Assembly: GCF_000378165.1 (NCBI RefSeq)
Contig: NZ_KB899334.1
Coordinates: forward strand, 186,001-250,000
DNA from: Saccharibacter floricola DSM 15669
Lineage (GTDB): Bacteria; Pseudomonadota; Alphaproteobacteria; Acetobacterales; Acetobacteraceae
Length of the DNA: 64,000 bases
Direction: 5' to 3'
Part shown: piece by piece, positions 1-64,000 of the stretch
How the letters are laid out: the number at the start of each line of letters is the position of its first letter
Position numbering within the stretch: position 1 is the first letter of the stretch
Made by a program: the position numbers and the translations under genes
Notes under the pieces: generated by a model
Databases searched by the model: none
Told to the model about the DNA's origin: nothing
Seen by the model: the letters and a program-made list of their open reading frames with translations, nothing else

Positions 1-33
1 GCGCTTGGTGTGCTTACCTACCAATGTTACGGC

Positions 34-74
34 AAAAAAAATTCGGTTATGGCCCAAAATAAAGAGCCATAACC
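34..74 (-). terminator. Rho-independent terminator of the mscS-like gene
   Basis: Reading on the minus strand, a perfect 9-bp stem (GGTTATGGC / GCCATAACC) with a 12-nt loop is followed by a run of eight T. It lies about 25 bp after the stop of the MscS-like gene, so it is its likely intrinsic terminator. Confidence 0.85.
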
Positions 75-98
75 AATAACTCGTCAACACACCGTTTT

Positions 99-1322
99 TT
101 AGAAAGAGGAAGCTCCGCCGCTACGATCAGGAGGCCCCGTGTAGCTTCCCGGTGGTGGACGCTTGATGGGTGGAGACAGAATATCATCATCCGTTTCTTG
201 TGCAGGGGCTGGAACCATTCTCTCCCCTGCTTTCACGAGAGACATGCGCGTCCGTGGTAGAGCTTGCGGAAATTCTTCGCGAATACGTGCGATCGCTTTT
301 TCACGAATATCACAGCGCAAGTCCCAGCTCTGCATCGCATTACGGGCACTCGCTGTGATCCGGATTTTCATCGCGCTATGGTCAAAATCCGACACTTGAA
401 CATCGAAGATTTTCCCGTCCCATAGAGGACAAGCACGGACAATTTCTCGCAGCGCTTCTCGTATTTCCTCCATAGGTGCATCAAAATCGAGCCACATCAC
501 GACGAGCCCTGTAATGGCCTCAGAATTATGTGTCCAATTTTCAAAACGATTTTCCAAAAAATACGAGATAGGAACAATATAGCGTCGCCAATCCCACACA
601 CGAAGCACCACATAGGTTGCTGTAATTTCCTCAACCCAACACCAATCATCGTTAATAATAACGAGGTCTTCCATACGGATCGGTTGAGTAATAGCAATCT
701 GCACACCAGCAATAAGGTTCGTCAGCAGTCCACGGGCAGACAAACCCACAACCAGCGACGCCGCACCAGCAGATGCAAAAAGCGACACCCCATATTGTTT
801 CACAGACGGGAAGAGCATCAAAGCTGATGCGACAGTAATAATCCCGATTAAAATCTCACCAAGCCGTCTCAGAACCTTAATCTGCGTTTGGTGAGCACGC
901 ACCATAATGTCATCAGCATAATCACGCTTTGCTAAACGAGCGAGATACGCTTCTGTCATCAAACGCAAGCTGATGATCACCGATGTTCCGACAACCAAAA
1001 TCAACGCAAAAAGAAAACCAAGCTGAAGCGTTTGCTCTGTCTCAAAAGACAAACCCGTTGCTGCAGGTAGGGCCGCTAACAGTGCAAGCAACGTGACGAT
1101 AATCCGTGATGGACGACGCAGCGCATGCACAACATTCCGAAGCATCGCAACACTGCGTGTCCCGGGTATTTTCAAGAGTAGGCTGATCGTTCCCTGCCCA
1201 AAATAATAGGCCGCCAGCCCTACAATAACCAGCATCACCACAGAGACAACCGATCCCGGAAGCCACGATAACGCATTGCTAAACGCAAACAAGATTCCGG
1301 TAAAATGCTGCGACAACGACAA
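99..1322 (-). CDS. MscS-family mechanosensitive ion channel
   Basis: Small-conductance mechanosensitive channel homologue of the inner membrane, which would release solutes on osmotic downshock. The 407-aa product has several hydrophobic segments in its first half (about residues 20-45, 70-90, 100-120 and 155-175). The pore-lining helix and beta domain follow (about 180-260), with the Gly/Ala-rich stretch SAGAASLVVGLSARGLL and then PIRMEDLVIINDDWCWVEEI, typical of MscS. The C-terminus is a proline-rich tail (PPIKRPPPGSYTGPP). The start is a TTG with a GGAG ribosome-binding site about 5 nt upstream; the first in-frame ATG would remove a membrane segment. It is transcribed alone and ends in a clear terminator. 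Family assignment is firm; ion preference cannot be read. Confidence 0.88.
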   Translation of the reverse strand: MSLSQHFTGILFAFSNALSWLPGSVVSVVMLVIVGLAAYYFGQGTISLLLKIPGTRSVAMLRNVVHALRRPSRIIVTLLALLAALPAATGLSFETEQTLQLGFLFALILVVGTSVIISLRLMTEAYLARLAKRDYADDIMVRAHQTQIKVLRRLGEILIGIITVASALMLFPSVKQYGVSLFASAGAASLVVGLSARGLLTNLIAGVQIAITQPIRMEDLVIINDDWCWVEEITATYVVLRVWDWRRYIVPISYFLENRFENWTHNSEAITGLVVMWLDFDAPMEEIREALREIVRACPLWDGKIFDVQVSDFDHSAMKIRITASARNAMQSWDLRCDIREKAIARIREEFPQALPRTRMSLVKAGERMVPAPAQETDDDILSPPIKRPPPGSYTGPPDRSGGASSF

Positions 1323-1416
1323 AGTTCTCCAGTTGGCGGGATTTTTAGGGGTGCAGAGTGACAGGGTCTCTAGGAAAAATAAACCAAAAATAGAAATATT
1401 CTTCTTACTTCCTTGG

Positions 1417-1445
1417 TTGACACCCCCTTAAAGATATCATAAAAA
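1417..1445 (+). promoter_or_regulatory. Candidate sigma-70 promoter of tRNA-Met
   Basis: A consensus -35 box TTGACA (1417-1422) lies 17 bp before a weak -10 (TAAAAA, 1440-1445), about 44 bp upstream of the tRNA-Met gene on the same strand. The -35 is exact; the -10 matches only four of six positions. Confidence 0.5.
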
Positions 1446-1488
1446 CCCACTCAACGACGGACTTCAACAAGTTCGGCATTTTAAAGAT

Positions 1489-1563
1489 GGCGGCGTAGCT
1501 CAGTGGTAGAGCAGGGGAATCATAATCCCTTGGTCGGCGGTTCAAATCCGTCCGCCGCTACCA
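1489..1563 (+). tRNA. tRNA-Met (CAT), elongator type
   Basis: A complete 75-nt cloverleaf. The acceptor stem is GGCGGCG / CGCCGCT with a G-U first pair, the D-arm is GCTC/GAGC, the anticodon loop is ATCATAA with anticodon CAT, and the T-loop is TTCAAAT. Discriminator A and CCA are encoded. The first base pair is present, unlike initiator tRNA, and the sequence resembles alphaproteobacterial elongator tRNA-Met. A tRNA-Ile2 with modified CAT cannot be fully excluded. Confidence 0.95.
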
Positions 1564-1693
1564 TCTTTATATTCCCCTAAAAATAGATATTTTGCAGATT
1601 AGTCCTACCTTATCGTAGGAATGGCTGTACTTCTGTCTCTACCACAAAAGAAGAGAGAAGCTACACTTCCCCCTTCCTTCAAAACCAATCACA

Positions 1694-2170
1694 TTACTCA
1701 GCTGATGGTTCTTCAATATTTTTAGGGCGGCGCCCACGCGGTGGACGTGGCGTTTCTTGCACTGGTGGCTGCGCCTCTCTGTCAGCTGCCCCATGCTCTT
1801 CCACATCCCCAGATCCCGGCTCTTCACGACGCTCACGACGCTCTTGCCGGCCTTGCTCGTATGCACGCTGGCGCTCTGCACGTTCTTGCTGTGCGGTCTG
1901 GGCTGCTTGATTCATCGCATTTAGAATACGAAAATAATGTTCAGCATGCTGAAAGTAAGCTTCCGCCTGCACACGGTCACCTGTACCTGTCGCATCCCGC
2001 CCGAGCTGAAGATATTTTTCCGAGAGTTGCTGAGCCGTTCCGCGTACGCGTATATCCGGACCATTACTTTCAAAAACATGATTCCGGTTCAGAGGAATCT
2101 GACCGTTATTACCACGCGATGCTCCCCCACCGCCTCCAGAACGGTGATGGCGGCTTCTCATACGCTTCAT
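1694..2170 (-). CDS. DUF4167-domain protein
   Basis: A 158-aa protein of the alphaproteobacterial DUF4167 family, whose function is unknown to me. The conserved part spans roughly residues 25-90: FESNGPDIRVRGTAQQLSEK followed by a helical segment with the motif AEAYFQHAEHYFRIL. The start is basic and glycine-rich (KRMRSRHHRSGGGGG). From about residue 90 the rest is charged, Gln/Arg/Glu-rich and probably disordered or coiled, ending in a PRPPRGRRPK basic patch. That composition suggests RNA or nucleic-acid binding, but this is inference. It lies downstream of prmC on the same strand after about 200 bp, the order seen in related genomes. Confidence 0.85.
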   Translation of the reverse strand: MKRMRSRHHRSGGGGGASRGNNGQIPLNRNHVFESNGPDIRVRGTAQQLSEKYLQLGRDATGTGDRVQAEAYFQHAEHYFRILNAMNQAAQTAQQERAERQRAYEQGRQERRERREEPGSGDVEEHGAADREAQPPVQETPRPPRGRRPKNIEEPSAE

Positions 2171-2376
2171 AGTCTTCTAACCTGTAATTTGCGTTCCGAT
2201 GGCTTCTCAAAACAATAACCCATCCCCGATCTCTTCCATCAGTTCAAAAGAATATTTTCTACGTAGGGATGAGGATACTCACACGTGCTGGGACATTTTT
2301 CCGCTGAGCTCACGCTCTGCTCCCGCCTCATGCAAATCAGTTCTACCAATTCTACTCTCACAAGCCAACCTGTTTT

Positions 2377-3234
2377 CTAAGATCGTGCTAAAACCAGAGC
2401 ACGCGGAACCCCGCCTAAATCAGTATGGCACCGCAACTTGCGTAATCCTTGAGATTCAGCCAGTTGCGTTACAGCCTCTTCCTGCCCAATCCCCAGCTCA
2501 AAAATCGCTAACCCTGTTGCACTCAACAAGCGTGGCAGCTCTTGGCACAAAAGCCGATAAGCCTCCAAACCGTCATCTCCGCCATCAAGCGCACGATGTG
2601 GTTCGTAATGCTCTACTTCGGGCATAAGCTGCGCGACAACATCACGTTCGATATACGGCGGGTTAGACAAAATCACATCAAAAGGCCCTGTTATCCCCTC
2701 AGCCCAAGAGCCAACCATAAAGCGCGCACGTTCACCCAGCCCATTGCGCTGCGCATTATGACGAGCAAGACGAACTGCACCTTCCGCAATATCAACACCA
2801 ACCCCCATTGCCCGAGGATATTCAGCAAGAGCAGCTAACAACAAACACCCCGTCCCAGTCCCTAAATCTAAGAACGAAAGCTCCTTGTTCCGCTCAGGCC
2901 CGCACTCAAGGAGCGCTTCAATCAAAGCTTCGCTATCTCCTCTTGGGATTAACGTCTCTGGGGAAACTGATAGATCAAGCGTCCAAAAGCCTTGCTCTCC
3001 TGTAATAAACGCAAAAGGCTCCCGCTTGGCTCGTCGTTGGACAACGTGGCGATAACGAGCAGCATCCTCAGCTCCCACCTCTAGAAGGCTTAGCATCGCC
3101 AAACGGTCTTTTTTTAATACCCATTCCAAGAGCAAGTACGCTTCTCTGGAAGCGTCTTCCACGCCCGCTTGCTGCAAGATAGAGAGAGCCTCCCGCACAA
3201 GAAGATCCTTGCGCTGTGATACAGATGCGCTCAT
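2377..3234 (-). CDS. prmC: Release factor N5-glutamine methyltransferase PrmC
   Basis: A SAM-dependent enzyme that methylates the glutamine of the GGQ motif in release factors. It is 285 aa from the chosen ATG, which has GGAGG 5 nt upstream. A longer reading frame upstream lacks a ribosome-binding site and would overlap the divergent gene. Visible are an N-terminal helical domain, the SAM motif LDLGTGTGCLLLA near the middle and the catalytic NPPYIE motif, both diagnostic of PrmC. Its substrate gene prfA lies about 500 bp upstream in the same direction, but an opposite-strand gene separates them. Confidence 0.95.
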   Translation of the reverse strand: MSASVSQRKDLLVREALSILQQAGVEDASREAYLLLEWVLKKDRLAMLSLLEVGAEDAARYRHVVQRRAKREPFAFITGEQGFWTLDLSVSPETLIPRGDSEALIEALLECGPERNKELSFLDLGTGTGCLLLAALAEYPRAMGVGVDIAEGAVRLARHNAQRNGLGERARFMVGSWAEGITGPFDVILSNPPYIERDVVAQLMPEVEHYEPHRALDGGDDGLEAYRLLCQELPRLLSATGLAIFELGIGQEEAVTQLAESQGLRKLRCHTDLGGVPRALVLARS

Positions 3235-3264
3235 TGTGCCTCCGATTGTTTGGGATGAACCATA

Positions 3265-3741
3265 ATGAGACGACTCCATCATTTATCTCTTCTTTGCATG
3301 ATCATGCTCACCATAGCGCCTACACGTGCGCAAAATAGCTCTCCCCCAGATGGACTGGTTGGAGGCAGCTTTACCGTCACAGACGGTCGTGCTCATGACG
3401 AAATTTCTGAAATTTCCCATCTTTATATTAATGACCATCTGGCCGCGACTTTTCGCCTTGATCTGAATCATTCCATCGAACACGCTACAATCGCTCTGCC
3501 TGTTGGCCGCGAGAATGTCTCCTATAGTCTCTGCGGAACCATCACAATTACGCGTCATGGTCATCCTGAAACACATATTGTCAGCAGCGACGGTGTGCTT
3601 CATCATCCCGATGGCCATCATTATGAAGCCGTAGGAACACGTAATTTCACTGACTTCTTTCTCGTTGACGAAGACGAGAACGATCCTTCTGCTGACCACA
3701 AAAACGGCCACTCCAACCGTTGTACAGTGTCCAACTCCTAA
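3265..3741 (+). CDS. Small exported protein of unknown function
   Basis: A 158-aa protein I do not recognise. It begins with a typical Sec signal peptide (MRRLHHLSLLCMIMLTIAPTRAQ, cleavage expected after TRA). The mature part looks like a beta-rich domain with repeated xFRLDLN, ATIALPVG and YSLCGTITI strands, ending in an acidic tail. It is divergent from prmC (30 bp between starts) and convergent with prfA (6 bp between stops), so it is a single-gene insertion in the otherwise minus-strand prfA/prmC run. No strong ribosome-binding site is visible. The antisense reading frame at 3283-3711 has no family features and is treated as a shadow. Confidence 0.7.
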   Translation: MRRLHHLSLLCMIMLTIAPTRAQNSSPPDGLVGGSFTVTDGRAHDEISEISHLYINDHLAATFRLDLNHSIEHATIALPVGRENVSYSLCGTITITRHGHPETHIVSSDGVLHHPDGHHYEAVGTRNFTDFFLVDEDENDPSADHKNGHSNRCTVSNS

Positions 3742-3747
3742 AAGAAC

Positions 3748-4818
3748 TTAATGCACGGACGTTTCGGTCAAAAGCTCCATTTGCTCATGATGGGTCAACG
3801 CATCCACGATTTCATCAAAATCCCCCCCCATGATGGAAGCAATTTTGTAAAGTGTGAGGTTGATACGATGGTCTGTTACCCGATTTTGTGGGAAATTATA
3901 GGTTCGGATACGCTCTGAGCGATCCCCCGTTCCGACCTGCGCTTTACGGTTAGCGGCTCGATCATTATGAGCACGCTGGCGCTCTTGCTCGTAGAGCCGT
4001 GCCCGCAAAATCTGCATCGCTTTCGCTTTGTTGCGATGCTGACTTTTCTCTTCCTGCATGGCGACCACAAGCCCTGTCGGCATATGCGTTATTCGAACCG
4101 CACTTTCGGTCTTGTTCACATGCTGTCCGCCAGCTCCTGATGCACGATAGACGTCAATCCGCAAATCATCATCATGCACCTCAACGTCCACTTCTTCCGC
4201 CTCAGGAAGCACCGCAACCGTCACAGTTGATGTATGAATACGCCCTTGATTTTCCGTCGCCGGAACGCGTTGAACACGATGCACACCAGATTCATACTTA
4301 AAGCGCGCAAACACCCCGTTACCAGAAATAGTGGCGATCCCTTCTTTGAGACCCGACACCTCATTTTCCGTCAGCGACATGACCTCAAAACGCCAGCCCC
4401 GCTTCTCGGCATAACGGCGATAGGATTCAAAAAGTTCCGCGGCAAACAAGCCCGCTTCGTCCCCTCCCGCAGCGGGACGCACTTCCAAAATAGCGCTGCC
4501 TTCATCGGCTTTATCTTTAGGAAGCAACGCAAGCTGCATGGCATGTTCAAGACTGGGAAGCTGCTCCTTAAGTTCTTGCAGCTCCCCTTCTGCCAGTTCA
4601 CGAAATTCCGGGTCTTCAACCAAAGCCTGCGCATCATCACGACGAGAGAGGGCATCTTGCCAAACTCGAATAGCCGCTACAGGTTCTTCGAGTGAAGCAT
4701 ATTCACGCGACAGCCGCACGAAATCCTCTCCCGCCCCTTCTGTCGATGACATAAGCGCTTGAAGCTCTTCAAACCGAGCAACAATCTGCTCCAGGCGATG
4801 GTCAATAGCAGAACTCAT
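3748..4818 (-). CDS. prfA: Peptide chain release factor 1
   Basis: Class I release factor that reads UAA and UAG stop codons and triggers hydrolysis of the finished peptide on the ribosome. At 356 aa it has the normal length. The stop-codon recognition tripeptide PAT is at about residues 186-188 (RVPATENQ), which marks RF1 rather than RF2. The catalytic GGQ is at about 230-232 ([11 protein letters not shown]). Its ATG overlaps the hisS stop by four bases (ATGA), indicating translational coupling in an ispG-hisS-prfA operon. PrmC, which methylates its GGQ glutamine, is encoded nearby. Confidence 0.98.
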
Positions 4819-6065
4819 ACAGACAATGCGTTTTCCAAAACAGTTGCGATATCAGAAACAGAGACTTCACTTTGCTCCCGCGTTGAAAGATCACGCAACT
4901 GCACAACCTCACGCTGCAAATCATCATCTCCAAGGAACACAACATGTGTTGCCCCTGATTTAACGATGCGATCCATACGCTTCTTCATCGCACCCCGGGT
5001 TTCAATAGACACGACCATGCCACGATCACGTAAGCGCTGAGCGATGGCAGCCCCTTGCAACGTTGCCTCTTGGCCCAAAGGCACGATCGCAATGCCCGTT
5101 GTCTTCTGCTCAGGCAGCTCAATCAAGGATGCTAAACGTTCAATCCCAGCTGCCCAACCAATCGCAGGAACAGCAGGGCCGCCCATTTCTTCCACAAGAC
5201 CTTCATAACGGCCACCGGCCAGCACAGTCCCTTGAGCACCAAGCTTATCGGTCACGAACTCAAAAACCGTATGGCTGTAATAATCAAGTCCGCGAACAAT
5301 CCGTGGATTTTCAACGAAAGCGATCCCGAAGGCTTTTAATGTCGCACGCAGCTCGTCCCAAAACTGACGGGACTCATCATTGAGATAGTCATCAAAAGCA
5401 GGCGCATCTGCTAATAAACGACGATCTTGCTCTGACTTACTGTCCAAAATCCGCAACGGATTAGCTTCAAGACGCGTGCGGCTTTCCTCTGAAAGTTGGT
5501 CTGCATGCTGACGGAAATACGCAACCAGCGCTTCTCGCCATGCCAGGCGGCTAGAAAGATCCCCAAGCGTGTTCAGCTCAAGCCGTATTCCCTCATCTAA
5601 ACCAAGAGAGACCAAAAAATCACGCGCCATGGCGATCGTTTCAGCATCGCGCAGCGGACCTTCTGCACCAATCAGCTCCGCACCAATTTGGTGAAACTGC
5701 CGGTACCGTCCCTTTTGAGGGCGCTCATAACGAAACATCGGCCCTTGATAGAAGATCTTTTGTGGCAAAGACTGCGCCAAAGAATTCGAGACCAGCGCAC
5801 GCGCAATGCTCGCCGTTCCTTCGGGACGGAGCGTTAAGCTTTCACCTCCGCGATCCTGAAAGCTATACATCTCTTTAGACACAACATCAGATGTTTCGCC
5901 CAATGAACGCGCAAAGACGCGCGTTTCTTCAAAGATTGGTGTCGCCCACTCAGAAAAGCCATAACGCGCAAAAATAACCCGTCCCGTCTCAACGATATGG
6001 CGATGACGCAGCATGTCATCGCCTAAAATATCATGTGTCCCTCTTACAGGTTGCAAACGTGCCAT
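4815..6065 (-). CDS. hisS: Histidyl-tRNA synthetase
   Basis: Class II synthetase charging tRNA-His, 416 aa. Motif 2 reads [20 protein letters not shown], and the histidine-binding loops [12 protein letters not shown] and [13 protein letters not shown] are present, followed by an anticodon-binding domain (about residues 325-416). Motif 2 is the ordinary bacterial form, not the altered form known from the Rhizobiales/Rhodobacterales/Caulobacterales group that lost G-1 on tRNA-His; this is compatible with Acetobacteraceae. Its start shares one base with the ispG stop (TAATG). Confidence 0.97.
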
Positions 6066-7210
6066 TATTGTGCCGCCGGATCCATTACTTTTGCTGTCTC
6101 GCCTTCAGCCTTAGCCGCCTCAATAGCACTCACACGCTTTTCAACAAGCTCAACAATATGGTTGACCATATCATCAGCTGCCATGGTGTGATCCTGCTTG
6201 CCAGCGGCATAGACCATATGGCGCCCTTGGCCGCCGCCCGTCACACCAATATCAGTCATAAGCGCTTCACCCGGCCCATTAACCACGCAACCAATAATAG
6301 AAAGCGTTAACGGTGTTTTAATATGCTGTAGGCGCTCCTCAAGAGTTTGCACCGTTTCCACCACATTAAAGCCCTGACGCGCACAGGATGGGCAGGAAAT
6401 AATTTTCACACCGCGATGGCGCAAACCAAGGGATTTCAGAATATCCCACCCGACCAATACTTCCTCTTCAGGAGGGGCTGAAAGAGAAACACGCATCGTG
6501 TCACCCACACCAGCCCATAGCAAATTCCCTAGGCCAAGAGCTGACTTCACCGTTCCTGCACGCTTCGAGCCGGCTTCTGTAATCCCAATATGAAGGGGAT
6601 GGTCACAACATTCAGCCAGCTGCTGATAAGCCGCAACAGCCATGAATACGTCTGATGCTTTGACGCTAATTTTGAACTCATGAAAGTCATGATCTTGCAA
6701 AATGCGTGCATGCTCAAGCGCACTTTCGACGAGCGCTTCAGGGTTTGGCTCACCGTATTTTTCCAGCAAATGCTTCTCAAGAGAACCCGCATTCACACCA
6801 ATACGAATGGAACAACCATGATCACGCGCAGCATTCACGACTTCGCGAACACGCTCCGCCTTACCAATATTGCCTGGATTAATACGAAGACACGCAGCCC
6901 CAGCCTCGGCCGCTTCAATCGCACGTTTATAATGGAAGTGAATATCCGCAACAATTGGCGTATTCACCTCTTCAACGATGGTTTTTAGCGCTTTCGTGCT
7001 GGCCTCATCGGGGCAGGAAACACGCACAATATCAACACCAGCAAGCTCAGCTTTACGAATTTGAGCGATTGTTCCTTCGATATCCGTTGTCAGCGTATTG
7101 GTCATGGTTTGCACAGATACTGGGGCATCACCACCAACGGCCACATTGCCGACGTAAATCTTCCGCGACTTGCGACGCTCAATATGCTGATAAGGACGAA
7201 TACTGCTCAT
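6065..7210 (-). CDS. ispG: 4-hydroxy-3-methylbut-2-en-1-yl diphosphate synthase (IspG/GcpE)
   Basis: Iron-sulfur enzyme of the MEP isoprenoid pathway converting methylerythritol cyclodiphosphate to HMBPP. Visible are an N-terminal TIM barrel ([19 protein letters not shown] start) and a C-terminal [4Fe-4S] domain with cysteines in [10 protein letters not shown] and [10 protein letters not shown]. From the ATG chosen here the protein is 381 aa; the in-frame TTG two codons upstream is less likely because AGAGG sits 7 nt before this ATG. First gene of a tight ispG-hisS-prfA unit, with the rodZ-like gene upstream, an order also known from Enterobacteria. Confidence 0.97.
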
Positions 7211-7352
7211 GAACAACCTCTCTGAGCCCGACCCTCGGACTCATGATAAAACTAAGCGGATATAAACAAATCTGTTGTCTATTTAATGCGATATGCCGCA
7301 ATGTTCCAGCACCTTCCTCATTAAGAATGATGCAATCACATTATTTCTGCTC

Positions 7353-8471
7353 TCAATGAGCTGTTTGCGGGCTGTTTTCGCTATGACCATATTGACCATT
7401 TATGATGTCTTGCGGTGCCAACGTGACGTTATGCCGCACTGTCCCTTCTCGCCCTAATGGCGCACTCGTGACAGAACCGGCTTGCACAACGACACCGCCC
7501 GCATTGCCTGCTGTAAGATGATAAGGCCCTTCCTCATCATGCCCCTGCCAAGTCTCGCCCTTTTTCATCAAGCGTGATTGCACCACTTTCCCCTGGGCAT
7601 TTTTAATTTGCACCCAACTATCTTGCGTCATAACCACCGTTACCGTGTGATCATCAGAAACAGCTCCTGAACTACCAGCAGAGGGTGCTGTTTCACGATG
7701 TGAATCGACATGAGGTGCGTCTTGCGCAGGCTTCGCTACAAACGGCGAATTATTCCCCTCTGCATTTTGAGCCAAATTTGAGCTATTATTTCCTGAGGGT
7801 GGCGTTAACTTAGTGCCCGCTTCCTGATCGCTCTTCGATTTCTCACCAAGCGGTGAAGGTTCTGGTGTTAAATCGGCTTGCTGTCCTGCTGTTTCATGAG
7901 GGGGCGTAAACGTATCATGCTGCTCTCCCTCCATGCCAGAAGAAGGCACGGGTGGAAGTTGAGAAGCAGGATTCGCACCCATTTTCGCCATATTAGACGA
8001 GGAAGGCGATACATTCTCCTCAGACGTAACCGCTGGCGGTGTTACATGTGGCAATGTGACATGATTAGAAAAATGGTACCAACCTGCGTAAGCAACACCG
8101 ACGACCACTACACCAATGCTCACGAGCACACCGATCGACATACCATGCTCGTTTCGCGGCTGTGGTAACGCAAATGATGGGCTTTCTTTACGATCAGCTT
8201 GCGCAAGCCGCTGCCGATCAAGCGCGGCAATAAGCTGCTCGGCATCTAAACCTAAATACGTCGCATAGCTTTTGAGGAAACCAAGTGCATAGGTCCTCCC
8301 AGGGAGCTGGTCATAAGCATCGCTCTCCAAAGCCTCAAGTGTTGATAAACGCAGGCGTAAACTTTCTGCAATGTCCTCCAGAGGCCATTGCAACTGCTCA
8401 CGCCGCGCTTTTAACATCAAGCCGATACTTGACTGCTCAGAACCTTGCTTATCAGAACGCAGCTCAGGCAC
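7353..8471 (-). CDS. RodZ-like membrane protein (HTH plus C-terminal DUF4115)
   Basis: A 372-aa protein with RodZ architecture. An N-terminal Cro/CI-like helix-turn-helix domain covers about residues 15-85 (SIGLMLKARREQLQWPLEDIAE, GRTYALGFLKSYATYLG). A single transmembrane helix lies at about 111-131. A long Ser/Pro/Asn-rich periplasmic linker runs to about 275, followed by a small beta domain (TVVMTQDSWVQIKNAQG) of the DUF4115 type. RodZ links MreB to the elongation machinery at the inner membrane. Location next to ispG-hisS matches the conserved rodZ-ispG-hisS order. The start is GTG with AAAGAGGGG about 8 nt upstream. Function in shape control is inferred from architecture and synteny. Confidence 0.82.
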   Translation of the reverse strand: MPELRSDKQGSEQSSIGLMLKARREQLQWPLEDIAESLRLRLSTLEALESDAYDQLPGRTYALGFLKSYATYLGLDAEQLIAALDRQRLAQADRKESPSFALPQPRNEHGMSIGVLVSIGVVVVGVAYAGWYHFSNHVTLPHVTPPAVTSEENVSPSSSNMAKMGANPASQLPPVPSSGMEGEQHDTFTPPHETAGQQADLTPEPSPLGEKSKSDQEAGTKLTPPSGNNSSNLAQNAEGNNSPFVAKPAQDAPHVDSHRETAPSAGSSGAVSDDHTVTVVMTQDSWVQIKNAQGKVVQSRLMKKGETWQGHDEEGPYHLTAGNAGGVVVQAGSVTSAPLGREGTVRHNVTLAPQDIINGQYGHSENSPQTAH

Positions 8472-8547
8472 GGACAGAACCCCTCTTTACCAGTCAGATC
8501 GACCTATTGACTCTAGCTAAACACTCCAAATGGTTTCTTGGCTACCA

Positions 8548-9606
8548 TTATTTTGGAGGATGAACACGCCCTTCACGACGCTTAAGCGCAGCAACCGCCT
8601 GTTCGACGAGCATTGAAGTAATATCAGCTACAGGTTTAATTTCCTTTACCATCCCAACAGACTGCCCAGCCATGAGCGATCCGTTATCAACGTCACCTTC
8701 AACAACAGCCCGACGCAAAGCCCCAGACCAGAAATGTTCAATCTCCAGCTGAGCGGCTTCACGCTCAATATCGCCCGCCTGGAAACGACGCAACATTTCG
8801 GCTTGATGTTTCATGAAGTGACGGGTTGCTGCATTAGCCAGACCGCGCACCGGAATAACGGGGAAACGCTCATCAAGCTGAACAGAGACGGTTGCATCAC
8901 GCGCATTTCCTCGGCGGAAAGCGACCTTGAAGTTTTCATGGGCGATACTTTCCTGAGACGCTGCAAAAAGCGTGCCAAGCTGCGCTCCTGCCGCCCCTTG
9001 CTCCAGATAAGAGACAATAGCGTCCCCTCGCCCCAATCCACCCGCAACGAAGACCGGAACTTCTGTCACGTGGGGAAGAATTTCTTGAGCAAGCACGTTC
9101 AGCGAAACGGGGCCTACATGACCACCAGCCTCTGAGCCTTCAATAATGAGTGCTTCAATCCCCATTTTAATAAGACGACGCCCTAAGGCTAGAGCTGGCG
9201 CAAAACCAATCGCCCGCGCCCCACCGTCACGTACACGACGGATAGTCGCCCCTGTTGGTACTCCCCCGGCAAGCACAATGTGAGTAACGTTATGGGATAA
9301 ACATACATTCACCAGCGCATCCAAATCTGGATGCATGGTAATCAGGTTAACGCCAAAAGGACGTTTAGTCAGCGCTTGAGTAGCGACAATCTCTTCCTCT
9401 AAACGCTCGGGAGACATGGCGCCACATGCAATAACGCCAAACCCGCCTGCATTAGAAATAGCCGAAACCAGGTTACGTTCACTAACCCAAGACATCGCAC
9501 CGCCAAGAATGGCCAGTTCACTTCCTAAGAAGTCACAGCCTGGCTTCCATAGACGTTGAAGGGTTTCACGTGCTTGCGCATCATCTGTTGAGGCAATATC
9601 CGTCAT
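8548..9606 (-). CDS. Nitronate monooxygenase / enoyl reductase-like flavoprotein
   Basis: FMN-dependent TIM-barrel protein of the 2-nitropropane dioxygenase family, 352 aa. The diagnostic motif SEAGGHVGP is at about residue 160. The N-terminus AILGGAMSWVSERNLVSAISNAGGFG and the phosphate-binding loop GGLGRGDAIVSYLEQGAAGAQLGT also match. Family members are either nitronate monooxygenases, which oxidise toxic alkyl nitronates, or FabK-type enoyl-ACP reductases; the two cannot be separated safely by eye. It starts 4 bp after the lysC stop, so it is probably co-transcribed with lysC, with no obvious metabolic link. Confidence 0.85.
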   Translation of the reverse strand: MTDIASTDDAQARETLQRLWKPGCDFLGSELAILGGAMSWVSERNLVSAISNAGGFGVIACGAMSPERLEEEIVATQALTKRPFGVNLITMHPDLDALVNVCLSHNVTHIVLAGGVPTGATIRRVRDGGARAIGFAPALALGRRLIKMGIEALIIEGSEAGGHVGPVSLNVLAQEILPHVTEVPVFVAGGLGRGDAIVSYLEQGAAGAQLGTLFAASQESIAHENFKVAFRRGNARDATVSVQLDERFPVIPVRGLANAATRHFMKHQAEMLRRFQAGDIEREAAQLEIEHFWSGALRRAVVEGDVDNGSLMAGQSVGMVKEIKPVADITSMLVEQAVAALKRREGRVHPPK

Positions 9607-9610
9607 GAAC

Positions 9611-10915
9611 TTAATCTTCCTTCTTAGCGTCTAATCCATAGGCTGTGTGCAACGCACGCATGGCCAATTCTGTATATTCAGCATCAATTAAAACAGAAAT
9701 CTTAATCTCGCTCGTGGAAATAACCTGAATATTAATTCCTCGTTCAGCTAATGTACGAAACATCTTTGCCGCAACACCAGTGTTAGAACGCATACCGACA
9801 CCAACGACGCTGATCTTAACCACATCGCGAGAGGTTGTGAGTTCGCCATAGCGAATCTCTGATTTCATTCCTTCCAACAAAGCACAAGCACGTGCCTCTT
9901 CTTTTTTACTGACTGTAAAAGTCATATTCGTGCTGTGATCAACACCAATACTTTGCACAATCATATCTACATTGACACCAGCACCCGACAATGGCCCAAA
10001 AATAGCTGCAGAAATACCCGGTTCATCCGGAAGGTTACGGATCGTAATCTTCGCATCATCTTGCGAGTAAGCAATCCCGGCGACGAGTTCTTTCTCCACG
10101 CTATCATCCTCTTCCACAACAAGTGTGCCGCTGCTGTCATCAGTTTCTGTGAAAGACGACAGAACACGCACCTTCACATTCTCACGCATCGCAAGCCCAA
10201 CACTACGAGTCTGCAACACTTTGGCACCAACTGACGCTAGCTCCAGCATTTCCTCATACGTAATACGTTCCAAACGCTTGGCGCGTTTTACAATCCGTGG
10301 GTCAGTCGTATAAATCCCGTCAACATCAGTATAGATATCGCACTGGTCAGCTCCAATCGCCGCAGCCAAAGCAACAGCTGATGTATCAGACCCCCCACGA
10401 CCCAGAGTGGCGATCCGCTGTGCTTTATCAACACCTTGGAACCCTGCCATCACCGGAACAATGCCTTGCTCCAGACATTCTTTAACGGCACGCCCATCAA
10501 CACGCTCAATAGCGGCACAACCGTGAGCCTCATCGGTCAAAAGCGGCACCTGCCAACCTTGAAATGAACGTGCAGGCACACCAATTGCGCCCAACGCAAT
10601 CGCTAGAAGTCCACTTGTGACCTGTTCTCCCGAAGCAACAACGGCATCGTACTCACACGCATCCGCTTCTGGGTCGAGCCCATGACAATATTGTACCATT
10701 TGGTTCGTCACGCCCGACATTGCAGACACAACAACAGCAACGTGCCGTCCTTTACGACGTTCTGTCTGAACTTTTTGAGCGACACTACGAATTCGGTCTA
10801 GATCTTTAACAGATGTCCCACCAAACTTCATGACAATCGTTTGGGGTGTTTTTTGTGTCACAGCTGGCAAAACGGTGTCACCATCACCGCCTCCTACACA
10901 ATCAGGCATGGACAT
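9611..10915 (-). CDS. lysC: Aspartate kinase
   Basis: Phosphorylates aspartate, the first step towards lysine, threonine and methionine. The 434-aa product contains the kinase signature VMKFGGTSVKDLDRI at about residues 28-42, GRGGSDTSAVALAAA in the middle, and two ACT domains in the last 160 residues that normally bind feedback inhibitors (lysine and/or threonine). An extra N-terminal stretch of about 27 residues precedes the usual start of the family, so the true start may be slightly downstream. First gene of a likely lysC-NMO unit, divergent from ubiG. Confidence 0.96.
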   Translation of the reverse strand: MSMPDCVGGGDGDTVLPAVTQKTPQTIVMKFGGTSVKDLDRIRSVAQKVQTERRKGRHVAVVVSAMSGVTNQMVQYCHGLDPEADACEYDAVVASGEQVTSGLLAIALGAIGVPARSFQGWQVPLLTDEAHGCAAIERVDGRAVKECLEQGIVPVMAGFQGVDKAQRIATLGRGGSDTSAVALAAAIGADQCDIYTDVDGIYTTDPRIVKRAKRLERITYEEMLELASVGAKVLQTRSVGLAMRENVKVRVLSSFTETDDSSGTLVVEEDDSVEKELVAGIAYSQDDAKITIRNLPDEPGISAAIFGPLSGAGVNVDMIVQSIGVDHSTNMTFTVSKKEEARACALLEGMKSEIRYGELTTSRDVVKISVVGVGMRSNTGVAAKMFRTLAERGINIQVISTSEIKISVLIDAEYTELAMRALHTAYGLDAKKED

Positions 10916-11043
10916 CTAGACCTTTGGCTCCGATAAATTTAGGCGAATAAGTACGCAAATACCCACTCCACATACCGTTCCCTCTCTTTCCCGTCCAGAT
11001 GAAACGTGGCAGAAAACACATATTCTACGCATAAGGACTGACT

Positions 11044-11790
11044 ATGACATCCGCTGAGCATTCCCCATCCAGTTCTTCAGTTGTGGATGAAGAAATTGAT
11101 CATTTTAGTGCACTGGCCCAACAATGGTGGGATCCACGCGGCCCCATGGCGCCACTGCACGCAATGAATCCTCTTCGTACCTCATGGGTCAAAGACCATA
11201 TTCCTCGTGCTTTCTTCCAAGCAGAAGCCCCCCCTTCCTTACTAGACATCGGCTGTGGAGCCGGACTAGCCAGCGAAAGCTTTGCAAAACTAGGGTTCAA
11301 AACATTAGGCGTCGATGCCAGCGCAGAGGCCATCTCAGCAGCTGAAGAGCATCAAAAAAAAGCTCCTCTCCCACATTCAGCGCAATCATTGACATATAAA
11401 GCAGGCAACGCTGAAGAACTCGTTGATCAGAAACATCAATTTGACGTTGTTTCAGCTCTCGAAGTTATTGAGCATGTGCGAGACCCACAAGCATTTCTAC
11501 ATTTGCTGGCAACTTTAACACGCCCAGGGGGCTACATCGCTCTCTCGACACTCAACAGGACGGTACGGTCATTCCTCATGGCAAAACTAGGAGCAGAATA
11601 CCTCCTGCGCCTTTTACCTGTTGGCACGCATGATTGGAAAAAATTCATCCGCCCTGCCGATCTAGATGCTATGGCATCTCAAGCTGGGCTACGCCTTATT
11701 GCACTGAACGGCATGTCCTTCATTCCACCGCGTTGGCGCATCACACGAGACACAAGCGTTAATTATATCGCGTTATTTATAAAAGATTGA
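11044..11790 (+). CDS. ubiG: Ubiquinone biosynthesis O-methyltransferase UbiG
   Basis: SAM-dependent enzyme that performs the two O-methylations in ubiquinone synthesis. It is 248 aa with the SAM motif LLDIGCGAGLASE at about residues 66-78, post-motif LGVDAS, and the UbiG-typical N-terminus (HFSALAQQWWDPRGPMAPLHAMNPLR). The C-terminal HDWKKFIRPADL is also characteristic. AAGGA lies 8 nt before the ATG. It is transcribed alone, divergent from lysC and convergent with the lactonase gene. Confidence 0.96.
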   Translation: MTSAEHSPSSSSVVDEEIDHFSALAQQWWDPRGPMAPLHAMNPLRTSWVKDHIPRAFFQAEAPPSLLDIGCGAGLASESFAKLGFKTLGVDASAEAISAAEEHQKKAPLPHSAQSLTYKAGNAEELVDQKHQFDVVSALEVIEHVRDPQAFLHLLATLTRPGGYIALSTLNRTVRSFLMAKLGAEYLLRLLPVGTHDWKKFIRPADLDAMASQAGLRLIALNGMSFIPPRWRITRDTSVNYIALFIKD

Positions 11791-11807
11791 AAATAACTTT
11801 CCTTGTG

Positions 11808-11831
11808 AAAAAGGGGCTTTACAGCCCCCTT
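11808..11831. terminator. Terminator between ubiG and the lactonase gene
   Basis: A GC-rich inverted repeat (GGGGCT / AGCCCC with a 4-nt loop) lies between two convergent genes. In the minus direction it is followed by TTTTT, making it a good intrinsic terminator for the lactonase gene. It may also end ubiG transcripts, though the T run on that side is poor. Confidence 0.75.
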
Positions 11832-11838
11832 CTCCATA

Positions 11839-13083
11839 TTACGCATCAGTGACCATAAAGGCAAAGGTGGTTGGGCTCCCCACCGGCGTGAATTTATGCA
11901 CAAAACGTGGCTTCCCTGTATCACGATCAACACGAAAGGTTGTAACAACATCAGAACGCTGATTTGCACAGAATAAGAAGTTCCCACTCGGATCAAACAT
12001 CATGGCACGTCCATAATCTGCATGCATCCAGACTTCATCCTGCAAGATCAGAGTTCCATCCTGCCCGACAGCAAAAACAGCCAACGAATCACCTAGACGG
12101 TTGGAAACGTAGATATATTTTCCGCTTTCAGAAATTAAAATTTCAGCCGCCAATGTCGATCCACGGAAGTGAGATGTCACCGTGCTCACGCTCTGGATAA
12201 ACGTAATTTCACCTGTTTTAGGATCAAATTTAGAAACGACGACCTTAGAGTTCTGCTCACACAAATTATACAGCATGCGGCCGCTATGATCGAAAACAAA
12301 ATGCCGCGGCGCTGAACCAGGTGTCATATTATAATATGGTTTCTTCGCTGGAATGAGCTTTCCGCGCTTCTCATCTAATGTCCATACATAGACGCGATCT
12401 AGCCCAGCATCGTCTGCTAAAACAAAACGACCACTTGGATCTGTCCCAATCATATGGGGATGTGCACTGGAGTGATCTGAAACAGCAAAATTACCTTGCG
12501 GATTATCTTCTGCCCTCTCAGGCTGGCGCGGCCCTGTATTATGCACAACATCCGTCGCTTCCCCTAGAGAGCCGTCATGTCGAATCGGAATAACCGAAAC
12601 ACAGCCCCCCACATAGTTCGCAACGAGCACATATTTCCCTGAAGGATGGATGCTTAAATGTGCCGGCACAGCGCCACCGGAGCCCACTGTATTAATCTTA
12701 GCCAAAGTTCCCGTGCGCGTATCAACAGCAAAAGCGGTAATACAACCATCACCTTCAGCGTTATAATCATTAATCTCACTAAGAGCGTATAAAAACTTTC
12801 GGTCTTTCGTAAGAGTAATAAAAGAAGGGCTTGGAATATCCATAAATGTCGTGATCAGAGTGAGCACACCCGTATCGCGCTCCATCTCGAACACTGCAAT
12901 CCCTTCGCCATTGCCCGAAATACCTGGAGGCCCATGCTGGGTATAACCACCAACGAAACATAATGTTTTAGACTCACCCTCGCCTTCACGCGGAACTGCT
13001 GCACGAACAGGGCCTGCCAAAGCCGTTGCCCCTAGCCCTGCAAGGCCTAGAGAGAAATGACGCCGAGAAAGATGCTGAGACAT
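11839..13083 (-). CDS. Tat-exported lactonase of the beta-propeller (PF10282-type) family
   Basis: A 414-aa protein of the 6-phosphogluconolactonase/lactonase beta-propeller family. Repeated blades read like GKYVLVANYVGGCVSVIPI, GRFVLADDAGLDRVYVW, GKYIYVSNRLGDSLAVFAV and GNFLFCANQRSDVVTTF. It starts with a twin-arginine signal, SRRHFSLGLAGLGATALAGPVRA, so it is predicted to be exported folded. Periplasmic location argues against a role on cytosolic 6-phosphogluconolactone. In acetic acid bacteria a periplasmic enzyme could open the glucono-lactone made by membrane glucose dehydrogenase, but that is inference. AAGGAGGG lies about 9 nt before the ATG. Confidence 0.85.
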   Translation of the reverse strand: MSQHLSRRHFSLGLAGLGATALAGPVRAAVPREGEGESKTLCFVGGYTQHGPPGISGNGEGIAVFEMERDTGVLTLITTFMDIPSPSFITLTKDRKFLYALSEINDYNAEGDGCITAFAVDTRTGTLAKINTVGSGGAVPAHLSIHPSGKYVLVANYVGGCVSVIPIRHDGSLGEATDVVHNTGPRQPERAEDNPQGNFAVSDHSSAHPHMIGTDPSGRFVLADDAGLDRVYVWTLDEKRGKLIPAKKPYYNMTPGSAPRHFVFDHSGRMLYNLCEQNSKVVVSKFDPKTGEITFIQSVSTVTSHFRGSTLAAEILISESGKYIYVSNRLGDSLAVFAVGQDGTLILQDEVWMHADYGRAMMFDPSGNFLFCANQRSDVVTTFRVDRDTGKPRFVHKFTPVGSPTTFAFMVTDA

Positions 13084-13211
13084 AATATATATGCCCTCCT
13101 TGTGCCAAATGCCCGCTCTGAAACTCCCTTCAGACGGCGCTGTAAAATTTAGTTTACTCTGTTAAGTAATTTTGTTCCAGATGCACATAATGTTGCAGCA
13201 TCAACCCAGCT

Positions 13212-13715
13212 TCATCCATGCTTCATGCGACATTTCTGGCCGATCGAAGCACCATGGTAACGGCTCCATGTCTGCGTCTGCCCAAACATAGGAATCCCCA
13301 GATAACCAAGCAGCTTCAGATGGCCACTCTTTGCCACCCAAAGACGCGCGTCATACGTACGCCCAGTATGTGGGTCTAGGATATGGCCATCCCACCGCCC
13401 ATTATCGACAGGTTTCATGTCAGAAATGATTTGCAAACCACACTCAGAACGTCCCCAGACATCTTTCTCAGGCTCGGCTTCTGTATAATCCATCCCGACA
13501 AGCCAGCCACAAAGCCGATCTTTCCGGTCATCACACGGGCCGATCTGGAATATCCCATCTTTCTCTTTCACAAGCCATAATCCCTCTTCAGGACGTGACA
13601 GATGAGAAGCCGTCGAAGATGACTGTGATGGCTCAGCAGAAGCCTGAGAAGACATTCCTCCCAGGCCACAGACGACCAACATTATGAGGCCGCTATAGTG
13701 TAGAAAGCGTAACAT
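13212..13715 (-). CDS. DUF2147 exported protein
   Basis: A 167-aa protein from the ATG at 13715, which lies 2 bp after the grxC stop. A signal peptide (MLRFLHYSGLIMLVVCGLGGMSSQASA) precedes a Ser-rich linker. The DUF2147 domain follows, with the conserved pattern GLWLVKEKDGIFQI...DRLCGWLVGM...ILDPHTGRTYDARLW...LKLLGYLGIPMFGQTQTW. The function of the family is unknown to me; members are small periplasmic beta-barrel-like proteins. A longer in-frame start inside grxC is unlikely because it would add an unrelated N-terminus before the signal peptide. Last gene of a galU-pgm-comF-grxC-DUF2147 run. Confidence 0.85.
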   Translation of the reverse strand: MLRFLHYSGLIMLVVCGLGGMSSQASAEPSQSSSTASHLSRPEEGLWLVKEKDGIFQIGPCDDRKDRLCGWLVGMDYTEAEPEKDVWGRSECGLQIISDMKPVDNGRWDGHILDPHTGRTYDARLWVAKSGHLKLLGYLGIPMFGQTQTWSRYHGASIGQKCRMKHG

Positions 13716-13717
13716 GA

Positions 13718-13978
13718 CTACGAGCGCTGCAATAGAAACTCTAGAGCACCACCATGGTCGAGTTGCATCAACTCGCGGCACCCACCAAGAGACTGATCAT
13801 CCACAAAAATTTGTGGAACCGTTTGCCCTCCACCTGAACGCTTAATCGCTTCTTCACGCTCGGGTGTGCCTCGCGGTGCGTCGATCTCTTGAAATGGAAC
13901 ACCTTTCTGCTTCAACAACGCCACAGCTTGCACGCAAAATGGGCAACCCGCTTGTGTATAAATTTCAACCTTCGCCAT
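13718..13978 (-). CDS. grxC: Glutaredoxin
   Basis: An 86-aa glutathione-dependent thiol-disulfide oxidoreductase with the thioredoxin fold. The active site CPFC (normally CPYC) is near residue 11 (AGCPFCVQAVALL), the glutathione-binding TVPQIFVDD has the conserved cis-proline, and GGCRELMQLD closes the domain. The start MAKVEIYTQ has GAGGA about 9 nt upstream; upstream in-frame codons extend into the comF end and are not typical of the family. It lies 11 bp downstream of comF. Confidence 0.93.
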   Translation of the reverse strand: MAKVEIYTQAGCPFCVQAVALLKQKGVPFQEIDAPRGTPEREEAIKRSGGGQTVPQIFVDDQSLGGCRELMQLDHGGALEFLLQRS

Positions 13979-13989
13979 ACCAAAAATCC

Positions 13990-14748
13990 TCATGTTAAGA
14001 CTGTATGTCCCGCACAAGCACGGGCAGCTACTATAATATCGACCTTTGAGCAGCCTATATCAAGTAAAGCCCGAGAGCAGGCTTCAGCTGTTGCTCCCGT
14101 TGTTAGAATATCATCAACGAGCACCACATGCTTACCTTTTAGACGTGCATGATAACATGGCTTAACGCCAAACATATTATGGAGTTCTTCTTTCCGTTCA
14201 GAGACTGGGAGATGCGCTAAAGAGCGTGTGTTTTGGCGCCGATACAGCCCATCGAACAGCACGTTAGCATGCTGTTTCTTCGCAAGATGAAAGGCCAAAA
14301 GGCCCGCTTGGTTGTAACGTCGTTTTCTGAGTTTTTTGATATGAAGAGGCACGGGAATCACAACAACCCCAGGCTGAAACAGCTCGCGTGCAGCCTCCTC
14401 CATAAAAGTCGCAAGAAAAGCCGCGTGCCCGGGACGATCTGAATACTTCAACGGGAAAATCAGGCGCCGTGCCATATCGTTATAGACAAAAGCAGCGCGC
14501 GCCTGCTGCCATAGCGGAGGATCTTGCTGACAGGCAGCACAAACCCCCTGCCCGTCATCCGTTACTTCATAAACTGACAAAGGCTCACCACATCGTTGGC
14601 AACACGGCGCTACGATAAGATGGAGTGCACTAAAGCAGGAGGCGCATAAGCAACCTCCCGCTTGGATAGATTGACCACAAGCTAGGCAGGTCGGTGGGCA
14701 TACAAAATCCACCACCAACCGCCATATAGAAGAGCCCCAGCGGGACAC
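13990..14748 (-). CDS. comF: ComF family protein (phosphoribosyltransferase-like)
   Basis: A 252-aa homologue of ComF, needed for DNA uptake in naturally competent bacteria. The N-terminal part carries a zinc-finger-like set of cysteines (CPPTCLACGQ, CLCASC, CCQRCGEP, CAAC). The C-terminal half is a type I phosphoribosyltransferase fold with the PRPP loop VVLVDDILTTGATAE. The start is GTG with AAGG about 11 nt upstream. Many non-competent bacteria keep this gene, so it does not by itself show competence. It lies between pgm and grxC in one apparent transcription unit. Confidence 0.9.
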   Translation of the reverse strand: MSRWGSSIWRLVVDFVCPPTCLACGQSIQAGGCLCASCFSALHLIVAPCCQRCGEPLSVYEVTDDGQGVCAACQQDPPLWQQARAAFVYNDMARRLIFPLKYSDRPGHAAFLATFMEEAARELFQPGVVVIPVPLHIKKLRKRRYNQAGLLAFHLAKKQHANVLFDGLYRRQNTRSLAHLPVSERKEELHNMFGVKPCYHARLKGKHVVLVDDILTTGATAEACSRALLDIGCSKVDIIVAARACAGHTVLT

Positions 14749-14763
14749 GTGCTTCAGCCAGCC

Positions 14764-16173
14764 TTAATGACCTGAAGCAGCAGCATCAAAGTTTGGTGCT
14801 TCAAGCCCGGAGGCTTTCAACTGCGCTGTAAACGCTGCTTTGAGGCGGTCTAGGCCCTCGTGCGAGCGTGCTTCAATACGCCCCACCAAAACCGCTTGCG
14901 TATTGGAGGCTCTCAGCAGCCACCAGCCATCATCTGTTTGCACCCGAACACCATCAATAGCGGACACATTCGCGCCTTCCTGCTCCAGACGCTTAGCAAC
15001 CTCAGAGATAACCTCAAACTTACGTGTGTCATCACAAGGGAAGCGCAGCTCGGGCGTATTCACCATCACTGGAAGAGCACTCCGCCACGCCGCTAGAGTT
15101 TCCGGCAAACGCGCTACAATACCCAAGACGCGAATAGCGCCATAGAGCGCATCGTCGAAGCCATACCATTTATCTGCAAAGAAAATATGACCCGACATTT
15201 CCCCAGCCAACGGTGAGGCTGTTTCTGCCATTTTGCTTTTAATCAGAGAATGACCTGTGCGCCACATAAGTGGCTTACCACCAGCCTTAGCAACCTCATC
15301 AAAGAGAACCTGACTAGCCTTCACGTCTGCAATAATGGTTTCACCAGGACGCTTTTTCAGCACATCACGCGCAAGAAGCACGAGAATCTGATCCCCCCAC
15401 AGAATGTTGCCTTCGCCATCCACAACACCAACGCGATCTGCATCGCCATCAAAAGCGACCCCAACATCCGCCTTTTGGCGACGGACTTCCGCAATCAAAT
15501 CGGCTAGATTAGCTTCAACGGTTGGGTCAGGATGGTGATTAGGGAATGTGCCGTCAATCTCTGGATAGAGAACCGTGTGCTCTCCGGGTAAATGCTTAAC
15601 AAGACGCGTAAGCACGTCACCAGCTGCCGAGTTCCCATTATCCCAAACAACTTTTAGAGGCTTTTCACCGTCGTAATCTTGTAGAAGACGCGTGATATAG
15701 CTTTCCGACGGATCAACCGTCTCAACCTGCCCAGCGGCTTCCTCCACAACATCGCCTGCTTCCGCAAAGCCACCTAGCTGCTTGATTTGCTTACCAAAAA
15801 ATGGCTTGCCATGCAGCATCATCTTAAAGCCATTATGGTCAGGTGGATTATGGCTCCCCGTGACCATAATCGCCCCATCAGCTTTACGCGTTACAGACGT
15901 ATAGTACAGCATTGGGGTCGGCCCTAAGCCTACGCGCAGCACCGTGATGCCAGAAGCGACCAGCCCTTTCACTAAGGCCTGCTCTAAATCAGGTGATGAC
16001 ACGCGTCCATCATAGCCAACAGCAACAACTTGCCCACCTGAACGCCGAACAATACTGCCAAAAGTGCGCCCAAGAGCATAGGCGTCGTCATTATGAAGAC
16101 TTTTGCCGACAATCCCGCGGATATCATACTCACGCAGGTTAGATGGCTCAAAATGATGCTTAAAAGATGTCAT
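14764..16173 (-). CDS. Phosphomannomutase / phosphoglucomutase
   Basis: Alpha-D-phosphohexomutase of 469 aa interconverting hexose-6- and hexose-1-phosphates, feeding GDP-mannose or UDP-glucose pathways. The phosphoserine loop is VTGSHNPPDHNGFKM, the magnesium loop is FDGDADRVGVVD, the sugar-binding loop is GEMSGHIFF, and the C-terminal phosphate-binding RASNTQAVLVGRIEA is present. The layout matches the bifunctional AlgC/ManB type (N-terminus LREYDIRGIVGKSL). It lies 9 bp downstream of galU, so the product glucose-1-phosphate would be used by its neighbour. Confidence 0.95.
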   Translation of the reverse strand: MTSFKHHFEPSNLREYDIRGIVGKSLHNDDAYALGRTFGSIVRRSGGQVVAVGYDGRVSSPDLEQALVKGLVASGITVLRVGLGPTPMLYYTSVTRKADGAIMVTGSHNPPDHNGFKMMLHGKPFFGKQIKQLGGFAEAGDVVEEAAGQVETVDPSESYITRLLQDYDGEKPLKVVWDNGNSAAGDVLTRLVKHLPGEHTVLYPEIDGTFPNHHPDPTVEANLADLIAEVRRQKADVGVAFDGDADRVGVVDGEGNILWGDQILVLLARDVLKKRPGETIIADVKASQVLFDEVAKAGGKPLMWRTGHSLIKSKMAETASPLAGEMSGHIFFADKWYGFDDALYGAIRVLGIVARLPETLAAWRSALPVMVNTPELRFPCDDTRKFEVISEVAKRLEQEGANVSAIDGVRVQTDDGWWLLRASNTQAVLVGRIEARSHEGLDRLKAAFTAQLKASGLEAPNFDAAASGH

Positions 16174-16182
16174 GATAAAGTC

Positions 16183-17052
16183 TCAGATATATTTTTTAAG
16201 GAAAGCCCGCACAGCATCACCTAAATCGGGGCGATCAACCCCCATAGCGATCTGCGCTTCTAAGAAACCAAGCTTGTCACCGCAATCGAAACGCGTGCCT
16301 TCATAGCGCAAACCATGGAAAGGCTGTTTGCCGATCAACTCAGCCATCGCATCTGTCAGCTGAACTTCGCCTCCAACGCCAGATTTATGCTCTGAAAGCG
16401 GTTTGAGCACGTCAGCCGTCAAAATATAACGACCAATAATGGCAAGGTTTGACGGCGCTTCCGAAGGTTTAGGTTTTTCAACCAACCCTTCTACGTCAAC
16501 GATACGCCCATCATCAGCACCCGTTTTCAACACACCATAACGATCTGTTCGGTCTGCCGGCACCTCATTAACCGCAACAACATTGCCACCTGTTTGATTA
16601 TAGACATCAGCCAGCTGAGCGACGCAACTGCGACCACTTTTTACAATGTCGTCTGGCAGTAAGATTGCAAAAGGATCATCCCCTATGAAGCTGCGTGCAC
16701 ACCAAATAGCGTGGCCCAACCCAAGCGGTTTCTGCTGACGCACAGCAACAAGAGAACCAGCCGGCACACTACTTGCTTCCAGAGCAGCCATGGAGGCAAT
16801 CTTCCCACGGCTACGCAGCGTATCTTCAAGCTCATACGCAACGTCAAAATAATCAATAAGATTATCTTTTCCGCGCGCTGTCACAAGACAGAATTCCTCA
16901 ATGCCTGCAGCGCGCGCCTCATCAATAGCGTATTGGATGAGAGGTTTGTCCACAACGGGCAGCATTTCTTTCGGCATTGCTTTCGTCGCAGGTAAAAAAC
17001 GCGTCCCAAGCCCCGCCACAGGAAGAACTGCTTTACGCAATGGCTTAATCAT
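16183..17052 (-). CDS. galU: UTP-glucose-1-phosphate uridylyltransferase
   Basis: Makes UDP-glucose for polysaccharide, LPS or cellulose synthesis. The 289-aa protein carries the nucleotidyltransferase signature AGLGTRFLPATKAMPKEMLPV at its start, plus PLGLGHAIWCAR, LLPDDIV and GLVEKPKPSEAPSNLAIIGRY, all typical of bacterial GalU. GGAGAGGG gives a strong ribosome-binding site. It heads the galU-pgm-comF-grxC run. The roughly 200-bp region upstream carries a -10-like box and a perfect 24-bp palindrome, suggesting regulation. Confidence 0.97.
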   Translation of the reverse strand: MIKPLRKAVLPVAGLGTRFLPATKAMPKEMLPVVDKPLIQYAIDEARAAGIEEFCLVTARGKDNLIDYFDVAYELEDTLRSRGKIASMAALEASSVPAGSLVAVRQQKPLGLGHAIWCARSFIGDDPFAILLPDDIVKSGRSCVAQLADVYNQTGGNVVAVNEVPADRTDRYGVLKTGADDGRIVDVEGLVEKPKPSEAPSNLAIIGRYILTADVLKPLSEHKSGVGGEVQLTDAMAELIGKQPFHGLRYEGTRFDCGDKLGFLEAQIAMGVDRPDLGDAVRAFLKKYI

Positions 17053-17218
17053 ACCCTCTCCTTAATCCTTATGCCCCTACAATACAGTCATTACATCAAA
17101 AAGGGGCGCCAGCTCTTATGTAAACCCAGATAGCTTACATTTCCAGACTGACCTTATGAGGGGACAAAAAAGGAAAAATGGGTCAAAACTATGAAGGAAA
17201 TAGGGCTTTCTCGCAGCT

Positions 17219-17242
17219 ATATTGAAAAATATTTTTCAATAT
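17219..17242. promoter_or_regulatory. Perfect 24-bp palindrome upstream of galU
   Basis: The sequence from 17219 to 17242 is identical to its own reverse complement (half-site ATATTGAAAAAT). It sits between a -10-like box and the galU start, about 170 bp before the ATG. It could be an operator for a dimeric regulator or a hairpin in the galU leader. It is not followed by a T run in either direction, so it is a poor intrinsic terminator for the tRNA. Confidence 0.6.
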
Positions 17243-17255
17243 ACTCAATTATCAT

Positions 17256-17261
17256 ATTATA
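17256..17261 (-). promoter_or_regulatory. Candidate -10 box for galU
   Basis: TATAAT reads perfectly on the minus strand here, about 200 bp upstream of galU. No good TTGACA lies 16-18 bp before it, so activation or a different -35 would be needed. The palindrome at 17219-17242 would fall just after the expected transcription start. Confidence 0.4.
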
Positions 17262-17293
17262 CGAGAAAACAATGTTCCGTTTTATCGAAACAT

Positions 17294-17380
17294 TGGTGCG
17301 GCCGAGAAGACTCGAACTTCCACGGGGTTATCCCCCACAAGCACCTCAAGCTTGCGCGTCTACCATTCCGCCACGGCCGC
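17294..17380 (-). tRNA. tRNA-Leu (GAG)
   Basis: An 87-nt class II tRNA. The acceptor stem is GCGGCCG / CGGCCGC, the anticodon stem-loop is CAAGC-TTGAGGT-GCTTG with anticodon GAG, a long variable arm (GGGGGATAACCCC) marks leucine, the T-loop is TTCGAGT and CCA is encoded. It lies between divergent galU and lipB. Confidence 0.95.
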
Positions 17381-17468
17381 TCCGTAGCTAGACAATCAAG
17401 CGGATAATTTCGCGTGACCGTCTCGGTGAAAACGCCTATAGCCCATCATTAGAAGAAGGGCAATAACT

Positions 17469-18152
17469 ATGACGCATATTTCTAAAGAAATTCTATGGGA
17501 GCACGATTCCTCTCTTCGTGCTTACCCCGATGCATTAGCACGCATGCAAACGCTTACCCAGGACATTCGCAGCGGAAAATCCCCCGAACATATCTGGTTA
17601 ACCGAACATCCCCCACTTTATACGGCCGGCACCTCTGCTAAAGAAGAAGACCTCCTCAATCCGCAACATTACCCAACATATGATGCAGGGCGAGGCGGCC
17701 AGTGGACCTATCACGGCCCCGGACAACGGCTCGCTTACGTTATGTTGGACCTAACACGCCCTCATGGTCTTATCCCGCCACGAGATCTTCGTGCTTACGT
17801 GAAGGGGTTGGAGCAATGGCTCATCAATACGCTTGCCCTTCTAGATGTAGACGCTTTCACCCGTGAAGGACGTATCGGCGTATGGTGTATAGACCCCACG
17901 ACTGGGCAAGAAGCAAAAATTGCCGCTTTAGGCATTCGCATTAGCCGTTGGGTTAGTTGGCACGGCATCTCATTGAATGTCGCGCCTAACCTTGATGATT
18001 TTTCAGGTATTATTCCCTGCGGCATTCGCGAATATGGGGTAACAAGTCTTCAGCGTTTCCACCCACATATGACCATGCACGACGCTGACCAAGCCCTTCG
18101 TGCAAGTTGGGAAGGCGTTTTCGGCACTACTGCGCTGATGAGGACGGACTAA
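17469..18152 (+). CDS. lipB: Lipoyl(octanoyl) transferase LipB
   Basis: Transfers octanoyl from acyl carrier protein to the lipoyl domains of 2-oxoacid dehydrogenases, the first step of protein lipoylation. The 227-aa product has [20 protein letters not shown] (H82), the catalytic lysine K150 in [17 protein letters not shown] and the catalytic cysteine C184 in [16 protein letters not shown] lies 9 nt before the ATG. Its last 26 bp overlap the 3' end of the convergent LolA-like gene. Confidence 0.96.
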
Positions 18153-18771
18153 CCACATCGTTAGGTTCTGACAGCTCTTCCTTCACATTGAACAAGGACA
18201 AGCCAAAATGATGTCCATGAGCATCAACACCCTGAAGACCGATAAGGGAAAGACGCCCGTGGAGGTCTGAAAACTGCATCGTTAACAACCCTTGGGAGGG
18301 ATTATCCGCCTCAGCCAGCGAAATTTGAAGCGAGTCACTCCCATGTATCACATTCGTTACTTGAATCCCGTCATTGAAGCGCAAGGGATGACGCAGCAAA
18401 TACCCCAACGGATTACGCTTTAATGAGATTTTCGTCACAGATCCATTGGACGGATCCTTCAATGTCAGTCGTTCATTACGCGCAACCAGCGTCATCCCTT
18501 GAGGAAGCGCATAATCCATCTTCAAAACACGGGTGTTATAGGTGAACTGGCCATCACCCTGCTGTTGCCCTGGCCCTTCTTGAGCAAAATCTGCTCTAAG
18601 AGAGGCAATACTATTGAGGTAATCCTCTATGCGACGAACGGCCTCCTGCTGGTCACTCGGAAGATGGGCATACCCACTTGTCGCACAACCAGAGATCCCC
18701 AATGGAACGGCACTCAAAACACCCACATAAAATAATGCACTCCACCAGCGCCGTTTCGCCGCATGTTTCAT
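18127..18771 (-). CDS. LolA-like lipoprotein
   Basis: A 214-aa protein with a lipoprotein signal peptide ending in the lipobox LGISGCATS (lipidated Cys near residue 29). A LolA-type half-barrel follows: [49 protein letters not shown], then a Leu/Gln-rich second half. LolA normally is a soluble periplasmic carrier of lipoproteins, so a lipid-anchored form is unusual. It may be an anchored accessory protein rather than the carrier itself. It overlaps bolA by four bases (ATGA) and is convergent with lipB. Confidence 0.75.
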
Positions 18772-19118
18772 GCCTCTTTACTCCCCTTCAAGGTCAATGA
18801 AAGAGCATGAAGGCCATGCTCAAACTCATCAGAAAGAATCTCATTCACAAGTCGATGCCGTGCAAGTGGGCGTAACGAATCGAATCGTTCACTCACGATC
18901 TCCATCGTATAGTGCGTTTGCCCAACTTGCTGCGGCCCACGAGCATTTCTCTGAGCAGACCGAGTATGAGCATGATGCTGATGGCGCTTACTTTCATCAC
19001 GAATGATAAGCTTTGAAGGCGCCAATGCATCCTCCAAAAGGGCTGTCATCCGTTCTTTTCGATCAGACAAACCTGCCTCATCTGTGATGTGAGTAGAAGG
19101 AGTATCAGTCGGCTTCAT
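18768..19118 (-). CDS. bolA: BolA family protein
   Basis: A 116-aa protein. The BolA fold is seen in RKERMTALLEDALAPSKLIIRDES, and the conserved tail is FDSLRPLARHRLVNEILSDEFEHGLHALSLTLKG. BolA proteins partner monothiol glutaredoxins in iron-sulfur cluster trafficking, and some bind DNA. The loop between the two halves is longer than usual and His/Gln/Arg-rich (HQHHAHTRSAQRNARGPQQ). The ATG chosen has AGAGA upstream; a TTG two codons earlier is less likely. Divergent from the J-domain gene, an arrangement common in alphaproteobacteria. Confidence 0.92.
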   Translation of the reverse strand: MKPTDTPSTHITDEAGLSDRKERMTALLEDALAPSKLIIRDESKRHQHHAHTRSAQRNARGPQQVGQTHYTMEIVSERFDSLRPLARHRLVNEILSDEFEHGLHALSLTLKGSKEA

Positions 19119-19188
19119 GGGCAAAATCTCTCTTTAAACGCGACTCAATGCTTGCATCTCGGGGGACGCTTTCCCCATATCATCCCTC

Positions 19189-19791
19189 ATGCAGCGCAGA
19201 ACGTCCAAAACACGAGCCTTTGATCCTGATCCAGATGCACCAAACCAAAGCTGTGATCATCCCGACTGTGACCAGCCGGCCGGATATCGTGCGCCACGCG
19301 GTCGGGACAATCTTCGCAGCTATTACTGGTTTTGTCTCCAGCATGTACGCCAATATAATGCAAATTGGGATTATTATCGCGGAATGACACCGGGACAGAT
19401 TGAAAATCATCTACGAGCTGACACGTCGTGGCAACGTCCCTCTTGGAAGCTAGGCGCCATGACAGGAAGCGCTCGATCCTCTTTTACCGTGGATGATCTT
19501 CAAGACCCGCTGGATATTCTCAATGCCCGGCGCACCCATCCCACGCAGGAATCCCCACCGCGCCAACAGGCCCCAGAAGCACTCCGCCAACCTTTGGCCT
19601 TGCTTGATCTTGGGTGGCCTACAACATTAGAGGACGTAAAAACACGATACAGGGCACTCGCCCGACGTTATCATCCCGACGCGAACAAGGATGACCCCCG
19701 CGCTGAAGAGCGCTTTAAGACCATTGCTTCAGCTTATGCGACGTTGCGATCACATTTTACATCTGCCGAGAACGTTGCCACAGCTGAGTAA
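19189..19791 (+). CDS. J-domain protein (DnaJ-like)
   Basis: A 200-aa protein with a C-terminal J domain (about residues 135-195: LLDLGWPTTLEDVKTRYRALARRYHPD, HPD at 162-164), which would stimulate the ATPase of a DnaK partner. The N-terminal part has paired Cys/His (CDHPDCDQPAGYRAP...YWFCLQHVRQYN) that resemble a small metal-binding site. It lacks the G/F and zinc-repeat domains of true DnaJ. The position between bolA and cobS is a conserved alphaproteobacterial arrangement. No good ribosome-binding site is seen before the ATG. Confidence 0.88.
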   Translation: MQRRTSKTRAFDPDPDAPNQSCDHPDCDQPAGYRAPRGRDNLRSYYWFCLQHVRQYNANWDYYRGMTPGQIENHLRADTSWQRPSWKLGAMTGSARSSFTVDDLQDPLDILNARRTHPTQESPPRQQAPEALRQPLALLDLGWPTTLEDVKTRYRALARRYHPDANKDDPRAEERFKTIASAYATLRSHFTSAENVATAE

Positions 19792-19833
19792 GTTTTGTTC
19801 ACATGATGTGACCTCTTATGCAGGAGCCCTGAC

Positions 19834-20802
19834 ATGACACTCTCAATGACCCATTCTTTAACTGAGACTCTGCCACCGACTCCTGACACGCTGCGTCCAG
19901 CGCGTGAGGTTTTTGGGCTTGATATTGATATTGATGTGCCGGTTTGGTCTAAGCGTACAGATCAAGTGCCCGAGATCGACCCGGCCTATTGCTTTGATTA
20001 TGATACGACGCGCGCTATTTTAGCGGGCTTTATCTACAATAAACGCGTTATGGTTCAAGGGTTTCACGGCACAGGAAAATCATCTCATATTGACCAGATT
20101 GCAGCCCGCCTGAATTGGCCCTGCGTGCGCATTAATCTCGATAGTCATATTTCTCGTATCGACTTGATCGGTAAAGATGCGATCACCCTGCGTGATGGTC
20201 AGCAGGTCACTGAATTCCGTGAGGGGCTCCTCCCTTGGTGTTTGCAAAACCCCTGCGCGCTTATTTTCGATGAATATGATGCGGGGCGCCCTGATGTCAT
20301 GTTCGTTATCCAACGTGTTCTCGAAGCACATGGTGCTCTTACGCTGCTTGACCAAAATCGCGTCATTCACCCCCATCCCTCTTTCCGCCTGTTTTCAACC
20401 GCTAATACGGTCGGACTTGGCGATACAACAGGGCTGTATCACGGCACGCAGCAAATCAATCAGGGGCAGATGGATCGCTGGAACATCGTCGCGACATTGA
20501 ACTATCTCCCTGCTGAACAAGAGGCACGCATCGTGCAGTCACGTATGGGAGACCAGTTTGACCCTGCCCTTATTCAAAGTATGGTCGCTCTCGCAAATTT
20601 AAGCCGTGTTGGCTTCATGAATGGCGATATCTCAACGGTTATTTCGCCCCGTACGGTCATTTCTTGGGCTGAAAATGTCACCATCTTCCATGATGTCGCT
20701 TTCGCTTTCCGCCTGAGCTTCCTCAATAAATGCGATGAAGCTGAACGTGAGACAGTCGCTGAATATTATCAGCGTTGCTTCAACACTTCTCCTTTGGGGT
20801 GA
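19834..20802 (+). CDS. cobS: CobS, AAA+ subunit of cobaltochelatase type
   Basis: A 322-aa AAA+ MoxR-like ATPase. Walker A is [10 protein letters not shown] at about residues 76-85, Walker B is [10 protein letters not shown], and sensor 1 is LFSTANTVG. In aerobic cobalamin synthesis CobS and CobT form the ATPase part of the CobNST chelatase. No cobN or other cob gene is in this window, and alphaproteobacteria often keep cobST without that pathway, so the real task here may differ. AGGAG lies 8 nt before the ATG; cobT follows after 6 bp. Confidence 0.92.
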
Positions 20803-20808
20803 CCACCG

Positions 20809-22617
20809 ATGTCCAGCCAGCATGAGCCTTTCCGTAAAGCGACTTTTGCCACCCTGCGTGCCCTGAGCGGAGCCCAGGAGGGCGGCGAAAAACCAGATTT
20901 TTCCGCCCTTAATAATGATGAGCTCTCGCCCCAAGCACAAACCATCATTCGCAGTGACGTCGATGCAAAAGCCCTCTACCAGCGCTATCATAATCCAGAG
21001 CTAGCGCCTGCTATTGCAGACCGTGAAGCACAGCGCGTCTTTGACGCTGTGGAACATGCGCGCTGTGAGGTCTACGGGGCGCGTCATATGGCTGGTGTTA
21101 GAGCCAATCTTCTGGATCGTCTTACACGCCATTGCACAGCCTTGCGCGTTGATGACATGACGAAGCGTGAGGACATGCCAGCTCCTCTGGCCTTAGAGCT
21201 GCTCACGCGGCAAACTCTGGATCCGACAACATACGCATCCTTGGATCACAATGCCGCCCTGCAACAGTGGCGCCAATCGCTTAGCCCGCAAGCTCAGCAG
21301 GCCCTGAAAGACATGGCGCACCAACAGGGTGACCAGAAAGAATTTTCTCAGGCTAGTCAGCATTTTATCGAAGCTTGCGGTTTGCACCATACAACCGCTG
21401 AGCAACAAGAGAACGTGCAACCGCCGACAGGCGATAACGCGAACCCCGACCCACAAAAAGAAGAATCCCCTTCTCCTGAAGGGGACGAAGAGGGAGAAGA
21501 AGGCGCTACGGACGAAGAAAGCGGTGAGCTCTCGCAGGAAGGCTCCCAAGGTGGCATGTCTGAGAACCCTGATTCTGACGAGATGGAAGCCCTTCCAACG
21601 TCTGACGATCAAGGGGAAGAAGAAGCGGCTGGCCCCTCCTCTTCTCCCACGTCCTCAGAAGGGTCAGAGCACGAAGAGCCCTACCACGTATTCACGCAAG
21701 AATTTGATGAAGAAATCTATGCGTCAGATCTCTGTGACCCTGAAGAGCTTGAAGTCTTACGTGACACGCTTGATGAACAGCTTGAACAAACACAAGAGTT
21801 CGTCTCTCGTCTGGCGCACCGTTTGCAACGGCGCCTCATGGCCCAACAGCAGCGCCATTGGTTCTTTGACCAAGAAGAGGGTATCTTAGACTCTGCCCGC
21901 CTGCCTCGTATCATTAGCAACCCGGCCCTGCCCCTCTCTTACAAGCGTGAGGGAGACACTGAGTTCCGTGATACGGTTGTTACGCTTCTCGTTGACAATT
22001 CCGGCTCTATGCGCGGCCGTCCTATCGCCACCGCTGCGATCTGTGGGGATATTCTTGCTCGCACACTTGAGCGTTGCGGCGTTAAGGTGGAAGTTCTCGG
22101 TTTCACCACCCGTACCTGGAAAGGAGGGCAAAGCCGCGTTAAATGGCTGCAAGAAGATCGTCCCCCACAGCCAGGACGGCTCAATGATTTACGCCACATC
22201 ATCTATAAGTCAGCTGATATGCCGTGGCGGCGGGCCCGGCGCAATATTGGCTTAATGTTGCGCGAAGGTCTGCTTAAAGAAAATATTGATGGCGAAGCGC
22301 TCCTATGGGCATGGAAGCGCCTCAAACATCGGCCAGAACATCGACGTATTTTGATGGTCATCTCCGATGGTGCTCCTGTTGATGACAGCACATCAACGGC
22401 CAATAGCCCAGACTATCTAGATCAGCATCTACACCGCGTCATCGCTCAGCTTGAAAGTGACAAAAGCGCGGAACTCCTCGCCATCGGTATTGGCCATGAT
22501 GTGACACGCTATTATCAAGACAGTGTCACGATCGGTTCAGCCGAGGATCTGGGCGATACGATGGTGTCCCAACTCACCACCCTGCTCAGCTCTTATGCTC
22601 ATGCACGCCGGCGTTGA
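20809..22617 (+). CDS. cobT: CobT, VWA-domain subunit of cobaltochelatase type
   Basis: A 602-aa partner of CobS. The first third is helical; a very acidic Glu/Ser/Asp-rich linker follows at about residues 205-290. The von Willebrand A domain has a complete MIDAS motif, [13 protein letters not shown], at about 393-405, and [13 protein letters not shown] further on. AAA+/VWA pairs remodel or insert metals into client proteins. Its last 32 bp overlap the 3' end of the convergent decarboxylase gene. Confidence 0.92.
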
Positions 22618-24025
22618 GACGCTTTGTTGCAAGGGCGATCACGGCATCGAGCATTTGATCCACGTCCTGTGTCTCTGTCCGGTGGTTCACAATCGCAGCA
22701 CGGATAGCAAGTTGACCGTTTATCCGTGTTGTGGAAGGGGCGGCAATCCCTGTTTCATGAAGGTCTTTCACAAGTTCTGAAAGCGCGTCATCACTTAATG
22801 CATCAACGGTGAAACAAACGATATTCAGCGTTACAGGAGCAAGCAACGTCACGCCATCTGTACGGTCTATCTGTTGAGCTAAATGCCGCGCTACTGCACA
22901 GCTTTTGTCCACAACCTGTCCCATACGGTCAGCCCCGTAATGGCTTAGGGTCATCCATACCTTAAGCGCACGAAACCCACGGGAGAGGTCTGGCCCAAAG
23001 TCACAAAACCATGGAGCATTGCCAGCAAGACCACGGTCTTCTCGCACGAGATAATCCAATGATTGTGCGAAAGCCGCCGCATGACGCTTCCCATCACGCA
23101 CCAACACACATCCTGCATCGTAGGGCACTTGCGCCCATTTATGGAAGTCAAACGCCACGCTATCAGCGCGTTCAATTCCCTTTAACAGCGGCGCATAATG
23201 TGGGGACAAACACGCTAAAGCCCCAAAAGCCCCATCGACATGGAACCAAAGCTGCTCCTCTTGTGCGACATCTGCTAAGTGGTCAAGCGGGTCAACAGCA
23301 CCACAATCCACAGTGCCCGCTGTCCCGGCTATCATAAAAGGCTCTAATCCCGCCGCGCGATCACGCTTAATCTGTTCTCGCAGCGCCGCAACATTGACGC
23401 GATGAGCGCCATCAGTCGGGATTTTTCGCAATGCATCACTGCCTAATCCCGCAATATCAAAAGCGCGCGGCAAGCAGCCATGTGCACTTTCTGGCGCGTA
23501 CCCAACAAGAGCATGATGCCGCACACCTTGTTGACGCAATGCGGGTTGATAGGTGCGGCTTGCCGTAATCACGGCAATAAAATTCGCCATTGAGGATCCT
23601 GTTACAAGACAGCCCGACCCTGTTTCCACCGGCAAACCAACCATTTCTCGCGCCCAGCGTAACACTTCTCGCTCGACTTCAATGGCGGCATGATCACGCC
23701 CTCCGCAATTCGCGTTCAAGCCTCCTGCCAGCATTTCAGCCAGCATCCCAATGGGCGTGCCCGCTCCATGCACCCATCCCATAAAACGTGGATGACGATT
23801 CCCGTTATCATAAGGCACGATAAGCTCTTGGAAGCACTCATAAATTTCTGGAAGAGAACACCCATCATGAGGTAGGCTTTGCCGCAATTCTTCACGTGCC
23901 TTGTGAGGCATAGGGGTCCAGACCGGTTGCTGATGACGATGTTCAATCTGAGTAAACATGTCATCAAGCATCTGATGACCCAAAGCACGTAATGCTGACC
24001 AGTTTTCAGGATCCAACCCAGCCAT
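22586..24025 (-). CDS. PLP-dependent group II amino acid decarboxylase
   Basis: A 479-aa pyridoxal-phosphate enzyme of the aromatic-L-amino-acid/glutamate decarboxylase family. It shows the family start ([19 protein letters not shown]), the stretch [15 protein letters not shown], the cofactor-facing [10 protein letters not shown] and the Schiff-base lysine K296 in [14 protein letters not shown]. The substrate cannot be read: tryptophan, phenylalanine, DOPA-like and diaminobutyrate decarboxylases look alike at this level. AGAGG lies about 9 nt before the ATG. Its ATG sits on the opposite strand of a possible upstream start of the divergent exported protein. Confidence 0.88.
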
Positions 24026-24095
24026 GACCCATACCTCTCTTTTCTCTTATCCTGATGCTTCATTGCCAGAAGCGCAGCGCGGCGTCACGAAAAGG

Positions 24096-24974
24096 ATGAT
24101 GTCACGGCTTTCATATATGGTAGGGGCGTTGTCCTGTGTCGGTATGTTTGGGGTGCTCTCTCCTCTTGCCTCTGCAAAGACACTCCCACCGCTTTCTGAG
24201 GCATGCTTTACCTATACGCCTGGTCATGCAAAAGACGGCTCACACACGCTCGCCAGCACAGACTTTCGTGCAGTCCTCCCGGGCACAGGCCTGTCACTGC
24301 GCATTGCGAGCACACAACTTACAGACCATAGCCACCACCTTGATGCATCCGCGCTGGAACGTATTAATGCTGCAGCCGCTTATGCCGCATTAAGTGCGCT
24401 TAACCACGGGGTTAGCGACGCTTGCCAGGGCATGCCTATCCCTGAAACAGACGAAGTAAAAGGCGCAACCCCAGAAGCCCACTGGTCCATCGCAACGCTT
24501 TCTAGAACGGGGAAAACAGATATTACAGTTAAGAATATCCATCTCTCTGTTTTAACAACCTCGCCCGGCATTCATGTTAAATTTGATGCAATTGGCCTGC
24601 CAACGGATCATCCCCTATTGCCAAGTAAAGGCTCCGGCGACCTTACATTCTACCCAGCTGCTACACCTCCCTATCATGTTGATCTTCATAGTCTCAGAAA
24701 TACAATTGGTAAGAGTGAGATTGAGGGTAAAGGAACGTTATGGGTCGCCCCAGGCGTGCAGAACCTCAAAGGTACGCTGCATCTCTCCATTAGCCATATT
24801 GGCGCTCTTATCCAACGTGTTAGCACAGTCGCCCCTGTTAGCGTCACGGCAGGACTGTCTGTCGCCCGTATGATGAGCAATACGGAAGGAGCAGATATGA
24901 GCGGTTGGGATATTCAACTGAATGACGGCAAAGCAGTCGTCAACGGAATCTCTATTCCACTGCCTAAGCATTAA
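24096..24974 (+). CDS. Exported protein of unknown function
   Basis: A 292-aa protein I cannot place with certainty. It begins with a signal peptide (MMSRLSYMVGALSCVGMFGVLSPLASA). The mature part is beta-rich with alternating hydrophobic strands and ends with GWDIQLNDGKAVVNGISIPLP, which recalls AsmA-like or DUF2125-type periplasmic proteins. An ATG 72 bp upstream in the same frame (24024) would add residues before the signal peptide and overlap the divergent decarboxylase start, so it is disfavoured. AAAAGG sits directly before the double ATG at 24096/24099. A strong terminator follows. Confidence 0.75.
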   Translation: MMSRLSYMVGALSCVGMFGVLSPLASAKTLPPLSEACFTYTPGHAKDGSHTLASTDFRAVLPGTGLSLRIASTQLTDHSHHLDASALERINAAAAYAALSALNHGVSDACQGMPIPETDEVKGATPEAHWSIATLSRTGKTDITVKNIHLSVLTTSPGIHVKFDAIGLPTDHPLLPSKGSGDLTFYPAATPPYHVDLHSLRNTIGKSEIEGKGTLWVAPGVQNLKGTLHLSISHIGALIQRVSTVAPVSVTAGLSVARMMSNTEGADMSGWDIQLNDGKAVVNGISIPLPKH

Positions 24975-24988
24975 CGCTGTTTATTGCG

Positions 24989-25055
24989 AAAAGGCGTCAT
25001 ATATGAGCCATAACCAAGAGACTCACTCAAATTCGAGCATATATGGCGCTTTTTT
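24989..25055 (+). terminator. Rho-independent terminator of the exported-protein gene
   Basis: A stem of about 17 bp with two G-U pairs (left arm 24989-25005, right arm 25038 to about 25054, core CATATATG on both sides) closes a 32-nt loop. The 3' arm runs into TTTTTT. It begins 15 bp after the stop codon. Confidence 0.75.
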
Positions 25056-25240
25056 CATTTTTAGAAGAAGAATATCGCATAGGCCCGTCCTCCGGCATTG
25101 TAGGATTGCTGGGGAGCTTGTCACGTAATCTCTGGACAAATCGAATACCAGCCGCCCTCGGCACATGAGAACAATGGGAAGAAACTGTTAGCCTCACCTT
25201 GAGTAAAAATGCACCCTCTTTTAAGAACGATAGCAATAAA

Positions 25241-25330
25241 AATGCGTGACCTATTGAAAGAGGGTTTATCGACTTCCCAATATTAATGCGTGACCTATTG
25301 AAAGAGGGTTTATCGACTTCCCAATATTAA
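25241..25330 (+). repeat. 44-bp tandem direct repeat, two copies
   Basis: Positions 25241-25286 and 25285-25330 are identical, giving two head-to-tail copies with a period of 44 bp. Each copy starts AATGCGTGACCTATTG and ends CCCAATATTAA. The identity suggests a recent duplication. No spacer variation, so it is not a CRISPR array. Confidence 0.95.
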
Positions 25331-25391
25331 GGAAGAGTAAGCACTTTTTCACATTTCACAAAATAAGTGTGCTCTTAGGAGCATTCTACAT

Positions 25392-25433
25392 ATTATGTGC
25401 CAGAGTGTCCTCACCCTCATTCTGGCACATAAT
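25392..25433 (-). terminator. Perfect hairpin downstream of dnaE
   Basis: A perfect 13-bp stem (ATTATGTGCCAGA / TCTGGCACATAAT) with a 16-nt loop begins 8 bp after the dnaE stop. There is no T run behind it on the minus strand, so it may protect the mRNA 3' end or act with the second small hairpin at 25370-25383, which is followed by a T-rich stretch. Confidence 0.55.
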
Positions 25434-25440
25434 GCTTCTG

Positions 25441-28400
25441 CTATCTCTGCTCTAACGACCCAACACCTTTGATCGTTTTCAAACGCTCGGCCAGACGAGG
25501 TGTGACGCGGTAAGAGGTCGGCAGCTTCACCTCTACATCAGACGTTTCCTCAAGCGAAGGAAGCAAAACCACACGCCCTCGCCCCCCTTGCACGCCCTCA
25601 AGCATATCACGAATAGCAGGCAAAGCGTCCTGTTGCTCAACCCAAATACGCAGCTCGCCCCGCTCTTCTGCTGCGGCGCGTTCTAGGTCTGTCACATGAT
25701 GTGCTGTAATGCGCAACGCATCGCCATCAAGTTTCAATTCTGCATTTACAAGCACCGCTTGCCCTGCAACCAGCAAATCACGACAGTTCGCCAAAGTTTC
25801 AGCAAATAAAGTGACCTCACAGCCACCACTGGCATCGGTCAGATTAACCCATGCCATTTTCTTGCCCGTGCGAGTGGGCCGCTCTTTTTTGTCCACCACA
25901 CAACCCGCAATCTTCACACGCGTCGTGCCAGCATGGGCGCTTCGGTCGAGCTGAATGGACGGTGTTACGCCCATCCGCCGTAAAGTCGCACGATACCCAT
26001 CAAGCGGATGCGCGCTCATATGGAAACCTATCACAGCAGCTTCATGAGAAAGACGCTCAAAGTCTGGCCATGGGCGTACCGATTTAAGCCTTAGAATTTC
26101 ACGAGTCGCGCTATCTGATCCACCGAACAATCCAGCCTGACCGACCTGCTTCTCCTGCGCGCGGGCTTGTGCACGCCGCATGATCATATCGGCACTCTTA
26201 AAAACCGTATGACGATCAGGCTCTAAACGATCAAAAGCCCCTGCCTTAGCGAGGCTCTCAATCTGAATTTTGTTGATATGTTTCGAGTCGCACCGTTCTG
26301 CAAAATCCGTAATATCTTTAAACGGCGTATCACCACGATCACTCACGACCCCTTCCATCGCAGCAGCTCCAACACGCTTAATGGCTGAAAGCGCGTAACG
26401 AATCGCTAAACGGCCATCATCGAGCTTCTCAATAGAGAAATCGGCTTGTGACCGGTTCACATCCACGGGCAGAACCGGGATTCCCATGCGCTTGGCTTCT
26501 TGGCAAAGTGCGGCAAGCTTCTCGGTTTTTTCACGCGCCAATGACATACAGCCTGCAAGGAAAGGCACCGGGTGATTAGCCTTCATCCATGCCGTTTGAT
26601 AGGACACAAGCGCATAGGCTGCGGCGTGGGACTTATTGAACCCATAATCGGCAAACTTTGCCATCAAGTCGAAAACTTCTTCGGCTTTTTCTGGCGTAAT
26701 CCCTCGCGCCACCGCCCCTTCACGGAAAATAACGCGCTGCTTTTCCATCTCAGAAGCGATCTTTTTACCCATCGCACGCCGTAAAAGATCAGCTCCACCC
26801 AGGCTGTAGCCCGCCATTTTCTGGGCGATCTGCATCACCTGCTCCTGATAGACCATAATGCCATAGGTCTCTTCGAGGATGGAGCGAATCTCCTCATGCG
26901 GCGGCGTCCATTGCGCCCCATGTTTCCGGCGGCAATATTCAGGAATATTCGCCATAGGCCCCGGCCTGTAGAGCGACACACCGGCGATCAAATCTTCAAG
27001 CCGGCTGGCTTCCATTTGCTTAAGCATATCGCGCATGCCCGCCCCTTCAAACTGGAACACGCCGGCGGTATCCCCGCGCGCCATCATGTCGAAGGTTTTT
27101 TTGTCATCCAGCGGGATATGAGAGAGATCGACCTCAACGCCCAGCTCTTTTAAGAAATCAACACCCCTTTTGAGGATTGTCAGCGTCGTCAGCCCTAAGA
27201 AGTCGAACTTAACCAGCCCCGCTTGCTCAACAAACTTCATATTATACTGCGTGACTTGCATGTCACTTCGCGGGTCTCGATAAAGCGGAACAAGCTCAAC
27301 GAGGTTACGATCCCCGATCACCACCCCGGCCGCATGGGTCGATGCATGACGGAACAGCCCTTCAAGCTGAAGCGCAATCTCCAGCAAACGCCGGATCATC
27401 TCATCAGTGTCACGCATCTCCTGCAAGCGTGGTTCTTCTTTAATAGCCTGTGCCAGAGGCGTTGGTTTAGCAGGATTATTGGGAATAAGCTCTGCAACGC
27501 GGTTGACCATCCCATAAGGTAGCCCCAACACACGGCCCACATCGCGCACGGCTGCCTTTGCTTGCAATTTCCCAAAAGTAATAATCTGCGCGACACGTTC
27601 ATTGCCATATTCTTCTTGAACGTAACGAATCACTTCATCCCGTCGATCCTGACAAAAATCAATATCGAAGTCAGGCATCGACACACGTTCTGGATTGAGA
27701 AAGCGCTCAAACAGCAACCCAAACGGAATAGGGTCAAGATCAGTAATCGTCAGTGCATAGGCCACGAGAGACCCAGCACCCGATCCACGCCCCGGCCCTA
27801 CAGGAATACCGTGATCTTTCGCCCATTGAATAAAGTCCGCAACGATCAAGAAATAACCGGGGAATCCCATTCGGACGATAATGCCCAGCTCTGTTTCAAG
27901 CCGTTCTTCATACTCTGCCCGACGCGCTTCCCCACCTTTCATGACAGCAAGGCGCTTCTCCAGCCCCTCTTTCGCCATGGCACGAAGCGTTTCTTCTTCC
28001 GTCGCGCCTTCATTGACCTTAGGACAAACGGGCAAAAGTGGCTTGCGCGTTGGCGCGGCTACCGCGCAATGCTGTGCAATAATTAACGTATTGTCACAGG
28101 CATCGGGGAGGTCATGAAATAATGCTCGCATCTCTTGCGGGGTTTTAAACCATGCCTGCGAAGAAACACGCCAACGCTCTTCCTCCGCCATCGTGCGACC
28201 TTGCGCAATGCAGAGCAACGCATCATGGGCCTCGTGCATATCTGGCTTCGGGAAAAAACACTCATTGGTCGCAACAAGTGGAATCCCTCGTTCATCAGCC
28301 ATACGAATCAAAGCGGGCTCTGTGACATCCTCACCCGCTTCATCAAGGCGGTTAATCTCAATGGCAAGATAGGGGCCAAATGCCTGATGTACACGCTTTA

Positions 28401-28866
28401 AAAATTTTGCAGCAGCCTCATCTTGTTCTGCTAAAATACGTCGGTTAAGCGGCCCTCTATTCCCTCCCGTTAAGAGGAACAACCCAGCAGATTTGTCGCA
28501 CAACACATCAAGCGCCACGCTTGGATCGGCAGGATCTCCGTTCAAAAATCCTTGTGTCGACAGATATTGAAGGTTAGCCAGCCCTTCTTCCGTTCGCGCT
28601 AATACAACAACGGGCTCCGCCGGTGTTCCAGGCTTATCGCTCATGGGTGGCAAAGCAAGCTGGCACCCAATAATAGGTTGAACCCCGGCTTTACGGCACG
28701 TCAAAGAAAATTCCAGCGCACCAAAAAGATTCCCACTGTCAGTCAGTGCAACAGCGGGCATTTTGTTCGCAACGGCCAGGTCAACGAGCTCAGCAGCGCG
28801 AATAGCGCCCTGACTTAAAGAGTAAGCAGAATGATTACGGAGATGGATAAAATCAGCGTGAGACAT
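25441..28866 (-). CDS. dnaE: DNA polymerase III alpha subunit
   Basis: Replicative DNA polymerase catalytic subunit, 1141 aa. The N-terminal PHP domain begins FIHLRNHSAYSLSQGAIR. The polymerase catalytic aspartates are in MPDFDIDFCQDRRDEV at about residue 400. The palm, thumb and finger region (GPGRGSGAGSLVAY, HAAGVVIGD) is followed by helix-hairpin-helix and OB-fold parts in the last 250 residues. Length and order match the standard DnaE1. It lies 80 bp downstream of lolD in the alphaproteobacterial proS-lolC-lolD-dnaE arrangement. Confidence 0.98.
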   Translation of the reverse strand: MSHADFIHLRNHSAYSLSQGAIRAAELVDLAVANKMPAVALTDSGNLFGALEFSLTCRKAGVQPIIGCQLALPPMSDKPGTPAEPVVVLARTEEGLANLQYLSTQGFLNGDPADPSVALDVLCDKSAGLFLLTGGNRGPLNRRILAEQDEAAAKFLKRVHQAFGPYLAIEINRLDEAGEDVTEPALIRMADERGIPLVATNECFFPKPDMHEAHDALLCIAQGRTMAEEERWRVSSQAWFKTPQEMRALFHDLPDACDNTLIIAQHCAVAAPTRKPLLPVCPKVNEGATEEETLRAMAKEGLEKRLAVMKGGEARRAEYEERLETELGIIVRMGFPGYFLIVADFIQWAKDHGIPVGPGRGSGAGSLVAYALTITDLDPIPFGLLFERFLNPERVSMPDFDIDFCQDRRDEVIRYVQEEYGNERVAQIITFGKLQAKAAVRDVGRVLGLPYGMVNRVAELIPNNPAKPTPLAQAIKEEPRLQEMRDTDEMIRRLLEIALQLEGLFRHASTHAAGVVIGDRNLVELVPLYRDPRSDMQVTQYNMKFVEQAGLVKFDFLGLTTLTILKRGVDFLKELGVEVDLSHIPLDDKKTFDMMARGDTAGVFQFEGAGMRDMLKQMEASRLEDLIAGVSLYRPGPMANIPEYCRRKHGAQWTPPHEEIRSILEETYGIMVYQEQVMQIAQKMAGYSLGGADLLRRAMGKKIASEMEKQRVIFREGAVARGITPEKAEEVFDLMAKFADYGFNKSHAAAYALVSYQTAWMKANHPVPFLAGCMSLAREKTEKLAALCQEAKRMGIPVLPVDVNRSQADFSIEKLDDGRLAIRYALSAIKRVGAAAMEGVVSDRGDTPFKDITDFAERCDSKHINKIQIESLAKAGAFDRLEPDRHTVFKSADMIMRRAQARAQEKQVGQAGLFGGSDSATREILRLKSVRPWPDFERLSHEAAVIGFHMSAHPLDGYRATLRRMGVTPSIQLDRSAHAGTTRVKIAGCVVDKKERPTRTGKKMAWVNLTDASGGCEVTLFAETLANCRDLLVAGQAVLVNAELKLDGDALRITAHHVTDLERAAAEERGELRIWVEQQDALPAIRDMLEGVQGGRGRVVLLPSLEETSDVEVKLPTSYRVTPRLAERLKTIKGVGSLEQR

Positions 28867-28946
28867 ATCGGCATTCTACCACGCTCACCCTACAGGCTGG
28901 AACGTCTTTCAGGGCCAAGACGCGCAGAAAAATGTACTCATGCTCT

Positions 28947-29642
28947 TCAAAAAGGGACGATCTTACCGTCTCGCAACGTAACCGTACGATCCATTGACGC
29001 GGCCAATGCTTCATTATGCGTAGCGACCAGAGCCGCAGCTCCCTCCTGCCGCACAACGCGGGTTAACTCCCCAAACACGAGGTCAGCTGTTTTGACGTCC
29101 AAATTACCCGTTGGCTCATCCGCCAAAAGTAGGCTGGGAGCATTCGCAAGGGCACGCGCAATGGCCGTGCGTTGCTGCTCTCCCCCCGACATGCGGCCCG
29201 GTAAGGACTCTAAGCGGTGCTGCACGCCAAAGCGTCCAAGCAAATCCTCTGCCCGCTGCCGTGCATCACGCGGAGACTGCCCGGCAGCTAGTTGCGGTAA
29301 CATGACATTTTCACACGCGGTAAACTCACCCAGCAAATGATGGAACTGATACACAAAACCAATTTCATCACGACGCAACGCTGTGCGTCCCGCCTCCCCC
29401 AAGCGCCGCGTTTCTTTCCCATTAATCAGCACATCGCCGCGGCTAGGAGCTTCCAACAAACCCGCCAAATGCAAAAGTGTTGATTTTCCCGTGCCACTCG
29501 GCGCCACTAGCGCGACCATTTCACCGGGATGTAACGCAAAATCAGTCTCTTTCAGAATCGTCAGGTCATCATCACCAGAACGATAAGAACGCGAAACCTG
29601 CTGAAGCTCCAACGTCAACGCACGTGATACGGCTTCACTCAT
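28947..29642 (-). CDS. lolD: Lipoprotein-releasing ABC transporter ATP-binding protein LolD
   Basis: ATPase of the Lol system that extracts outer-membrane lipoproteins from the inner membrane. The 231-aa product has Walker [21 protein letters not shown] signature [32 protein letters not shown] with Walker B, and a switch histidine in [11 protein letters not shown]. The start at 29642 has GGAGG 10 nt upstream; the longer frame extends into lolC. It overlaps the lolC end by 8 bp. Confidence 0.95.
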
Positions 29643-30882
29643 GACGCAAGGCCTCCACCGGATCTGTTTTTGCCGCACGCCATGACGGATAAAGCGTTGC
29701 TAACAAAGAAAGCGCTAGAGACAGCAATACGACTTCAATCACCTGAGACCATACGATACGGGCGGGCAAACGGGCGAGAAAATACACTTCGGAGTTAAAG
29801 AGGTTCGTGCCGGTAAGCCCTTCAAGCACATGGCGAATACGCTCAATATTAAGTGCGAACGTAATGCCAAGCCCCGTACCCAACACGGTTCCAATCACAC
29901 CGACCGATGCGCCGCACATAAGAAAAATGCGCATCACAGCCCCACGGCTCGCACCAAATGTGCGCAAAATAGCAATGTCACGCGTTTTGTCTTTAACCAT
30001 CATGATAAGCGAGGAAATCACGTTAAACGCTGCGACTAGAATAATCAGCGTTAAGATGAGGAACATCACGTTTTGCTCAACCGTCACGGCGTCTAAGAAC
30101 CCATTGGCACTATGCGTCCAATCCACAACACGCAGCCTCGGGTCTCCAAGCGTATCGGCAATCGTCTGCCCTATAGGCTGGACATGAATAGGATCTATCG
30201 TGCTGACCTGAATAAGTGACACTGCATTGCCTAGCATGAAGAACTTCTGTGACGCAGGCAGCGGCATGAGCACGATGTTACTGTTATAATCGTTCCAGTT
30301 CGCATCAAAAATCGCGACAACACGCACCTTTTTCACACGAGGCATCGTGCCAAAAGGTGTTGAACGTCCATCTGGTGAGAGCAAGGTCATCGTTGAACCG
30401 ACTTGCAAGCCAGCGCGCTCTGCCATACTCACCCCAATCGCCACAGCATCATCACCACGGAAATCATTAAGGCTTCCGCTAAACACACCTTGGCTTAGAG
30501 CCGTCCAATTTTTAAGATCATCAGAGGCAATCCCTTCCAGCATCGCCCCCGTAGAATAACGAGAGGCTTCTGCTAAGATAGTGCCCTGTGTCATCGGTAA
30601 AACTTGCGTAACACCCGACACACTGCGGATCAGACGCGCCGTATCTTGATAACCCTCAATGCGTTGGCTGTAGCTATACACATTTAAGTCACCATGAAGG
30701 CCCAAAATACGGCCCATCAAATCTGCTTTAAAACCGTTCATTACGGCCATGACGATAATGAGCGTGGCAACACCAAGCGCGATCCCCACAAGAGAGAAAA
30801 GCGCAATGATTGAGGCAAAGCGCTCCCCTTTCCGTGCCCGAAGATACCGCCCTGCAACAACACGCTCAAAACGTCCAAACAT
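29635..30882 (-). CDS. lolC: Lipoprotein-releasing ABC transporter permease LolC/E
   Basis: Inner-membrane permease partner of LolD, 415 aa. It has the LolC/E N-terminus ([47 protein letters not shown]), a large periplasmic domain (about residues 50-270) and three C-terminal membrane helices with the FtsX-like [14 protein letters not shown] loop. Alphaproteobacteria usually have one such permease instead of separate LolC and LolE. The ATG at 30882 follows the proS stop by one base, so expression is probably coupled. Confidence 0.94.
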
Positions 30883-30883
30883 A

Positions 30884-32200
30884 TTAAGCCAGCCCAAGCT
30901 TCTTCAGTGCTTCATCAACGGAAAGCTCAAAACGCTCACCAGTTGCCCGCTCTTTGAGTTCCACCATGCCATTCTTGGCCCCGCGTGGGCCAATGATGAT
31001 CTGCCAAGGATGGCCGAGCAGATCCGCATCGTTAAACTTCACACCTGCACGCTCTGAACGATCATCATAAAGAATGTCATCCGGCGCACATTGGTAGAAC
31101 CGTTCACACAGCGCATCACAGGTGTCGTCCCCAGAACGCAAGTTCAAGATCGCCGCTCGGTAAGGCGCAATCGACTCGGGCCAGATAATGCCATTATCAT
31201 CATGAGAGGCTTCAATAATCGCCCCGACCAGACGAGAGACACCAACCCCATATGAGCCCATATGCGGATGGAAAGCTGCGCCATCTGCACCGCTGACTTC
31301 CACACCCATCGCTTCGGTATATTTTGTACCGAAATAGAAGATGTGCCCCACTTCAATCCCACGACCAGACGCCTGCCTTTCTTGGGGAACCTGTTCCCAA
31401 GCGGCCGTATCATGCTTCTCGTCCGTTGCAGAATAAGTGGTGCTCACCAAATCCTGAAGCTTTTTGAGATCCTCAGGACGATTGCCATCGAGGTCTTCTT
31501 TATCCCAATCAATCTCATCCCAGCGACTATCATAAAAAACCTCGCTCTCCCCCGTAGGAGCAAGCACTTGGAATTCATGGCTGAGATCACCACCAATCGG
31601 CCCTGTATCGGCCGCCGTTGGCACCGCTTTAATGCCAAGACGACGGAAAATGCGAAGGTAAGAGAGCATCATGCGATAATAGCTGCTCACCGCTCCTTCA
31701 TAGGACGCATCAAACGAGTACGCATCCTTCATGTAGAATTCACGCCCGCGCATCACACCGAAGCGTGGGCGAATTTCATCACGGAATTTCCACTGAATAT
31801 GATACAGCGTCTTCGGCAGTTCACGATAAGATTTAACCGTGCTCCCGAATAAGTCTGTCACGACCTCTTCATTCGTGGGGCCATAAAGGAGTTCACGTTT
31901 TTGCCGATCCTGAATCCGCAGCATTTCAGGCCCATAAGCATCATAACGCCCAGAACGTTTCCATAATTCAGCAGACTGCAGGGTTGGCATCAGCACTTCC
32001 TGCGCACCCACTCCATCCTGCTCTTCGCGCACGATCTGAGCAATATTGCGCAGCACACGCAACCCTGCCGGCAGCCATGTATAAATTCCTGATGCTGTCT
32101 GGCGGATTAACCCGGCACGCAGCATCAAACGATGAGACATAATCTGAGCTTCAGCCGGCACTTCTTTCAGTGTCGGCTGGAATGCTTGGCTTAAACGCAT
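30884..32200 (-). CDS. proS: Prolyl-tRNA synthetase, short alphaproteobacterial form
   Basis: Class II synthetase for proline, 438 aa. Motif 2 region is [32 protein letters not shown] and motif 3 is [16 protein letters not shown]; an anticodon-binding domain fills the last 110 residues. Compared with the E. coli enzyme of about 570 aa, the large editing insertion between motifs 2 and 3 is missing, as is normal in alphaproteobacteria; editing of mischarged Ala-tRNA-Pro would need a separate factor. AAGGAAG lies 8 nt before the ATG, 12 bp after rnj. Confidence 0.97.
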
Positions 32201-32212
32201 GAAGAACTTCCT

Positions 32213-33871
32213 TTAAACGCGCAACAGATGGACATCAACGAGCGGACGCTTCTGCAGCTTACGTCCTAACGCACGGCGCAACGCTGTGCGTGCTGCATCA
32301 CGGAACGCAATATCGTCATACCGGAGTTCATCGGGAATCTCATCAATCGCATAGGCGAAATCTTCTCGAATACGCTCGCTTTCTGGATCTTCACGATCCA
32401 ACAATCCGGGCGCGCTGATGCGTGGCTCGCCAATGACATACCCCTCATCATCAACAGCAAAACTGGCCAGAACAACACCATTGAACAACATACGACGACG
32501 CGCTGCCAGCACCCCGCCCGTCATCGGAAGCAACCGTCCACCATCAAGAGCCAAGCGCCCTGTTGGGGCCGTATCTTCAACTTTCACCTCACCCGGTGCA
32601 AGATTGAGAATATCGCCATCTTCTAGCAAAACAACGTCAGACCCTGCTTCACGAGCAAGAGCCGCATGAGCTGTTAGATGCCGCCACTCCCCATGCGTCG
32701 GGACACTGTATTTAGGACGGACAAGGCCATAGAGATAACTAATATCACCACCTGTCGCATGGCCAGAAACGTGAACCATACCGTCTTTATCTGTCAGCAC
32801 CATCACACCACGGCGCGTCAGATTGTCCTGAACCGTCATCACAGCTTGTTCATTCCCCGGAATAACACGAGAGCTGTAAATAACCGTATCCCCTTCCCCT
32901 AAGGAAATAGTGGAATGAGTATCAGACGCGATACGCGATAGAGCTGAACGTGATTCGCCTTGGCTTCCCGTAATAATCATCAGCAGATTATCATCAGGAA
33001 CATCGCGCGCATCATACTCTGTAAGGAAAGGTGGAATATCCGTCAGATAGCCACATTCACGCGCGGCACTTTCCAAATTCCTCAAAGAACGCCCAACCAC
33101 CATGACCTGACGACCAGAAGCCAGCGCCGCCTTCGCGATGCTCTCAACACGCGCCACGTTGCTCGCAAAGCATGTGACGGCAATGCGCCCTTCAAGCCCT
33201 GCAATCAGCTCTGTTAGGCCAATACGCACTTCAGATTCAGATTGAGATGGCCCCTCTCTCAAGCAGTTCGTGCTATCGCCCACCATCGCGAGCACACCTT
33301 CATCGCCAAGTGCTTTAAAGGTATCCAAAGCGGTTAAAGGCCCAACCAGCGGATTAGGATCAAGCTTCCAGTCACCTGTATGCACCACCATTCCGTAAGG
33401 TGTGCGGATCGCAATAGACTGAGCTTCCACCACGGAATGAGTCACGGGGACAAATTGTAGGTCAAATGGCCCGACATCAAAGCGAGAGGCCGGCATAATG
33501 ACGTTAAGAACAACCCGATTATTCAGACGTGCTTCACCCAATTTACGACGCAATACAGCAGCAGCAAACGGCGTCGCATAAACAGGGCAGCGCAGATACG
33601 GCCAAAGATGAGCAATCGCGCCCAAATGGTCTTCATGGGCGTGGGTAATCACCAGCCCGCATAAACGCTCGCTACGCTCTGCGATAAAAGTCGGGTCTGC
33701 CATCAGCACTTCAGCTTCTGGTGTGTCATTGCCCGAAAAACCAATACCGCAATCAATAGCGAGCCATGTTTCCTCGCCTTCATGACGCAAACGGTACAGG
33801 TTGAAATTCATACCAATTTCACCCGTTCCTCCTAGTGGAAGATAGGCTAGTCCATCTTTATATTCTGTCAT
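32213..33871 (-). CDS. rnj: Ribonuclease J
   Basis: Metallo-beta-lactamase nuclease with 5' exonuclease and endonuclease activity in RNA decay and rRNA maturation. It is 552 aa from the ATG at 33871. The metal-binding THAHEDHLGAIAHLWPYL, the second site VHTGDWKLDPNPL and the beta-CASP motifs (MVVGRSLRN, ITGSQGE, SGHATGGD) are clear. The GTG four codons upstream lacks a ribosome-binding site. Middle gene of birA-coaX-rnj-proS-lolCD-dnaE. Confidence 0.95.
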   Translation of the reverse strand: MTEYKDGLAYLPLGGTGEIGMNFNLYRLRHEGEETWLAIDCGIGFSGNDTPEAEVLMADPTFIAERSERLCGLVITHAHEDHLGAIAHLWPYLRCPVYATPFAAAVLRRKLGEARLNNRVVLNVIMPASRFDVGPFDLQFVPVTHSVVEAQSIAIRTPYGMVVHTGDWKLDPNPLVGPLTALDTFKALGDEGVLAMVGDSTNCLREGPSQSESEVRIGLTELIAGLEGRIAVTCFASNVARVESIAKAALASGRQVMVVGRSLRNLESAARECGYLTDIPPFLTEYDARDVPDDNLLMIITGSQGESRSALSRIASDTHSTISLGEGDTVIYSSRVIPGNEQAVMTVQDNLTRRGVMVLTDKDGMVHVSGHATGGDISYLYGLVRPKYSVPTHGEWRHLTAHAALAREAGSDVVLLEDGDILNLAPGEVKVEDTAPTGRLALDGGRLLPMTGGVLAARRRMLFNGVVLASFAVDDEGYVIGEPRISAPGLLDREDPESERIREDFAYAIDEIPDELRYDDIAFRDAARTALRRALGRKLQKRPLVDVHLLRV

Positions 33872-33888
33872 ACTCAATCCCACAGCTG

Positions 33889-34737
33889 TTATGTGCTTAA
33901 CGGTTTATGTGTCATCGAACGAACAAGACGTTCGGGAGAAGTCGTGATGAAGCGCTGCTCATTTTGCTGTGCAAGGAAACGGAGACCATCAAGGGTCAAA
34001 TCCGGAGCGACCTCATCAAAAAATGCTGTGCCTTCAGAAAAAAGCGGGGCTAGGCCACCGGTCGCGACAACCTTAGGGGTCTCATTCATTTCCGCTCTAA
34101 TTTGTCGAACAATTCCTTCTACAAGCCCGACATATCCCCAAAAAAGACCAGAGCGCATCGCAACGCTCGTGCTGCGCCCAATCGCTTCAGCAGGGCGCCC
34201 AACACTCACACGAGGCAAGCGCGCTGCTGCCTGATGCAGCGCATCCATAGAAAGATTAACACCGGGGGCAATCGCTCCCCCACAATAACGCCCCTGTTGG
34301 TCAATCACATCAAATGTCGTTGCTGTTCCAAAATCAACAACCACCAAAGGGCCTGCATAAAGACGATGAGCAGCGAGACCATTCAACCGACGATCCGCAC
34401 CAAGCTCATCAGGCTGGTCAACCAGCACCTCCATATCCCAATCAAGGTCATTGTTGGCGACAAGAGGCTCTACATCCAACCAAGAACGGCAAAAACGCCT
34501 CAGATCATACAAAACAGCAGGAACAACTGTCCCAATAATTGCGTGATTAATAGCCGCAGGATCCAAACCAACCCGCTCCATTAATCCTAAAAGCCAAGAA
34601 GCATATTCATCAGACGTACGACGATCATCAGTGGAGATACGCCAACGCCCACACCAAGCCGTTCCATCATGAACGGCAAAAACAACATTCGTATTGCCTG
34701 CATCAATGACGAGAAGCACCGCCGCGTTCCTACTCAC
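33889..34737 (-). CDS. coaX: Type III pantothenate kinase
   Basis: First step of coenzyme A synthesis from pantothenate. The 282-aa product has the ASKHA phosphate loop [16 protein letters not shown] at about residues 9-24, the pantothenate-site region [28 protein letters not shown] and [23 protein letters not shown]. The start is GTG, overlapping the birA stop by 8 bp, which suggests coupling. Confidence 0.95.
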
Positions 34738-35464
34738 AAAGGATGTCGCCGGTTACAACCGGGATGACATCACCATTATCCAGCGTGAGCAGTAGGTGCC
34801 CCTGTGCATCAAGCCCACTAAACATGCCAGTTTTATACGTATCGCGTCCTTGTACCGCAAGACGCGTTCCTATTGGATGAGCGTAGGATAACCACGCCTG
34901 ATGCACAACAGAGGAGCCCTTCTCTTCCCATTCTTTTTTCCATCGATCAAAAGAATGAACGATCTTCCTCGCACACTCTTCTGCATCAGGCGGTGTGGCA
35001 AGATCAGCGAAACACGCTAAACGCCTATCTGGCAATTTAGGGGCATTTTTCAAATTCGCACCAATACCAATCACAGCCCATTGATGCGCCTCATTATACC
35101 CGGTCTCAATAAGAATGCCGGCCATTTTACATTGATGAAGCAGAAGGTCATTGGGCCATTTTAACGTGAAATGTTTTTCTGTTGAAAATGAAGCAGGCAG
35201 ACATGCTGTCATCCCCTCGTACAGGGCTACAGCCGTCAAAAAAGGAAGCGCTTGAAGAAAAGTCGAATTTTCAGGAATGCGACATACGAACGAAAAGGCA
35301 AGATTCCCTTTCCCCGTTGTCCAAGAGCGCCCACGACTACCACGCGCTGCGCTCTGCTCTTTTGCAAGGACGACTAAGCCTTGATCATCGCCGGCTTGAG
35401 CCCGACCCCGGCAAAAGTCGGAAGTCGATGCCAGCGCCTCATGAATATCGAAACGCCAGATCAT
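34730..35464 (-). CDS. birA: Biotin-[acetyl-CoA-carboxylase] ligase
   Basis: Attaches biotin to the carrier subunit of acetyl-CoA carboxylase. The 244-aa product has the biotinyl-AMP loop [20 protein letters not shown] at about residues 40-59, the catalytic-domain [20 protein letters not shown] and a short SH3-like C-terminal domain. It lacks the N-terminal DNA-binding domain of E. coli BirA, so it is not a biotin repressor. First gene of the minus-strand block that ends with dnaE; the gene directly upstream is tRNA-Val, not nuoN. Confidence 0.94.
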
Positions 35465-35483
35465 AACTCTATCAATAAATGGA

Positions 35484-35558
35484 TGGTGGGCAATGACGGG
35501 ATCGAACCGCCGACCCTCTCGGTGTAAACGAGACGCTCTACCTCTGAGCTAATTGCCC
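35484..35558 (-). tRNA. tRNA-Val (TAC)
   Basis: A 75-nt cloverleaf. The acceptor is GGGCAAT / ATTGCCC, the anticodon stem-loop is TCTCG-TTTACAC-CGAGA with anticodon TAC, the T-loop is TTCGATC and CCA is encoded. It lies 20 bp upstream of birA on the same strand. Confidence 0.96.
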
Positions 35559-35594
35559 GCAGCGGTATATAGGATAAACAGAGATGGGACGCAA

Positions 35595-35629
35595 CCAGGT
35601 TATTCAACTTTTTTTGATGAATAACCTGG
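35595..35629 (-). terminator. Perfect 12-bp hairpin downstream of hupB
   Basis: Stem CCAGGTTATTCA / TGAATAACCTGG with an 11-nt loop, 15 bp after the hupB stop and 36 bp before tRNA-Val. The minus-strand sequence after it has only TT, so termination would be weak; mRNA 3'-end protection is an alternative. Confidence 0.6.
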
Positions 35630-35644
35630 AGCCCCCCTGCGAGC

Positions 35645-35932
35645 TTACTTGCTCACGGCATCCTTCAGACCTTTACCAGGCTTGAAACGGACAGAAGTAG
35701 AGGCAGGAATATCAATTTCCTCACCTGTACGTGGGTTGCGACCCTTGGCCGCCTTACGTGTGGCTGTCACGAAGCTACCGAAACCAACCAGACGCACTTC
35801 CTGACCTTTGGAAAGGGTTTTCTCAATCGTACCGAAAACCGCATCCACAACTTCACTTGCCTTCGCTTTTGGAAGATCAGCCGCCTCAGCAACAGAAGCA
35901 ATCAGTTCCTGCTTATTCAAAGGTTTCTCCAT
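35645..35932 (-). CDS. hupB: DNA-binding protein HU
   Basis: A 95-aa histone-like nucleoid protein that bends DNA as a dimer. It shows MEKPLNKQELIASVAEAADLPKAKA at the start, GFGSFVTATRKAAKGRNPRTGEEI in the arm, with the arm-tip proline, and PASTSVRFKPGKGLKDAV at the end. AAAGG precedes the ATG. Downstream of lon, the same order as in many proteobacteria. Confidence 0.97.
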   Translation of the reverse strand: MEKPLNKQELIASVAEAADLPKAKASEVVDAVFGTIEKTLSKGQEVRLVGFGSFVTATRKAAKGRNPRTGEEIDIPASTSVRFKPGKGLKDAVSK

Positions 35933-36010
35933 GATATGCCTTTCTAAGGATAGGCGCCCCTCTATCCTACGTTGAAAAGAGGAGGCGCTGATTAAGGGTC
36001 AACGGTTCGC

Positions 36011-36038
36011 ACTATGAAGCGCTTTTTTGCCGCGTCAA
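36011..36038 (-). promoter_or_regulatory. Candidate hupB promoter
   Basis: On the minus strand TTGACG (36033-36038) and CATAGT (36011-36016) are separated by 16 bp, about 80 bp upstream of the hupB start and downstream of the lon stop. It would allow HU to be made independently of lon. Confidence 0.45.
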
Positions 36039-36066
36039 CCGGTAGAATCGCATCAAGTGTCGAAAG

Positions 36067-38607
36067 TCAGTGCTGATACGACTGAGAAAGCACACTTGTA
36101 TCAGTCTGCTCCCCATTTTTATCCATCACAGCTCCCGGCGGAAGCGCTTGTGGTTGACGCGTCAGAGCGACATCAAGCACATCATCCATATGTTTAACAG
36201 GAATGATTGTCAGTGCCTGACGCACGTTCTCTGGAACATCAGCAAGGTCTTTTTCATTCGCCTCAGGGATAAGCACCGTTTTAATACCGGCTCTCAGCGC
36301 TGCTAGAAGCTTTTCTTTCAGACCGCCAATTTCCAAAATACGCCCACGTAACGTCACCTCTCCCGTCATAGCAACATCATGACGGACAGGAATACCAGTA
36401 AGAACACTTACAAAAGACGTCGTAAGCGCTCCCCCTGCAGACGGACCATCTTTGGGCACGGCCCCTTCTGGAAGATGAACATGGATATCGTTCTTCTCCA
36501 AAAGCGTTTGGTCAATACCAAATTCCGCTGCACGGGACTTCACGTAAGAAAACGCCGCTGAAACGCTTTCTTTCATCACATCGCCGAGCTTCCCGGTTTG
36601 CTTGATATTCCCCTTACCCGGGACAACCAGACTTTCAATGGTGAGGATTTCTCCCCCCACCTGCGTCCAGGCCAAGCCAGTTACAATACCCACTTGGTCG
36701 TCAGATTCAGCTTCACCGTGACGATAACGTGGAATACCTGCATAGTCCTCAAGATTCTTCGGCGTGATTTTAATGCGTTTTTTCCGCGTTGTTAAAATCT
36801 CACGCACAACCTTACGAGCTAAGCGAGCAATCATTCTCTCCAAATTACGCACACCCGCCTCACGCGTGTACGAGCGAATCAGGGCAAGCAGAGTCTGATC
36901 GGACAGCTCCCACTCACTCGGCTTTAGATTATGCAGCTTTTCTTGTTTCTCAAGCAAATGGCGCCGCGCAATCTGAACCTTTTCTTCCTCCGTGTATCCT
37001 GACAGACGAATGACCTCCATCCGGTCAAGAAGCGGTTGCGGCATGTTGAGTGAGTTGGCCGTTGTCACAAACATCACATCAGACAGATCATACTCAACTT
37101 CTAAGTAATGATCTCCAAAAGTGCTATTTTGTTCTGGATCCAAGACCTCTAACAACGCAGAGCTCGGATCACCCCGCCAATCAGAGCCAAGCTTATCAAT
37201 CTCATCAAGCAAGAAAAGTGGATTAGAAACTCCCACCTTTTTCATACCTTGAATGATCTTACCCGGCATGGCGCCAATATAGGTGCGTCTATGACCACGG
37301 ATTTCCGATTCGTCCCGTACACCACCGAGGGACATGCGGACATATTTCCGCCCCGTGGAACGCGCTATAGAACGAGCCAGCGAGGTTTTACCCACACCAG
37401 GAGGGCCAACCAAGCAAAGTATCGGGCCTTTGAGCTTTCTAGAGCGACTCTGAACAGCCAAATACTCCAAGATGCGCTCTTTTATTTTCTCTAAGCCGTA
37501 ATGATCGCTCTCAAGCACATTCTCCGCTTTTTCCAAAGAACGCGTAATGCGCGAACGCTTCTTCCACGGAAGGTCTGTCAGCCACTCCAGATAATTCCGC
37601 ACCACAGCGCCCTCGGCTGAGGAAGGACTCATATTGCGGAGTTTCTTAAGCTCGGAGCGTGCCTTGTCATACGCTTCTTGGGTTAAATCGAGCGTCTCGA
37701 TTTTTTCCTCAAGCTCACTGAGCTCATCACGACCATCTTCCCCCTCGCCTAATTCCTTCTGAATGGCTTTCATCTGCTCATTCAAATAATATTCGCGCTG
37801 GGTCTTCTCCATCTGTTTTTTAACGCGCGTGCGAATGCGCTGCTCAACTTGGAGAACGTCAATCTCCGCCTCCATATGGGCGAACACTTGCTCTAGCCGC
37901 TGCTCAACCTTTGACATCTCCAAAAGCGCTTGCTTCTCAGGAATGCGTAAATTGAGATGGCTTGTGATCGTATCCGCTAGATGGGACGAATCGTCCAACT
38001 GCGCAACCGAACTCAAAACCTCTGGTGCGACTTTCTTATTAAGACGCGCATATTCCTCAAAGCGTCCTAAGGTCGAACGAGCAAGAACCTTACGCTCACT
38101 TTCAGAAAGCTCATAATCATTAGCAATATCTTCAACAGGAGAGACAAAATGCCCGTCATCTCCCTCTTGCAAGTCGGTTAAACGTACACGACGCATCCCT
38201 TCTACGAGAACCTTAACGGTTCCATCTGGAAGCTTCAAAAGCTGAAGAATCGTCGCAACAGTACCAACTCGGTAGACATCATCTTTTCCAGGATCGTCCT
38301 GATCGACCTCTTTCTGGGCAACCAGAACAATCTCATCTTGATCAGACGCAAGGCTATCGAGCGCGCGAACGGACTTATCACGCCCCACAAACAGCGGAAC
38401 GATCATATGTGGGAAAACGACAATATTGCGCAGAGGCAACACAGGCAGCCCAGTAGCTGCCTTACGCTTCGTCGTCACCTTCTTGCCGCCTACTGCTTTG
38501 GAAGACCGACGACGTGTTTTAGAGGGGGGGGCATTTTTGACCTGCCCCTTTTTGTCGTCAGCAGCACGCTTCCGAGGACGGCGCTTTGGCTTAGTTTCAT
38601 CGTTCAT
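36067..38607 (-). CDS. lon: ATP-dependent protease Lon
   Basis: Cytosolic AAA+ serine protease degrading misfolded and regulatory proteins. From the ATG at 38607 (GGAG 11 nt upstream) it is 846 aa. Domains: Lon N-domain (starting at [23 protein letters not shown], about residue 55), AAA+ with Walker [16 protein letters not shown], and the protease domain with catalytic serine in [14 protein letters not shown]. Before the N-domain there is an unusual tail of about 52 residues, strongly Lys/Arg-rich ([25 protein letters not shown]), which may bind DNA or RNA. A 10-bp hairpin (38638-38671) lies in the upstream leader. Confidence 0.97.
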
Positions 38608-38766
38608 AAATTTAAGATCTCCACCAAGGACGATCACCCGCATCCTGCCCCATTATGAGCACAGGGTGCGGCGTATCTTCGCTAAACCTAATATGGTGCA
38701 CCACACCTAGTCGAGCAATAGCCGTTCCTACACAGTTAAACCGCAGCAGAAACGGTGCTCTATCGC

Positions 38767-40035
38767 TTATGAGGAAGATGTCTCTTCCGCCGTCTTCTCC
38801 ATGCGATACACATATGTTGGCTTAGCTTTCCCTGCTGCTACATCGGCATTCACAACCACTTTTTCAACAGTTGTCTGACCTGGCAGATCAAACATCGGCT
38901 CCATCAAGATTTTCTCTAAAATAGAGCGTAATCCACGAGCCCCTGTTTTGCGTTCAATAGCACGATGAGCGATCGTTTTCAGAGCATCTTCTGTGAAGAC
39001 AAGCTCCACATTATTCATCTGGAACAAGCACACATACTGCTTCACAAGCGCATTGCGTGGCTCACCTAATATTCGCACCAAAGCGGCCTCATCAAGGTCT
39101 TCCAACGTTGCGATGACGGGCAAACGACCGATGAATTCGGGAATAAGTCCATATTTCATCAGATCTTCTGGCTCAACATCACGCAAGACATCGCCTAACT
39201 GGCGTTCATTCTCCGAGCGTACATCCGCTCCAAAGCCGATGGATGTCCCACGACCGCGTTCGTTGATAACCTTGTCCAACCCTGCAAAGGCACCGCCACA
39301 GATAAAGAGCATATTTGTGGTATCAACCTGAACCAGCTCTTGCTGAGGATGCTTACGCCCCCCTTGCGGCGGTACTGAAGCGACAGTCCCTTCCATCATT
39401 TTCAGCAGAGCTTGCTGCACCCCCTCACCCGATACATCGCGTGTGAGAGAAGGATTTTCTGCCTTACGAGAAATTTTATCAATTTCATCAATATAGACAA
39501 TGCCACGCTGCGCACGCTCAACATCATGATTAGCAGCCTGAAGAAGTTTGAGAATAATATTCTCAACGTCTTCACCAACGTACCCAGCTTCCGTCAATGT
39601 CGTGGCATCAGCCATCGTGAACGGCACATCCAAAATACGCGCCAAAGTCTGAGCAAGGAAGGTCTTCCCTGTTCCGGTAGGGCCGATCATCATGATGTTC
39701 GATTTACCAATCTCAACATCACTTCCATATTGGGAAATATGCCCAAGACGTCGATAATGGTTATGAACAGCAACAGACAGAACTTTTTTGGCCTCATTTT
39801 GGCCAATGACGTATTCGTCTAAAATTGCACAGATCTCACGCGGCGTCGGCAGACCATCCTGCGCTTGCCCAGGATTCGTGATCCGCTCTTCACGGATAAT
39901 ATCCATGCTTAGCTCAACGCACTCATCACAGATAAACACTGTCGGGCCCGCGATCAGCTTCTTTACTTCGCGTTTAGACTTTCCACAGAACGAACAATAG
40001 AGCGTGTTCTTGGAGTCGTTATCTTTCTCGCTCAT
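38767..40035 (-). CDS. clpX: ClpX, ATPase subunit of ClpXP
   Basis: AAA+ unfoldase that feeds substrates to ClpP. At 422 aa it has the N-terminal zinc-binding domain ([14 protein letters not shown]...FICDECVEL), Walker [16 protein letters not shown], the pore loop [12 protein letters not shown], Walker B YIDEIDKI and sensor 2 [18 protein letters not shown] lies 7 nt before the ATG; the GTG one codon earlier is not needed. It follows clpP after 94 bp. Confidence 0.98.
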
Positions 40036-40129
40036 CACAGCTCCTCTTACCCCGCAGCATCCGAGAGTAAACTGCTGCGGGCAAGTTCAGATGAATCCGA
40101 TATACGGAAACGCCACATAGTGATTCGAG

Positions 40130-40762
40130 TTATTGAGCGGTCGGGTGTCGCCGCACAACCTCATCCACAAGCCCAAACTCTTGCGCTTCTGTTGCAGACA
40201 AGTAGCGGTCACGCTCCAGCGCTTCCTCGATTTCTTCCAAGGTTCGCCCGGTATGTTCGCGGTAAATTTCGTTGAGGCGCCTACGAATGTTGAGAATCTC
40301 ACGTGCTTGAATCTCAATGTCAGAGGCCTGCCCCTGCGCACCACCTGAAGGCTGATGCACCATAACGCGCGCATTTGGCAGACAGAAACGACGCCCTGCC
40401 TCACCAGCAGCTAAAAGCAAAGACCCCATAGAGGCCGCCTGCCCAATACACACCGTGCTCACTGGAGAGCGGATATACTGCATGGTGTCATACATCGCCA
40501 ACCCGGCAGAAACGACCCCACCAGGGCTGTTAATATAGAACGAAATTTCCTTATCGGGATTAACGCTCTCTAGGTACAAAAGCTGTGCACAGATCAACGA
40601 TGATACCTGATCGTACACCGTACCTGTCAGGAAAATAATTCTTTCCTGCAAGAGGCGCGAATAAATATCGAAAGAACGCTCACCGCGGGAAGTTTGCTCA
40701 ACCACCATCGGCACGAGAGTGTTGCTAAAAACATCGAGAGGGTCACGGTCCCCAATGGCCAT
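40130..40762 (-). CDS. clpP: ClpP protease subunit
   Basis: Tetradecameric serine peptidase working with ClpX. The 210-aa protein has the catalytic serine in [13 protein letters not shown], the histidine in [12 protein letters not shown] and the aspartate in [20 protein letters not shown]. Length and sequence are standard. It lies between tig and clpX, the classical tig-clpP-clpX-lon order. Confidence 0.98.
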
Positions 40763-40876
40763 AGTCTCTTTCCTTTATGCCTCCCCTCATCTCACTAACA
40801 GGGTCGACTTCATGTCTTTACCAGAAATGGAGCAGGAAACGTCTTTCGTCAAAGGGGGACAAGCAAATTAGGCAAC

Positions 40877-40910
40877 AAAAAAGGGGTGCCAGATGCCCCG
40901 ACACCCCCTT
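40877..40910 (-). terminator. Rho-independent terminator of tig
   Basis: On the minus strand AAGGGGGTG pairs with CACCCCTTT around a 13-nt loop, followed by a T run. It begins about 10 bp after the tig stop and separates tig from clpP. Confidence 0.85.
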
Positions 40911-40919
40911 GATCGTCTC

Positions 40920-42251
40920 TTAGTGAGTGGCTTCTGGCATATCTGCAAGCTCTTCTGGCGTCACTTCTTTTTCTGTCACGTCAGCAAGCTCAATAAGATA
41001 ATCAACAACTTTGTTTTCCAGAATAGGTCCACGAAGGCTTTCAACAGCCTGCGGATTCTTCGTAAAGAACTCGAAGACCATCTGCTCTTGCCCAGGATAA
41101 CGACGTGCTTCCTGCTGCATAGCATTCATCAGCTCTTCACGAGAGACCTGGATCTCCTGCTTACGGCCGATTTCCGCCAAAAGCAGTCCCAGCTTAACAC
41201 GACGCTCAGCGATTTGGCGATAGTCAGCACGCAGCGTTTCTTCGTCCTTAGCAGCATCGCTTTCATCAAGACGACCAGCTTTACGCTCTTCTTCAATACG
41301 CGCCCAAATCTGCTCAAACTCAGCATCAACCATGCTAGCTGGAGCGTCAAAGTCCACTTTTTCAGAAAGAGCGTCCAGAAGCTCGCGCTTAATACGCATA
41401 CGGGACATCTGGTTATATTCGCCTTCAGCCTGCTCCGTAATGATCTTACGAACCTGATCAATGCTCTCTAAACCAAGGGTTTTAGCAAGCTCATCATCGA
41501 CGGCGGGATCTTCAGCTTTTTTCAGTGCCTTCGCCTTCACGTCGAAGGTGGCTTCCTTACCAGCTAGCTCAGCAGCCTGATAATCTTCTGGGAAGGTCAC
41601 TGTAATCGTGCGCTCTTCGCCAGCTTTCATGCCATCCATCTGCTCAGAGAATCCTGGGATAAAGCCTTCCCCAGCAATCTCCACATTGACATCGTCAGCA
41701 GCGCCACCTTCAAATGGCGTTCCATCAATTTTACCGACGAAATCAACACATAGGACATCGCCCTTACCTGCTGGACGGTCTTCTTCGATCGTCGTGAAGG
41801 TGCGGTTACGACGTACAACGTCACCGAGAGCTTTTTCAACAACATCATCACCGACCTTGCTAACCAAACGTGTTAGCTTCAAGCCAGACATGTCAGGAAC
41901 GGCGATCTCTGGAAGGATTTCCATCTCAAGGGTGAACTCAAGATCTTTCCCTGAATCAGGGCCGTTCACGAGATCAACCTTAGGCTGTCCTGCTGGGCGG
42001 ATATTCTGCTCTTCAAGAAGCTTAGTAACGCTTTCTTGAACCAGCTTCTCCATCACCTCACCCTGAACGGCCTGGCCATGACGCTGCTTCACAACACTTG
42101 CTGGAACCTTACCAGGACGGAAGCCTGGAAGGCGGATATCGCGTGCAACTTCTTTTAGACGAGCGTCACAACGAGCCTGCAGGTCAGAAGACGGGACAAC
42201 AACAGTGAAGGAGCGCTTAAGACCTTCGTTAAGCGTGGGCGTAACCTGCAT
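40920..42251 (-). CDS. tig: Trigger factor
   Basis: Ribosome-bound chaperone and peptidyl-prolyl isomerase for nascent chains, 443 aa. The ribosome-binding signature GFRPGKVPASVVKQRHG is at about residues 43-59, the FKBP-type PPIase domain covers about 150-245 (GKGDVLCVDFVGKIDGTPFEGG), and a helical C-terminal domain follows. The only ribosome-binding site (AGAGGA, about 11 nt before the ATG) abuts one arm of an inverted repeat that spans the leader between tRNA-Leu and tig. Confidence 0.97.
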   Translation of the reverse strand: MQVTPTLNEGLKRSFTVVVPSSDLQARCDARLKEVARDIRLPGFRPGKVPASVVKQRHGQAVQGEVMEKLVQESVTKLLEEQNIRPAGQPKVDLVNGPDSGKDLEFTLEMEILPEIAVPDMSGLKLTRLVSKVGDDVVEKALGDVVRRNRTFTTIEEDRPAGKGDVLCVDFVGKIDGTPFEGGAADDVNVEIAGEGFIPGFSEQMDGMKAGEERTITVTFPEDYQAAELAGKEATFDVKAKALKKAEDPAVDDELAKTLGLESIDQVRKIITEQAEGEYNQMSRMRIKRELLDALSEKVDFDAPASMVDAEFEQIWARIEEERKAGRLDESDAAKDEETLRADYRQIAERRVKLGLLLAEIGRKQEIQVSREELMNAMQQEARRYPGQEQMVFEFFTKNPQAVESLRGPILENKVVDYLIELADVTEKEVTPEELADMPEATH

Positions 42252-42256
42252 GAGCC

Positions 42257-42310
42257 AGGCGATCCTCTCGGTCGGATAGTTAGTGATTCATATCTTACAG
42301 GAGATCGCCT
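42257..42310. repeat. Inverted repeat between tRNA-Leu and tig
   Basis: AGGCGATC (42257-42264) and GATCGCCT (42303-42310) form a perfect 8-bp inverted repeat around 38 nt. On the minus strand one arm starts directly after the tRNA CCA end and the other overlaps the tig ribosome-binding region, so a transcript starting at the tRNA could fold over the tig start. Confidence 0.8.
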
Positions 42311-42395
42311 TGGTACGGGCGGAGGGACTTGAACCCCCACGGCTTGCGCCACTAGAACCTAAATCTAGCGTGTCTACCAGTTCCACCACGCCCGC
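42311..42395 (-). tRNA. tRNA-Leu (TAG)
   Basis: An 85-nt class II tRNA. The acceptor is GCGGGCG / CGCCCGT, the anticodon stem-loop is CTAGA-TTTAGGT-TCTAG with anticodon TAG, a long variable arm marks leucine, the T-loop is TTCAAGT and CCA is encoded. It ends 59 bp before the tig start on the same strand. Confidence 0.95.
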
Positions 42396-42540
42396 ATAAA
42401 CCCAGACGACTTTATATCTCCTTCGGGATGACCTCTGTGCCGGTCATGCCTCGGTGAAAGGGGATTTAGCGCATGACGGCTCACTCGGCAAGAGGGTTTG
42501 GAGCGACAAAAGCGGGATTTTTACTTTTAATGTGATTTCA

Positions 42541-44004
42541 TCACCTATTTATCGACAATTTTTGGGATTTTTCTGCCGCGTGACGTGCTTTTCCAAGAAA
42601 TGTGATGAGATCTTCTGCAACAATCCATCCTCCCTTTGCCTGAGCCGCTTGCCGCCCCGCTTCACCGTGAATCCAAACAGCAGCGCAACTGGCCTCCCAT
42701 GCAGGCATTCCCGACGCACATAAAGCAGCGATAATTCCACTCAACACATCACCCGATCCTGCCGTTGCTAATGCCGGGGTCGCGTGCCGATTGATCGCTG
42801 TCCGTCCATCTGGTGCGGCAATCACGGTATCCGCCCCTTTCAAGACAATCACACTCCCCGTTTCCTTAGATGCCTGCTGTGCTGCCTCCAGTCGGGAGGT
42901 TCTCACCGGGCCAAACACCCGCACGAACTCTCCTAGATGAGGGGTCATCACCTTCACGCCACGCAGCTTTTCAGGCAGCCCATCTGCCCATGCCAACGCG
43001 CCGGCATCTGCGATGACATGACATTGCGCTTCCAATAGAGTTGGAAGAACGCTTTCCACCTCCTTAAACGTTAAGCCCGGGCCACACACCCAAACGCGCC
43101 GCCGCTGGTCTTTCACACTGTCATACGGTGTTTTCTGATCCACAACGCAACCAGGCAATACCGTACGATATAACGCAGCCCCTTCCTCCGATGAGGACAC
43201 ACAAACCAAGCCAGCTCCGGTATGACGTGCGCTATCACTCGCAAAGCGAGCAGCCCCCGGCATGTGCGCGCCGCCATAGAGACTCACAACCCCTCGTGTA
43301 TATTTATGATCCTGCTCATATTGCAGTGGAAGCGGCCATAATGAGGGGGTATTTTCCCAATAGCGCGCTTTAAGCCCTGAAAATGCCTCCTCTGGCATCC
43401 CAATATCCACACACACAACCTGGCCGCATCTTCCCGTAGCAGGCTCCAGCAGATGTCCAGGTCGTTTCCTCACCAAGGCAACGGTTAATAGCGCCTGCGG
43501 AACCTCCCCCCAGCATGCTCCAGTCACCCCATCAACGCCTGAAGGCACATCAATCGCCACACACCGAGGCACATGCTGGAAAAAATGCACAACATCTTCC
43601 GGCAATGGACGCGATAGCCCTGCTCCAAACACCGCATCTACTACCAACTCTGCCCGCATAGCCTCTGCGGCCTCAAAAGCAACGATCGGCCCCGTCCACT
43701 CTTGCGCAGCACGAGCGGCTAAACTGCCATGCTGCGGCTTTTTCCAAGGCGCTACTGAAACGGGCCAGCCCCATCCCTGCAGATACCGCGCGACCACATA
43801 GCCGTCACCGCCGTTATTTCCTGGGCCACACGCCACCAACACACGGCATGACTTAAAATGCTGACGAATAAGACGCGCAACCATAGCGCCCGCATTTTCC
43901 ATCAAAAACTCCAAAGATGACGACATATGCGCATCCATTTGCAGCGTCTCATGTGGGGTTAATAACGCGTTCGTTTCAAAAGACATGCGTTCAGAGTGAG
44001 ACAT
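42541..44004 (-). CDS. nnr: Bifunctional NAD(P)H-hydrate epimerase/dehydratase
   Basis: Repairs damaged NAD(P)H hydrates. The 487-aa fusion has an N-terminal epimerase domain (about residues 1-225; CGPGNNGGDGYVVARYLQ, VDAVFGAGLSR, AIDVPSGVDG) and a C-terminal ADP/ATP-dependent dehydratase domain (about 235-487; TPHLGEFVRVFG, VLKGADTVI, TAGSGDVLSGIIAAL). AGAGGG precedes the ATG by about 12 nt. Divergent from the small membrane protein gene. No partner pathway is suggested by the neighbours. Confidence 0.95.
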   Translation of the reverse strand: MSHSERMSFETNALLTPHETLQMDAHMSSSLEFLMENAGAMVARLIRQHFKSCRVLVACGPGNNGGDGYVVARYLQGWGWPVSVAPWKKPQHGSLAARAAQEWTGPIVAFEAAEAMRAELVVDAVFGAGLSRPLPEDVVHFFQHVPRCVAIDVPSGVDGVTGACWGEVPQALLTVALVRKRPGHLLEPATGRCGQVVCVDIGMPEEAFSGLKARYWENTPSLWPLPLQYEQDHKYTRGVVSLYGGAHMPGAARFASDSARHTGAGLVCVSSSEEGAALYRTVLPGCVVDQKTPYDSVKDQRRRVWVCGPGLTFKEVESVLPTLLEAQCHVIADAGALAWADGLPEKLRGVKVMTPHLGEFVRVFGPVRTSRLEAAQQASKETGSVIVLKGADTVIAAPDGRTAINRHATPALATAGSGDVLSGIIAALCASGMPAWEASCAAVWIHGEAGRQAAQAKGGWIVAEDLITFLGKARHAAEKSQKLSINR

Positions 44005-44061
44005 AAAGCGATCTTCCCTCTATAATTGCTTGCAACAATAACATAACTCATTGAGGAGCCC

Positions 44062-44505
44062 ATGCTCATTTCTATTGTCTGGAGCCTTGTTCTGGCCCTG
44101 CACCTTCTCTGCATGGCCTATTGGGTTGGTGGCGCTTTTTACTGCCTCCAACTACGCCGTGCGACACGTTTGTTAGAACCAGCCCAGGCCACCACGGTTC
44201 TGCTACAATCCTATAGCCGCTATTTGCGTGCGTTATGGCACGTTGTGCCTCTTGCCTTCATTACGGGAATCGCCCTCTTTGTACGTGCAGGCGGTCACCT
44301 CCCATGGCCTTATCACCTGATGTCCTTCTGTGGCGTTATGATGGCTATCGCCTTCCTCACCATGTTCTTTGGCCCATTAAAGACAGCGCGTCGTGCGATC
44401 CGCCCTCAGCCACAAACCTTCGTTTCGTTGCACCGCCGCACAGCCATTATGCTGTTTTGGGGCATTATCGCCGTACTTTCAGGCTCTTTCGGGCATGGAT
44501 TCTAA
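44062..44505 (+). CDS. Small four-helix membrane protein, CopD-like
   Basis: A 147-aa inner-membrane protein with four hydrophobic helices (about residues 3-28, 58-76, 84-104 and 126-146). The start resembles the CopD/DUF2214 type (ALHLLCMAYWVGGAFYCL), and a conserved histidine near the third helix (WPYHLMSF) and another before the fourth (SLHRRTA) may bind haem or metal. Function is unknown. GAGGAG lies 5 nt before the ATG. About 200 bp of non-coding sequence follows before the helicase gene, in which I see only the small palindrome AGGGTACCCT. Confidence 0.7.
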   Translation: MLISIVWSLVLALHLLCMAYWVGGAFYCLQLRRATRLLEPAQATTVLLQSYSRYLRALWHVVPLAFITGIALFVRAGGHLPWPYHLMSFCGVMMAIAFLTMFFGPLKTARRAIRPQPQTFVSLHRRTAIMLFWGIIAVLSGSFGHGF

Positions 44506-44703
44506 ATAAAAAACACAACCTTCTGCGTTATTATGCCAATCCTTTAGAAGACATCTCTTGCCTTCTGGGGGAATTGGCGATAACGGAGACAGTATGGCTA
44601 GTAGGGTACCCTGAGAGTATCCTGATTAAATATGGCCATGATCCCAGTCTGTCTGGATTTTTCTAGATTGATAGAACCTTTACATTAGTGTTTCGAGAGT
44701 CAT

Positions 44704-46869
44704 TTGAGCACCAAGACACCTTCCAGTTCGTCAGCCTCCTCTACCGGCACCCCTTCCCGTACGCGCAAGACTCCTTCCCGCGCAAAGACTGTGCGTAAGC
44801 GCACAAACAAGACCGAGGAAGCGGTCACTGACGACTCGGCACTGGAGGCAGGCACGGCCAAAGCTCCCCGCAAGACACCGACACGTCGTCGTAATGTCAA
44901 AGCGGAAACACCCTCTGAGGCTGTAAGCACAGAGGCAGAGGGCGAATCTGCGCCTAAGAAGAAAACAACAACACGCAAAAAAAGCACAACAAAAGCGGCA
45001 GAGAGCGCTGCCTCAAAGAAGACGACACGCACGCGGCGTACCAAAAACACAGAGGCGGATGCTCAGGCCAATGATGCCGATTCTCCTCAAACATCTAAAC
45101 AAATGGACAAAGCACCGCCTAAGCCAAGAGGCCGTCCTAGAAAAACGGCCGCTAAAGACATAACGAATGTTGAGACCGTAGAAGCGTCAGCTGAGGAAGC
45201 TCCTAAGCCACGCCGTCGCACAACGACACGTAAGAAAGCTGCTGAAAAAGCGGAAGACACACGGCCTCTTACGACACCGACAGCTGACGAAGCGCACACG
45301 GACGCCCCGCAAGACGATGAACCTCCTCAAAAACCGGCTCGACGGAAGCGGACGACACGTGCCTCTTCTAGGAAAAAGGCCAATCAGCCAGAACAAGCCG
45401 TAGAGGATACTTCCTCCGACGCTGAAGAGGCTGCTCCTGTAGCCCAAGCCCCTTCGCCAAAAGACGAAAAGACCCCTCTCTTTTCAGACCTTGCTCTTTC
45501 AGCCCCGTTGCTGCGCGCTGTAGAGGAAATGGGCTATACGCACCCTACGCCTATTCAAGCGCAAGCAATTCCGGACATTCTTGCAGGCCATGATGTTCTG
45601 GGCGTTGCTCAGACAGGGACAGGAAAGACGGCCTCGTTTACCCTTCCCCTTCTGGAAAAGCTCTCAAAATCGCGCGCCCGCGCCCGCATGCCACGTTCGC
45701 TCATTTTAGAGCCTACACGTGAGCTGGCTCTTCAAGTTGCTGAAAACTTCGAGCGCTACGGCAAACATTTGCGCCTTACCCATGCCCTCCTCATTGGCGG
45801 AGGGAACATGAATGAGCAGCGTGAGCTTCTTAACCGTGGGGTTGATGTGCTCATCGCGACGCCAGGACGTTTGCTTGATCTGTTTAACCGTGGCGGCTTA
45901 CTGCTTACAAAAACAGATATGCTTGTTATTGATGAAGCCGACCGTATGCTTGATATGGGTTTTATTCCCGACATTGAGCGTATTGTTAGCTTACTGCCAC
46001 AACGCCGCCAGACACTCTTTTTCTCTGCAACTATGGCACCAGAAATTCGTCGTCTGACGGAAGCCTTCTTGTCATCGCCGCGTGAAATTACCATCGCACG
46101 TCAATCATCTGTCGCCAGCACCATTATTGAACGCGTCTTCTTGGTTGAGAAGAGCGACAAACAAAAAGCACTACGTACGTTAATACGCACAGAAGATGTG
46201 CAAAATGCGATCATTTTCTGTAACCGCAAGCGCGACGTTGATACCCTAAACGCCTATCTCTCACGGAAGGGCTTTGCTGTTGGTCATTTGCATGGTGACC
46301 TCACACAATCTCTACGCTTTGAAACGCTGGAACGTTTCCGTTCCGGCGAACTGAAGCTTCTTGTATGCTCTGATATTGCAGCGCGCGGCATTGATATCGG
46401 CGGGCTATCGCATGTCTTTAACTATGACCTTCCGTTTAATGCAGAAGATTATGTGCACCGAATTGGTCGCACGGGTCGCGCAGGCAAGGAAGGGCATGCT
46501 TTTACGCTCGTAACCCCATCCGAGGATGAAAACCTGCTTGATGCGGTCGAGGCCCTCACCAAGAAGAAGATCAAACATGGGATGATTGAAGGTTTCCCTG
46601 TCCTTGATTGGTCTCAAAATTTCAAGGATTTCGCGTCAGACACCGCTTCAGCGAAAAAGAAATCCTCTCACGAATCACACCCCAAGCAGCGCAAAAACAA
46701 AGCGCCTCGCGATGATGTGCGCCCTTCCCGGGCTCGTGGGAAAGGTGCTTCTCCTAAAGGGCTTCTGCCACCTGTCCCAGAAAAAGGCGGTGTCCAAGAA
46801 GGGTTTGGCGAGTATGTGCCGGCCTTTATGCATATCGCTTGCCGCCCTACACCGCGTAACAACGATTAA
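44704..46869 (+). CDS. DEAD-box RNA helicase with long charged N-terminal tail
   Basis: A 721-aa ATP-dependent RNA helicase. The core (about residues 258-620) has Q motif FSDLALSAPLLRAVEEMGY, Walker A AQTGTGKTAS, DEAD motif VIDEADRMLDMG, SAT in FFSATMAPE and motif VI HRIGRTGRAGK, closest to RhlE/DeaD. Before it lies about 255 residues of low-complexity sequence alternating Lys/Arg-Thr-rich and Glu/Asp-Ala-rich blocks, including an AT-hook-like KPRGRPRK near residue 137. The start is TTG with GAGAG upstream; no in-frame ATG exists until after about 130 codons. The RNA methyltransferase gene follows with a one-base overlap. Confidence 0.92.
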   Translation: MSTKTPSSSSASSTGTPSRTRKTPSRAKTVRKRTNKTEEAVTDDSALEAGTAKAPRKTPTRRRNVKAETPSEAVSTEAEGESAPKKKTTTRKKSTTKAAESAASKKTTRTRRTKNTEADAQANDADSPQTSKQMDKAPPKPRGRPRKTAAKDITNVETVEASAEEAPKPRRRTTTRKKAAEKAEDTRPLTTPTADEAHTDAPQDDEPPQKPARRKRTTRASSRKKANQPEQAVEDTSSDAEEAAPVAQAPSPKDEKTPLFSDLALSAPLLRAVEEMGYTHPTPIQAQAIPDILAGHDVLGVAQTGTGKTASFTLPLLEKLSKSRARARMPRSLILEPTRELALQVAENFERYGKHLRLTHALLIGGGNMNEQRELLNRGVDVLIATPGRLLDLFNRGGLLLTKTDMLVIDEADRMLDMGFIPDIERIVSLLPQRRQTLFFSATMAPEIRRLTEAFLSSPREITIARQSSVASTIIERVFLVEKSDKQKALRTLIRTEDVQNAIIFCNRKRDVDTLNAYLSRKGFAVGHLHGDLTQSLRFETLERFRSGELKLLVCSDIAARGIDIGGLSHVFNYDLPFNAEDYVHRIGRTGRAGKEGHAFTLVTPSEDENLLDAVEALTKKKIKHGMIEGFPVLDWSQNFKDFASDTASAKKKSSHESHPKQRKNKAPRDDVRPSRARGKGASPKGLLPPVPEKGGVQEGFGEYVPAFMHIACRPTPRNND

Positions 46870-48167
46870 TGATCGCTACCTCTTCTCAGCAGCATCTCCA
46901 GATTGAACAGCTTGGTCATTCTGGGGACGGTCTTCTCCGTCACGAAGGGCAGGTTTTCTATATTCCAGGCACCCTTCCTGGAGAGACGGTGCATGTCCGC
47001 TTTAACGGCTCGCAATGTGATCTTTTGGCACGTGAGAGCGATTCGTCCGACCGCGTTACGCCCGTATGCGCCCTTGCGGAACCATGCGGAGGCTGCACAC
47101 TACAGCACATGGCGCTTCCGGCCTTATTAGACTGGAAGATGTCACGCGTACGAAACGCGCTTCAAGCGGCAGGATACGACTCCTTACCCACACCAACATC
47201 TTTCCAGACACCGTCCCATTCCCGTCAACGCCTTGATGCCGCGTTGCAACGGGTCGATGGCGGTGTAGTGCTCGGGCTACATCAGCGCGGGGGCGATCCG
47301 GTCGATATGACGGAATGCGCCCTTATTCATCCACGTTTAATGGCTCTTCTGACACCATTGCGAGAGGTTTTATCAGGTCTAGGCGCCCTAACAGGGCGCG
47401 GAGGGATCGCGATCAACCTTCTTGAGAGCGGCCCAGATATAACGCTTGAAACACCGTCTCCCCTCTCGAGTTCAGACCGCCGTAAGTTAGCGGACTTTGC
47501 CCGTGCTCACGCCATCCCGCGCATTACGTGGCGTGCCGCTCCCGGTAAAGAGATGGAAACGGTTGTGCAATGGGGGCCTGTTTTCCACTCCTTTGCTGGC
47601 GTTAAGGTCGCCCCTCCTCCCGCAACCTTTTTACAGGCCACACGTGAAGCCGAACAAAGCATTGTGGATGCTGTGCTTCGTGCCCTTCCCTCTCTCAACC
47701 GTAAAGATCGCCTTGTCGAGCTTTACGCCGGTTGTGGGACACTTACCTTCCCGTTAGCCCAAAAAGGGCACGTTAAAGCCTACGAAGGCAGTGCTGAGGC
47801 GATAGCGGCTTTACGCAAAGCCACTCACGGGACGCGTGCAGAGGGAGACGTGCGTGACCTCAACCGTCAACCGCTACTCCCCCATGATTTGAAAAACGCA
47901 CGTGTTGTCATCCTTGACCCACCTTATAGTGGAGCAGGAAAACAGCTTGCGCCTTTAGCGCGTTCTGACGTGAAAGATATTGTATATATCAGCTGCAACC
48001 CAGCAGCACTCACCAAAGATCTTGCACCGTTACACGAGGCTGGTTTTCAGCTTATCGACTGGCACGTTGTCGATCAGTTCTTATGGTCGAGCGATGTTGA
48101 AACGGTTATTACGCTCTCGCGTGATGCAAAGCGTCTTAAAAAGATCGAAAAAAAGCGGAGAGGCTAA
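46869..48167 (+). CDS. RNA (uracil-5)-methyltransferase, RlmD/TrmA family
   Basis: SAM-dependent methyltransferase of 432 aa that makes m5U in rRNA or tRNA. An N-terminal TRAM-like part (GDGLLRHEGQVFYIPGTLPGETVHV), the iron-sulfur cysteines CGGCTLQHM, the SAM motif LVELYAGCGTLTFPLA and the catalytic region ILDPPYSGAGKQ...YISCNPAALTKDL are all present. Whether it acts on 23S rRNA or tRNA cannot be told. Its ATG overlaps the helicase stop (TAATG), suggesting a joint role in ribosome or RNA maturation. Confidence 0.92.
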   Translation: MIATSSQQHLQIEQLGHSGDGLLRHEGQVFYIPGTLPGETVHVRFNGSQCDLLARESDSSDRVTPVCALAEPCGGCTLQHMALPALLDWKMSRVRNALQAAGYDSLPTPTSFQTPSHSRQRLDAALQRVDGGVVLGLHQRGGDPVDMTECALIHPRLMALLTPLREVLSGLGALTGRGGIAINLLESGPDITLETPSPLSSSDRRKLADFARAHAIPRITWRAAPGKEMETVVQWGPVFHSFAGVKVAPPPATFLQATREAEQSIVDAVLRALPSLNRKDRLVELYAGCGTLTFPLAQKGHVKAYEGSAEAIAALRKATHGTRAEGDVRDLNRQPLLPHDLKNARVVILDPPYSGAGKQLAPLARSDVKDIVYISCNPAALTKDLAPLHEAGFQLIDWHVVDQFLWSSDVETVITLSRDAKRLKKIEKKRRG

Positions 48168-48182
48168 CCCCCTCCGCTTTTT
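48150..48182. terminator. Bidirectional terminator between methyltransferase gene and sufA
   Basis: AAAAAGCGGAG and CTCCGCTTTT form a 10- to 11-bp stem around 11 nt with A and T runs on its two sides. It serves the plus-strand methyltransferase gene, whose stop codon lies in the loop, and probably the minus-strand suf operon. Confidence 0.85.
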
Positions 48183-48197
48183 AGCTCCCAATGCGAT

Positions 48198-48554
48198 TTA
48201 GATGTGGAAGCTTTCTCCACAGCCACACCGGCCTTTTTCATTCGGATTAGTAAAAGTAAAGCCCGATTCGAGGTCTTTCACCTCGTAATCCATAACCGTT
48301 CCTATCAAAAAGAGAGTGGCCTTCTGGTCAACCAACAGAGTGAGATCATGATCCTGCACATGCTCATCTCCTTTTTGCGGCTGATCGACAAAATCCATCT
48401 CGTAAGAAAGCCCCGAACAGCCTCGCCTACCCACGCTGATACGGAGAGTTTTTCCCTGTTGCGCTCCAGCATACAGAGCACGCAGACGCTCTGCCGCCCG
48501 CTCTGTCATACTCAGCAAAGGTGGCAACGCTTTCTTTGGGGATGTTTCAGTCAT
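48198..48554 (-). CDS. sufA: A-type iron-sulfur carrier SufA
   Basis: A 118-aa HesB/IscA-family protein that delivers Fe-S clusters to targets. The three conserved cysteines are in RRGCSGLSYEM and RCGCGESF, with LFLIGTVMDYE between. Last gene of the suf operon, after sufT. Confidence 0.95.
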   Translation of the reverse strand: MTETSPKKALPPLLSMTERAAERLRALYAGAQQGKTLRISVGRRGCSGLSYEMDFVDQPQKGDEHVQDHDLTLLVDQKATLFLIGTVMDYEVKDLESGFTFTNPNEKGRCGCGESFHI

Positions 48555-48574
48555 CTCTGTTTCCCCTTTCTCCG

Positions 48575-49009
48575 TTAGAACATATTGAGCGCTAAACGCG
48601 CATTATCACTCATACGGCTCATATCCCACGGTGGATCCCATACAACATCCACCTTCACCTTCTTAACCGTTGCGACCGACAGCACCGCATAACGAATCAT
48701 CTGAGGAAGCTCTTGGGCACTGGGGCAATTCGGCGCCGTAAGCGACATTTCAATATGCACGCGACCATCATCATGAAGGTCAATCGCGTAGATCAAACCC
48801 AGCTCGTACACATTGACGGGAATTTCCGGATCATACACCGTCTCAATCGCCGCGATGACCTCTTCCTGTGTTGGCGGAGCGTCAACGGGCGGGGGTACAA
48901 GCTGCTCATACCCATCAGGAAAAGGCTCGGGCACACCGGTTTTTTGGGTATCACGCTCATCTTCTAAAGATGAGCCATTACCATTGTCATGAACATTGGA
49001 ATTCGTCAT
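48575..49009 (-). CDS. sufT: SUF accessory protein of the MIP18/DUF59 family (SufT-like)
   Basis: A 144-aa protein. After a disordered acidic N-terminus the DUF59 domain starts at about residue 50 (TQEEVIAAIETVYDPEIPVNVYELGLIYAID) and contains the conserved cysteine in SLTAPNCPSAQELPQMI. Such proteins assist Fe-S maturation. The ATG at 49009 has GAGGG 5 nt upstream and lies 7 bp after the sufS stop. A longer in-frame start overlaps sufS and is disfavoured. Confidence 0.92.
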   Translation of the reverse strand: MTNSNVHDNGNGSSLEDERDTQKTGVPEPFPDGYEQLVPPPVDAPPTQEEVIAAIETVYDPEIPVNVYELGLIYAIDLHDDGRVHIEMSLTAPNCPSAQELPQMIRYAVLSVATVKKVKVDVVWDPPWDMSRMSDNARLALNMF

Positions 49010-49016
49010 CTTTCCC

Positions 49017-50228
49017 TCACGTGAGTAGTCCGTGTGCACGTTCAAGCCCTTCTACGAGTGCATCAATCTCGCTCAGACTTGTATATAAACCAAAACTCGC
49101 ACGCGTTGTGGCATGCAATCCTAAACGCGTTAATAGCGGTTCTGCGCAATGTTGCCCAGCCCGTACAGCAATTCCTTGCTTGTCCAACAGCACAGCTAGG
49201 TCATGTGGATGAGCACCCTCCATCACAAATGAGAGCACTCCCCCTCTTTTAGCTGGGTTACCCAGAATACGCATGCCTTTAAGAGAAGACAGACGCTCCG
49301 TCCCATAAGCCAGCAGCTCTTTTTCATGAGCCTCTATCTGAGAATGGCCAATTTCTTCCACGAAGCGAAGTGCCGCTCCCAAACCGATCACTTCCAAAAT
49401 AGGCGGCGTTCCTGCTTCAAAACGGTGCGGTACATCAGCCCAACTCACCGCATCAAATGAAACAGAACGGATCATCTCGCCTCCCCCCATAAAAGGTGGA
49501 AGCTCTTCAAGCAGAGCGGCACGTCCCCATACAGCACCAACACCGGTTGGCCCGTAAAGCTTGTGCCCCGTAAAGACGATAAAGTCTGCACCAATCTCCT
49601 GCACATCAAGCTTTTGATGCACAATGGACTGTGAGGCATCAAAGATGATCTTTGCCCCGTAATGATGCGCGCGCTCCGCTAGATGCTTCGCCGGTGTGAT
49701 CGTCCCCAACACATTGGACATGTGAGTGATAGACACCAACGCCACTTTTCCATCAGACAAAAGCGCTTCATAAGCATCTAGGTCGAGATCACCGTCATCT
49801 TTAATTGGAACAATCCGCAGCTCAACCCCTGTTCTCTCACGCAACATCAGCCAAGGCACAATATTAGCGTGATGCTCCAGCTCTGAAAGAATAATCGCTT
49901 GCCCCGGTTTAACGCGCTCACCCAATGTATGGGCTAAAAAGTTAAAGCCTTCAGTGCTGTTTTTCGTGAAAAAAACTTCCTGTGCATTGGGGGCATTAAT
50001 AAAACGCGCAACGTCCTGACGCACCGCTTCATAGGCTACTGTTGTCCGTTCACTCATCGCATGAAGGCCACGATGAATGTTCGCATAACAATGGCGTGCC
50101 GCTTCACTCATCGCATCTATAACAGCGTTGGGCTTCTGTGCAGAAGCCGCACTATCAAGATACACAAGCGGACGCCCATGCACCTTTTCAGATAAAATAG
50201 GGAAGCAAGCACGCACATTATTATTCAT
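49017..50228 (-). CDS. sufS: Cysteine desulfurase SufS
   Basis: PLP enzyme that takes sulfur from cysteine for Fe-S assembly, 403 aa. The Schiff-base lysine is in VFTGHKLYGPTGVG, the persulfide cysteine in AVRAGQHCAEPLLTRLG, typical of group II (SufS) desulfurases. FTKNSTEGFNFLAHTLG and SELEHHANIVPW are also standard. No SufE gene lies in the window. Its start overlaps the sufD end by 8 bp. Confidence 0.97.
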   Translation of the reverse strand: MNNNVRACFPILSEKVHGRPLVYLDSAASAQKPNAVIDAMSEAARHCYANIHRGLHAMSERTTVAYEAVRQDVARFINAPNAQEVFFTKNSTEGFNFLAHTLGERVKPGQAIILSELEHHANIVPWLMLRERTGVELRIVPIKDDGDLDLDAYEALLSDGKVALVSITHMSNVLGTITPAKHLAERAHHYGAKIIFDASQSIVHQKLDVQEIGADFIVFTGHKLYGPTGVGAVWGRAALLEELPPFMGGGEMIRSVSFDAVSWADVPHRFEAGTPPILEVIGLGAALRFVEEIGHSQIEAHEKELLAYGTERLSSLKGMRILGNPAKRGGVLSFVMEGAHPHDLAVLLDKQGIAVRAGQHCAEPLLTRLGLHATTRASFGLYTSLSEIDALVEGLERAHGLLT

Positions 50229-51423
50229 GACCAGGGAAGCTCCTTAACAGATAGGTTTGCAGGCCCTCATCATCCAGCATTTCTACAGCTTCTCGTAAGA
50301 AGGCATTAATCAGCAAGATGCGTGCTTGCTCTTCTGGAATACCGCGAGAACGCAAGTAGAACAGCTGCTCTTCATCAAGCGCACCAACCGTAGCACCGTG
50401 GCTGCATTTGACATCATCAGCATAAATCTCAAGCTCAGGCTTGCTGTTAATCTGCGCTTTTTCAGAAAGAAGAAGCGCCTGATTCATCTGATAACCGTCC
50501 GTCTTCTGCGCGATTTGGTCGACCAGAATCTTCCCCTGGAAGACACCCTGTGCCGCATCAGACAGAACGCTCCGCACCGTTTGGCGTGACGTACAGTCAG
50601 GAGCTGCATGATGAATAAGAGACGTCAAATCATTCAGCCGCGCTCCATCGACGAGCTGAACAGCATTCACTGTACTGTTAGCATGCGGGCCTTGTAAGGT
50701 GCTGACCACCTCATGACGGGCTAATGCTCCCCCCTGATTGAGGGTAAAGCTGTTATAATTCCCGTGCTCTTCACTATGAGCAGACACGATACCAAGATGG
50801 AACGCTTCCTTGCTTTCCGCCTGCCGCTTCACATGCCGGAAATGGGCTCCCTTGGCACAGCGTACGTCAAAGAGCGGATTCGCAAGGTAACGTCCCTCAC
50901 CTCCCTGCACATCAAGCAATGTCAGAGAAGCCCCCTCTTCCAGCACAATGCTGTGATGAAGATGCACGGAGACATCTTGTCCATCACAAACACTCGCCAG
51001 CACAACCAAACCGCCATCAACACCAGCCGGCACACGCAGATGCAGCCCATCTTGACGAAGCGCACCATTGAGCTGTGCGGAGAAGCGGCCTTTCAGCGCT
51101 GCATCCTCAGAAGGTACATGTCCATCAAGCTTCTCCCGCATCACCGACGCAGGAAGTTTGGTATAATCGGTATCTTCATACCCATTACCAAAAACCACGC
51201 AACCATCTGCTTCAGGCAAGGCTAAAGGCTTGAGCAAGGCCGTCAATCGCGCTGAAGAAAGCCGTTCTGGCGTGCGCCAAGCCACCCCATTTAAGGGCTG
51301 AAGAGACGTATAATGCCAAGCTTCTACACGGCGTGTGGGTAGCTCTTGCGTACCCAACAACGCCGCCCGTGTTCCGGCCCGTTCTGTAAAGGCCGTCCAC
51401 GCTTTCTGTGTCGTTTCACTCAC
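50221..51423 (-). CDS. sufD: SufD, subunit of the SufBCD scaffold
   Basis: A 400-aa beta-helix protein of the SufBC2D cluster-assembly scaffold, with the shared SufB/SufD C-terminus (KPELEIYADDVKCSHGATVGALDEEQLFYLRSRGI). The histidine in KCSHGAT corresponds to the residue used in cluster formation. The start is GTG, overlapping the sufC stop (GTGA). Confidence 0.95.
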   Translation of the reverse strand: MSETTQKAWTAFTERAGTRAALLGTQELPTRRVEAWHYTSLQPLNGVAWRTPERLSSARLTALLKPLALPEADGCVVFGNGYEDTDYTKLPASVMREKLDGHVPSEDAALKGRFSAQLNGALRQDGLHLRVPAGVDGGLVVLASVCDGQDVSVHLHHSIVLEEGASLTLLDVQGGEGRYLANPLFDVRCAKGAHFRHVKRQAESKEAFHLGIVSAHSEEHGNYNSFTLNQGGALARHEVVSTLQGPHANSTVNAVQLVDGARLNDLTSLIHHAAPDCTSRQTVRSVLSDAAQGVFQGKILVDQIAQKTDGYQMNQALLLSEKAQINSKPELEIYADDVKCSHGATVGALDEEQLFYLRSRGIPEEQARILLINAFLREAVEMLDDEGLQTYLLRSFPGHE

Positions 51424-52190
51424 GCTGCTGCCTCAAGAAACTGCTTATAGCCGTCTTTTTCCAGCTGTTTAGCCACTTCCGGCCCACCGCTATGGATGAT
51501 CCGCCCATTTGCCATCACGTGCACACGGTCAGGCACGATATAGTCCAGCAAACGCTGATGATGGGTAATCACCAAGGAAGAGAAGTCTGGACTGCGCAGA
51601 GAATTGACCCCATCTGCGACAATGCGCAGTGCGTCAATATCAAGCCCGCTATCTGTCTCATCCAAGATCGCTAAGGATGGCTTCAACAGACGCATCTGCA
51701 AGACCTCATTGCGTTTCTTTTCACCGCCTGAGAACCCGACATTGACCGCACGCTTCAGCATCTCTGAAGACATGGACAAGCGTGCTGTCTCTTCACGCGT
51801 TAGCTTTAAGAAAGCAACGGCGTCCAGCTCCTCTTCCCCACGAGCCCGGCGAACGGCATTCACCGCTGTGCGCAAAAAGTTCGCGTTATTGACACCAGGA
51901 AGCTCAACCGGCGCCTGAAAGGCTAGAAAAATACCCAGCGCTGCACGCTCTTCTGGCTCCAGCTCAAGGAGGTTCTGTCCCTTAAAGGAGACATCACCAG
52001 CGGTCACCTCATAGTCCTCACGCCCAGCGAGGGTGTAAGAAAGTGTCGATTTCCCAGAGCCATTCGGCCCCATAATGGCGTGAACTTCCCCTTTCGGAAC
52101 GGAGAGATCAACACCTTTGAGAATTTCCTTTTCTGTGCCATCCGCATCAATCTGCGCTTTTAGGCCCTTGATCGTTAGAAAATCGCTCAT
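51420..52190 (-). CDS. sufC: SufC, ATPase of the SufBCD scaffold
   Basis: ABC-type ATPase of 256 aa. Walker A is GPNGSGKSTLSYTLAG, the signature is FSGGEKKRNEVLQM, Walker B is LAILDETDSGLDID and the switch histidine is in LVITHHQRLLDYI. It powers cluster assembly on SufBD rather than transport. The ATG at 52190 lies 4 bp after the sufB stop; a longer frame extends into sufB. Confidence 0.96.
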   Translation of the reverse strand: MSDFLTIKGLKAQIDADGTEKEILKGVDLSVPKGEVHAIMGPNGSGKSTLSYTLAGREDYEVTAGDVSFKGQNLLELEPEERAALGIFLAFQAPVELPGVNNANFLRTAVNAVRRARGEEELDAVAFLKLTREETARLSMSSEMLKRAVNVGFSGGEKKRNEVLQMRLLKPSLAILDETDSGLDIDALRIVADGVNSLRSPDFSSLVITHHQRLLDYIVPDRVHVMANGRIIHSGGPEVAKQLEKDGYKQFLEAAA

Positions 52191-52194
52191 TGTT

Positions 52195-53679
52195 TTAACC
52201 CACACTTCCTTCAAGGCTAATCTGAAGTAATTTTTGCGCTTCGACGGCAAACTCCATCGGGAGCTCTTTCAACACTTCTCGGCAGAAGCCATTCACAATT
52301 AAACCGACCGCTTCCTCTTCCGAAAATCCACGTGATCGGCAATAAAAGAGCTGGTCTTCAGAGATTTTCGAGGTTGTCGCTTCATGCTCAACCCGCGCTG
52401 TCATATTCCGGCTTTCAATATAGGGCACTGTATGCGCGCCACATTGATCCCCAATGAGCAAACTATCGCACTGCGTAAAGTTTCGCCCATTACGTGCCTT
52501 TGGTTGCATCCGCACAAGGCCGCGATACGTGCTATCAGACTTTCCAGCTGAAATCGTCTTCGCTATAATCGTTGACCGCGTATCAGGCGCCAGATGGATC
52601 ATCTTCGTCCCAGTATCAGCCTGCTGATGACGGTTCGTCACGGCAACGGAGTAGAACTCCCCAACAGAGCCTTTTCCAGCCAAAATGCAGGATGGGTATT
52701 TCCACGTAATCGCAGACCCAGTTTCAACCTGCGTCCAAGAAATACGAGCTCGGTCACCTTTGCAGATGCCACGCTTGGTCACGAAGTTATAGATACCGCC
52801 CTTCCCCTCATCATCACCGGGGTACCAGTTCTGGACGGTTGAATATTTGATGGACGCATCCTCCATCGCCACAAGCTCCACCACGGCAGCATGAAGCTGA
52901 TTTTCATCGCGTTGAGGTGCTGTGCATCCTTCAAGATAGGACACAGTAGCGCGGTCTTCAGCAATAATCAGCGTACGTTCAAACTGCCCCGTATTACGCG
53001 CATTAATGCGGAAATAGGTGGAAAGCTCCATCGGGCACCGCACGCCCTTAGGAACATAGACAAAGGAACCATCGGTAAAGACAGCTGAGTTCAATGCCGT
53101 GAAGAAATTATCATTCTGCGGAACCACTGTTCCGAGATAACGCTGCACGAGTTCGGGATGCTCGCGGATTGCTTCCGAAATCGGGCAGAAAATCACGCCT
53201 GCTTCAGCGAGTTTTTCACGGAATGTCGTCGCGACAGACACGCTATCAAACACCGCATCCACGGCAACAGGAGCGCGCGCTTCATCCGCACCTTCTACGC
53301 CTGCAAGCAATTCCTGCTCATGCAAAGGGATACCAAGCTTTTCGTAAGTCCTTAAAAGCTCAGGATCAACCTCATCAAGGCTTTTGGGGCCGGGCTTCTT
53401 CTTCGGCTGTGCGAAATAATGTGCGTCCTGATAGTCAATGTCAGGATAGTTGACCTTAGACCAACGCGGCTCTTCCATTTTCTCCCACGAGCGAAACGCC
53501 TTTAAACGCCATTGCAGCATCCATTCAGGCTCTTCCTTGCGAGCAGAAATGAGACGAACGATATCTTCGTTCAGCCCTTTCGGCGCGATGTCCATCTCAA
53601 CATCTGTCTCAAAGCCCCACTCATAGCCTGAGTTTGCAAGCTTTTCGACAGTTTCACGGGTTTCCGATACAGCCGGCAT
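52195..53679 (-). CDS. sufB: SufB, scaffold for Fe-S assembly
   Basis: A 494-aa beta-helix scaffold on which new Fe-S clusters form. Family features are [44 protein letters not shown] with the conserved cysteine, and [26 protein letters not shown]. First structural gene after the Rrf2 regulator, 12 bp downstream of it. Confidence 0.97.
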
Positions 53680-53691
53680 AGTTTCCCCCTC

Positions 53692-54162
53692 TTAGCCAGA
53701 AACCACGATCTCTTCGGGTCTGGTTTGTTCTTTGTCTGCCGAACAGGTTGCCATTTTCTTACACGGCCCTGGCGCTGCCATATCCGCTAAGGTGATACTC
53801 TCTAACGCTTGGCAGATGGCTTGATTGACCATGTCCCACTGTCCAGATAATCCGCACGTGTCTCCGTGTCCGCATTCGCGTCCATCACAGCATGCTGTCA
53901 CGGCGATTGGGCCATCAACACTTCGGATGACACGCGCAACGGAAATATCAGCAAGCGTTTCCGCTAAACGATACCCTCCCCGAGCCCCACGGTAGGACAC
54001 GACAAGTTTCCCTGCAGCAAGTCCTTTGAGAATTTTTGCTACGGTTGGCTCAGGCACGCCTGTTTCTTGGGCAAGCGTTGTTGCTGTTGCAAGCTCCCCT
54101 CTTTGCCCTAAACGGACGAGGATAACCGTTGCGTAATCCGCTAACTTGGACAGTCTTAACAC
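53692..54162 (-). CDS. Rrf2-family SUF operon regulator
   Basis: A 156-aa winged-helix repressor. The DNA-binding part is LRLSKLADYATVILVRLGQRGELATATTLAQETGVPEPTVAKILKGL. A cysteine cluster in CCDGRECGHGDTCGLSG would hold an Fe-S cluster, as in IscR, letting it sense cluster supply and control its own operon. The family start points to the GTG at 54162; a GTG 51 bp upstream would add an unrelated N-terminus. The ribosome-binding site is weak in either case. First gene of the suf operon. Confidence 0.9.
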   Translation of the reverse strand: MLRLSKLADYATVILVRLGQRGELATATTLAQETGVPEPTVAKILKGLAAGKLVVSYRGARGGYRLAETLADISVARVIRSVDGPIAVTACCDGRECGHGDTCGLSGQWDMVNQAICQALESITLADMAAPGPCKKMATCSADKEQTRPEEIVVSG

Positions 54163-54331
54163 GATAGAAAACCCAGAACCTGTGAAAACGTATTTCAGAC
54201 CTATACAGTCCACATTAATTCGAGATGGCCCATATGGTTGCTTAGGTCAAGGTATTTGTAAAAATTTATCCGCTAAAAAGCTCTATCGTCATAAAATATA
54301 ACAGAATGTTAATGGGCTGTCTTCTTCATTC

Positions 54332-55606
54332 TTATAGTCTCGCCACCAGACCAAGAACAGCCTCTAATAGTCCTCCTACTAGAAACCCTACAACGGTTCC
54401 ATTGATACGAATATAAGCAAGGTCTTTGCCTACTCCACGCTCCAAACGTGCTGCTAAACTGGGGCCATCCCATTTTTCCATCACGCGCGCGATCAAAGCT
54501 GCGACCTCTTGGCGAATGCCCGCAATCATATGCACAGCACTTCTGCTCACAATATGATTTATTTTCGCTGAAAACTCTTTATCCTCGCTCAGCATATCAA
54601 CCACATGGTCAAGCAAAGCCTGAGAGACTTGGGCACTCCATCCATCAGATCGTTGGCTATCGTCCTCTGTCACTATACGTAAACGCCGCCAAAGACTTCC
54701 CCACCATTCCTTAACAGCATCATGCCCAAGGAAGTCTGAAATATGTTCCATGATTCGTGTAAGCTGAGCTGGATCCTTCTCTAGCTGATCAATTTTCTCA
54801 TTAACCCATGTGGTAAAACCATGTCGGACGTCAGAATCCATCGGATCGACACGCTCTAATTCCACCTTCAGCGCATTAAGCGCTTGAGACGCTACACGCC
54901 CCCCGATCGCCCAACCAACAAAACGTCCGCCCTGCTCTCTCACCCGCTCTTCTACAAAACGATGGAACTCAGGCTCATGTTGAACGACCAACTCTTTAAA
55001 CTGAGAAAGGAAAAAAGAAAAAACCTCTTGATGAACATCAACATTCACCATCGCCCGCAAAACCCGTGCGACAAGCGGTGCAACGTCACGCCCATGAAGC
55101 AAGACAGGCAAAAGACGCCCTGCCAAGGCCGATCCACGTCCATCTTCCAAACGCTCCAAAAGGCCGGGAGCAATCCGCCGCATATTATCAACAACAGCAT
55201 CGCGTGTTGTTGGGTTTTGGAGCGTTTTAACAAGAGCTTTTGAACAATCAAAACGTTCCAGCAACGCTGTTAAATCATGCTCTGTAAAAAAATGCTCCGC
55301 TACAAAGCGCCCCATAGCTTGGCCGAGCTGCTTCTTCCGACGCGGTAAAATCGCCGTATGAGGGATCGGCAATCCCATAGGGTGCCGAAAAAGTGCCGTA
55401 ACAGCGAACCAATCAGCTAACCCTCCAACAACACCCGCACGCGCTCCTGCCTGTATCATATCCAATACGACACTATGAGCATAAAGACGCTCCCAAATAG
55501 GCAAGCTACTTCCAACAGCAAGCCCTCCCATCCCGACTAAAAGCACCGTCGCTACTGTGCCTGGTCGTGACAACTTACTTTGTTCCGCGGCGTGTGCTTC
55601 CGACAT
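54332..55606 (-). CDS. DUF445 membrane protein
   Basis: A 424-aa protein of the DUF445/YjiN type, function unknown. An N-terminal membrane segment (about residues 17-40) is followed by GGLADWFAVTALFRHPMGLPIPHTAILPRRKKQLGQAMGRFV, which is diagnostic. A long helical, probably periplasmic or cytosolic middle follows, and a C-terminal membrane segment (GTVVGFLVGGLLEAVLGLVARL). AAAGG precedes the ATG. Divergent from ppc. Confidence 0.9.
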   Translation of the reverse strand: MSEAHAAEQSKLSRPGTVATVLLVGMGGLAVGSSLPIWERLYAHSVVLDMIQAGARAGVVGGLADWFAVTALFRHPMGLPIPHTAILPRRKKQLGQAMGRFVAEHFFTEHDLTALLERFDCSKALVKTLQNPTTRDAVVDNMRRIAPGLLERLEDGRGSALAGRLLPVLLHGRDVAPLVARVLRAMVNVDVHQEVFSFFLSQFKELVVQHEPEFHRFVEERVREQGGRFVGWAIGGRVASQALNALKVELERVDPMDSDVRHGFTTWVNEKIDQLEKDPAQLTRIMEHISDFLGHDAVKEWWGSLWRRLRIVTEDDSQRSDGWSAQVSQALLDHVVDMLSEDKEFSAKINHIVSRSAVHMIAGIRQEVAALIARVMEKWDGPSLAARLERGVGKDLAYIRINGTVVGFLVGGLLEAVLGLVARL

Positions 55607-55736
55607 CCTTTGTCCTTTTATGCTCTTTTTCTTTTATAACATGCTCTTGAATGCACAGGAATGGTTGCTTTCAATGGGGGATCGTGGAACATTCTACTCC
55701 TATTTCCTGTCTTGAAAAACAACGAGATCAATCCCC

Positions 55737-58520
55737 ATGACTGACCGCGCCGCCCTCTCTGATGGTGCTCCCTCTGAGCTGATTGATGCGTTAAGTGCTG
55801 GTTTGGCCGATACGCATCATGATCTGCCTGACATGATTACGTCGCTTGCTGACCAAAGCAGCTCGGATAAGGGTATTGATACTCTTGAAAAAATAGTCCG
55901 TCAGCTGCGTGATCGTAACTTTGGAACCCGCGCGGATGCGTTGCGCCGTTATATCGGGCTGGACAGCCACCCTGCCCCGCACGAACGGCTTACCCAAGTG
56001 GCTCAAACCTTGGTTGCTCGGGCGGACTCTCCTGAAAGCCTTAATACGGCAGGAATCGCAGCCGTTTTTACGGCCCACCCGACCTTTGCACTCGCTAATG
56101 AGGTCTACACACTTCTTGCTGAACGTGCGGAAAACCCCGAGCGCCATATTCCCGAGCTCGCCACCCATCGTCGTGCAGCACCCCCCACATTGGATGAAGA
56201 GCAAAGCCTCGCCCTCGCGGCGATCCAACGTGGTCGCGATGCGCTAGACGACCTCGCTTTAGAAATTTTCCGTGCAGCCCGTAAACGCTGGCCTGACGCT
56301 AAAAGTTTCACACCATCCCCGCTGCTGCTCGCAAGCTGGGTTGGTTTTGACACCGATGGCCGTAACGATATTGGCTGGTGGGATACCATCCGTATTCGTA
56401 TAGGCCTTAAGCTCGCCCAGCTACAGCGCCTTTCAGATGGGCTAGCACGGCTTGGTCTCTCATCATCTACCCTGGGGCAGCGCGTCTCAGATGCGATCAT
56501 CGCTACGAGCGAACAACGCGATGCCTGCCCGCGTTCACAGCCTGGCAGGCAGCCTGACCCTGAAGCGATCGCTACTTTCGCCCGTCAACTTATTGCACGC
56601 GAAGAGGCTGCGCTCCTCACGGCTAACGCATTACAGCCCCTCTTTGACGAGACCGCAGCTGAGTTAAGCCCGGAAAAAGCCGAACAGCTTGATGTCATCC
56701 GCACAGGTTTTATGACCCATGGGCTTGGTCTGTCCCATATCCACACACGCCTTAATGCGGCACAAATCTACAATGTGGCTCGCACACGTTTAGGCCTAAC
56801 AGACGACCCGACCCTACCGTTCCACCGCCAAGCGCTTCTGTCGCATATTGATGCCGCGATGGATAACCTGACACCGCTCGCGGTTGATTTTGGTGCTCTT
56901 TTAGTCGAGCCCAGCGCAGCTGCACGTCTGATGATGACGATGGCGCAAATTCTGAAACATATTGATTCAGATACGCCAATCCGCTTCCTTATTGCCGAGA
57001 CTGAAAGCGGCTATACCCTCCTCGCTACGCTGTGGTTGGCGCGCCTCTTTGGTATTAAAGACCATCAAATTGAGATTTCTCCCCTTTTTGAGACTGAAAC
57101 GGCGCTCGAAAATGGAGAAATGATCCTTGAGGAAGCCTTCCGTTCCCCTCATTGGCGTCAGTATCTTCGTGCGAATGGCCGTTTATCCCTTCAGTTCGGC
57201 TATTCTGACTCCGGTCGTTATGTGGGACAAATTGCGGCGGCAAACTTGGTTGAGCGCTTGCGGATGCGCACCCTCGCGCAAATGAAAGAACACGGGCTGG
57301 ACGATGTCGCTCTCACCATGTTCGATACACATGGGGAAAGCATTGGCCGTGGCGCCCATCCTTTCAGTCTCAAAGAGCGGCTGGACTATTTCTCCCCTCC
57401 TCATACGCGCCAAGCGCTGCGCGATGCGGGAATTCAGTATCGTGTTGAAGCGGCTTTCCAGGGTGGTGATGGCTATACGCTCTTTGGCACGGCAGCTCTA
57501 GCGACTTCAACCATCGCCTCTCTTGCAGAATGCTCCGCTTCTCAGCACGAGCCGATCAGCCCAGCAGAGCGTGATGACCCTCTCTATGACCGGCCTGACT
57601 TTGCGATGGACTTTTTCTCCACTCTCGCAATGAAAATGGGCGATCTGGTCAATGACCCGGGTTACACAGCATTACTCAGTGCTTTTGGCCCGGCCCTTAT
57701 TGATAAGACAGGCTCTCGTCCATCGGCCCGTCAGTCTGACACCGCAACGGTTAATCGAATCACCCATCCAAGCCAAATCCGCGCTATTCCTAATAACGCG
57801 ATTTTGCAACAACTTGGTTGGTGGGCCAATATTCTGCATGGCTTAGGAGGAGCTGCCCAACGTCATCCAAAGACCTTTGCACAATTCCGCGAAAAGTCAC
57901 CGCGCTTCCGTCAGTTGATGGACTTCGCGCATCAAGCTCTTGCCCATTCAGACATTGATGTGCTGCGCGCAACGATCCATCAGCTTGATCCTGGAACATG
58001 GCTCAATCGTGCTGCGGATTGTCAGGATGCTGACCAACGGGCACATCTCCTCGCCATTGCAGAGGACTTAGAAGAACTTGAGTTCTGGAAGAGTGTTCCC
58101 GCTATGTTCCGTCGCATTCAACGTGAGCATATCGCTCTGCGTAGTGCATGGCCGGATGCGCCGACAATGGAAGGCGATGAAAAACTCCTTCACGTCATTC
58201 GTTTTGCCCTGATGGAACGTATCTGGCGCCTTGCCACCTATATTCCTTACTTCGGCCCTCGTGGGACCGTCACACGCGAAGCCATCACGACGTTGATCCT
58301 CTGCCTCGACGTGCCGCGCGCTCTTCGTCTCCTTGATGATTTATTCCCTATTAATGCACCAAGTATCGCTAATCTCGACTTCGGAGAACCGGGCGGTGCT
58401 GGGGTTGCTCAGGGCTTTGCTCGTGAGCATGAACAGATTTTCCGTCCACTCCAACGCAACTTTGATCTCCTCCGCGAAGTCGGTATTGCCATTATGCACG
58501 CCAACCGCGTTTTTGGGTGA
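55737..58520 (+). CDS. ppc: Phosphoenolpyruvate carboxylase homologue, divergent active site
   Basis: A 927-aa protein that aligns along its length with PEP carboxylase, which makes oxaloacetate from PEP and bicarbonate. Family landmarks are FTAHPTFALANE (H114), GYSDSGRYVG (488-497), GSRPSAR (659-665) and IRAIPN. Several are altered: the lysine of the usual GYSDSxKD motif is Arg494 and the next Asp is Tyr; the catalytic glycine loop, normally HGRGGxxGRGG, is shortened to HGESIGRGAHP (532-542), losing one arginine; and the usual C-terminal Arg-Asn-Thr-Gly end is absent. The frame is intact and codon use looks normal, so it is not a pseudogene. Activity should not be assumed. Confidence 0.8.
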   Translation: MTDRAALSDGAPSELIDALSAGLADTHHDLPDMITSLADQSSSDKGIDTLEKIVRQLRDRNFGTRADALRRYIGLDSHPAPHERLTQVAQTLVARADSPESLNTAGIAAVFTAHPTFALANEVYTLLAERAENPERHIPELATHRRAAPPTLDEEQSLALAAIQRGRDALDDLALEIFRAARKRWPDAKSFTPSPLLLASWVGFDTDGRNDIGWWDTIRIRIGLKLAQLQRLSDGLARLGLSSSTLGQRVSDAIIATSEQRDACPRSQPGRQPDPEAIATFARQLIAREEAALLTANALQPLFDETAAELSPEKAEQLDVIRTGFMTHGLGLSHIHTRLNAAQIYNVARTRLGLTDDPTLPFHRQALLSHIDAAMDNLTPLAVDFGALLVEPSAAARLMMTMAQILKHIDSDTPIRFLIAETESGYTLLATLWLARLFGIKDHQIEISPLFETETALENGEMILEEAFRSPHWRQYLRANGRLSLQFGYSDSGRYVGQIAAANLVERLRMRTLAQMKEHGLDDVALTMFDTHGESIGRGAHPFSLKERLDYFSPPHTRQALRDAGIQYRVEAAFQGGDGYTLFGTAALATSTIASLAECSASQHEPISPAERDDPLYDRPDFAMDFFSTLAMKMGDLVNDPGYTALLSAFGPALIDKTGSRPSARQSDTATVNRITHPSQIRAIPNNAILQQLGWWANILHGLGGAAQRHPKTFAQFREKSPRFRQLMDFAHQALAHSDIDVLRATIHQLDPGTWLNRAADCQDADQRAHLLAIAEDLEELEFWKSVPAMFRRIQREHIALRSAWPDAPTMEGDEKLLHVIRFALMERIWRLATYIPYFGPRGTVTREAITTLILCLDVPRALRLLDDLFPINAPSIANLDFGEPGGAGVAQGFAREHEQIFRPLQRNFDLLREVGIAIMHANRVFG

Positions 58521-58527
58521 AAACAAC

Positions 58528-58563
58528 ATTTTCCTTCCCATTGTTTCGAATGGGAAGGAAAAT
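58528..58563 (+). terminator. Perfect 15-bp hairpin after ppc
   Basis: ATTTTCCTTCCCATT pairs perfectly with AATGGGAAGGAAAAT around a 6-nt loop, 7 bp after the ppc stop. No T run follows; it probably shields the ppc mRNA end and works with the next terminator. Confidence 0.65.
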
Positions 58564-58575
58564 ACCATAGCTCTT

Positions 58576-58612
58576 AAAAAGGCCGCCTCCACCATAGGAG
58601 CGCGGCCTTTTT
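58576..58612. terminator. Bidirectional terminator between ppc and the CLC gene
   Basis: AAAAAGGCCGC and GCGGCCTTTTT form an 11-bp stem with an inner CTCC/GGAG extension. A and T runs on both sides let it end both the plus-strand ppc and the minus-strand transporter transcripts. Confidence 0.88.
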
Positions 58613-58641
58613 GAAGAATATTTATAGTTCCTATGAACGTA

Positions 58642-59976
58642 TTAGTCTGTCCATTTACCTAAACGTGCCTGACGGATCGTCACACCAGGCTTGAACATTT
58701 TCCGCCAAATCTTCGGCACGGCAATCCGTTGCGACACGTAAATTCCCGTATGACCGGAGGCAAGATACGCAATGATACAGCCTACTGCGTAGTAGATCAC
58801 ATTCGCACCACCAAACATCTCCACGGCCATAAAAGTACAAGCAATTGGCGTATTCGCAGCTCCAGCGAACACAGCAACGAAGCCAACCCCCGCCAACAAA
58901 TCAACCGGAACACCTAAAAGAGGTGCAAGAGCATTCCCCAGACCTGACCCGATAAAAAAGAGCGGCGTGACCTCACCGCCTTTAAACCCGCATGACAAAG
59001 CAATGACCGTAAAAATAAGCTTTAAGAGCCAGCTCCACGCATAATGATGAGCACCAAAGAAATTTAGGATCGATGCACCGCCTGCTTCTGGGGCAACCAT
59101 ACCTAAACCAAGATAATCACGCGTACCCAAAGCCCAGACCAACATAATCGTGACAACACCACCAATTGCTGGACGCAACCAGCTTTGTGGGCAAAACTTC
59201 TTCACAATTGGGGAAAGGTACTGAACCCCTTCTGAAAAAGCCCGGCTCGCAAACCCAAAAGCAATAGCAGCGACACCCACTTTCACCAATAACAGAGCAT
59301 TAACATGGAAAATGCGCCCATCAGCCCCTGTCAAACCATGAAAACCCATAGAATAGGCGGGATGATGAATACCCCATTGGTAACACACCCAGTCTGCCAC
59401 AACAGAACAAATCGTTGCAGGCAATAAGGCGCTACAATCAAGACGCCCCAAAGTCAAAACTTCCAGTCCAAAGACAGCGCCAGCAATGGGCGTTCCAAAA
59501 ACAGACCCAAACCCAGCAGCAATCCCCGCTGTGAGCAAAATGCGCGTATCGCGCTTATCCAAGCTGAACCAACGTGCGACCGCGCTCGCTAGGCTTCCCC
59601 CCATTTGAACGGCGGTTCCCTCTCGCCCAACCGAGGCTCCGAAGAGATGACTAATGATCGTTCCCAAAAAGACCAGCGGCGCCATACGCAAAGGCACACC
59701 GGCATCCGGCTCATGAATCTCATCAATAATGAGATTATTCCCCCCATCAGAGCGACCGCCCCAAAGGTAATAGGCCAACCCAACCGCGACCCCAGCGACG
59801 GGCAAAGCATAGAGAATAGCTGGATGGGTAAAGCGATACTGGGTCACAACCTCCAAAAGCCATAGGAACAGAGCACAAAAACTCCCTATCACCACAGCAA
59901 GCGGCAAGACCAAAAAACTCCAACGCACCAGTTGAAGAAACAACGAAAACATCTCTTTAAATGTTATTGATGGCAT
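58642..59976 (-). CDS. CLC-type antiporter, probably fluoride/proton (CLC-F)
   Basis: A 444-aa membrane protein with about ten hydrophobic helices of the CLC fold. Instead of the chloride-type GREGP loop it has GREGTAVQ (about residues 117-124, gating Glu119). Upstream it carries GGNNLIIDEIH and DAGVPLRMAP where chloride transporters have GSGIP. Both match what I recall of the fluoride-exporting CLC-F group. A fluoride-riboswitch-like leader precedes the gene, which strongly supports export of toxic fluoride in exchange for protons. The ATG at 59976 has AAGGGAG 7 nt upstream; a TTG one codon earlier is not needed. Confidence 0.85.
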   Translation of the reverse strand: MPSITFKEMFSLFLQLVRWSFLVLPLAVVIGSFCALFLWLLEVVTQYRFTHPAILYALPVAGVAVGLAYYLWGGRSDGGNNLIIDEIHEPDAGVPLRMAPLVFLGTIISHLFGASVGREGTAVQMGGSLASAVARWFSLDKRDTRILLTAGIAAGFGSVFGTPIAGAVFGLEVLTLGRLDCSALLPATICSVVADWVCYQWGIHHPAYSMGFHGLTGADGRIFHVNALLLVKVGVAAIAFGFASRAFSEGVQYLSPIVKKFCPQSWLRPAIGGVVTIMLVWALGTRDYLGLGMVAPEAGGASILNFFGAHHYAWSWLLKLIFTVIALSCGFKGGEVTPLFFIGSGLGNALAPLLGVPVDLLAGVGFVAVFAGAANTPIACTFMAVEMFGGANVIYYAVGCIIAYLASGHTGIYVSQRIAVPKIWRKMFKPGVTIRQARLGKWTD

Positions 59977-60032
59977 CAACAGACTCCCTTACCGATCACA
60001 CCACGCATAATCTTACGTGCGTATGTCATATT

Positions 60033-60110
60033 GGCAGGAATCATCAGCCTTTCCCGGTTTCCCCGAGTGGCAGTTCGACCTTCATAAAAGTCAGGTGGCA
60101 ATCCATCACC
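60033..60110 (-). promoter_or_regulatory. Candidate fluoride riboswitch (crcB motif)
   Basis: On the minus strand, 56 nt before the CLC start, the sequence shows the ordered landmarks of the fluoride aptamer: GGTGATGG (from 60110), then CCACC, whose CACC can pair with GGTG as the pseudoknot, then AACTGCC ... GGCTGATGAT, ending TTCCTGCC. P1 (GGATT with GATTCC) has one T-T mismatch, and the usual CCTAC end reads CCTGC. An extra hairpin GACTTT/AAGGTC is inserted before P2. A TTGACA -35 lies at 60146-60151 but no good -10 follows. No T run lies between aptamer and gene, so control of translation is more likely than termination. Confidence 0.75.
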
Positions 60111-60168
60111 TATCTGCCATAGGAAAGACACGAAAAGGATATTTCTGTCAAGTATCTATCCCACCAAC

Positions 60169-60197
60169 AAAAAACCCCCGCCTAAAAGCGAGGGTTT
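60169..60197 (-). terminator. Rho-independent terminator of fusA
   Basis: On the minus strand AAACCCTCGC and GCGGGGGTTT pair (one G-U) around a short loop and run into TTTTTT. It begins 26 bp after the fusA stop. Confidence 0.85.
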
Positions 60198-60222
60198 CTT
60201 GATCACATACGCTGTGAAAAGA

Positions 60223-62328
60223 TTAGCGGCGGTCTGCCATAATCTCTTCCGCCACATTACGTGGCACTGGGTCGTAGTGATGGAACTGCATGGTGAAGGA
60301 TGCACGCCCCTTCGTCGCAGAACGCAGATGAGAAATGTAACCGAACATTTCCTTCAGCGGCACCTGAGAACGAATAAGAACGGTAGATCCCATCACTTCC
60401 TGATTCTGGATGATACCGCGGCGACGGTTAAGGTCACCCACCACATCACCAACGTGATCGTTCGGTGTGGTAATTTCCACATCCATGATCGGTTCCAGAA
60501 TAACTGGAGCAGCTTTCTTCATCCCTTCGCGGAAGCATGCCTTAGCAGCAATTTCGAAGGCGAGAGCAGAAGAGTCAACATCATGGTATTTACCGTCTTC
60601 CAGCGTGAACTTGAAGTCCACTGTCTCGAAGCCAGCCATCACACCGGTAGATGCCTGATTACGGATGCCCTTCTCAACAGCTGGGATGTATTCTTTAGGA
60701 ACAGCACCACCAACAATCTTGTTTTCAAAAATGATCTGATCTTTTTCCTCTGAAGGTTCGAACTTAATCTTCACCTCAGCGAACTGACCGGAACCACCAG
60801 ACTGCTTCTTATGAGTGTATGTCTCGGTATGAGCCTGCGTGATGGTCTCACGATAGGCCACCTGTGGAGCACCAATGTTTGCATCCACGTTATATTCACG
60901 ACGCAGACGGTCAACAATAATGTCCAGATGTAGCTCACCCATCCCAGAAAGAATGGTCTGACCTGTCTCATGATCCGTGCGCAGCTGCAGAGAAGGATCT
61001 TCCGCCGTCAGCTTTTGCAGAGCCAGTGTCATCTTCTCAACAGCAGCCTTGGTGCGTGGCTCCACTGAGATGTCGATCACAGGCACTGGGAACTGCATAC
61101 GCTCCAAGATCACCGGATCAGCCGGATCAGCCAGTGTATCACCTGTTGCCGTGTCTTTCAGACCCACGAAAGCAGCAATATCACCAGCACCGACAGACTT
61201 CACTTCTTGGCGCTTGTCAGCGTGCATCTGGAACATACGTCCAACACGCTCTTTCTTACCATTCGTCGTGTTCAGCACGGTATCACCCGTGTTCAACACA
61301 CCACGATAGACGCGGACGAAGGTCAGTGTGCCGTATTTGTCAGAGATGATCTTAAAGGCAAGACCTGCAAACTTCCCTTCTGGCTCAACCGGAATGATTG
61401 GCAGGAAGTCTTCATCCACCTCTTCATCTTCAGGCGGTGCAATACGAATACCTTCAACTTCATCAGGAGCTGGTAGGTAGTCAATCACGGCGTCAAGAAG
61501 TGGCTGCACACCCTTGTTCTTAAAGGCCGTACCACACATGACAGGACGGAACTCACCAGAAATCGTGCCCTTCTTAATCGCACGCTTCAGGGTTGAGAGA
61601 GGCACTTCACCCTTCTCGAAATACTCTTCCATCGCTTCATTATCAGCAGCAAGAGCCGTATCAAGAAGATTTTGGTGTGCTTCCTCAGCTTTTTCCTTCA
61701 GGTCAGCTGGGATTTCTTCGTAATGGAAGTTCGCCCCGAGCTCGTCACCTTCCCAGACAATGGCGCGCATCTCAACGAGATCAACCACACCAACCATCTT
61801 ATCTTCAGCACCAATTGGCAGCTGAAGCGGAATAGCGACGATATCCAGCTTCTCTTTCAACGTGCTGAACGCATAGTAGAAGTCAGCGCCTACACGGTCG
61901 AGCTTGTTGATGAAGATGATGCGCGGAACATTATAACGATCCGCCAAACGCCAGTTCGTTTCGGACTGAGGCTGAACACCTGCCACACCTTCAATCACGA
62001 AGATAGCACCATCAAGCACGCGCAGGGAGCGATTAACTTCAATGTTAAAGTCAATATGGCCTGGGGTGTCGATGATGTTGATGCGGTTGTCGTTCCACTC
62101 ACAGGTCACGGCAGCGGAGGTAATCGTAATACCGCGCTCACGCTCCTGAGCCATATAGTCGGTCGTGGTGTTACCGTCATGCACTTCACCAATGCGGTGA
62201 GACATACCGGTATAATACAACATACGCTCAGTCGTCGTGGTTTTACCCGCATCAATATGCGCTGTAATACCAATGTTGCGAATCTTTGAGAGAGCGGACT
62301 TCGCGCTCTGGACGCTATCGTCGGTCAC
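60223..62328 (-). CDS. fusA: Elongation factor G
   Basis: Ribosomal translocase GTPase, 701 aa. G1 is [14 protein letters not shown]2 [10 protein letters not shown]3 DTPGHIDF and G4 NKLDR, followed by domains II-V with [14 protein letters not shown] and a normal C-terminus. The INKLDRxGADF form is usual for alphaproteobacteria. The start is GTG with GGAGG 7 nt upstream. It stands alone, with its own terminator, next to rpmB rather than with rpsL-rpsG and tuf; whether another fusA exists elsewhere cannot be seen. Confidence 0.97.
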
Positions 62329-62352
62329 GGAAAACCTCCAAAATGCAAGGAA

Positions 62353-62379
62353 AGGTGTTCCAGTCTAACTGAAACACCT
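62353..62379 (-). terminator. Long perfect-length hairpin between rpmB and fusA
   Basis: On the minus strand AGGTGTTTCAGT and ACTGGAACACCT pair over 12 bp (one G-U) with a TAG loop, followed by TTTCCTT. It lies about 95 bp after rpmB and 25 bp before the fusA start. It may end rpmB transcripts or form part of the fusA leader. Two smaller inverted repeats (AACCCT/AGGGTT near 62385-62406 and GGCCCT/AGGGCC near 62443-62462) lie between it and rpmB. Confidence 0.6.
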
Positions 62380-62472
62380 CATCAAACCCTGTTTTTCCTT
62401 AGGGTTCTATCTCTTTCTGGCAGGGTTCCCCCAGAAGAAGACGGCCCTGTGTTACGAGGGCCTCACCCGGCC

Positions 62473-62775
62473 TCAACCTTGTTGAGCAGCCTTACGTTCC
62501 TGCACCCGAAGAATGCGACGCTTGATCACCAAAGCTTCCGGAGGAAGCTTACGGTTTGGTGTCCCTAACAGGAACGAATCAAGCCCACCATTATGCTCAA
62601 CCGTGCGAATGCCATTGGTCGTCAAACGCATACGAATTGGTGCTCCGAGAATATCGGAAAGCAGAGTGGTTTCCTGCAAATTAGGCAGAAAACGACGACG
62701 GGTTTTGTTGTGGGCGTGGCTGACGTTGTTGCCCGTCAGCACCCCTTTGCCCGTGACATGGCAACGGCGAGACAT
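62473..62775 (-). CDS. rpmB: Ribosomal protein bL28
   Basis: A 100-aa large-subunit protein. It starts [34 protein letters not shown], the L28 signature, and ends with [21 protein letters not shown]. The length of about 100 aa is normal in alphaproteobacteria. GAGGAAG lies before the ATG; an upstream in-frame extension of 42 codons has no family match and is rejected. Confidence 0.97.
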
Positions 62776-63052
62776 AGAACTTCCTCGATGCTGTGATACG
62801 TAGGGCTGCAAGACCCCGACGTGTTCCGTAAATAAGGTGGGCTTATGGCTGACGCGAATGGAAACGTCAAGCCTTTCTGCCCTTTTCATCTGGCAGAACA
62901 ACAGCCCGCCCCCCCTCTAAACCGGAAACACCTAGGATGGAACCCCTCTCCCGCCTTATGACCAACAATTCCTGCTTCTTTTCGTAATATTTTCCATGTA
63001 CAGCGCTATGAGGAAGAAAATAATGTGAAACACACCATGATAAGCCCCTCCT

Positions 63053-64000
63053 ATGGAAACATCTGCTGTCTCAAACGTCATCTACTCAAAGATACCTTAC
63101 AGGAGACGTTCTTTCCTAAAAAAAGGCCTCTTAGGTGCTGCGTTAGTCTCTTCTTCACGTCATCACGCTTGCGCAGCACTCCTTCCTTCACAGCTAGCCC
63201 CACTCTGGCCGCCAGTTGCTTTCAGCAATGAGAACAGCCTTCACCCATGGCATCTCTCAAAAAATGGCGCCCTCTCTGCCATAAGAGCACCAGCCTTGAA
63301 CGTATTCCACCCAGCACAGGCAAATGGAACTGTCATATTGATTGCCGCTGGGGGAGGGTACCAGCGTATCGGTATCGCCCATGAAGCCCTTCCTGCTGTC
63401 CGTTGGCTCACATCACTGGGCATCACCGCCTGTGTCCTCATTTACCGCCTACCACGTGAGAGCTGCCCTCACGCCCCCTCAGTCCCTTTTGAGGACGCAC
63501 AGCGTGCTGTTCATCTCATTCGCACCAATCAGATAGGCTGCAACTTTACACCTTCCATAGTCGGCGCTCTTGGCTTCTCCGCAGGAGGGCACCTTCTCGG
63601 CATACAAGGACTTCACCCCGACCTAAACGGCTCACCCACCCCTTCTACTCACCAGATTCTTAAAGACCAGCTTGATATAATGATGCTTCTATATCCTGTA
63701 GTCAGTTTTGAGCCGCCTTTCCGCACAACAAGAGCCAGCCTTAATCTCATCGGCCCTCATCCAACAGAAACGGAGCGCCGGCGTTGGTCACTCCCCTCTT
63801 ATTGCCATCCCAATGCGCCACCTCTCTTCATCGCCCACGCATACGATGACCCTATTGTAGAACCACAACAAGCTGCACTTTTAGAAAGGCATTATATCGC
63901 AAACCAATGTCCCGTAGAGCGACATCTCTTCTCCATCGGCGGGCATGGTTTTGCTCTTGGCTTGCCTCAGACCCCACCCCACGCATGGCCTCACTTAGCG
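63053..64000 (+). CDS. Tat-exported alpha/beta hydrolase, acetyl esterase type (3' end outside window)
   Basis: At least 316 aa, open to the end of the window. The N-terminus has a twin-arginine signal (YRRRSFLKKGLLGAALVSS). The hydrolase domain shows the oxyanion region IAAGGGYQRI, the nucleophile in LGFSAGGHL (S176), the acid in HAYDDPIV (D265 or D266) and the histidine in GGHGFALG (H298), the pattern of BD-FAE/acetyl-xylan-esterase-like enzymes. A folded, exported carbohydrate esterase acting on acylated sugars is a reasonable guess. An in-frame stop lies just upstream of the ATG, fixing the longest frame; no good ribosome-binding site is seen. Confidence 0.82.
   Translation, partial: METSAVSNVIYSKIPYRRRSFLKKGLLGAALVSSSRHHACAALLPSQLAPLWPPVAFSNENSLHPWHLSKNGALSAIRAPALNVFHPAQANGTVILIAAGGGYQRIGIAHEALPAVRWLTSLGITACVLIYRLPRESCPHAPSVPFEDAQRAVHLIRTNQIGCNFTPSIVGALGFSAGGHLLGIQGLHPDLNGSPTPSTHQILKDQLDIMMLLYPVVSFEPPFRTTRASLNLIGPHPTETERRRWSLPSYCHPNAPPLFIAHAYDDPIVEPQQAALLERHYIANQCPVERHLFSIGGHGFALGLPQTPPHAWPHLA

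Follow-up and report, generated by a model that had tools for sequence, protein, structure and literature searches.

A single-gene unit for fluoride sensing and export is very probably encoded on the minus strand of a 64-kb window of the Saccharibacter floricola genome, with translation of an antiporter gene of the CLC-F type controlled by a fluoride riboswitch aptamer in its leader. The window is the whole stretch of DNA analysed, 64,000 nucleotides in length. Four computed features define the unit: a match to the fluoride aptamer family, CLC-F signatures in the protein, conserved synteny of the two, and complementarity between one strand of the aptamer and the ribosome-binding site of the gene. 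The aptamer departs from the usual architecture of its family in two ways, and this departure recurs in related leaders.

Organization of the locus

The putative antiporter gene occupies 58642..59976 on the minus strand, encodes 444 amino acids, and is assigned on the basis of PF00654, the structure 6d0j, sequence motifs and a tree. The reading frame can be opened one codon earlier at a TTG (58642-59979). The ATG at 59976 is the better start, as AAGGGAG (59990-59984) lies 7 nt upstream. The ribosome-binding site, AAGGGAGUC, spans 59982..59990 (minus), and 51 nt separate the end of the aptamer match from the ATG. Upstream lies fusA, which is followed by a probable intrinsic terminator at 60169..60200 (minus; 14-bp hairpin and T run, -19.7 kcal/mol, z -5.9); this hairpin probably separates the CLC unit from fusA. 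A second probable intrinsic terminator follows the CLC gene at 58573..58612 (minus; hairpin and T run, -25.8 kcal/mol, z -4.4). A consensus terminator scan listed neither the fusA-side (60200-60169) nor the CLC-side (58612-58573) hairpin. The promoter scan found no minus-strand promoter in the region; by eye only, a candidate -35 box TTGACA is seen at 60146..60151 (minus), accompanied by no convincing -10 box. Given the strong T-run hairpins behind both fusA and the CLC gene, the transcription unit probably consists of this one gene with its own promoter.

The fluoride aptamer

The original prediction had recognized a fluoride riboswitch from five words in the leader, GGTGATGG, CCACC, AACTGCC, GGCTGATGAT and TTCCTGCC. 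All five lie on the minus strand in the order claimed, and the Rfam family RF01734 bears the prediction out, matching 60119-60028 on the minus strand with 38.1 bits against a gathering cut-off of 34 (E 5.6e-7, computed for 64 kb against 4227 families). The only other Rfam matches in the window that reach their gathering scores are four tRNAs, and this is the single fluoride riboswitch detected in the genome. A second model, R1, built from 26 homologous aptamers with the window's own excluded, scores 48.4 bits at 60112-60033 (E 9.5e-14, a rough value) and, at E values of up to 1, matches nowhere else in the window.

The RF01734 alignment and the sequence itself place P1, P2, the pseudoknot and the core segments AUGG, AACYGCC and CUGAUGA in the leader. 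These three segments have a role in binding Mg-fluoride. The P1 hairpin (60093..60111, minus) pairs AGGUG (60111-60107) with CACCU (60097-60093), and its loop carries the 5' strand of the pseudoknot, GGAUUG (60104-60099). The 3' strand, GAUUCC, lies at 60037..60042 (minus); its alternative partner, in the predicted OFF state, is the ribosome-binding site. The six-position pseudoknot is incompletely paired: GGAUUG and GAUUCC are mismatched at positions 4 (U60040 opposite U60101) and 6 (G60042 opposite G60099). Since the pairs annotated in the Rfam alignment do not include the pseudoknot, these mismatches mark a variant and do not exclude membership of RF01734.

The probable fluoride antiporter

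The protein belongs to the CLC family (PF00654, 232 bits). The three best matches in a PDB search are the CLC-F antiporter 6d0j (E 1.8e-62) and its sequence variants 6d0k and 6d0n; the first match outside this group, 3nd0, follows at E 6.7e-7. The published signatures of CLC-F proteins, as given in the accessible text of PMC11139923, are GNNLI/GMGLI, GREGT/V and GEVTP. The window protein has all three, as GNNLI, GREGT and GGEVTP. GREGT, GNNLII and DAGVP had been put forward beforehand as CLC-F features. All are present, but DAGVP is not among the three published signatures; GEVTP, which is, had gone unnamed.

A tree of 29 proteins places the window protein with 6d0j and 24 others in a single group of 26 rows (support 99/99). 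The three proteins outside it, L002, L004 and L034, include the two further CLC genes of this genome, L002 and L004, so that the window protein stands with CLC-F and apart from both. The branches of 6d0j and L004 are long, the midpoint root serves for drawing only, and the tree tool warned that the long branches of L002/L034/L004 and of L031/L033 meet. The paralogue L002 carries GSGIP, GREGP and GGLFAP, and its locus has no riboswitch; L004 matched none of the motif patterns used. A search for CrcB family proteins found none in this genome, while the same search was positive in 10 of 14 control genomes.

These results bear on whether the aptamer match or the CLC-F assignment could be spurious and the gene an ordinary chloride CLC. 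The RF01734 score lies only 4 bits over its cut-off, and the NCBIfam models that match the protein are solely ClcB-like, ClcA and 'ion channel' families, chloride or unspecified in name and all far below their own cut-offs. Against this stand the stronger score of R1, the conservation of the riboswitch before homologous genes, and three CLC-F signatures where the riboswitch-free paralogue L002 has the motifs given above. This explanation is thus extremely improbable. A chloride CLC preceded by a chance RNA match was rejected on the strength of RF01734, the 6d0j match, R1 and the tree. The original pairing of a fluoride riboswitch with a CLC-F protein therefore stands, with the aptamer above its cut-off and the protein grouped with CLC-F proteins, 6d0j included. 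The original prediction contained neither the translational expression platform nor the additional hairpin and the mismatch in the pseudoknot, which are described below.

Some relatives differ in their motifs. L010 and L026 are riboswitch-linked CLC-F proteins with GREGS instead of GREGT. L031 (genome G029) and L033 (G116) share 43% and 39% identity with the window protein and fall inside the CLC-F group of the tree although they lack GNNLI. They keep GREGT and have GGNVTP in place of GGEVTP. A search of their fetched loci at E values of up to 0.01 gave no riboswitch; genome G116 contains one weak fluoride riboswitch match. They are possibly CLCs of altered selectivity that have also lost fluoride control. 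The notion that the riboswitch invariably accompanies this type of CLC is qualified by these two loci.

Conservation of the riboswitch–CLC pair

Within the Acetobacteraceae, a CLC match at E 0.001 is found in 199 of 249 genomes, and a fluoride riboswitch in 84, of which 79 score above the cut-off. Twenty-nine family CLC loci were fetched, from the window's own (L005) to L033, at 39–100% identity. The leader contains a riboswitch in 27 of them, the window's included; 25 reach the cut-off, and L027 (33.9 bits) and L028 (31.3 bits) fall just under it. GTDB genomes, scanned with the family alignment, extend this picture. Among the best 80 loci, which were those kept, RF01734 lies upstream at cut-off in 71. 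These 80 loci span Alphaproteobacteria, Bacteroidota, Verrucomicrobiota and one member of Desulfuromonadales, and the set consists partly of the same strains as the family rows.

Several further observations concern the distribution of these elements. Some genomes are rich in fluoride riboswitch matches, with 14 in G094, 12 in G183, 9 in G220 and 7 each in G058 and G134. At L032 (G136:C1:1132040-1133262), the CLC-F match is in two pieces with one internal stop, behind a riboswitch of 45 bits; a young pseudogene or an error in the sequence may account for this. Proteins related to that of the window are encoded on 147 plasmid records of PLSDB; in 114 of these, a single place covers 80% or more of the query. 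Identity is 60–80% in one record and below 60% in the other 146. Of the 147 plasmids, from Klebsiella, Sphingomonas, Agrobacterium and others, 49 are predicted to be conjugative.

A variant aptamer architecture

Between P1 and AACTGCC, the leader contains GACUUUUAUGAAGGUC, which forms a 6-bp hairpin directly 3' of P1 (GACUUU-UAUG-AAGGUC; 60077..60092, minus). The RF01734 alignment treats this segment as an unpaired insertion. The hairpin appears in the minimum-energy fold and in an alignment of 26 homologues picked among hairpin carriers, where all four of the counted hairpin pairs change on both sides and 94.9% of cells are paired; the fourth pair is unpaired in five sequences and gapped in five. 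None of these 26 sequences pairs at the fourth pseudoknot position, although both of its columns (12 and 66) vary. The other five pseudoknot pairs are invariant in the 26 and so uninformative on covariation.

The joint occurrence of the two features was surveyed in 222 parsed aptamers: 26 family CLC leaders, 49 other family riboswitches, 71 GTDB CLC leaders and 76 from class and phylum searches. Removal of 17 duplicates left 205 distinct aptamers. The sample is non-random, as 20 of the 49 other family rows were fetched for their long matches and the riboswitch search matches were fetched in part. A hairpin was scored as a run of at least three pairs, and a mismatch as position 4 unpaired with positions 1–3 paired. 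Two rows were set by hand: L014, where the parser chose the wrong GATG, to mismatch, and L168, which had a spurious hairpin, to none. The label 'CLC' comes from the route of locus discovery in 97 rows and from tblastn in the rest. By these definitions 74 aptamers have hairpin and mismatch (14 of them with three pairs only in the hairpin), 17 the hairpin only, none the mismatch only, and 114 neither. The pseudoknot is fully paired in 14 of the 17 and in 106 of the 114; counted among the latter class are L097, which has no hairpin and is unpaired at positions 3–5, and seven more with other mismatches. The position-4 mismatches of the 74 are U-U (46), U-C (15), C-U (9), C-C (2) and A-C (2). The extra hairpin alone was rejected as the definition of the variant, since the 17 carry it at the same insertion site without the mismatch. 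R1 matches usual aptamers too, and the 31 of 398 genomes that it matched in the phylum search were therefore not taken as a measure of how common the variant is.

The variant is concentrated before CLC genes, with 67 of the 74 preceding those of Alphaproteobacteria or Verrucomicrobiota. The 93 aptamers before CLC genes comprise these 67, two with the hairpin only (L157, L259) and 24 with neither feature. The last class includes L025 from the family and 15 leaders of the GTDB set (L152-L155, L165-L168, L173, L176, L182, L183, L187, L188 and L192), most with GGUGUC/GGCGCC. Before non-CLC genes the variant is found in 7 of 112, in three genera of the family. The genes concerned encode universal stress proteins (PF00582; L070, L073, L074) and an alginate-export-type porin (PF13372; L069); at L071, L077 and L082 the starts of the proteins resemble the stress proteins. 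Two aptamers are exceptions in detail. L157 is paired at position 4 and mismatched at position 3, and L081 combines the hairpin with a paired pseudoknot, has ACGG instead of AUGG and scores 33.7, under the cut-off.

One contig brings both architectures together. In G037, contig C20 (about 23969-31987) carries five fluoride riboswitches within 8 kb, L016, L039, L069 and L074 among them, at genes for CLC-F, enolase (PF00113), a universal stress protein (PF00582), an alginate-export-type porin (PF13372) and a fifth gene. The aptamer is of the usual form in the enolase leader and of the hairpin–mismatch variant in the leaders of the CLC-F, stress protein and porin genes.

In the open-access texts consulted on fluoride riboswitches, no description of the extra hairpin or of the position-4 mismatch was found. 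Within those texts the architecture appears to be an undescribed variant.

Proposed mechanism of translational control

The proposed switch comprises four steps. (i) The leader of the mRNA would fold as a fluoride aptamer. (ii) Without fluoride, GAUUCC (60042-60037) would pair with GGAGUC (59987-59982) in the ribosome-binding site and block translation of the CLC gene. (iii) On binding of Mg-fluoride, the aptamer pseudoknot would capture GAUUCC and leave the ribosome-binding site free. (iv) The CLC-F antiporter would then be made and would export fluoride by antiport with protons. In this scheme we infer the direction of the switch, the binding and transport of fluoride, and the freeing of the ribosome-binding site.

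The minimum-energy fold of the leader (60125-59956) contains P1, the extra hairpin, P2 and the GAUUCC–GGAGUC helix. Its energy is -52.1 kcal/mol (z -2.2), equalled by 3 of 200 shuffles. In the predicted ligand-free fold, GGAGU is unpaired with a probability of 0.01–0.05, and the preceding G with 0.23. Because GAUUCC doubles as the 3' pseudoknot strand, pseudoknot and ribosome-binding-site helix are mutually exclusive. With both pseudoknot strands held unpaired in the fold model, the core GGG of the site is still paired elsewhere (unpaired 0.00–0.04); the model does not reproduce release of the site under that constraint, and release is a presumed step. In the minimum-energy fold, part of the start-codon region (UGCCAU, 59975-59970) is paired as well, its partner being AUGGCA at the leader's 5' end (60120-60115, minus).

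The complementarity is widespread among the variants. A complement of 6–7 nt to the pseudoknot 3' strand lies downstream, within about 100 nt, in 58 of the 74, and 56 of these 58 are Shine–Dalgarno-like by a simple pattern, the sites being taken directly from the pattern. A 6-nt complement is absent in the other 16, and a few that were counted (for example at L013 and L117) fall within or close to coding sequence and so probably do not represent ribosome-binding sites. The mean complementary run is 6.3 in the 74 variants against 5.0 in mononucleotide shuffles. A stricter pattern, GGRRUY over all six bases, is found in 48 of 74, and in 47 of these it fits the fourth base; in 200 mononucleotide shuffles it is found in 16.3 on average and 27 at most. 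A ribosome-binding site is inherently near the complement of UUCCU, so some complementarity is to be expected even without a switch.

The same riboswitch could act on transcription, by intrinsic or Rho-dependent termination. Predicted terminators often overlap the crcB motif according to its original description, as far as accessible (PMC2864571), and the examples studied in PMC11077080 are, in its accessible text, transcriptional. Near the start of its CLC gene, at 59937-59918 (minus), the window itself has a hairpin with TTTTTT that resembles a terminator. Between aptamer and start codon, however, no terminator-like site is listed, and transcriptional control was for this reason not retained as first choice; the four such sites listed for the region, the early hairpin among them, are close to the number that shuffles produce (mean 3.4). 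In the window the ribosome-binding site is part of the complement of GAUUCC, in 56 of 74 homologues this complement is Shine–Dalgarno-like, and translational fluoride riboswitches are known (PMC13273304, accessible text). Transcriptional control is accordingly unlikely, and control of translation is the preferred reading.

At six loci, a GTG-TAA or GTG-TAG start–stop directly follows the sequestered ribosome-binding site (L017, L020, L118, L119, L120 and L178, the last four from Komagataeibacter), and the CLC match starts well downstream. Short leader reading frames may be involved here.

A possible role for the unpaired base

In the 58 leaders with a 6–7 nt run, the unpaired pseudoknot base falls within the downstream complement. 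The mismatch would then favour the OFF state, and the additional helix could stabilize the aptamer. A tentative reading, to which we give somewhat less than even weight, is that CLC-F genes of Alphaproteobacteria and some Verrucomicrobiota share a co-inherited riboswitch subtype, in which selection maintains a base that pairs only in the OFF helix and a helix stacked on P1 compensates. The mismatch would tip the switch towards OFF and the stacked helix would offset the weakened pseudoknot, such that the gene is silent until fluoride arrives. For transcriptional fluoride riboswitches, the accessible text of PMC11077080 reports that switching is decided by single pseudoknot pairs and suffers when pairing is stronger. 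The pairs tested there are weaker ones and not mismatches, and the pair at position 1 is the most influential. By our own mapping, position 3 of that study is the fourth position here, and the prominence of position 1 counts against a main role for it.

The mismatch might instead be only apparent, owing to a pseudoknot register displaced by one nucleotide, or it might, together with the hairpin, be a neutral relic of one ancestor. In the shifted register six pairs (G-U allowed) can form in 9 of the 74 and five in 37, and the window aptamer could form six. Common descent is probable for most of the 74, and the hairpin occurs without this mismatch in the 17 others, most of them with complete pseudoknots. 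Yet the usual register gives five pairs in 65 of the 74 and four in 9, whereas the shifted one leaves 28 with three or four; the mismatch is maintained across five base combinations; and in L157 the fourth position pairs while the third is mismatched. A shifted register or a neutral relic is rather unlikely.

Relation to known systems and significance

The combination of a fluoride riboswitch with a CLC-F gene is already known, and the unit described here is a further member. Fluoride riboswitches are stated to control about 30% of CLC-F genes (PMC11139923, accessible text). The aptamer resembles the RF01734 fluoride (crcB) riboswitch in having P1, P2, the pseudoknot, AACYGCC and CUGAUGA in the same order; unlike the usual form, it adds a hairpin after P1 and leaves the fourth pseudoknot position unpaired. 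The covariation motif of the aptamer in the accessible text of PMC13273304 comprises P1, the pseudoknot and a further helix termed P3. The protein is similar to 6d0j, the CLC-F of Enterococcus casseliflavus, over residues 4-418 and shares GREG and GEVTP with it, but has GNNLI and GREGT where 6d0j has GMNLV and GREGV. In Zymomonas mobilis, another alphaproteobacterium, a crcB motif likewise lies in the leader of a chloride-channel-family gene, ZMO0547, and is conserved with Gluconobacter (PMC5770649, accessible text). The translational fluoride riboswitches of Burkholderia and Pseudomonas syringae, which serve as controls in PMC13273304, are alike by their description there in being terminator-free.

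For S. floricola, a bacterium in which no CrcB was found, the riboswitch–CLC-F unit is a probable explanation of survival in the presence of fluoride. The variant aptamer, for its part, offers a natural test of the principle, published in PMC11077080 as far as accessible, that single pseudoknot pairs decide switching: a broken pair at one position has been kept in 74 sampled aptamers, and in 58 of them the base so freed can pair downstream.
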